Translations under genes and position numbers: made by a program
Shown: positions 1 to 35,092 of the stretch, piece by piece
Position numbering within the stretch: position 1 is the stretch's first letter
Layout: the number at the start of each line of letters is the position of its first letter
From: Desulfobacterales bacterium
GTDB taxonomy: Bacteria; Desulfobacterota; Desulfobacteria; Desulfobacterales; JAFDCJ01
Direction: 5' to 3'
Assembly (NCBI GenBank): GCA_030066155.1
Contig: JASJCE010000019.1
Location: 1-35,092, forward strand
DNA length: 35,092 nucleotides
The notes under the pieces: generated by a model
Databases searched by the model: none
What the model was told of the DNA's origin: nothing
Seen by the model: the letters and a program-made list of their open reading frames with translations, nothing else

Positions 1-102
1 AAGCCCTGAGTTAAACCCCTTTAAAACATCGACAGTCAAGTTCGTTGGCACCCGGTCGGCAAAAACCGTGCGGCTAAATCTGGCAATGCCTACAAACAAA
101 GG

Positions 103-137
103 CAACCCTGAACGGTGAACCTTGAACCTGTGAACGC
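103..137. repeat. Degenerate heptamer array (CAACCCT GAACGGT GAACCTT GAACCTG TGAACGC)
   Basis: Direct reading; 7-nt period in the intergenic DNA just 3' of the GNAT gene. Confidence 0.6.
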
Positions 138-151
138 TTACAATAGTTCGG

Positions 152-604
152 CTATAATCGCAAGATCATGATGTCATAATCTGAGTCACTAAAACCAGAT
201 TTTCGATACGCCTTAATTGCCCGTTTATTATTCCTATGAACATATAGACGCAGTTCAATTGCATCTTCTGTCATTGCCACATTTTTTACTTCCTGTAAAA
301 GATTATTCATCAGCCCTTTGCCACGATGGCCCGGCAGCAAATACATGCTCTGAATCCACCAATAGAAGGCGCAATTCCAGTCACTCCATTCCTTGACCAC
401 GGAAACGCTGCCGACAGGTTCTTGATTTTCATTTTCTAATACCCAGTAACGAGCAATACTTGGATTTTCAAGCCCGGCTTTTATTCCCCTTCGAATTTTA
501 TCTGAGGCCTTATCGATGCCTTCTGCTTCATTGGCCTCAGCGACAGTAAATTCAACGAGATTTTCTAAATCATTTAAATCTGCATTTCGTACCTTATATT
601 TCAT
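152..604 (-). CDS. GNAT family N-acetyltransferase
   Basis: 150 aa ORF; acetyl-CoA binding pattern LLPGHRGKGLMNNLL and C-terminal NKRAIKAYRKSGF. Confidence 0.85.
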   Translation of the reverse strand: MKYKVRNADLNDLENLVEFTVAEANEAEGIDKASDKIRRGIKAGLENPSIARYWVLENENQEPVGSVSVVKEWSDWNCAFYWWIQSMYLLPGHRGKGLMNNLLQEVKNVAMTEDAIELRLYVHRNNKRAIKAYRKSGFSDSDYDIMILRL

Positions 605-659
605 CTTTTAAAGATCCTAAATCAGGATTTACAGATATCAGACGATTCTCTTTAAATGA

Positions 660-2087
660 CTATTTCCCATTTAAAAGTTCGGGTGCGTTGTAGAATAGAT
701 TATGAGCAAGGTCCGAAACGACGATGGGTATACCCCTGGCGATTAACTCCTTCCTGCCTGCTTCAGTGGTGACGATGGTACCGTCTTTGCCGGTTACAAC
801 TCCGCCGACCATAATGACTTTCCCACCGGCCATAGTTAATACCGCTTCCTGCTTATTCATATCCACGATCACAATATCGGCGTCGGCACCGGGAGTCAGG
901 TGGCCTTTGTCGGGTAAACCGAGCATTTGGGCCGGCACATAACAGCACTTTTGAACAAATTCGGTCAGGGTCAGGGCGTTGAAGCGAACCAGGCTGAGGC
1001 CGTGGCTGAGCAGAAAGTTGCGGGGGATGCCGCCGCCGTCCGTGGCCAGGGCCGGGATGATGAAACGGCCGGTTTTGTCTTTCTCGGTGGCGGTTATGAG
1101 GGCCACAGCGCGACTGTTGACCGGGAAGGAGACCGTTGCCTCAAAATTCATTTCCTTCAGGTATGCCGCGCCCTCGTCGGGTTTCATATAAATAACCTCT
1201 CGCGCTGTGGGCTTTTGAACCTGCATGTAGCCGTCATCTGCAGCTTTCAACATGGCTTCGGCATTCAGGTCATAGCCGCCCATCTCGAGGCAGGTGCGGG
1301 TAACATGGCTGCGGGGTCTGCCGTTCTCCAGTTGGGCGGAGGTTCCGTTGTAGGGCCCGAGGTAGGTTTCGCTGACCAGATGGGGTTTGGCAGCCAGTGC
1401 ATTCAGGGCGATCATGGCCTCTTCTACCGGCGATCCGTGGGTCAGACCGCGGCAGTAGGCCGGAATGTGACAGACATGGAGGTGGTTGGTGTCGGCCAGC
1501 TCCAGCGCCTCCAGCAGGCCGCGCAGGTTGCTGCCGTTTTGGGTGGTACCGCAGTGAAAGGCGACGTAGGCCCCGGCCGCGTTGGCAACCTCGATTGCTG
1601 CCCGGGTCGTTTCAGGTGTCAGGGGATGGTGGCCTCCCAGAATTTTTAGACCCAGCGCACCATCCGCCAGCGATCGATCCAGATAGTCACTCAACTCCTG
1701 CCGGCCGGCATTCGGCCCGCTGATGCTGACCCCCGGATCGAGGCGATTGAGCGGAGCGACGCTGATTCCCGATCCGGCGATAGCCATGCTTTCGATCACA
1801 TCTTCCACAAAACCGCCGCACTCCAGAGCACAGGTCACACCGGCCCGGGCCAGCATCTGAAAACCAAGCGAACGGGACTGTGGTGTCAGGTGGACGTGGG
1901 TATCCACGAGGCCCGGCAGAACGAGTTTGCCGGTAGCGTCATATACCTGCCTGGCCTGACCCGGATCGATTTCGGATTTCACCCGGGTGACGTTGCCACG
2001 GTTAATGCCAACGTCAAAGCGGCCATCTTTGCCGCCGGCAGCGTCCACCAGGTGTCCGTTCTTAATCAGATAATCGAATTTTTTCAT
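660..2087 (-). CDS. Amidohydrolase family protein (dihydroorotase/deacetylase-like)
   Basis: 475 aa; GLVDTHVHL metal-binding motif, later ALATDGGG and C-terminal GADADIVIVD. Confidence 0.85.
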   Translation of the reverse strand: MKKFDYLIKNGHLVDAAGGKDGRFDVGINRGNVTRVKSEIDPGQARQVYDATGKLVLPGLVDTHVHLTPQSRSLGFQMLARAGVTCALECGGFVEDVIESMAIAGSGISVAPLNRLDPGVSISGPNAGRQELSDYLDRSLADGALGLKILGGHHPLTPETTRAAIEVANAAGAYVAFHCGTTQNGSNLRGLLEALELADTNHLHVCHIPAYCRGLTHGSPVEEAMIALNALAAKPHLVSETYLGPYNGTSAQLENGRPRSHVTRTCLEMGGYDLNAEAMLKAADDGYMQVQKPTAREVIYMKPDEGAAYLKEMNFEATVSFPVNSRAVALITATEKDKTGRFIIPALATDGGGIPRNFLLSHGLSLVRFNALTLTEFVQKCCYVPAQMLGLPDKGHLTPGADADIVIVDMNKQEAVLTMAGGKVIMVGGVVTGKDGTIVTTEAGRKELIARGIPIVVSDLAHNLFYNAPELLNGK

Positions 2088-3091
2088 TATGAGAAACGCT
2101 CAAAAGCATCCATGGCCTCCTGGTAAAGGAGATCTTCCTGATCGGTATATCTGGGGGAAAAGTGAAAAATACTGAACTGTCTGACACCGGCCCGGGCGGC
2201 AATTTTGCCGGCCTGGTGTGCGGTGAGATGGTGCTTCCGATCGGCAAGTTGCCGGTCTTTTTCCAGGAATACGGCTTCAATATACAAATGGTCCGAATCC
2301 CGGGCCAGATTCGTGATTTTTTCCCGATTGGTTTGGCTGTAGGCCACATCAGTTATGTAGGTGATCTTTTGGCCGGGAGAAATCCGGGCAATCTGTCGGG
2401 CAAGGTCGCCCAGAACAAACTGATTTTTTTTCGGCTGTCCTGGACCTTTTACGACAAATAATTCAGCGGGGTCCGTCTGGCTGTAGAGGGTCTGTTTAAA
2501 ATCCGTCAGCCAGGGTCCCGGCTCCAGATTTAGGCGATTCAGTCCTTCCTTGATGATGTTGACGTGGAATCGTTCCCTAATCGACAGTCCCAGGCATGGG
2601 ATTTGATGGTCAAGGATAGCGGCTGAGATGTGAAATGCCGGTTCCCTGTATAATATACCGTCAAACGGCTGCCGGACTGCTTCGCCCAATGGCTTGAACC
2701 GATCCTTGCAACAGTAGCTGCGGCCAATTTTACAGTCCGGATGGACCTCTGTGACCTCCAGAACCAGCGGGTAATTGTATTTAGCCGCCAGGTTCCAATT
2801 ATATCCGGACAGTTTGCCTTCTACATGTTTGATGAAATCCCGGGGGCCGCACAGCGAAAGCGTTCTTTCGCGACCCAGCATCAGGCGCAGCAGATGGTCG
2901 AAGCCGATAAAATGGTCCATGTGGGTGTGGGTTACAAAAACATGGCTGATTTTAAGAAGATCTCGGCTCGTGACGCCACTGATATCACCGAGATCGAAGA
3001 GCAGGGCACGATTTTGGAAAACAAAAGGGATGAAGAGCCCGGGATCATGGAAAGGGTCATTGATCAACCTGGGATTGAAGCTGGGACGCAT
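2087..3091 (-). CDS. MBL-fold metallohydrolase, ribonuclease Z-like
   Basis: 334 aa; VFVTHTHMDHFIGFDHLLR (HxHxDH); C-terminal FSIFHFSPRY; start overlaps the upstream stop (TAATG). Confidence 0.8.
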   Translation of the reverse strand: MRPSFNPRLINDPFHDPGLFIPFVFQNRALLFDLGDISGVTSRDLLKISHVFVTHTHMDHFIGFDHLLRLMLGRERTLSLCGPRDFIKHVEGKLSGYNWNLAAKYNYPLVLEVTEVHPDCKIGRSYCCKDRFKPLGEAVRQPFDGILYREPAFHISAAILDHQIPCLGLSIRERFHVNIIKEGLNRLNLEPGPWLTDFKQTLYSQTDPAELFVVKGPGQPKKNQFVLGDLARQIARISPGQKITYITDVAYSQTNREKITNLARDSDHLYIEAVFLEKDRQLADRKHHLTAHQAGKIAARAGVRQFSIFHFSPRYTDQEDLLYQEAMDAFERFS

Positions 3092-3531
3092 TACAGGGGC
3101 ATATACTTTTTTACTTGCTGATTAATGGTGAAATATATTTCTTCATCAGATCCGAATATATCCACCACATCCTTGTGGTTGATCAGCTTTTCGATCACGA
3201 AAGCCGTTACATAGAGGCTGACGATCTGGGGATTCGGAACAAGATTGCGAATGGGTGCGACCTGGTAGTCAATCTCAAAATCATCGAGACGGTTCAATTT
3301 TTCCAGGCATTTCTGGACTTGTTCCTCTAAAACATTCTTGTTGGTTGTCTCAACCAGACCGGTTTCAATTAATTTCGTAGCGATGCCATTGGCAAGCGGT
3401 TCAACGCAATCCTTGACTCTGGAGATCGCCAGTCGACGCACATGCTCTTTGGTCGACTCAATTTTAGACAAAATACTCGATTCGCGGGAGCTGGGTCGAA
3501 ACACCTTGGCCATGAAATCTACCTTACGCAA
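3091..3531 (-). CDS. Conserved hypothetical protein
   Basis: 146 aa ORF coupled by TAATG to the MBL gene; no recognised family. Confidence 0.65.
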   Translation of the reverse strand: MRKVDFMAKVFRPSSRESSILSKIESTKEHVRRLAISRVKDCVEPLANGIATKLIETGLVETTNKNVLEEQVQKCLEKLNRLDDFEIDYQVAPIRNLVPNPQIVSLYVTAFVIEKLINHKDVVDIFGSDEEIYFTINQQVKKYMPL

Positions 3532-3654
3532 TCAAATGTTAGAGAATAAAGCTGGATTTGAAAATCCGGGTTCTGTTCCGGTAGAGCGCACCAGAATGCA
3601 ACCGTAAATTGATTGAATCATAATAATTCGGTATCAGGATTGCAAGAAAAAATG

Positions 3655-5373
3655 TCACTGCAAATCTTCGACGACGATTTGGGCGGCTTTCTGTCCGTTC
3701 CAGCGGTTCCAGCGGAGCCTGAAAACGGCCCGGGCAAAATGATTTGTCCGCTTCCGGTCACCATCGACATTGAACTGGATGGCTTGAAAAGCGGGCGAGT
3801 GACCCAAGGTTGACTGCCGCAATGTCATACGGCGGTGCCGTTTGCCCACGATTCGCGATGAAACAACCCGGATATCGGATGCCACGAAGAGTGGTTCGGG
3901 GTTGCCGGCACCGAAGGGCATCAAAGATTCCAGCTCGTCGATCAGGCTTCCTGAAATCACGGAAAAATCAATTTCACTGTCAACTTCGAGGGTTTGAGTC
4001 AATTTTTCAGGCTGAACCAGTTTTTGAATAGCCTCTTCGAAGGCTTCTTGAAATGTCTCAACATTTTCCTGACGAATTTTCAACCCGGCTGCCATGGTGT
4101 GTCCGCCCCAGGTCTGTAGATGCTTGGCGCAGCCGGACAGGGCTTGAAAAAGGTCGATGCCGGGAACACTTCTGGCCGAACCTTTTCCGATGCCGTCCTC
4201 CATCGAAATCAGAATAACCGGGCGATAATAGCGGTCCATAACCCGTGAAGCCACAATGCCGAGCAGACCCACATGCCAGCCGTCTTGGGCGAGGACCAAC
4301 GAGCGCCGCTTGAGCAGTGAAGGGTTGATCTTCAGGTACGATTCGATTTGGGCGAGGGTCGCCTGCTCCATTTGCTGTCTTCTTTGATTCAGGAGGTTTA
4401 AGGTGCGAGCCATATTTGCGGCGGTGCCGATATCGGTTTCGGTCAACAGTTCCACTGCCCGTGCTGCGTGATCCATACGGCCGGCGGCATTTAGCCGGGG
4501 CCCCAAACGGAAAGCGATATCTTCGGCATCGATTGCGCCACTTCCGATTCCACTGATATCTCCCAGAGCTGCCAGTCCGGGACGGTATCCGGCCCGAATC
4601 AGTTCAAGGCCGGTCTTGCAGAAAATACGATTTTCCCGGACCAGGGGGACCATATCTGCAATGGTTCCCAGTGCCACCAGATCGCAATAGTACTTCAGGT
4701 TGGGCTCCTGCCGTTCACGCCAAAAACCGTTTTCTCGCAGGTAAGTGCGCAGGCAGATCAGCAGGCAAAATGCTACCCCGACACCGGCCAGGTCCTGAAA
4801 TCCGGCCGGGCAGTCACTGCGCTTGGGATTTATGACAGCCAACGCCGGCGGCAGCTCATCTTCGATGTTGTGGTGGTCGGTGATGATCACATCAATGCCG
4901 GATTTATTGGCTGCCGCTATGGCTTCATGGCTGCTTGATCCGCAGTCAGCGGTGATGATCAAATCGAACTGATTCGGTCGAACGAAGTGCGAGATATGCC
5001 GGGCCTGGATACTGTAGCCTTCGGAGATGCGATGGGGAATATAATACGTCACATCAGCACCCGTATGGTGCAAAAAGTTCAGCAGGATCACGGTCGCGGT
5101 AATACCGTCCACGTCATAATCGCCGAAGATCAATATTTTTTCGCGGCGGCTAATCGCTCTATAGATGCGCTTGACGGCAGCTTGCATCCCGATCAAATCC
5201 GAGGGGCGGCGCAAATCTTTCAGGGATGCGTTTAGAAACCGGTTGGCGTCTCTAAGATTGCAAATATTGCGATTGGCGAGTACCGCTGCGGTGACCGGAT
5301 GACACTTCAACTGTTGACTTAATTCGCGGACGGTCAGCGGATCGGGCTGGAGCATATGCCACTGTTTTTTCAT
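3655..5373 (-). CDS. recJ: Single-stranded-DNA-specific exonuclease RecJ
   Basis: DHH/DHHA1 motifs: FGDYDVDGITATVIL, ITADCGSS, VIITDHHN, RLGPRLNAAGRMDHA, GGHTMAAGL; start taken at MKKQWHMLQPDPL (ORF opens at 5478). Confidence 0.93.
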   Translation of the reverse strand: MKKQWHMLQPDPLTVRELSQQLKCHPVTAAVLANRNICNLRDANRFLNASLKDLRRPSDLIGMQAAVKRIYRAISRREKILIFGDYDVDGITATVILLNFLHHTGADVTYYIPHRISEGYSIQARHISHFVRPNQFDLIITADCGSSSHEAIAAANKSGIDVIITDHHNIEDELPPALAVINPKRSDCPAGFQDLAGVGVAFCLLICLRTYLRENGFWRERQEPNLKYYCDLVALGTIADMVPLVRENRIFCKTGLELIRAGYRPGLAALGDISGIGSGAIDAEDIAFRLGPRLNAAGRMDHAARAVELLTETDIGTAANMARTLNLLNQRRQQMEQATLAQIESYLKINPSLLKRRSLVLAQDGWHVGLLGIVASRVMDRYYRPVILISMEDGIGKGSARSVPGIDLFQALSGCAKHLQTWGGHTMAAGLKIRQENVETFQEAFEEAIQKLVQPEKLTQTLEVDSEIDFSVISGSLIDELESLMPFGAGNPEPLFVASDIRVVSSRIVGKRHRRMTLRQSTLGHSPAFQAIQFNVDGDRKRTNHFARAVFRLRWNRWNGQKAAQIVVEDLQ

Positions 5374-5488
5374 GATTGCCGAATACACCAGATTTGATCG
5401 ATGGACAAGTTTAAATATTTTATTGAAAAAAAAGCGGTTATGCTTATTATTGATTTTACCTCTGACTTTTACCACCACCTAATTAACG

Positions 5489-5755
5489 ATGCCAACTGAC
5501 TGCCATCTCACGCAAACCACCAGACAGCATTTTCGCGTTGATCGACGCGAAATCGCCTTTATTCGGTTCATTTTGGAGGCGTACGATGGCGTGGCAGTTG
5601 TCAAAACGCTGGATCCGGAGGTGGGACTCGTAGAATTTCAGATCGCTCCGGGGTGTGAACCCGATCTTGAAAGGATCTTGTGCGACCTCGGGCAGCATAT
5701 TATGATGGAGCCGATACGGTTATCAACCTATGCCAAACAGGTATCTTTACATTAA
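5489..5755 (+). CDS. DUF4911-like small protein
   Basis: 88 aa ORF overlapping the miaB start; size and position fit the small DUF4911 proteins found upstream of miaB. Confidence 0.6.
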   Translation: MPTDCHLTQTTRQHFRVDRREIAFIRFILEAYDGVAVVKTLDPEVGLVEFQIAPGCEPDLERILCDLGQHIMMEPIRLSTYAKQVSLH

Positions 5756-7151
5756 TACTATCGGATGTCAGATGAATGTCTATGACTCCGAACAGATGGC
5801 GATGCGACTTGCCGAAGCCGGCTATCAGCAGACGGCAAAACTGGAAAAAGCAGATCTGGTTTTGCTCAATACGTGCACTGTCCGGGCTAAAGCAGAACAA
5901 AAAGCGTTCAGTTTTCTGGGGCGGCTTGCGAGTCTTAAAAAGAAGAAGCCGGCTCTGATTGTCGGGGTTGGAGGATGTATCGCCCAGCAGGAAGGCGATA
6001 AGATTCTGGAACGCGTGCCGCACGTCGACCTGGTGTTCGGAACCCGGGCCATGGACCGACTGCCGGCCCTGGTTGCCAAGATCGAGGCCAAGCGCCGTCG
6101 CATTGTCGATGTATCGATGTCCGAAGATTCGGATACACACAATCCGACTCCGGCCAACGCCGTCCACAATCCGGTGTCGCGGTTTGTGACCATTATGCGG
6201 GGCTGTGACAATTACTGTACCTATTGCGTTGTGCCCTATGTTCGGGGCAGGGAAACCAGCCGTCACCCGGATCGTATTATCGCTGAAATAAAATCCCTGG
6301 TGGCATACGGTGCGAAAGAGATCACCCTGCTCGGACAAAATGTAAACAGCTACGGCAAAAAGGAAGGCTTGCCCAGTTTTGCGAAACTCCTCGATCGTAT
6401 CCGGGACTTAGACGGTCTGTACCGCATCCGCTTTACCACATCACATCCAAAGGATTTTGGTGATGATCTTATCCATGCCTTTGAAACGAATGATAAATTG
6501 TGCCGGCATATCCATCTGCCGGTTCAATCCGGATCAAATCGGATACTGAAGCAGATGAACCGTAAATACACCCGGGAGCTCTACCTTGACAAAGTTGCCA
6601 AACTCAGAGATACTTGTCCTGATATCGCTATCACATCTGACATGATTGTCGGCTTTCCGGGCGAATCGCCGCATGACTTCGAAGAGACTATGGATTTGAT
6701 GCGAAAAGTGGAATTTGACGGTCTTTTCGCTTTTATGTATTCTGACCGTCCGAATGCAGCTGCCACGCGTTTTGGCGGTAAAATCTCAGACGACCAAAAA
6801 AACGAGCGGCTGCAAATCCTTCTGGACCTGCAAAAGTCCTATACGAAAGCCAAAAACAAGGCACTGATCGGGACGGTTCAAACCATCATTGCCGAAGGAC
6901 CCAGTAAGCGGCAGTCATCCGGCAGTTCGAAAGAACAGAGTCATGCGGTGCAATGGACCGGGCGTACGACGACCAATAAAGTTGTTAATTTTTACCACGA
7001 TGACTCGTCGGAAGATCGCGGCGCTTTATTACCGGGCTATCTGGTTCGGGTAGAAATTGAAAAAGCATATGCTCATTCACTGTGGGGAATGCCCGTCGAA
7101 ATTGAACCTACAGCCGATGGCTTGAAAGGAGAAAACAGTTATGCTGCATAA
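5730..7151 (+). CDS. miaB: tRNA-2-methylthio-N6-dimethylallyladenosine synthase MiaB
   Basis: NTIGCQMNVYDSE, LLNTCTVRAKAEQK, radical SAM IMRGCDNYCTYCVVPYVRGRE, LGQNVNSYG, LPVQSGSNRILKQMNRKYT. Confidence 0.96.
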   Translation: MPNRYLYINTIGCQMNVYDSEQMAMRLAEAGYQQTAKLEKADLVLLNTCTVRAKAEQKAFSFLGRLASLKKKKPALIVGVGGCIAQQEGDKILERVPHVDLVFGTRAMDRLPALVAKIEAKRRRIVDVSMSEDSDTHNPTPANAVHNPVSRFVTIMRGCDNYCTYCVVPYVRGRETSRHPDRIIAEIKSLVAYGAKEITLLGQNVNSYGKKEGLPSFAKLLDRIRDLDGLYRIRFTTSHPKDFGDDLIHAFETNDKLCRHIHLPVQSGSNRILKQMNRKYTRELYLDKVAKLRDTCPDIAITSDMIVGFPGESPHDFEETMDLMRKVEFDGLFAFMYSDRPNAAATRFGGKISDDQKNERLQILLDLQKSYTKAKNKALIGTVQTIIAEGPSKRQSSGSSKEQSHAVQWTGRTTTNKVVNFYHDDSSEDRGALLPGYLVRVEIEKAYAHSLWGMPVEIEPTADGLKGENSYAA

Positions 7152-7638
7152 AGTAAGCATAGCGGGTCTGACGATGGATCCGGCATCGAATACGCCCATC
7201 ATTATTCTGAAATCGGAAGATAGCGAACAGGCCATTCCCATCTGGATTGGGCTGCTCGAAGCCACGTCTATCGCCTCTGCCCTGCAGGATATAAAATACG
7301 AACGACCGATGACCCATGACCTGTTCAAGAATTTTGCGGATACGCGAAAAATTTCAATCGCCAAGGTCGAGGTCTGCGATTTAAAGGACAACACCTTTTT
7401 TGCCAGGATCTATTTTGTTTCCGAAGACGGCAACTTCGATATGGATGCCCGTCCCAGCGATGCCATCGCCCTGGCCCTGCGGTTCGAGGCGCCAATTTTC
7501 GTTGAAGATGCCGTTATGCAAAAATCGAAGATCACAGATGGAGAGGCCGAGGTGGTGGATACGAGCGAAGAAGGCAAAAAGTGGGCGGATTACCTGGAGA
7601 ATCTGTCTCCAGATGATTTCGGAAAATACAAGATTTAA
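7141..7638 (+). CDS. Bifunctional nuclease (BFN/DUF151) domain protein
   Basis: 165 aa; IPIWIGLLEATSIA, ERPMTHDLFKN, DARPSDAIALALRFEAPIFV; overlaps the miaB stop by 11 nt. Confidence 0.9.
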   Translation: MLHKVSIAGLTMDPASNTPIIILKSEDSEQAIPIWIGLLEATSIASALQDIKYERPMTHDLFKNFADTRKISIAKVEVCDLKDNTFFARIYFVSEDGNFDMDARPSDAIALALRFEAPIFVEDAVMQKSKITDGEAEVVDTSEEGKKWADYLENLSPDDFGKYKI

Positions 7639-7711
7639 TCCGGTCGGATTCCCCTCCCTTTTTCGGTCTGGCGTCCAGAATTTTTTACCGCTCTCAGATT
7701 ACCCGCATTTC

Positions 7712-7742
7712 AAGCGCCCACAACCCGTGGGCGCTTTTTTTT
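7712..7742 (+). terminator. Rho-independent terminator of the miaB/BFN operon
   Basis: Perfect 10-bp stem AAGCGCCCAC-AACCC-GTGGGCGCTT followed by a T run. Confidence 0.92.
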
Positions 7743-7994
7743 ATTCAATTTTTTTTGGTTCCTGAAAATTCTTGAAAAATGAAAGATTTCCAAAGAAATC
7801 TGGAGGAATCGCGATTGTTCATAACTTGGGGATAATTGCCGATCTGTCTATAATTCCTAAAAAAAATACGGTCTCTCCAGATCGTTTAATATCAACGCAT
7901 CAGCACGATCTCGGTATTATTTCAATTCGATTCAGATGGTTATATATTGTTAATAACGTTTTTGTCTGAAAAAAAAAATCCCACTTAATTTGGT

Positions 7995-8022
7995 TTGACA
8001 CCCCGGAGTGGAATTATATAAG
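7995..8022 (+). promoter_or_regulatory. Candidate sigma70-type promoter upstream of the orphan response regulator
   Basis: TTGACA (7995-8000), 16-nt spacer, TATAAG (8017-8022). Confidence 0.45.
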
Positions 8023-8149
8023 AAGCTCTCGGTTTTATCGACGTGTCGAATTGTTCAAAATTCCCGCCATTCCATAACAACCATAACCGAAAAACTCGAA
8101 ACCATTATCGCTCGTGCCGGGTGGTAATGTCGTTGTAAACCACAAAATA

Positions 8150-8163
8150 CACTATATATAGTG
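8150..8163. promoter_or_regulatory. 14-bp perfect palindrome CACTATATATAGTG, possible operator
   Basis: Self-reverse-complementary; lies between the candidate promoter and the response regulator start. Confidence 0.4.
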
Positions 8164-8270
8164 GGTCGACTTCCGTAGGCTTACAATATATTGTTGACTT
8201 TGTCGTTCAACTGATTTACCATGAATCCATTGAGGTCATCGAAATCGGGCAAGACATTCGGAGAGGATTA

Positions 8271-8642
8271 ATGAGTAAGATACTGGTTATTGACGATGAA
8301 AAAGGTATCCTGCAGCTTATTTCCCAGGCATTGATACGGTTCGGTCACAAAGTTGAAACCGCCGGAGACGGTCAGGAAGGAATCGACAAGTTCGATGGCG
8401 GGAATTTTGATATCGTGATTACCGATATGTGCATGCCGGGTGTCGACGGCAACGGCGTCGTCAAGCACATCAGAAATTCTCGCAAGCAATCCATTCCGGT
8501 GATCGCCATATCCGGAACGCCCTGGCATCTGGAATCCAAAAGTTTCGATATGGTGTTGGCAAAGCCCTTTCCCCTGAAAAAGCTGATCGATTCAATCGGT
8601 TCGTTTGGATCGATGCCAACCGGAGCCGCGGTCGGGATTTAA
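8271..8642 (+). CDS. Single-domain response regulator (CheY-like receiver)
   Basis: ILVIDDEKGILQLISQAL, DIVITDMCMPGVDG, PVIAISGT, VLAKPF; SD GGAGAGG. Confidence 0.93.
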   Translation: MSKILVIDDEKGILQLISQALIRFGHKVETAGDGQEGIDKFDGGNFDIVITDMCMPGVDGNGVVKHIRNSRKQSIPVIAISGTPWHLESKSFDMVLAKPFPLKKLIDSIGSFGSMPTGAAVGI

Positions 8643-8693
8643 CGGCTTACCCGCCATGATCCAGATCCCAGCCCCAATTCCATCCAAAAGCTC

Positions 8694-9896
8694 CTATAGA
8701 GAAAAGCGGCCATTTTCGTAAATCGTTTTAGCTTTGCCGCTGGACAATTTAGCTGTCACCCGCTTTTTTTCTGTATTTACCAAATCCCAGTGAAGGGCCG
8801 ATTCATTGAATCCCAGTTTTTTCTTGAGAGCGGAGGTTAGTCGACGGCTGTCTCCGGCATACGTATTGGCATATGACGAGCCCAGGGCAATGTGGCAATT
8901 GCCGAATTTGCCGCCATAGTTTTCATCAAACAGGGTATTGGCCATAAATTGATTTATGCGGGAAAACCGCTTGTCCGTCAGGGAAAATTCCCCCAGTTTG
9001 TCAGCCCCGTTATCCATCCGCAGCAGTTTCCGGACGAATTTCTGCCCGGCTTCGGCCGTGACCCGCGTGACTTTGCCGTTGTCGAAGACCAGCCGGACCG
9101 CTCTGACCAGATTGCCGCTGCGGAAGGAGGGTTGATCGGCATAATAGTGGCCACGTGTTCCACGCCAGTCAGGAGACATGAAAATCTCGAAACTGGGGAT
9201 ATTGCGCCCGGAAATGCCGATCCACTGCCGTTTTTCGCCCGGGGTGACTTCCAGATCGATATTGTCGGCTTCGATTCGCAGGGATTTGATCTTTAACCCA
9301 TTCAACCATTTTTTTATGTCGCGGGCGTTATTGTATATGGTCCGCCATTCGGATACGGGATCCCGCCGATTTAAAAAGCAGGCCTTAACCACCTGGCGGG
9401 CATAGTCGTCCAGAGAGATGCCGGCCTGGGAGGCCAGTTCTGAAGTTGGATAGATGCAGAGGGTCCAGCTGAAATTGCCCCGGGCCTCTCTGCGATTGAG
9501 TATGTCGCGCAACGCTTTCTGCGCGACCGCGGTTTTACCGATTCTGGCAGGGTCGATGTCGCTCAGGTGGGTAATGGATTCGGGCGCACTTAAATATATA
9601 CTGCCGTTGAGCTGCGACATCAGTTCCTTTTCTCCGGGGGGCAGGAAGACGAGCTGCCCGGTGGATGATAACTGATAGAAATGGCGTTCCATGGCTGCGG
9701 TCGGGCTCATGCGTTGAATCACGTGGTAGCCTCTGCCGATCAGTTTGGCGTAAAGGACCTCCGCCAGTTGGATTGCCGGCTGGTTATATCGAATCAGAAT
9801 GATGTCCTTTTTTTTGAATGATGTTGTTCTGGCCGTCGTCAGCCCCCACCACAACACATCCGCGTAGCGTTCAAGATATCTTTTTGTCAGCATCAC
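8694..9896 (-). CDS. M29-type metallo-aminopeptidase (AmpS-like)
   Basis: 400 aa; N-terminal YADVLWWGLTTARTTSFKKKDIILIRYN; C-terminal NCHIALGSSYANTYAG and ALHWDLVN. Confidence 0.78.
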   Translation of the reverse strand: MMLTKRYLERYADVLWWGLTTARTTSFKKKDIILIRYNQPAIQLAEVLYAKLIGRGYHVIQRMSPTAAMERHFYQLSSTGQLVFLPPGEKELMSQLNGSIYLSAPESITHLSDIDPARIGKTAVAQKALRDILNRREARGNFSWTLCIYPTSELASQAGISLDDYARQVVKACFLNRRDPVSEWRTIYNNARDIKKWLNGLKIKSLRIEADNIDLEVTPGEKRQWIGISGRNIPSFEIFMSPDWRGTRGHYYADQPSFRSGNLVRAVRLVFDNGKVTRVTAEAGQKFVRKLLRMDNGADKLGEFSLTDKRFSRINQFMANTLFDENYGGKFGNCHIALGSSYANTYAGDSRRLTSALKKKLGFNESALHWDLVNTEKKRVTAKLSSGKAKTIYENGRFSL

Positions 9897-9975
9897 AACC
9901 CTTTTCTGATATTGTCTTTACGTCAATATTTGAACTTCCCCGAGCTCTCAAGGTCTTATTTTCCCGACTTTGCAG

Positions 9976-10040
9976 CTTCCCAACTTCTCACCATCCAACC
10001 CTCTCACCTTCTCACCTTCTCATCTTCTATTTCTCCCACT
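9976..10040. repeat. Degenerate octamer array (TCTCACCT TCTCACCT TCTCATCT ...)
   Basis: 8-nt period read directly, best at 10002-10025. Confidence 0.65.
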
Positions 10041-10041
10041 T

Positions 10042-10302
10042 TCAATGGTCGTCATGATCATCCTTGAGAAAATGCCGGTGATATTCGGCTTCCGTCAGGT
10101 GGTTTTTCAGAAGACGGTTGATTAGATCAAACAATTCCAGCATCTCCGCATCGGACATGCGTTTGGTGATCAATTTCATGAGCTGATCGTCGGAGAATTT
10201 CTGCAAATAGTAAATGATGGTGTTCTCGTCTGTCTCTCGATCTAAACCGTATCCGACAAGTCCGCGGTAGGTTTCGACAAAATTGTGGGTGTGCATTTTC
10301 AT
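10042..10302 (-). CDS. Small hypothetical protein with acidic/His-rich C-terminus
   Basis: 86 aa; ends EYHRHFLKDDHDDH. Confidence 0.6.
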   Translation of the reverse strand: MKMHTHNFVETYRGLVGYGLDRETDENTIIYYLQKFSDDQLMKLITKRMSDAEMLELFDLINRLLKNHLTEAEYHRHFLKDDHDDH

Positions 10303-10539
10303 GGATTTCGGTTGAATGCCTCGGTGGCGGTTGAGCCGCCCGCAAACCTGGACCCCGGATTGCGATGGTTTTTGATTAGCGGTCTGAAATTAGGCAATTC
10401 GAATTGTTCCGGATGCAGGTGCGGCGTTTCGGCAGAAATCGACCATCTGAACCACGCGTTATTGACCCCGGCGTTAAAGTAATGAGGCCATATAGCCGAA
10501 ACTATTATATTGGATGAAAAAAATAAAGGAGAATTGTGT

Positions 10540-10761
10540 ATGAAATCCTTTCTACTGATTTTGGCCCAGCTGACGCTGGTTACGCTCGTCTATTTTTTTG
10601 CCTATCGCGCCGGATATCGAAGTGCCCAGGAGAAGGCTGTTTCGGCGGTCAAGCGGTTCGCCGAACCGGTCAACTGTCTGCTCGACAGTTTAAACGAGGC
10701 AGTTGATGAGGTAGCGAAAGATGAAGAAAAAAAACGCGAATCTCCCGGAGTTGAAACTTAA
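10540..10761 (+). CDS. Small protein with one N-terminal transmembrane segment
   Basis: MKSFLLILAQLTLVTLVYFFAYRAGYRSAQEKA...; SD AAAGGAG upstream of ATG 10540 (ORF opens at 10510). Confidence 0.65.
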   Translation: MKSFLLILAQLTLVTLVYFFAYRAGYRSAQEKAVSAVKRFAEPVNCLLDSLNEAVDEVAKDEEKKRESPGVET

Positions 10762-10766
10762 ATCAA

Positions 10767-12581
10767 CTAGTTCGTGCCCATATTAAATTCGGATGGTGCT
10801 TTATGCTGGTAGGCTTTGGGGGTGTCCAGCACGGCGCGGATCGTACTTGCCAGCTCGTCTTTGACGATGGGTTTCATGACAAACCTGTCGATTCCCATGG
10901 CCAGCGCTTTTTCCTCTGTAATGCTTTCGCTAAATCCGGTGCACAGGATCACCGGTATATCGGGCCTGATGTCCATCAATTTGCGGGCGAGCTGGTCCCC
11001 GGTCATTTTAGGCATGGTCATGTCGGTAATTACCAGATCAAATTTATCGGGCAGAGCCGCGAATTCATCGAGGGCTTCGTGGCTGTCGGTTTTTGGGGTT
11101 ACTCTGTATCCAAGGCGTTCCAGAATCTGCTGCTCAATGTCGATGATTTGTTTATCATCGTCTATCAACAGGATTCGCTCATTGCCCTGGTTGGCGGCTT
11201 CGGGTTTCGGCGATTTCGGGTCGATCTCGACATCGTCAATTATCGGTATGTAGATCGTAAATCTGCTACCCTTACCCGGCTGGCTTTCAACACTGATATC
11301 ACCACCGTGATTTTTGACGATACCGTGGATAACGGCCAAGCCCAGGCCGGTACCTTTGCCCTGCTTTTTCGTGGTATAGTAGGGTTCGAAAATCCGCTCC
11401 AGTACCTGCGGCTCCATTCCGGGTCCCGTATCGCTGACCGTTAATTCGAGATGACGGCCAACTTTCATGCCCACCCGTTCCACCGATTTTTGGTAACTGA
11501 TGTGGGTCTCCTTCAGATTCACTTCGAGCTTCCCGCCGGTATCCTGCAGGGCATGGTAAGCATTGGTGCAAAGATTTACGATAACCTGATGAATCTGGGT
11601 CGGATCCCCCAGAATCGGCCCGCAATCCTCGTTTATATTGAAATCAATTTCAATATTCGAGGGGATGGTGGCTCGCAGCATTTTTAGCGCCTCTTTGATC
11701 AGAAATTGAACCTTCAACGGTTTGCGCTCCTGGCTGCCTTGGCGGCTGAACGTCAGAATCTGCTGTACAAGCTTCTTGGCCCGATTCGCCGCTTTGAGAA
11801 TCTCTTCCAGGTTTTGTCGGGCCTCACTGTCGGCCGGAATGTCATCCATGGTCAATTCGGCGTATCCCACAATCGGAAACAGGATATTGTTGAAATCGTG
11901 CGCGATCCCACCCGCCAGGGTGCCGATGGCCTGCAGCTTCACGACCTGCTGGAGCTGCTTTTCCGATTGGGCCAATGCTTTGGTTCTTTCTTCAACCTTT
12001 TTCTCCAAAATTTTATTCTGATTGCTCAGCAATCGGTAAAATTCAATACTTTCCAGCGCATTGGCCGTGTTCAGCAAAATGATAGACAACAGGGTCAGGG
12101 ATTTATCCGGAATGGCATTCCTCTCATCCGGCAGGAGTCCGATAAACATGCCCCGAATACGCGAATACGTCGCAATCACATGCAGTATGAACTTCTTGGA
12201 GTGGTCCCGGGACGAAATCGCAACGCCACGTCGTTCACGGATGGCCCAGGCAAAAAAGCCTTTATCGATCATGTAATCGACCTGATCTTTGATAAACTGC
12301 TCTTTGCCCGCCGGCTCACAGATTTTCATAAAAAAATCGGATTGTTCCTGGTCCACGAGGTAAAAGGCGGTGGTTTTAAACGGAATTAAATACCGCAGTC
12401 TTTTTTCCGCTTCCTGGAGTATATGCTCCGGGCCATATCCAACCTCGATATCTTTTTGAAAGTCTCCCAGGGAAAGCGCCATCTCCAGCGCGTTTTGAAT
12501 CAACCGCCTGTTTTCTTCGAGGTGGTCGATCCGGGCCAGGAGATTTTCGGGATCCAATTTTACCGGTTTATTCATTCTCAT
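10767..12581 (-). CDS. Hybrid sensor histidine kinase with N-terminal GAF-like region and C-terminal receiver
   Basis: H-box AGGIAHDFNNILFPIVGYAE, DTGPGMEPQVLERIFEPYYTTKKQGKGTGLGLAVIHGIVKNHGG, receiver ILLIDDDKQ...DLVITDMTMPKMTG...VMKPI. Confidence 0.95.
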   Translation of the reverse strand: MRMNKPVKLDPENLLARIDHLEENRRLIQNALEMALSLGDFQKDIEVGYGPEHILQEAEKRLRYLIPFKTTAFYLVDQEQSDFFMKICEPAGKEQFIKDQVDYMIDKGFFAWAIRERRGVAISSRDHSKKFILHVIATYSRIRGMFIGLLPDERNAIPDKSLTLLSIILLNTANALESIEFYRLLSNQNKILEKKVEERTKALAQSEKQLQQVVKLQAIGTLAGGIAHDFNNILFPIVGYAELTMDDIPADSEARQNLEEILKAANRAKKLVQQILTFSRQGSQERKPLKVQFLIKEALKMLRATIPSNIEIDFNINEDCGPILGDPTQIHQVIVNLCTNAYHALQDTGGKLEVNLKETHISYQKSVERVGMKVGRHLELTVSDTGPGMEPQVLERIFEPYYTTKKQGKGTGLGLAVIHGIVKNHGGDISVESQPGKGSRFTIYIPIIDDVEIDPKSPKPEAANQGNERILLIDDDKQIIDIEQQILERLGYRVTPKTDSHEALDEFAALPDKFDLVITDMTMPKMTGDQLARKLMDIRPDIPVILCTGFSESITEEKALAMGIDRFVMKPIVKDELASTIRAVLDTPKAYQHKAPSEFNMGTN

Positions 12582-12582
12582 A

Positions 12583-13806
12583 TTACACGCGAAGTATGGT
12601 TTCCAGGGCCTTGAACTGATGGGTTGCCTGACCGATCAGCTTCTCAAAACTGCTCGGGGGTAATTTTAGGGCTTCCCATGCCGTATGCTCCAACGGCGGT
12701 ATTAATTTTTCGCCACTGCTGCCGATTCCCAACATGTTGACGATAAGATCCGCCAGATGCACAATTGACGCCGGAACCACTTGTTGGGCTGCAGATGGTT
12801 TGTGGTGGTAACAGACGTTGTTTTCCAGTATTACCGGTAGTTTCCATTGTTTCATGAGCTGTTGGCCGACTTCTGCATGACTGCAGCCCAGGTAATCCTG
12901 TTCCTCACGATAGAGCAATTTCGATCGATTTCTGGAGCGGGTCAGGATTATGCACGACTCCTTGGGAAAATGGATATATAAAATCAATCGGCCCAGATCA
13001 TGCAATAAACCGGAAACAAAGAGCTGCTCGGTCTGGCTTGAATTCAGATGGGCTGCCAAAATCCGGGAGAAGATACCGCATGCAAAGCTGTGCTTCAAAA
13101 AGGAAAACATGTCGATTATTTCTTTGGGGATGTTGTTGAAGATCGATATGATACTTATTCCCTGAGCGAGTCCCGTAAATTCCCGGGTGCCGATGAGGCT
13201 CACGGCATGCGACACCTTTCCGATTTTGGACGGAAAACTATAAAAGGATGAATTGACGATTTTAAGCAGCAGGGCGGTCAAACTCGGACTGCGGTTAACA
13301 ACCTCGGCAATGTGCTCGGCCGATGACAGGGGATTGGCAATAACTTCGTTCAATTCGGACACAATAGACGGAATTTCCGGCAGAATGATTTTTTTCTTAT
13401 GCAGCTGGTCCAGAAAATTCTGTTTTGGGGGCGGTTCTTGGGGCTCCGGTTCGGCCGCATGCAGATTACGTTCGGCTTCGACCGGTTCATTTCTGCACCT
13501 GAACTTGACTGCCTGTTCGAATAATTCTTTTAACGCCGGATGTTCCAAATCTAGATGACGGCACAGAATCATCAGGCTCCCTCGAACCTGCTCGACAAGA
13601 TCCGGATCGAGCTCTGATTTGTCGTTTTCCTTCTGGCGGTCGGCACCGGCCACATTAACCTCGGAAATTCCCCAAATTTTAAAGATCCGGATATGGTTGG
13701 GTTGAATTTCGTTGCCGCTGGCCAGCAAAAGCCGGCCGTTTACATCTCGAACTTGCTCGGCTAGTATCTGGCCCGGTCTCAATTTGTCGGTTTTTACAGT
13801 GTACAT
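12583..13806 (-). CDS. HDOD domain protein
   Basis: 407 aa; LPEIPSIVSELNEVIANPLSSAEHIAEVVNRSPSLTALLLKIVNSSFYSFPSKIGKVSHAVSLIGT, LLHDLGRLIL. Confidence 0.93.
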   Translation of the reverse strand: MYTVKTDKLRPGQILAEQVRDVNGRLLLASGNEIQPNHIRIFKIWGISEVNVAGADRQKENDKSELDPDLVEQVRGSLMILCRHLDLEHPALKELFEQAVKFRCRNEPVEAERNLHAAEPEPQEPPPKQNFLDQLHKKKIILPEIPSIVSELNEVIANPLSSAEHIAEVVNRSPSLTALLLKIVNSSFYSFPSKIGKVSHAVSLIGTREFTGLAQGISIISIFNNIPKEIIDMFSFLKHSFACGIFSRILAAHLNSSQTEQLFVSGLLHDLGRLILYIHFPKESCIILTRSRNRSKLLYREEQDYLGCSHAEVGQQLMKQWKLPVILENNVCYHHKPSAAQQVVPASIVHLADLIVNMLGIGSSGEKLIPPLEHTAWEALKLPPSSFEKLIGQATHQFKALETILRV

Positions 13807-13991
13807 ACGGATTCAGTTATGGCTTGCTGGGTAATTCAACATTAAATGGCGTATTCTACACGGTCCTGTCATTGGCAGGATCTTGATTCTTTATTATTAT
13901 CGACTAATATGGTCAAAAACTTAAGCTCATTACTCCGCAGTAAACATTATGATCATTGGGAGCAGCGCAAACTATTTAGACCTTTAATCAA

Positions 13992-14111
13992 GGCATGGGG
14001 CAGAGGGCAGAGTGCAAAGGGCATGAAGCATAGAGCAGAGAGCAGAGAGCAAAGGGCATGAAGCAGGGAGCAGAGAGCAGAGAGCAAAGGGTAAAAAGAA
14101 AAAGGGCAGAA
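13992..14111. repeat. Heptamer tandem array (GCANAGR-type) with 35-bp higher-order unit
   Basis: About 17 units in 7-nt phase with one 1-nt slip; 14014-14048 and 14049-14083 repeat the same five-heptamer block. Confidence 0.9.
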
Positions 14112-14203
14112 GGTCTTGGGTGTCGGGTGCTGGGACAGGGAAACGTCAAAGTCAACTCTAACTGATTTGGATAGAAGCGATTTGTCTTGCTGGATACGTC
14201 ATT

Positions 14204-14374
14204 AAAATTCCAAATTACAATACTCAAATTACAAACAATATCAAAATTACAAATTCCAATGATCAAAACATTACATTCACTTATCGGAGTTTTCGCTTTG
14301 TTTTGTTTGTTTTGAATTTTGAATTTCGGTCATTGGTATTTATTTGATATTTGTTTTTTGGTGCTTGGAATTTT
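14204..14374. repeat. Dispersed AT-rich inverted-repeat element, copy 1
   Basis: Left arm AAAATTCCAAATTACAA...CCAATGATC mirrors right arm; right end TTTGATATTTGTTTTTTGGTGCTTGGAATTTT shared with 25483-25665. Confidence 0.75.
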
Positions 14375-14457
14375 CATGATAGGGTATTCTACCAGTGTTA
14401 GGATGCAGGCGTTGAAATAAAAATGGACAGCATTCCATAATTCTTCAATCTTCAATC

Positions 14458-15291
14458 TTAATTCTTCATTTCAAGCGCCGTTTCAGTCAGTTTTTTGACG
14501 GCAGCCAGATACGCCTGCAGGCCTCGCATGAAAATGTCGTTGTGGTTGGCCTCGGGGATTTTAAGCAGGGTCTTGTCGTCAGCCGGACTGGCGTCGTACA
14601 AAGCCTCACCATCTGCAAAGGGGATAATGTGGTCATATTCGGCATGAATGATCAGGGTCGGCCTGTCGACTTGCTTTATTTTATCAACATTGCGAAACCC
14701 CTTTTCCTCCTTGAAGCCCAATCGCTCCGCATCGATTCCCAGCAACCGCAAAAGCGGGCCGGCATAGGCGAATCCGCTTTCAATGATTAGACCATCGATA
14801 TTGGAATCATGCACCGCTGCCAGCTCCAGTGCAGACGCGCTGCCCAGAGATCTGCCCATCAGGATGATCGGGCCGCGCCACTCGTTGGCCTGCAGCCAGT
14901 TGCAGACATATTTAAAAATGATATGGCAGTCCGTCATCATGGCGCTGACAGTCGGCCGGCCCGTTGAACGACCGTATCCCCGATAGTCCACCGCCAAAAA
15001 ATTGATTCCCATCTGATTGTAGACGCCGCCCAGCTCGTCATAATCGGCAACAATCTCGCCGTTGCCGTGGAAAAACAAAATATTGGGACCGGCAGGCTGC
15101 ACCATGTGAAAGCGAGCTCCGATGGCTGCATCATCTGCAACCGGTATCATTTCGTCCGTCGCGCCTGATGCTGAAGATTCCGACCGAGCCGAGGGAAATG
15201 GCGAATCGGATTCAGCCCGCGGGTGAAACAAAAACATCAGCACTTCCGGTCGATCCAGGACCGAGTAGTCGATAGGGGATTGGGTAGTCAT
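14458..15291 (-). CDS. Alpha/beta hydrolase
   Basis: 277 aa; ILFFHGNGE, nucleophile motif LMGRSLGSASALE, DHIIPFADG, NHNDIF. Confidence 0.88.
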   Translation of the reverse strand: MTTQSPIDYSVLDRPEVLMFLFHPRAESDSPFPSARSESSASGATDEMIPVADDAAIGARFHMVQPAGPNILFFHGNGEIVADYDELGGVYNQMGINFLAVDYRGYGRSTGRPTVSAMMTDCHIIFKYVCNWLQANEWRGPIILMGRSLGSASALELAAVHDSNIDGLIIESGFAYAGPLLRLLGIDAERLGFKEEKGFRNVDKIKQVDRPTLIIHAEYDHIIPFADGEALYDASPADDKTLLKIPEANHNDIFMRGLQAYLAAVKKLTETALEMKN

Positions 15292-15358
15292 AGTATTTTC
15301 TTCCTTTGATTGTAAAAGTTATGCCTCAGACCAGCGAATAAGGTGAGGCTAGACCGTT

Positions 15359-15630
15359 ATTGAACGTCGAACATCGAACGTCCAACTTCCAACATTGAAT
15401 ATTGCATTCTGGCGATTTGACCTTAATTGTGAATTGATCAATTTACTTTGACAGAGATTTGTCCTACTGCCATCTACCGTTTCCGAGTACATATTAAATA
15501 CAGGCAAGTTGATTGCAGATTGAGATCTTCGGACAGGCTTTGACACGTTTTGCTAATTCTCAAAATCGATTGAGCGCAGCGACACCATATTGGACGTTCG
15601 ACGTTGGACGTTCGATGTTGGGCGTTCAAT
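15359..15630. repeat. Inverted pair of heptamer arrays flanking ~180 bp
   Basis: Left 15362-15403 and right 15586-15627: six heptamers each, pairing in register at 34/42 positions. Confidence 0.85.
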
Positions 15631-15684
15631 CCTCTCATTATTCCAACAACGTGAAGATAACCATAAACTTACTCCAAAACTAAA

Positions 15685-15706
15685 ACCTGGCCCTCCGGAC
15701 CGGGGT
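15685..15706 (-). terminator. Candidate intrinsic terminator of the DUF1566-like gene
   Basis: On the minus strand AACCCCGGTCC-GGA-GGGCCAGGTT followed by TTTTAGTTTT; the stem is imperfect. Confidence 0.5.
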
Positions 15707-15709
15707 TCT

Positions 15710-16204
15710 TTACTCGATTTCCCGCACCGCCAGCACGCGGCAGCCGGCTTTATCATGGACATCTACCGTGAAAGGGCTGCCGAGATTATAATTAAAGGCC
15801 ACCGGCAACCCTAAGGCGCTGTTCGAGCTCCAAACCAGTATACAGCTGATTTGGATTTGAGGAACTATTTTGACCGAATGGCCGCATGCTGCTTCATAGC
15901 CACTGTAATCCGGGCTATCAAGGTACAGGCCCTCCAATTCTGCGATGGTCGGCAGCCGCCAGTTTTCATACTGTCGGCTGACAGAGTCTGACAACCGGTT
16001 TTTTATCCAGGACTGGGCGTCTTTCCAGTAAATATCGTCCTGGTTGTCGGTTTGAGTCCACATCAGTCCCGATGTTGCATCGGTGACCGTGCCGTCGTTG
16101 TTTTGGGTAAAGCGCTCCTGTGCCAGGGCCGGGAATGATTTTAAACCAGCCAGCTCTGTGAGGAAGACAAATAAGGCGACGATAAAATAACGTTTTTTCT
16201 GCAT
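15710..16204 (-). CDS. Secreted DUF1566 (Lcl C-terminal) domain protein
   Basis: Signal-peptide-like N-terminus; GTVTDATSGLMWTQ, WKDAQSWI, NWRLPTIAELEGL, WSSNS motifs. Confidence 0.85.
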   Translation of the reverse strand: MQKKRYFIVALFVFLTELAGLKSFPALAQERFTQNNDGTVTDATSGLMWTQTDNQDDIYWKDAQSWIKNRLSDSVSRQYENWRLPTIAELEGLYLDSPDYSGYEAACGHSVKIVPQIQISCILVWSSNSALGLPVAFNYNLGSPFTVDVHDKAGCRVLAVREIE

Positions 16205-16216
16205 GATGACCTGCTC

Positions 16217-16230
16217 CCTCGAATTCGAGG
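16217..16230. promoter_or_regulatory. 14-bp perfect palindrome CCTCGAATTCGAGG
   Basis: Self-reverse-complementary; immediately 5' of the DUF1566 gene start region. Confidence 0.35.
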
Positions 16231-16243
16231 TTGGCAGTTGAGT

Positions 16244-17932
16244 CTATCGATCCGAATAGGGCACGAACCCATATTTGCGATATATATTCTGGGCGGTTGG
16301 CAGCCGTAAAAAATTCAAGAACTTTTGGGCGTTGTTCGGATGAGGCGCATCCGCCAGCCTGCAAGCGTAATAGTTTATGTGGTCCCTGCGGTCAAGTTTT
16401 TCCCCCGGTTCGACCACATCATGCTCCAGGCCTCGGGTGGCAGCATGTGCAGCTTCGGTGGCCCAGACCGGACCCACGTCCACTGTGCCGCCGGCAATGC
16501 GCAACGGTGTTTCGCGATGATGCACCACCGTAAAAACAGTTGTCCCTTCGGCGCGCTTTTCTTCCATAATACGCTCGACCAGTTCGTCTCCACCGGCCTC
16601 TCGGTACATATCCATGATATGCACCGCGATATCTTCATTGGCCGGATCCGGCTGAGATATACGCACCGAGTTACGACCCAGATCCGTTACACCTTTGATG
16701 GCGGCCGGGTTGCCGGGCGGCACCATCAAGGTCAAGCGATTGTGAAGGTAGAGGTAGTAGTCATTTTCCCTTATACGTCCGGCAGCTTCCAATGTTTGCA
16801 TCGATTTGGCGCTGACGGAAGTAAATATATCCGGGTATATTTGAAGCAATTCTCCGTTGTAAACCGCTCCGCCGGCCATAATTTGCTTGAGCTCCAATCC
16901 GGGCGGCAGCGTTTCGTAGAAAATTTTTTTGATTGTCGGATTTTCGGTTTGAAATGCCGCGATGATTTCCGCCATGGCCATGAACTGGTTGCCGGCCATG
17001 AACAGCACCAGGTCCGCTTCCTGCACCAGATGCAGGCCGTGCAAATCATCGGACCGCGATGATGGAATCACCGGATAGGAATCCTCGACCGTCATGTCGA
17101 TTTCAGGTTGATGGGCATCCTCAATGTATTTGAGAGCCCAGGCTGCAATTAGGTTGCCGGCATAAAACGAATCCTTCCTGTTCATCAGCAGGTGGTCAGC
17201 CCGGTCCAGGGAAACGAAGCTTTTGGGATGGCGTGCGGCCTGGAATATTTTGGCCGCGTTATCGATGCTGACCGTATCGTCGGTCGGCGAGTGCAGAATC
17301 AGCAGGGCCTTCTTCAGATTGCGGATCGTTTTCTGCATAGGGACCGTTGCGAGGTCATCAAGAAACTGTTTTTTTATCTTAAATGTTCTGCCCGCCAGAC
17401 AGACATTGGCTTCGCCCCGGCGTTCAATGATCGCCTGTGATTCACCGAGGGCGTGGGTCACATGACGCGGGTCGGCCGGTGCGGCAATCGTAATCACGGC
17501 CACCGCAGACGGTATTTTCGCGGCTGCCTGCAAAACAGCCGCCCCGCCCAGGGAATGACCGACTAATATCTTCGGCGCACCGTAATTTTGCGCCATGAAT
17601 TCAGCGGCGATGATCAGATCGTCGACGTTGGATGAAAAGTTGGTATCGGCAAAATCCCCTTCACTTTCCCCCAGTCCCGTAAAATCAAAGCGCATCACGG
17701 CGAAGCCTTCCCGATTCAGAGCGCGGCTGATGTTGCTGATGGCCTTAATATTCTTGGTGCAGGTAAAACAATGGGCGAACAGAGCGTATGCACGCGGTTT
17801 AAGGTCGTCGGGCCAGTCCAACCGGGCCGCAAGCTTCTGACCGGCTTTATTGGTAAAGGCAAGATTTTTAAACCGCATGGCGACTCGCTGGAAAAAAAAT
17901 TTGCGGTTATACTGAAAGCTCAAGTCATGCAC
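16244..17932 (-). CDS. Fusion: N-terminal alpha/beta hydrolase and C-terminal ModA-like substrate-binding domain
   Basis: Single 562 aa ORF (alternative start MRFKNLAFTN at 17878). N-half: AHCFTCTKNI, GLGESEGDF, VGHSLGGAAVL, HSPTDDTVS, ADHLL. C-half: LVLFMAGNQFMAMAEIIAAFQTENP, PDIFTSVSAKSMQTLEAAGRI, RLTLMVPPGNPAAIKGVTDLGR, FLNFLRLPTAQNIYRKYGFVP. Confidence 0.85.
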   Translation of the reverse strand: MHDLSFQYNRKFFFQRVAMRFKNLAFTNKAGQKLAARLDWPDDLKPRAYALFAHCFTCTKNIKAISNISRALNREGFAVMRFDFTGLGESEGDFADTNFSSNVDDLIIAAEFMAQNYGAPKILVGHSLGGAAVLQAAAKIPSAVAVITIAAPADPRHVTHALGESQAIIERRGEANVCLAGRTFKIKKQFLDDLATVPMQKTIRNLKKALLILHSPTDDTVSIDNAAKIFQAARHPKSFVSLDRADHLLMNRKDSFYAGNLIAAWALKYIEDAHQPEIDMTVEDSYPVIPSSRSDDLHGLHLVQEADLVLFMAGNQFMAMAEIIAAFQTENPTIKKIFYETLPPGLELKQIMAGGAVYNGELLQIYPDIFTSVSAKSMQTLEAAGRIRENDYYLYLHNRLTLMVPPGNPAAIKGVTDLGRNSVRISQPDPANEDIAVHIMDMYREAGGDELVERIMEEKRAEGTTVFTVVHHRETPLRIAGGTVDVGPVWATEAAHAATRGLEHDVVEPGEKLDRRDHINYYACRLADAPHPNNAQKFLNFLRLPTAQNIYRKYGFVPYSDR

Positions 17933-17936
17933 ATTT

Positions 17937-18018
17937 AACCACGAAGGGCACGAAGCACACGAAGAAGGGATGTCGGTTTACGCTGTTCTTCCTTCGTGAT
18001 CTTCGTGTTCTTCGTGGT
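17937..18018. repeat. Inverted pair of nonamer arrays (CACGAAGNN)
   Basis: AACCACGAAGGGCACGAAGCACACGAAGAAGG versus CCTTCGTGATCTTCGTGTTCTTCGTGGT. Confidence 0.9.
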
Positions 18019-18570
18019 GAGATAGCTTACGATCGAATTTAACTTAGATTTTATGGATAACCGCGAAAAATTTTTCCCCGTTAGCTACCCAGCAATATTG
18101 AAACCTAAACCGCTCGACCTATGTATAGGGCAATTCTGCAGTTGAGTCCAGTTCAAATTTCTACGTATCCGGACATTGCGGAGTCACGGACTGCACTGTT
18201 CTGCCGTAATTTATGCCGGAATGAAATTGATGAACGCAATTCATTATTTAAACGGCTTGACATTTACAGCATGTTTATTTATAAATCAGCTTGCCTGCTA
18301 GAGTTTTAATACCTCTCCGGTAGGAAGCCGTTTCGGCGACTGGGCGGTTTTTATCAGCACTTCCGATAAGCGTTAACCTGACCGGCATTGATTGGGAATT
18401 TGCCGCCAGCGGCCAAAGCGGTGTCGCCACTCAATTTAAAATATCAACGTATACCATTTTACGGTTTGTGACCATGGCCCGTAAATCGAGATCCCGGACA
18501 GACCGTACTGAACTTCCCGCGATCTCGCTAAACCTATAACCCAGATTGCGACCGAAAAGGAGGGCTCAAC

Positions 18571-19842
18571 ATGAAAGGGAACGCAACCAGAGGATTTTTC
18601 ATCATTTTATTCGCAGTCATGCTGATGTTATCCGGAACCCCGGTAAAGGCCGAAAAGCCGATTATCATCGGCAGTCCGCTTTCTACCGCGTATCTCTATG
18701 GTTGGGATGCCGAAAGAGCTATTAAATTGGCCATATCCGAGATTAACGCTGCCGGCGGTGTCAATGTCGGCGGCCAAAAACGGCCGTTCAAAGTAGAAGT
18801 CATCGATACCCGGGATCTGGAGCCCGGTGTTCCGGTCAGTGAAGCCCTCCTGGCAGTTGAAAAACTGATATTGGATAAGAATGCCGATTTCATCGTGGGG
18901 GGGCCGGTTCGCTCCGAGGCCGCTCTGGCCGCGATGCCCCTACTTTCCAAATATAAAAAGGTCTCCATCCTGACCACCGGTGTTCTGACCCCCAAATATC
19001 ACGCCATGGTGGCCAAACAGTATGACAAATTCAAATACTGCTTTCGCATCCACGGCGAAGCCAAGAACCTGGTCGGGGAAATGTTCGCGAATTTTACGGA
19101 ACTGAAGGAAAAGCACGGGTTTAATAACCTCTTCATTATCGCCCAGGATGTCTCCCATGCCCGGGGAGCGGCCAAAGTGATGAATGCCGTGGCCTCCAAA
19201 AAGGGCTGGAATGTAACCGGCGTGGAAATCTATCCGACCGGTGCGACGGATTTTTCCATGGGACTGCTCAAGGCCAAGAAATCCAAAACAGAGATCATCA
19301 ACATCTGGATGGATATGCCGGAAAGTGCGATTCTGTTGAAACAGTGGTACGAGTTGAAAATCCCGGCCCTGCCTTTCGGATCCACGCTGGCTGCGGCTGA
19401 ACAACCGGGCTTCTGGAAAGCAACCGAGGGCAAGGGGGAGTTTACCCTTTGCAATGTTGTCAACGCCGGCAATGCTCCATCAGAAGCAACCCCCTGGACC
19501 ATGAAATTTTATAAGGCGTATACCGACATGTGGGGGGTGGAACCCGAAGGACTGGGAACATCGAGCAGTTACATGGCCGTGTATGTTCTGCGGGATGCCA
19601 TCGAACGGGCCGGCAGTCTGGATTCGGATAAGGTCGTCACTGAACTGGAAAAAACCGATGTCATGGGCGTCTACGGTCGGCTACGCTTCGATCCCAAGAG
19701 CCACCAGGTGATTCCGGCAACCGATCCCGAGAAGGGGGCCGTGGGAAGTATTTTACAGTGGCAGGCGGGCAAGCGGATTGTCGTTTACCCGAAGAGTATT
19801 GCCACCGGCAGTATCCAACTGCCGCCCTGGATGGGCAAGTAG
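18571..19842 (+). CDS. Branched-chain-amino-acid-type ABC transporter periplasmic binding protein (LivK-like)
   Basis: Signal peptide; PIIIGSPLSTAYLYGWDAERAIKLAISEINAAGGVNVGG; SD AAGGAGGG; linked livHMGF homologues downstream. Confidence 0.9.
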   Translation: MKGNATRGFFIILFAVMLMLSGTPVKAEKPIIIGSPLSTAYLYGWDAERAIKLAISEINAAGGVNVGGQKRPFKVEVIDTRDLEPGVPVSEALLAVEKLILDKNADFIVGGPVRSEAALAAMPLLSKYKKVSILTTGVLTPKYHAMVAKQYDKFKYCFRIHGEAKNLVGEMFANFTELKEKHGFNNLFIIAQDVSHARGAAKVMNAVASKKGWNVTGVEIYPTGATDFSMGLLKAKKSKTEIINIWMDMPESAILLKQWYELKIPALPFGSTLAAAEQPGFWKATEGKGEFTLCNVVNAGNAPSEATPWTMKFYKAYTDMWGVEPEGLGTSSSYMAVYVLRDAIERAGSLDSDKVVTELEKTDVMGVYGRLRFDPKSHQVIPATDPEKGAVGSILQWQAGKRIVVYPKSIATGSIQLPPWMGK

Positions 19843-19860
19843 CCGGCATAAAGACCTGCC

Positions 19861-20066
19861 GGAGTGTTGGAGTTCTGGAGTGTTGGAGTGTTGGACGAAT
19901 ATCAAACCTAATTGATAAAATTTCATTTTAGATAGTCTATCGCTATAAATTCGAGTTTGGTCAATGGAAATGGGTGAACCAAGTTCAAGGAGCTGTGATT
20001 AAATTTTTGACTACCCGGTAACGCGCCCGGAAAGGTTTTTTCCACTACTCCCTTACTCCATTACTC
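19861..20066. repeat. Inverted pair of octamer arrays in the livK-livH intergenic region
   Basis: GGAGTGTT GGAGTTCT GGAGTGTT GGAGTGTT (19861-19892) versus TCCACTAC TCCCTTAC TCCATTAC TC (20041-20066). Confidence 0.75.
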
Positions 20067-20200
20067 TTGATGGCTGATTTATGAGCCTTCGCAGGTCGCA
20101 AAACAGAGTTTAGCCATCTGTACCAAGATTCTTTACTTTGGGTAAGCACGGATTGACCTGAACCAGAACTGCCGCTACCGACGGCTTTATCGGAAACTGT

Positions 20201-21067
20201 ATGCAAATCATAATTTACGGAACCATCAACAGCGTCTCGCTGGCGCTGTTTGCGCTGGGATTTGCCATGGTATACGGCGTGAGTCGTCTGCCCAATTTTG
20301 CCCACGGTGCCCTGTATGTCCTGAGCGGCTTCATCACCTGGACATTTGTCAACTCCCTCGGGTTGAATTACCTGATCAGCATTTTGCTGGCGATGATCGT
20401 TACCGGAATTTTAGGCGCCCTGATTTATCAGTTCGTGCTGATTCGAATCCGGGGCATGGAAATTTCGGAAATCATGGCCACGTATGCTATCGGGCTGGCC
20501 ATCCTGGAGGGGCTCAGATGGGGCGGCTTTAAAGGAATGACCTATACCCTTCCGGCCTTTATCGACGGCAGCGTGGAAATATTGGGCATACCGGTGGATT
20601 ACCAGCGGTTGCTGGTTGTCGCTATCGGTGCCGGAGTTGTGGTGCTGCTGTGGCTGTTTACCCATTTCACGCGCATTGGTATGGCCCTGCGCGGCATGGC
20701 CCAGGACGAACGCGCCGCCATGATGCTGGGGATCGATTCCGATTTGATGGCCCTGGCGGCCATGGGTTTCGGGTCGATGCTGGCTGCCCTGGCCGCCATT
20801 CTGCTGCTGCCGCTGGGCAACATTGTGGTGGAGTCCGGCTACAATGTTCTGATACTGGCCATCGCTGTCTGTATTGTGGGCGGGCTGGGAAGCTGGGTGG
20901 GAGCCGTGCTGGCGGCATTTATTATCGGTTTCGCCCAGATCCTGACCGTCGTGTACCTTGGATCCCATTTCCAAATGGTGGTTGCCCTGCTGGCGATCAT
21001 TTTCACACTTATCTTGAAACCCTCCGGATTGTTCGGACGTCAGAAAGAACTGGAAGAAAGAGTATGA
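20201..21067 (+). CDS. livH: Branched-chain amino acid-type ABC permease LivH-like
   Basis: 288 aa hydrophobic protein; VYGVSRLPNFAHGALYVLSG, RGMAQDERAAMMLGID. Confidence 0.9.
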   Translation: MQIIIYGTINSVSLALFALGFAMVYGVSRLPNFAHGALYVLSGFITWTFVNSLGLNYLISILLAMIVTGILGALIYQFVLIRIRGMEISEIMATYAIGLAILEGLRWGGFKGMTYTLPAFIDGSVEILGIPVDYQRLLVVAIGAGVVVLLWLFTHFTRIGMALRGMAQDERAAMMLGIDSDLMALAAMGFGSMLAALAAILLLPLGNIVVESGYNVLILAIAVCIVGGLGSWVGAVLAAFIIGFAQILTVVYLGSHFQMVVALLAIIFTLILKPSGLFGRQKELEERV

Positions 21068-22083
21068 ACCCGGAAACTGAGCAGCGCCGCAAGGAAAGAC
21101 TGGATCGGGGAGTCAAAATCCGCTCTGACGGTCTGTATGCCCTCATGTCCTGGCGGGAACTGAGTTACCTGTTATTTCCCAGGCTGGTGTTGATTGTCGG
21201 AATTCTGATCCTGCCCCTGGTGATGCCAACTATGTACTGGCAGCGGGTAATCTCAATTGTCTGTATTTATGCCATGCTTGCCCTGAGTTTCGATTTTCTG
21301 GCCCATCACGTGGGACTGGTGTCCTTAGGCGGCGCCTTTTTTATCGGAACCGGCGGCTACATTGCGGCACTTTTGAACACGTCATTTGGGCTGCCGCCGG
21401 TGCTGACGATCCCCATCGCCACAGTCGCCGGAGCGGTCTTCTGCACCCTGCTGCTGCTTCCCTGTCTTCCCCTGCGGGGCGTTTATTTTGCCATCGTAAC
21501 CCTCATGTATCCATTGCTTCTGGCCCGGGTCATCGAAGCTCTGGACATCTTTGGCGGTACGGATGGAATCCTGGGCGTGGAGAGTTTTGCCAATCGCTGG
21601 ATCGAACAATACTTCATTATTGCCATGGTTCTGCTGTTTTTATTCGGTTCGCGGCGACTGATGACCCAGGACCTGGGTCTGGTTTTGCGGGCAGTCAAAG
21701 ACAATGATCAGGCGGTTCGGGCATCCGGAATGAGCGTCACCTATTATAAGACTATCGCGGTGTTTATCGCTTCGGCCATGGGATGTCTGGGCGGCGCCTA
21801 TCTGGTGCACCTGTACATGTGGGCCGGCCTGTCGATGCTGGCACTGGATTTTTCGATATTGCCCATCGCCGCAACCGTTATCGGCGGCAGCGGTACGCTG
21901 GTCGGCCCGGTGCTGGGTGCCTTTATTCTGGTACCCATTTCGGAATTGCTGCGGGCATTCGGCACCCTGCGGATTGTATTCTACGCCCTGATCCTGCTCG
22001 GATTTATTATTTTCCGCAGCGAGGGGATCATGGTTTACGGCCAGCGCAAATATCATCAATTTGAGAAATGGGTCAAGATATGA
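21064..22083 (+). CDS. livM: Branched-chain amino acid-type ABC permease LivM-like
   Basis: Start MNPETEQRRKERL overlaps the livH stop (ATGA); YAMLALSFDFLAHHVGLVSLGGAFFIGTGGYIAA, LRAVKDNDQAVRASGM. Confidence 0.9.
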   Translation: MNPETEQRRKERLDRGVKIRSDGLYALMSWRELSYLLFPRLVLIVGILILPLVMPTMYWQRVISIVCIYAMLALSFDFLAHHVGLVSLGGAFFIGTGGYIAALLNTSFGLPPVLTIPIATVAGAVFCTLLLLPCLPLRGVYFAIVTLMYPLLLARVIEALDIFGGTDGILGVESFANRWIEQYFIIAMVLLFLFGSRRLMTQDLGLVLRAVKDNDQAVRASGMSVTYYKTIAVFIASAMGCLGGAYLVHLYMWAGLSMLALDFSILPIAATVIGGSGTLVGPVLGAFILVPISELLRAFGTLRIVFYALILLGFIIFRSEGIMVYGQRKYHQFEKWVKI

Positions 22084-22868
22084 GTGCGCAACCGATTCTC
22101 CGGGTCAACCAGGTAACCAAAACATTCGGCGGCATTTTTGCACTGGATGAGGTCAGCTTCGATTTATTCGAAGGCGATATCCTGGGTGTCATCGGTCCCA
22201 ATGGTTCCGGTAAAACGACCCTGGTGAACAGCATCACCGGCTTTATCAAGCTGACAGCGGGAGAGGTATTGTTTCGGGGCAAAGTCATCAGCGGCAAACC
22301 GGCCCATAAAATTGCGGATATGGGTATTACGCGGACATTTCAGATTATGCGGCCCTACTACAGTCTTGCTGCCTATAAAAACCTCGTGATCCCCCTGTTT
22401 TCGCCCCGCTCCAAGCGTACTGGCGGTTGGCGGGGTGGGGGCAAACTCGGAGATCGGAACACCGTCAGCATCGATATCCTGGAAGAACTGGGCTTTGAGC
22501 GCGAATCCTATGTGCCCTATAAAATGGCCTCCAGCCTGCCGACCGGCTACCTGAAGCGACTGGAACTTGCGCGCTGTCTGGCCCTGCGGCCTGAAATCAT
22601 CATTTGCGATGAAGTGTTTTCAGGTTTGAGTGCCAGCGAGATCGCCAGTATGGTTCCCCTGATCGAACGTCTGCAGATGGAAGGCATTACCTTGATTATG
22701 ATCGAGCATCGACTGCGGGAACTCTTCAGGGTCGCCAACCGGGTCCTTGTATTGAATTTCGGGGAAAAGCTCAAAGAGGGAACACCGGAGGAGGTCATGG
22801 CCGACGAGAAGGTCAGGGAAGCATATTTCGGATCCGAGGAAGTCGAGGAGGCGATGGACTATGATTGA
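22080..22868 (+). CDS. livG: ABC transporter ATP-binding protein LivG-like
   Basis: Walker A GPNGSGKTTL, GITRTFQIMRPY, Walker B IIICDE; start ATG overlaps livM stop. Confidence 0.9.
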   Translation: MSAQPILRVNQVTKTFGGIFALDEVSFDLFEGDILGVIGPNGSGKTTLVNSITGFIKLTAGEVLFRGKVISGKPAHKIADMGITRTFQIMRPYYSLAAYKNLVIPLFSPRSKRTGGWRGGGKLGDRNTVSIDILEELGFERESYVPYKMASSLPTGYLKRLELARCLALRPEIIICDEVFSGLSASEIASMVPLIERLQMEGITLIMIEHRLRELFRVANRVLVLNFGEKLKEGTPEEVMADEKVREAYFGSEEVEEAMDYD

Positions 22869-23607
22869 AGCAAGCGGTCTGATGGTCTTTTATGAAAATA
22901 TGCTGGCCCTGAACAATGTCGCCATCCGTTGCGAGAAAAATCAGATCGTCGGCGTCTTCGGCGCCAACAGCGCCGGTAAATCGACCCTGATGTACATGCT
23001 GTCCGGTATTATCGAAGACATCCGCAAGAAAGAAGAAATGGCCGGCGGTGAGCGGATTAGCGTGCTGGGGAACATCCGCTACCGCGGCGAAGAGATCATG
23101 GGACTGAAGCCCAGCCGGCGCGCCCGAAAAGGACTTGTATTGTGTCCGGAAAGACGCCGCATATTCAAAGAGTGTACGGTACTCGAGAATCTGCGGATCG
23201 GCGGGTACCTGGCTACCACCGCCCAGGCCAAAGAGACGCTCGAGTATGTATTCAAAGTATTTCCGGCACTGGAAAAGCTTCAAAAACGGATCGGCGGTTT
23301 TTTAAGTGGAGGGGAGCAGCAAATGCTGGCCATCGGGCGGGCGTTGATGGCGCAGCCCAAATTGCTGCTGCTGGACGAACCGCTGCTGGGTTTGAGCCCG
23401 CTGATGCAGGCCATCCTGGTGCGGGCGACCCGGGAGATCCGGGATGAAAAGGGCATCTCCATTATCGTTACGGAACAGTATGCCAGGCCGGTTCTGCCGA
23501 TTGTGGACTATGCCTTTATTCTCGAAAACGGAGCGGCCGTGCTGGAAGGCACCCGGGAGGAGCTGATGAACAATCCGGATATTCGGTCTGCATACTTTGG
23601 AATTTAA
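22861..23607 (+). CDS. livF: ABC transporter ATP-binding protein LivF-like
   Basis: Walker A GANSAGKSTL, VLCPERRRIFKECTVLENLRIG, signature LSGGEQQMLAIGRAL, LLLLDEPLLGLSP. Confidence 0.92.
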   Translation: MIEASGLMVFYENMLALNNVAIRCEKNQIVGVFGANSAGKSTLMYMLSGIIEDIRKKEEMAGGERISVLGNIRYRGEEIMGLKPSRRARKGLVLCPERRRIFKECTVLENLRIGGYLATTAQAKETLEYVFKVFPALEKLQKRIGGFLSGGEQQMLAIGRALMAQPKLLLLDEPLLGLSPLMQAILVRATREIRDEKGISIIVTEQYARPVLPIVDYAFILENGAAVLEGTREELMNNPDIRSAYFGI

Positions 23608-23616
23608 TTATTCCGC

Positions 23617-23714
23617 TAATTAATCCGCCCTGAACAAATGGCGGCATATTAAGTTTGGAAATGCGGATTTAAGACAACAACGTGTGCTTTACCAAAGATT
23701 TCGCGGATTAATTA
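23617..23714. mobile_element. Short TIR element, copy A (98 bp)
   Basis: TAATTAATCCGC (23617-23628) versus GCGGATTAATTA (23703-23714), perfect 12-bp inverted termini; no coding capacity. Confidence 0.65.
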
Positions 23715-23754
23715 ATTTTCTTAATCCGGCTTCAACTTAGAGAAATAGTGCATA

Positions 23755-25413
23755 ATGAACCAGAATGTAGAAGCATTAGAGCGGGAGTTGACGTTTACAC
23801 GATTTGACGCCATGTGTGAGCGGTATCCGGAGAAAACGGCTGTGGTTTATCTGGGGGAGCGGTTTTCTTTCTCGCGGTTGCAGAATTTGAGCGAGCGATT
23901 CGGCGGTGCGCTGGTCGATCTCGGCGTCGGCAAAGGCGATAAGGTCATGATCTACATATCCAATTGCGTTCAATGGATTATCGCCTTCCTGGGTATTCAG
24001 AAAATCGGAGCCGCCATTGTGCCGGTTTCACCCATCTACACCTCTCACGAACTCGAATACATGATCACGGACTCCGGAGCCGAAACCGTCATCTGTCTGG
24101 ACACCAATTTCTGCTATGCCAGTGAGGTTCTGGCAACGACGGGCCTAAAGCAGATTATCGTCACCAACCTGGCGGATCTGCTGCCGCCCTGGAAACGGTA
24201 TCTGGGGGTGCTGTTTGACAAGATCCCCAACGGCAAGGTCAGTCCCGGTAAGGGTATATATTCCTTCAAAAAGTTGTTGACGCATGCGCCGCTGAAGGCA
24301 AGGGTCGAGCTGGATCCCTGGAAAGATCTTTCCTACATTCTCTACACCGGGGGAACCACCGGCTTTCCGAAGGGCGTTCCGGGTAACCACATCGGGATGG
24401 TTTCCTATGTCAACGATGTAACGGACGATGTGGCCGGAGACTTTCTTCTTGAGGGCGGTGATGTCTATATCGCGGTCAATCCGCTCTTCCACATCATGGC
24501 CCTGGGGCTGTTCATGGCCATTGGTTTAAACAAAGGCAACACTACGGCTCTCATGCCCACGCCCCAGGTCGACGCCATTCTCGAAACCGTCCAGCGTCAT
24601 CGGGTGCGCTGGTTCCTGGGGGTTCCGGCGCTGTATCGGATGATCCTGGAAAATGACCGTCTTGACCAGTACGATCTTAGTTCTCTGCGCTACTGTTACT
24701 GTGGCGGCGACGTGCTGCCGCTTGAAGTCTTCAACCGCTGGCAGGAACGCTTTGGGATTCCCATCTATCAGGTTTACGGGTCCACCGAAGCCGGCCATGT
24801 CACCTACAGCCGGATCAACGAAAATCCCAAACCCACCACCCTCGGGCTGCCCCTGAAAAGCCGGGAGTGCATCGTGGTGGATCCCGAAACCCTGGAGCCG
24901 GTTCCGGTTGGCGAAATCGGCGAGCTGCTGGTGACATCGCCTTACACCATGAAGGAATATTGGAACAAGGCCGATGAAACCCGGCTCTCTTACGTGGACA
25001 TCGACGGTAAAATCTTTTATCGCATGAGTGATTTTGTCAAACAGGATCCGGACGGCGAGCTCGTTTATGTCGAGCGTTCGGCGGATATCATCAAGCACAA
25101 GGCCTTTCGAATATCCGCATCCGAAATCGAAGCCGTATTGCAGGATCACCCCACAGTTATCGGTGCCTGCGTCGTCGGGGTGCCCGATCCCAAAGTGGGG
25201 GAACGGGTCAAGGCCATTGTGGTTTTAAAGACCGACGCCAAAGGGGTTGGCGGAGCGGAACTGCTTCAATGGTGCCGGGACAGACTGGCATCCTATAAAG
25301 TACCGGGCTATATCGAATTTCGGGACATGCTGCCCAAATCCAAAGTCGGCAAACTGCTGCGCCGCGAAATACGCGAGGAAGAGCGCCGACGGATTTCCAA
25401 AGAAAAGAGCTAG
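23755..25413 (+). CDS. AMP-binding acyl-CoA ligase
   Basis: 552 aa; YILYTGGTTGFPKGV, YQVYGSTEAGH, YVERSADIIKHKAFRISASEIEAVLQDHP, PKSKVGKLLRREIR. Confidence 0.93.
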   Translation: MNQNVEALERELTFTRFDAMCERYPEKTAVVYLGERFSFSRLQNLSERFGGALVDLGVGKGDKVMIYISNCVQWIIAFLGIQKIGAAIVPVSPIYTSHELEYMITDSGAETVICLDTNFCYASEVLATTGLKQIIVTNLADLLPPWKRYLGVLFDKIPNGKVSPGKGIYSFKKLLTHAPLKARVELDPWKDLSYILYTGGTTGFPKGVPGNHIGMVSYVNDVTDDVAGDFLLEGGDVYIAVNPLFHIMALGLFMAIGLNKGNTTALMPTPQVDAILETVQRHRVRWFLGVPALYRMILENDRLDQYDLSSLRYCYCGGDVLPLEVFNRWQERFGIPIYQVYGSTEAGHVTYSRINENPKPTTLGLPLKSRECIVVDPETLEPVPVGEIGELLVTSPYTMKEYWNKADETRLSYVDIDGKIFYRMSDFVKQDPDGELVYVERSADIIKHKAFRISASEIEAVLQDHPTVIGACVVGVPDPKVGERVKAIVVLKTDAKGVGGAELLQWCRDRLASYKVPGYIEFRDMLPKSKVGKLLRREIREEERRRISKEKS

Positions 25414-25482
25414 GATCATATTCTGACCCGATTCTTCAGCACACGGCAGCGAACATTCTAATAATTTCCTGATTGTCAAAAC

Positions 25483-25665
25483 ATAAACTCCAACTATCAA
25501 ATTCCAAATTACAAATAAATTCCAAAAAAAGAAATCTCAAATTCCAAACCATCGCATTGGTCATGCTTTAAATGACAGCCGTTGTCAAACGATTAGTGTT
25601 TGGATCATTGGAGCTTTGAATTTGGATATTGTTTGATATTTGTTATTTGGTGCTTGGAATTTTTA
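25483..25665. repeat. Dispersed AT-rich inverted-repeat element, copy 2
   Basis: Left arm AACTATCAAATTCCAAATTACAAATAAATTCC, right arm TTTGATATTTGTTATTTGGTGCTTGGAATTTTT; same family as 14204-14374. Confidence 0.75.
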
Positions 25666-25717
25666 ACCGGGAATTATCGGCAAAATTTGGTTCCCCGACC
25701 TTTGTATTGCAATCAAG

Positions 25718-26299
25718 TTACGTCGCTGATTTCGAATAGCGTTGTTGATGAACCTTGGCCTCTTTGCGCGGCGGGGCTTTGAGCGCATCTTTGGGTTTGC
25801 CGATGGGGATGAGTCCGGCGATTTCGAGGTTCTCGGGTACATTCAACGCAGCCTGCATTTTTTGCGGTGCAAAGAACGTGAACCAGAGCGACTCCAACCC
25901 CAGATCAGTTGCCGCCAGCATCATATTTTGAATGCAGGCCGATGCTGCCTGCATGGCACCGTATTTTTGATCGAAATAACTGCCCAGCCCCCCTTTGCCC
26001 GGATCGACCACAACCGCGATCAGGACCGGTGCCGTTTCGATAAAATCCATGCCATACTTTCCCGCCCAGCCGGGCCCGCCGCTGTCAACAACGGATTGCC
26101 GGGCCGCCTCGGCTATCTCTTTGACTTGGGTTTTGAGCTGCGCATCGGTAATCACAACAAACTCCCATGGCTGCAGATTCAGGGGACTGGGAGCCCACAG
26201 ACCGGCTTCCAGGATTGCGGATATTTGATCATCGGTAAGGGGGGTGCTCTCAAAGGCCCGGCAACTGCGTCTTGCTTTAACCAGATCTCTAAATTCCAT
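25718..26299 (-). CDS. Nitroreductase family protein
   Basis: MEFRDLVKARRSCRAFESTPLTDDQISAILEAGLWAPSPLNLQPWEFVVI; start chosen inside ORF 25718-26323. Confidence 0.92.
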   Translation of the reverse strand: MEFRDLVKARRSCRAFESTPLTDDQISAILEAGLWAPSPLNLQPWEFVVITDAQLKTQVKEIAEAARQSVVDSGGPGWAGKYGMDFIETAPVLIAVVVDPGKGGLGSYFDQKYGAMQAASACIQNMMLAATDLGLESLWFTFFAPQKMQAALNVPENLEIAGLIPIGKPKDALKAPPRKEAKVHQQRYSKSAT

Positions 26300-26324
26300 A
26301 ATCATCTCCTTTAATTTCTCCACC

Positions 26325-26417
26325 TAATTTATCCGCCTAAAAATTATATGGTTTAAGTTTCCATAGTGAGAATTCCCGCCAAATACTTTCTATAAAAACA
26401 AGTCTCCGGATAAATTA
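26325..26417. mobile_element. Short TIR element, copy B (93 bp)
   Basis: TAATTTATCCG (26325-26335) versus CGGATAAATTA (26407-26417), perfect 11-bp inverted termini. Confidence 0.65.
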
Positions 26418-26435
26418 ATTTTTGCTTCGCAGGTT

Positions 26436-27467
26436 TTACTTATCCTGATAAAACGGTTTCAGGGTTTGATTGATGTCTTCCGGAAACGACATGCAAAGAC
26501 TTTCGTTGTATAGGTTGCGAAGGGCACCGATATCGGGTGTGCCCAGGGCCTGGTTGAAAAATGTGCGCGGCGAGAAAACGAGATGTAGACGCGTAAAATT
26601 ATCTTCACGGGCGCCGGGAAAGAGGTTCATGTTAAAATTGTAAATACCCATTTTGTCGTAGGCCCTCATGGCCCGGACCAGTCCGTCTGCGATATCCAGC
26701 AGATCGGCCTCTGTCAGCTCCCGCGTGCTGCAGACATCCTCGAAAACCGCCAGTATATCTCCGGCAACACCCATCGGCGCGTAGGCACTGAACCAGTTGA
26801 TGCGGCCGATCCGGCTCAGATAGCGTTCGCCGTTTTCAATTTCAGCGGCGCTGTAATCGTCCCAGTAGTTCGTGCCGTTGGTTTCCATGTATTTCCTGGC
26901 GGCCGCCAGTTCTTCCCGCATCAAATTTGGCGCAAATGCGGAGGCAAATACCTGCAGGTGGGGATGGATCAACGAGCTTCCTGAGGCCGGCATATAGTTC
27001 CAGTTGATGAGATGGTAAACCGACTCCGGGTGATCGATCTCATCCAGCCGGCGAAAGAACTTCAGGGCCAGGGCAAACGAATCCGCAATGCGCCGGGGTT
27101 CGATCTGCGTCATGGGAATGTAGTGAATGCTTCCCAGGGTGGCAACTGCTCCGAGGCTGTCATAGGGGGCGATATTTGGAAACAGTACCTTGTCATCGAG
27201 CTGCATCCGGCCCTCGGCAATAATGTCCTGCGGGAAGCAGGGCGTCACCTCCAGCACTTTATCGGGGCAAAACGGACACCATTTCTCGGTTCCGGCCACG
27301 AGCCGGTCAAAATCAGGTTTTTCCCACTTCAAGGCCATAAAGTGGCAGATACGGGCGGTTCGGCCGGTCAGCGGATCGAGGCGAATTTCACTTGGAATGA
27401 CCTTGCGCGCCATCTCCTTCGACGGATCCAGAATGACCGTCTCTCTCGAAAAAGATTCAAATTTCAT
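26436..27467 (-). CDS. Galactose-1-phosphate uridylyltransferase-like / HIT-superfamily protein
   Basis: 343 aa; CPFCPDKV and SLIHPHLQVFA motifs typical of GalT-like proteins. Confidence 0.75.
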   Translation of the reverse strand: MKFESFSRETVILDPSKEMARKVIPSEIRLDPLTGRTARICHFMALKWEKPDFDRLVAGTEKWCPFCPDKVLEVTPCFPQDIIAEGRMQLDDKVLFPNIAPYDSLGAVATLGSIHYIPMTQIEPRRIADSFALALKFFRRLDEIDHPESVYHLINWNYMPASGSSLIHPHLQVFASAFAPNLMREELAAARKYMETNGTNYWDDYSAAEIENGERYLSRIGRINWFSAYAPMGVAGDILAVFEDVCSTRELTEADLLDIADGLVRAMRAYDKMGIYNFNMNLFPGAREDNFTRLHLVFSPRTFFNQALGTPDIGALRNLYNESLCMSFPEDINQTLKPFYQDK

Positions 27468-27511
27468 ACGCCCTCCATGGGGTGTAGTGGTTAAGTTAAA
27501 TTTTTGATTGG

Positions 27512-27610
27512 GTAATTACTCCGCCCTGAAATATAAATTCCTCAGACTAAAAGCTTGTTCTTTGATTTTTTAAATAAGTTTTCAAATTGAAACTGCTGCG
27601 GATTAATTAC
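27512..27610. mobile_element. Short TIR element, copy C (99 bp)
   Basis: GTAATTACTCCGC (27512-27524) versus GCGGATTAATTAC (27598-27610), 12/13 inverted termini. Confidence 0.65.
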
Positions 27611-27613
27611 ATT

Positions 27614-27762
27614 ATGCTGCGCATATTTTTTATGTGTTACGGATCAATTAGTTGAACAGTAGAGTGGAAGAATTCAACTATCTACGCTCTGATTCCATCC
27701 AAACTGTCCAAAGCATAATCGGTTTTACAAAACTAAAGAGAAATTTAAAAAATGCGCAGCAT
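27614..27762. repeat. Inverted repeat between TIR elements C and D
   Basis: ATGCTGCGCAT (27614-27624) versus ATGCGCAGCAT (27752-27762), each followed inward by an A/T run. Confidence 0.7.
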
Positions 27763-27766
27763 CAAC

Positions 27767-27856
27767 TGATTTATCCGCGCCCGTTACGAATCAAGCGCTT
27801 TCTATCATGGATTCAATTTTGAGAATTGAGTGCATCATTTCCAGGCGGATAAATCA
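27767..27856. mobile_element. Short TIR element, copy D (90 bp)
   Basis: TGATTTATCCGC (27767-27778) versus GCGGATAAATCA (27845-27856), perfect 12-bp termini; the right end overlaps the stop codon of the FNR-like gene. Confidence 0.65.
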
Positions 27857-28546
27857 ATAGAACAACTCTGAGTATATCAGCGAACCCGGAAAGCGCTCGT
27901 CAACCAGCCAGGTGACATCCCGAATCATCTCCCGGCGCCCGCACAAATAAAAATCATAGGCTGCCGCCGGCAAGTGTCGTTGCAGCCAATCGGTTACCCT
28001 GCCGCGAAAATAAGATGTTTCGGCTTGATACTCGCCGGAAATGCAGGGAATGTAGCGGTCTGCGTCAGCTTCAAGTTTCGATTGATAGTAAAGGTCCTGA
28101 GGATTGTCGACCCCGTGTATCAGGGTGAAGCCTGTGACTCCTGAACCAGCCATCGAGCAAAAGGGCGCGATACCGGTGCCGGTGGCAACGAATATGGGCG
28201 GCCGCGATGATGGCTTGAACGTGAAGTACCCGTCCGGCACAGAAATACTGAATCGGGTACCCATGTCGGTACTGCTGAGCAATGTGGAAAACTTGCCGCC
28301 ATCAACCTTACGGATGCAAAATCTGATGTCACGGTCCCCTGGGGCCGAAACCGGGGTATATTCTCTGTGAGAATGCTGATGATATATACGAATGCGCTGG
28401 CCGGAAGTTATGCGATAAGATGACGGTTTGCTGAACTTGATTTCAAATGTTCTTTTCGAAAGCCACCGTCTGCCGATCAACTCGGTTGCATGAGTTTTTA
28501 TTTCTGCTTCCAAAGCGTATCCGATACTCCCTGAAGATGATTGCAA
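27854..28546 (-). CDS. Ferredoxin-NADP reductase-like FAD/NAD-binding oxidoreductase
   Basis: REYTPVSAPGD, PPIFVATGTGIAPFCSM, YDFYLCGRREMIRDV; TTG start overlaps the upstream gene, a start near 28513 is possible. Confidence 0.8.
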   Translation of the reverse strand: MQSSSGSIGYALEAEIKTHATELIGRRWLSKRTFEIKFSKPSSYRITSGQRIRIYHQHSHREYTPVSAPGDRDIRFCIRKVDGGKFSTLLSSTDMGTRFSISVPDGYFTFKPSSRPPIFVATGTGIAPFCSMAGSGVTGFTLIHGVDNPQDLYYQSKLEADADRYIPCISGEYQAETSYFRGRVTDWLQRHLPAAAYDFYLCGRREMIRDVTWLVDERFPGSLIYSELFY

Positions 28547-29070
28547 TATCTGGCAAGTACGAAGAGGTAGTCCGACAATCGATTCAGGTAAATCAGTGTT
28601 ATTTTAAATTGTGCGGCGGCATTGCCAGCGGCGTACTCATCTTCGATGCGCGTGACCTTGCGCTCGGCCCTGCGGCAGACGGTGCGACATATATGCGCCC
28701 ATGCTGCCGTCGAATGCCCGCCCGGCAGGATAAAGCCGCTCAATCCGGGTAATTGCGAATCCATCTCATCGATGGCCTGCTCCAAATCCGTTACCCGGCT
28801 TTCGGCAACTGTCTCCAAAGAATCGATAACCGGTGAATTAGGTGTCGTCGCCAGAATCGCACTCAGTTGAAAAAGGTCGGCCTGTATTGTCTCCAATTGA
28901 TCAGACAGCTCGTCATCTTTTCCTTTCAGCTCCACGATTAGGGCCCCCAGCAATGAGTTCAATTCATCGACATCTCCATAGGCCTCAATGCGCCGATCGC
29001 CCTTATTGACCCGCTCTCCGCTGAACAGGCTGGTTTTTCCTCGATCTCCCGTACCGGTGTATACCTTCAT
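28498..29070 (-). CDS. PduO-type cob(I)yrinic acid a,c-diamide adenosyltransferase
   Basis: MKVYTGTGDRGKTSLFSGERVNKGDRRIEAYGDVDELNSLLG, FILPGGH, CRRAER, YLNRLSDYLFVLAR. Confidence 0.94.
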   Translation of the reverse strand: MKVYTGTGDRGKTSLFSGERVNKGDRRIEAYGDVDELNSLLGALIVELKGKDDELSDQLETIQADLFQLSAILATTPNSPVIDSLETVAESRVTDLEQAIDEMDSQLPGLSGFILPGGHSTAAWAHICRTVCRRAERKVTRIEDEYAAGNAAAQFKITLIYLNRLSDYLFVLARYCNHLQGVSDTLWKQK

Positions 29071-29124
29071 AGGGTCATCCACTCTTAGTTCTATTCGGTT
29101 TCTGCACAGAATGTTCAGACCATG

Positions 29125-29181
29125 GTAGGTTGGGTTGAGCGTCAATCAGAATGACGGGTTTCGTACCTCAACCCAACCTAC
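29125..29181. repeat. Palindromic intergenic repeat GTAGGTTGGGTTGAG...CTCAACCCAACCTAC
   Basis: Perfect 15-bp arms with a nested CGTCA-N7-TGACG hairpin in the loop. Confidence 0.9.
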
Positions 29182-29556
29182 AAAAGCTGGATATCTAACA
29201 CGATATGTTGCCATACAGCGAAACCCAACAAATCGCTGAAAATGAAATACGGCGTTCAATCAAAACCTAAGCGCTTAAGCTTGTATCGGATAATCAGTGA
29301 CCGGTCAACCTCGATGTCAGCCTTTAAAAGATTTCTTTAAAAAATGTCTGCATGTAGTTCCAGGGCGTTTCATGAAGGCCTTCTGTTCAGATTTATGGTC
29401 ATGAGCGAATTATCGTGCTGTCAATAGGCCTAATGGAACATAATAGCGCCTGACTTGAAGTCAACCTGGCTCTGGAAGGATTAGATCGTGGTTTTCTCGA
29501 GGCTGCCGCATCAGTACAAAAACCGGCAATGCCGAACGTTTTTTTAGAGCTCTGCT

Positions 29557-30543
29557 CTAACTGCGCCGGTAATTGTAAACGCCATTTCGTTCGTCATTCA
29601 GTATTTGCTTCATGGTCACTCCATCCATATTGCCGCCGCTTAAGATAATGCCGATGCGACCCTTGTGGCTGATGGATCCATTTAACAGCGCGGCCAGGCC
29701 TAATGCTCCCGATGGCTCCACGACGATCTTCATGCGATAGAAAAGAAATTTCACCGCTTCCATAATGGCTGCTTCGGAAACGGTCTGCATATCATCGACA
29801 TATTCCCGTACCAGACGAAACGTCAATTTGCCTAATGAGGGGGTTCGCGTTCCGTCGGCAATGGTTGGCGGATTATGAACGGTGTGCAGCGTTCCGGTGC
29901 GAAATGATTTGGTGGCGTCATCGGCCAACTCCGGTTCGACGCCAATGACCCGGCAGGCGGGATGCAAGCCTTTGGCGGCCACTGCGGATCCGCTCAGCAG
30001 CCCGCCGCCCCCGCAGGGCACCAGCAGCATATCCAATGATTTGAGATCCTCAAACATCTCGAGCGCAGCCGTGCCCTGGCCTGCCACAATATTGACATGA
30101 TCGTAAGGCGGGATCAGGGTGTAATTGTGCCGGCCCAGAAGGTCTTTTGAAACTTCCTCGCGGGTTGTCTCCGCAGGATTGTATTCAACGACCCGTGCAC
30201 CGTATTCCTCGGTCGCTGTGCGTTTGACCGCCGGGGCATTGTCGGGCATCACCACGGTTGTGCGGATGCCGAGGATGCGACCGACCAGGGCCACGGCCTG
30301 GGCATGATTGCCGGAGGAATATGTGATAACCCCTTCTTTTCTCTGCGCGTCTGATAACTGCGACATCGCATTGTAGGCGCCGCGAAATTTGAACGCTCCC
30401 ATCCGCTGAAGGTTCTCACATTTAAAATAAACTTCGGCACCGGTCATCCGATTCAATGTTTTGGAGGTCATGATCGGGGTGACATGGGCATGGCCTGCCA
30501 ATCTCCTCTGCGCCGCTTTCACAAGCTCAAAATAGTCCGTCAT
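29557..30543 (-). CDS. Threonine/serine dehydratase (PLP-dependent)
   Basis: 328 aa; FKCENLQRMGAFKFRGAYNA, YSSGNHAQAVAL, VPCGGGGLLSG, GIILSGGNMD. Confidence 0.93.
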   Translation of the reverse strand: MTDYFELVKAAQRRLAGHAHVTPIMTSKTLNRMTGAEVYFKCENLQRMGAFKFRGAYNAMSQLSDAQRKEGVITYSSGNHAQAVALVGRILGIRTTVVMPDNAPAVKRTATEEYGARVVEYNPAETTREEVSKDLLGRHNYTLIPPYDHVNIVAGQGTAALEMFEDLKSLDMLLVPCGGGGLLSGSAVAAKGLHPACRVIGVEPELADDATKSFRTGTLHTVHNPPTIADGTRTPSLGKLTFRLVREYVDDMQTVSEAAIMEAVKFLFYRMKIVVEPSGALGLAALLNGSISHKGRIGIILSGGNMDGVTMKQILNDERNGVYNYRRS

Positions 30544-30579
30544 AGAGCGTTACCTTACTATCCCTGTTTTGTCACTTTT

Positions 30580-30664
30580 CCGAAATCCAAAATCCGAAAT
30601 CCAAAATCCCCAAATCCTGGAGCCACAATCTAAAATCCGAAATCCAAAATCCCCATTCCCCCTG
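30580..30664. repeat. Heptamer tandem array (CCRAAAT)
   Basis: Twelve units in 7-nt phase with one 8-nt unit; ends directly at the adjacent stop codon. Confidence 0.92.
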
Positions 30665-31246
30665 TCACCATTCATGCCGCGGCCTTTCTTTCCAGGGATA
30701 GCGATCATTTTTAACCCGGGCCCAGTATAACTCGCCGCCGTATCGCCACGGATCGAGGACCATGCCGTTGTCAAACGGATCACCACTGGCGGCAACTACG
30801 ACACTGTTGTGTTCACGCAGTTCACTGCCGCGGTAGGCAACCCCCCAGTAAAGCTGATAGGTTTTGAGCTCCAGCTGCTGCAGCTGCTTCATCAGGTCTG
30901 TCGTCCAGTGGTGACAGAGGCCACGGTCTTTGAAGCCGACACGGACAAGGACATTGTGGAGGACAGCAGGGCGCACCATCCGATATTGATCCGCCAAACG
31001 GGCGGAGTGGAACAGCACCGATTCCGCGACCCGATTGGCTTCCTCGACATCGGCATAATCATTCAATTCCATCAAAGCATTCTGCAATGACGCAACTTGG
31101 ACGCGATCGGCCTCTAGCCCCTGGCTGACCTCCGGCTTAGAACCGTCGGATGACAGCCGGCCGCCCCGATGACCAGCGGCGCAACCGCTCAGAACGAATA
31201 TTGCCAGTGTATATAGGGCGATATATGATCTAAAGTCTAATCGCAT
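30665..31246 (-). CDS. Putative lipoprotein, possible papain/transglutaminase-like fold
   Basis: 193 aa; lipobox LSGC; conserved-looking RGLCHHW, EHNSVVV, MVLDPWR order. Confidence 0.65.
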   Translation of the reverse strand: MRLDFRSYIALYTLAIFVLSGCAAGHRGGRLSSDGSKPEVSQGLEADRVQVASLQNALMELNDYADVEEANRVAESVLFHSARLADQYRMVRPAVLHNVLVRVGFKDRGLCHHWTTDLMKQLQQLELKTYQLYWGVAYRGSELREHNSVVVAASGDPFDNGMVLDPWRYGGELYWARVKNDRYPWKERPRHEW

Positions 31247-31324
31247 ATTTCTTTTAATACTGAGAGCCTGGTCTTCAGGGCCAAGTCAGAGACAATTGGT
31301 TCTGTCATAGGCCAAATTTTTGGA

Positions 31325-31500
31325 GGTTTCAGGTGTCAGGTGTCAGGTTTCAGCAAAAATAATTCATGAATTATGAATTTAGGAATTCAGGAATTGAAGG
31401 TATACAATCAAATAAAATTATCAATATTCGAATTCCTCAATTCCTTTGTTCCTAAATCCCTCGATTGAGGGGTTCTGACACCTGAAACCTGAAACCTGAA
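31325..31500. repeat. Nested inverted heptamer/AT-rich array
   Basis: GGTTTCA GGTGTCA GGTGTCA GGTTTCA versus CTGACACCTGAAACCTGAAACCTGAA; inner arms GAATTTAGGAATTCAGGAATTGA versus CAATTCCTTTGTTCCTAAATC. Confidence 0.85.
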
Positions 31501-31560
31501 CAGGGCCGTTCGAGATAATTGACTCTTGAACCGCTCTGGGATCGGATTTTTCAGTTATCT

Positions 31561-32271
31561 TCATAAATCCACACCTAACGCTGTCAATTCCTTTTCGATG
31601 ATGGCTTCCCAGCCCCGGTTGGCCTTTGGGTTGGCCGGACTGGGATGGGTGATATTGCCGATCGTTACCGGTATGCCGTCGAGGGCACTGAGGGCGCGCT
31701 GCATGGTAAACTGGCCGACACCGATGACGAAACGCGGCTTCATTACTTCGATGGTGCGGCGCAGGGCCTTATCGCATACTTCAAAAAGCGCTTTGCGCTC
31801 GGCGGCCCGAAGTTGATTGGGCGTGCGGTTGCGGCCGCTTTCTTCAATAAACTGCAGGGGACAGTAATTCGCGATAAAAAACCGGGAGAAAAAGCTCCGC
31901 GGCGAGCCGTATTTCTTGCGGGCCCAGCCCCAGATCCGCCGGCCGCTGACTTCGCTGCGTGGACAGTCAAAGCCGGCGACCGGCCGATTCGGATGCATAT
32001 CAAGCGGCCGGCCAACCGTTTCCTCGATACGCAGCCATTCTCGCACTGCAGCTACTTCGCCGAATGGAATACCGGTTTGAGACATACCCCAGGGTCCTGG
32101 ATTCATTCCAATTAAAACGATTTCCCGCGGAGATTGGCCGTAGCGGCGCAGATATTCCGTGTAGGGTGCCCTGGCATAATCCAGGGGGTTGTAGACGTGG
32201 CTGACCGGTGCGCTGAATTTTAGCGGCTGCAACGCGGCCGCCAGATCATCGGTAATGATATCCAGGTCCAA
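31561..32271 (-). CDS. SMUG1-like uracil-DNA glycosylase
   Basis: 236 aa; EIVLIGMNPGPWGMSQTGIPFGEV and THPSPANPKANRGWE. Confidence 0.88.
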   Translation of the reverse strand: MDLDIITDDLAAALQPLKFSAPVSHVYNPLDYARAPYTEYLRRYGQSPREIVLIGMNPGPWGMSQTGIPFGEVAAVREWLRIEETVGRPLDMHPNRPVAGFDCPRSEVSGRRIWGWARKKYGSPRSFFSRFFIANYCPLQFIEESGRNRTPNQLRAAERKALFEVCDKALRRTIEVMKPRFVIGVGQFTMQRALSALDGIPVTIGNITHPSPANPKANRGWEAIIEKELTALGVDL

Positions 32272-32282
32272 ATGGTTTTCTC

Positions 32283-32939
32283 CTAACCCAGCACGGACTG
32301 CCGTAGACCGATTAACAACAGAATGATACCGATTATCTGAACAATATGGAAGATTCCGTTGTGATCAAATTGCCAGATTACCGTCACGGTAATAGATTTA
32401 CAGGCCTGGAGCCCAGCCGCCAGGATGCTGACCAGGATTCCGCCCGCGATCAGGGGTGCTCCGGATAATTCGCCGCCAAACGTTATATAAATATAGGCCA
32501 TCAGGGCAAATATCAAGGCAAGGCCTTCGTATACGATGAAAATGAAAAAATAACCCGGAAATACCAGGGTTGCGGTGAAAAAAACCAATCCTGCTGCGAT
32601 CAAAAACGGCAGCACCCGCTGGCAGGCCACGCTGCCCCAGACATCGTATACCACACCGGCCGCAAATAGAGAAACCGCCAATGCCAGGCACGCGTTCAGC
32701 ACCTGCCAGATGCGGTTATGCAACCTGGGGGAAATGACCAACCCGTGGGCAGCTGCACCCAGAGCTGAAGCCAGACCGATCAACCCGATCGCCGCGGACC
32801 AAATGAGAATTTTCAAGAGCTCACTGCTATCCGCCGCATTCCAGCCCAGGAACCAGATGCCTCCCAGCGCGACTATCGCCAGGATAACATCGGTTGCGGC
32901 TGTTGTTCGTTCCGCCGGATCTTTAATGAATTCCATCAT
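32283..32939 (-). CDS. Multi-pass membrane protein, uncharacterised
   Basis: 218 aa with about six hydrophobic segments. Confidence 0.65.
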   Translation of the reverse strand: MMEFIKDPAERTTAATDVILAIVALGGIWFLGWNAADSSELLKILIWSAAIGLIGLASALGAAAHGLVISPRLHNRIWQVLNACLALAVSLFAAGVVYDVWGSVACQRVLPFLIAAGLVFFTATLVFPGYFFIFIVYEGLALIFALMAYIYITFGGELSGAPLIAGGILVSILAAGLQACKSITVTVIWQFDHNGIFHIVQIIGIILLLIGLRQSVLG

Positions 32940-32977
32940 CTGACTGCCGACTTCTGACTTCTGTCGCCTGACAATTT

Positions 32978-33208
32978 TTATCTCTTTTTACGCTGGGTTT
33001 GGTTTTTCAGCCCTTTTTTAGTAATACAATAATTTGGTTCGCTGTCCGGGCCGCAGAGAAAGGAGCCATCCATGCGCTGAAGATATCCTTTCTCCTCCAA
33101 TATGGCCAGGTCATTTCTTTTGCCCAAATGGTTACCGGGGTAATAGACACCTTTTTTCATTTTAGCCAAAATATCCTTTGTCATGCCTCTGTTCTGCCTC
33201 CTGTTCAC
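32978..33208 (-). CDS. Small hypothetical protein, possibly winged-helix-like
   Basis: 76 aa; NDLAILEEKGYLQRMDGSF...YCITKKGLK; start may be M9 (33184). Confidence 0.5.
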   Translation of the reverse strand: MNRRQNRGMTKDILAKMKKGVYYPGNHLGKRNDLAILEEKGYLQRMDGSFLCGPDSEPNYCITKKGLKNQTQRKKR

Positions 33209-33272
33209 CCCATGTTTCGGTGTTTCAGCGCAACGATTTCGTTACATCGTAGGAATATCGACCCTTTTTTAG

Positions 33273-33710
33273 TCAGTTGCCGATTTGCTTGATCATGCAA
33301 ACCGCACTTGCCGGACAAAGAGATTGAAATTCGGAAGTCTCCTGAATATCCGCCGGCGCTGATTCGCGATGAGCGCTTTGAAAACCATGCTTGTTGAAAA
33401 ACTGCTCCGCCGTCACCGTCAGCAGATAAAGTGTCTCTATCTTCAGCGATTTGGCATGGTCTTCGATTCTTCTGATCAGATTGGTTGCAATCCCGCGATT
33501 GCGAAATTTGGAATCAACAGCCAGAGAACGGAGCAGGGCGCTGTGCGACTTGATCTCAAGCCCGACTACACCCACCAATCTGGGGCCATCAGATCCGAGC
33601 AGGAAATGGGTTAACATCGGTAAGGTTATATCTTCATGATGAAGATCGTTTTCCGCCAGCAGCCGCCTTATTTCAGCCTCGTTGTCCTTGGTGGCAAAAG
33701 TGTAGATCAT
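33273..33710 (-). CDS. GNAT acetyltransferase resembling ArsN2
   Basis: 145 aa; LRSLAVDSKFRNRGIATNLI, LYLLTVTAEQFFNKHGF, I.ET.EFQSLCPASAVCMIK. Confidence 0.8.
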   Translation of the reverse strand: MIYTFATKDNEAEIRRLLAENDLHHEDITLPMLTHFLLGSDGPRLVGVVGLEIKSHSALLRSLAVDSKFRNRGIATNLIRRIEDHAKSLKIETLYLLTVTAEQFFNKHGFQSAHRESAPADIQETSEFQSLCPASAVCMIKQIGN

Positions 33711-33737
33711 AGATACCTGCTATTCGAGATTCGGGAA

Positions 33738-34286
33738 TCACACCTGATAGACATATAGCGGATCGCTGTGCAATGCGCCTTCAGGACGTAGAACCTGAAT
33801 CGGCTGAAATCCGGGTAACGGGAAATTGCAGGATACGATCAATGTCCCGTTCCGCAACTCGGTTTGGAGCTTGGCCGCCAGCCGGTGCATGACGTCGGGG
33901 TAAAGATAGCAGAAAACGACATCCGCGCCGGCCAAATTCTCCAGCCAGAAATTTTTTCGTTTGATCTGAATTCCGCTTCGGCCGATGCTCAGCAAACGCG
34001 CCTTGAAATAAGCCAGCAGATTGACTTCAAATCCGATTGCCCGGACCCGATAATATCTCCGGGCCAGCCGCAGAACCCGACCATCGCCACACCCCAGGTC
34101 GACAAGCGTCTGCTCGGGTTTCATCGGGACGGCCCTGATAAAAGCGGCCAATCTCGTTCGAGTGGTGCTGACGTAGATGGCTCCCCGGGTGGCCGGCAGC
34201 GCAAGAGCTGTAAACATGACATAGGTCATTTTCAGGCCAAACAGGCCTCCCGTTAGGACAATAAAAATCCAGACCCAGATTGGCAT
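33738..34286 (-). CDS. SAM-dependent methyltransferase with N-terminal membrane segment
   Basis: 182 aa; VDLGCGDGRVLRLARR, IGFEVNLLAYFKARL, DVVFCYLYPDVM. Confidence 0.85.
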   Translation of the reverse strand: MPIWVWIFIVLTGGLFGLKMTYVMFTALALPATRGAIYVSTTRTRLAAFIRAVPMKPEQTLVDLGCGDGRVLRLARRYYRVRAIGFEVNLLAYFKARLLSIGRSGIQIKRKNFWLENLAGADVVFCYLYPDVMHRLAAKLQTELRNGTLIVSCNFPLPGFQPIQVLRPEGALHSDPLYVYQV

Positions 34287-34415
34287 AATAACGGTGCGTT
34301 TAGGTTGATGGAGGTTGAGCGATTGAACGACAGGGCGAGATTATTTCTGACCACATACTGCGGTGGATGTCAACCCAATATGTTTTGTCACGGAGAGAAA
34401 AGGTGCTGGGCGATC

Positions 34416-34492
34416 AGGACTGAGGACTGAGCATATAGTTGTTTTTTCGCTCGAAAATTTTTTCCCTCAGTCCTCAGTCCTCGTTCCTCAGT
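34416..34492. repeat. Inverted pair of heptamer arrays (GGACTGA)
   Basis: AGGACTGAGGACTGAG (34416-34431) versus CTCAGTCCTCAGTCCT (34466-34481), perfect 16 bp; right array continues CGTTCCTCAGTCC. Confidence 0.9.
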
Positions 34493-34513
34493 CCCAAATT
34501 CATCATTCCACAT

Positions 34514-35092
34514 TTAGAGTTCTGACTTGATCGCCTCCAATTCCGCCCGGGCTCCCTGGGCCATATGCAGGCAGTCCGTACTGATGGCGATCAGGGAAAA
34601 ACCCCCCTGGATGTAGGGTGCCGCCGATTTGGCGGAATCGGCAAAAATGCCCAGTGGAAGTCCGTTTTTGCGGCAGGCTTCATTCACAGAAGCAATTGCC
34701 GATTGAACTTCCGCATCCTGAACCTGGCCCATTTTTTTCATGCTGGCGGACAGATCATAGGGACCGACGAGGATCGCGTCGACACCCGGCACCCTGACAA
34801 TATCATCGATGTTTTGGACGGCTTCGGTGTTCTCGGCCTGCAATATTATCGCCGTTTCATCATTGGCGTTTGTCACGTAGTCCTGAAAATTTAGACCGTA
34901 GCCATGGGCCCGGCCAATCCCGACGCCCCGGGTGCCCCGGGGCGGGTATTTGCACAGCTGTACGATCCGCTCGGCTTCGGTGCCCGATTTCACCCCCGGC
35001 GCGATGATCCCGGCGGCTCCGATATCCAGGGCCTTTTTTATCCATACCTCGTCATTGGCGGGTATGCGTATGACGCAAGGACTGCGGTGGTC
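34514..35092 (-). CDS. HpcH/HpaI aldolase/citrate lyase family protein, 5' end beyond window
   Basis: In-frame reading upstream of the listed ORF gives VIRIPANDEVWIKKALDIGAAGIIAPGVKSGTEAE; then PPRGTRGVG, ETAIILQAENTEAVQNIDDI, AILVGPYDLSASM. Confidence 0.92.
   Translation of the reverse strand, partial: DHRSPCVIRIPANDEVWIKKALDIGAAGIIAPGVKSGTEAERIVQLCKYPPRGTRGVGIGRAHGYGLNFQDYVTNANDETAIILQAENTEAVQNIDDIVRVPGVDAILVGPYDLSASMKKMGQVQDAEVQSAIASVNEACRKNGLPLGIFADSAKSAAPYIQGGFSLIAISTDCLHMAQGARAELEAIKSEL

Follow-up and report, generated by a model that had tools for sequence, protein, structure and literature searches.

The window, that is the whole stretch of DNA analysed here, comprises 35,092 nucleotides from a Desulfobacterales bacterium. 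Its minus strand carries a frame of 562 codons running from GTG at 17932 to the stop at 16246-16244. The frame is uninterrupted, as the earlier sequence-only reading had described it (giving no strand), and the plus-strand frame over the same stretch holds stops. Relatives of the encoded protein begin, with the motif M(R/Q)FK.L.F, at the residue equal to M19 (ATG 17878). Because of this conserved family start, the fused protein is likely 544 aa long, its gene occupying 16244-17878. On the same strand lie the downstream neighbour, a protein with an Lcl_C domain (15710-16204, assigned by Pfam), and a second alpha/beta hydrolase gene (14458-15291). The source is an uncultured bacterium that bears dsrA and probably reduces sulfate. 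Its assembly is a draft in 543 contigs, 87% complete and with 5% contamination, and the fusion rests on this single assembly.

The two halves of the fused protein

Residues 19-272 (17117-17878, minus strand) form an alpha/beta hydrolase domain of the serine esterase type. Pfam abhydrolase families match residues about 45-271, and the solved proteins closest to this N-terminal half belong to the esterase-OsmC family, namely 5cml (phmmer E=4.8e-92) and 9wo1; the attribution to that family, already made from the letters alone, is thereby upheld. S127 (in GHSLGG), D218 and H247 stand where the family motifs place the catalytic residues, and the domain is 74-77% identical to five proteins of genus mates. 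The OsmC domain expected at the C-terminus, with its two conserved Cys, was not found in the fused protein by a Pfam search, again as previously noted.

Residues 280-562 (16247-17095, minus strand), beginning with an old initiator Met at 17095, represent a cytosolic ModA-fold binding protein. Pfam SBP_bac_11 (PF13531) matches residues 308-556 (E=7.8e-36), the AlphaFold model of this half has a mean pLDDT of 93.1, and Foldseek finds ModA-type proteins as best hits (4kd5, E=1.3e-15, TM-score 0.70 by query length). Over its full length, the half is 53-70% identical to stand-alone proteins. The previous description of a molybdate/tungstate-type domain was thus right about the fold, with the ligand part open to doubt. 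The ModA model TIGR01256 gives the window protein 29.3 bits against a cut-off of 62.5 bits, and in a hand alignment, placed by eye, the positions of the ModA oxyanion serines appear to be taken by the invariant motifs FMAGNQF and TLPPG. For both reasons, molybdate or tungstate binding by the C-terminal half seems doubtful.

The junction at base level

Between the halves lie seven linker residues, 273-279 (17096-17116, minus strand), which in a comparison by eye with genus mate G007 correspond to the old gene end and the intergenic region. They include a TGA at 17105-17103 that matches the hydrolase stop of G007 (locus L013) and is probably the ancestral one. After 7 bases it is followed by the old binding-protein ATG (17095-17093), with no obvious ribosome site ahead of it. 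Counted by eye, the distance from the last KYI codon to this TGA is 17 bases. The TGA is consequently not in frame, and the open frame of the hydrolase continues into the binding protein. In G007, also read by eye, the hydrolase TGA is followed by 8 bases and a binding-protein ATG in another frame.

Gene order in relatives

Separate genes are found in G034 (L016/L060), L064 (= L117), G429 (L119) and G409 (L123 = L076), where the binding protein has a gene of its own, located after a hydrolase-OsmC gene. In L060 a similar Lcl_C protein comes next (judged by eye), and synteny is thus kept across the join. A chimera of unrelated DNA was rejected on the basis of this shared order of hydrolase, binding protein and Lcl_C, together with even G+C: 53.7% in the hydrolase half and 53.5% in the binding half, with 61.5 and 60.4% at third positions. 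Near 17050, where the sequence-only reading had suggested looking for a frameshift or chimeric read, the fused frame has no stop.

Within the genus, OsmC is missing in all five hydrolases found in other species, which end 1-9 residues past a KY(I/L) motif. Four genus mates (G001, G002, G003, G005) have a second hydrolase gene directly after the first, and no binding protein was detected beside the hydrolase. The fifth, G007, carries directly after its hydrolase a broken binding-protein copy (L013:485-840), from which residues equal to about 319-439 are deleted, with a further deletion and a frame change near the end. These data speak against the idea that a ligand-binding domain has replaced OsmC: the genus lacks OsmC in five of five hydrolases, and the gene immediately downstream already encoded the binding protein. 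We consequently rejected a one-step OsmC swap, the genus being without OsmC independently of the fusion.

Two side observations concern the hydrolase and its surroundings. In another family of the order (G488), the hydrolase at L122:2305-3060 has no detected OsmC and its relatives do have one, which is possibly a separate loss. Further, five genomes (L009, L011, L012, L013 and L016) carry, next to the hydrolase, a gene that contains a TGA in frame, the surrounding residues reading IPV*PxCNQTV (for example L013:1810-2670, minus strand). It probably encodes a selenoprotein with a UxxC motif, which may be GrdB-like. No such pattern was detected in the window.

Frequency of joined frames

A match spanning both halves was obtained in one of 390 genomes of the order, that of the window alone. 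Two apparent further cases of the full fusion were rejected, since the long frames in G501 (L116) and L017 resemble unconstrained upstream frames in G+C-rich DNA; in G463, a frame of 707 aa is interrupted by several stops. A different in-frame join exists at about 5900-6822 of L047, on a single-contig chromosome (G400, L120). Here the first ~18 hydrolase codons (MQAKRCEFTNATGQRLAA) lead straight into the binding protein and the remaining hydrolase is gone. Other combinations were encountered as well. At L058:5599-6837 a 23S_rRNA_IVP-type domain precedes the binding protein in one open frame of 413 aa, and at L118:388-2076 (G434) an ADP-ribosylglycohydrolase domain (PF03747, E=9.2e-59) precedes a hydrolase of the same family, likewise in one open frame. 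The joins in L047, L058 and L118 are open frames read from DNA and do not imply a single translated protein.

A signal-less family of binding proteins

The stand-alone relatives of the C-terminal half form a ModA-fold family without signal peptides, collected from 88 loci (for example L016:195-1049, L036:6001-6822, L074:6001-6816 and L100:6001-6810). In 84 of these 88 further loci, a start codon lies at most 15 codons from the conserved N-terminal motif PxIPxxRxDDLHNLE. In 53, an in-frame stop is present less than 20 codons upstream of the motif, leaving no room there for a signal peptide. A hydrophobic stretch farther upstream in the open frame was seen in L071 only. Judged from these sequences, the family is without a signal peptide and hence cytosolic.

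These observations bear on several statements made from the letters alone. The fused protein indeed has no signal peptide at its start or at the junction, and the cytosolic location proposed for it agrees with the family. The reason, however, is different: the absence is a rule of the family, which has no signal peptide, and not a consequence of fusion. Signal-peptide loss at fusion was accordingly rejected, and the generalization that ModA-type domains are as a rule exported fails for this binding family.

FMAGNQF, TLPP and HHRETP are invariant in the family and DVGPVW is nearly so. Among 297 Desulfobacterota genomes, 18 have a clear member (bits >190), and all 18 belong to the 144 with dsrA over the cut-off (hypergeometric 1.2e-6, uncorrected for kinship). 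In 50 further genomes carrying the gene, dsrA is over the cut-off in 43 and gives a weaker or partial match in 2 more; these carriers include Nitrospirota, Archaeoglobi, Thermodesulfobacteria and Bacillota. The gene can be regarded as accessory, being present in only about one in eight of the Desulfobacterota genomes that bear dsrA.

Ten of the recurring neighbour clusters around 80 loci were annotated. EF-G-like proteins, CutA1, AICARFT, Smr and peptidase M48 are among them, as are a pyridine nucleotide-disulphide oxidoreductase with a thioredoxin domain and a branched-chain amino acid ATPase; three of the ten have no Pfam match at E<=1e-10. There is no molybdate-type permease among these ten clusters. 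ModB and ModC were not seen beside the window gene, and the annotated clusters yield only the branched-chain amino acid ATPase in their stead. We found no specific model for these signal-less SBP_bac_11 proteins in Pfam or NCBIfam, and a literature search on the family returned nothing relevant. This cytosolic ModA-fold family is apparently undescribed so far.

Proposed origin of the fusion

We consider it likely that the frame arose by recent, lineage-specific fusion of two adjacent cytosolic genes on the same strand. The starting state would be a hydrolase of the OsmC-less genus type with a separate binding-protein gene a few bases downstream. A net change of 1 or 2 bases just ahead of the old stop would then remove termination, and translation would continue from the hydrolase, across a linker of about 7 residues, into the binding protein. 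The presumed product would stay in the cytosol and link a serine esterase to a binding domain that is still intact. The fusion probably came about by chance and its product is probably translated. Most likely, each half retains its own predicted activity, ester hydrolysis in one and small-ligand binding in the other. The main effect of joining may be that the binding protein stays expressed, as there is no obvious ribosome site before its old ATG. A ligand might also regulate the esterase, but this is conjecture.

The main alternative to the observation is an artefact, in which an assembly or sequencing indel of 1 or 2 bases at the junction masks the stop and the genome really has two adjacent genes. 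A TGA does stand at the expected hydrolase stop, merely out of frame, the hydrolases of genus mates terminate close to the junction point, and gaining or losing one base within the 17 ahead of that TGA could be enough to separate the genes again. On the other hand, the other main genes of the window are open and by eye have no evident frameshifts, which suggests that indels are rare in this contig. Such joins also seem to occur in nature, as the different in-frame join on the single-contig chromosome (L047/L120) suggests. We regard an artefact as unlikely. A decaying locus also seems rather unlikely to us; in that case the fusion would be one step on the path by which G007 lost its binding protein, and the fused half would have ceased to function. 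This account overlaps with gene fusion as proposed above, which makes no claim on present function. The genus is indeed losing the gene: no copy accompanies the hydrolase in G001, G002, G003 and G005, and the one in G007 is broken. With four of five hydrolase-bearing genus mates lacking a detectable copy and the fifth copy broken, the fused binding half may be heading for loss as well. Nevertheless, its 283 codons are free of stops and frameshifts, and it departs from columns conserved to at least 90% at four sites only, where the family median is 2 and the highest value 7. Its end branch, 0.40, is close to the median of 0.31. The half shows no sign of decay, though for a young fusion this would be weak evidence of present function.

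A selected ligand-gated enzyme, in which the binding domain senses a cytosolic anion or metabolite and switches the esterase in OsmC's place, appears very improbable to us. Such a design would fit two halves that both look intact, with the triad positions preserved and almost every conserved motif of the pocket retained, and two partners that are both cytosolic. Moreover, OsmC itself modulates the esterase EstRM, the activity of which rises upon OsmC removal (PMC5113044). Yet the arrangement is known from a single genome and kept by no genus mate, its linker consists of an old gene end and intergenic DNA, and the pocket does not appear ModA-like. We give similarly little credence to the broader proposal that the C-terminal half belongs to a metabolite-sensing cytosolic family tied to dissimilatory sulfur metabolism and is now a ligand-responsive domain fused to a serine esterase.

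If the fusion of neighbouring genes is accepted, the locus presents a nearly base-by-base case of how a two-domain protein arises. One domain was lost, two genes came to lie a few bases apart and a small frame change followed, with the old stop and start still recognisable. The locus also points to an apparently undescribed ModA-fold family that stays in the cytosol and is nearly confined to genomes encoding dissimilatory sulfite reductase.

Comparison with known systems

The N-terminal half belongs to the same serine-esterase family as EstRM of Rhodothermus marinus (PDB 5cml; PMC5113044) and shares its GHSLGG elbow. Unlike EstRM, the window protein has no OsmC domain and carries the binding protein in that place. 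EstRM stripped of OsmC remains an active esterase (PMC5113044), and by analogy with this independence an esterase domain that is free, or tethered differently, is plausible. The C-terminal half shares its fold with ModA/PBP2 type-II oxyanion-binding proteins (4kd5, 7tav, 8zj6 and 1wod, also PEB3, AcfC and WtpA). Identity to these is about 20%, however, and the window's family has no signal peptide throughout and different conserved pocket motifs (FMAGNQF, TLPPG, HHRETP, DVGPVW). From its closest counterparts, the stand-alone signal-less SBP_bac_11 proteins of dsrA-bearing prokaryotes, the window gene differs in being fused to a hydrolase.
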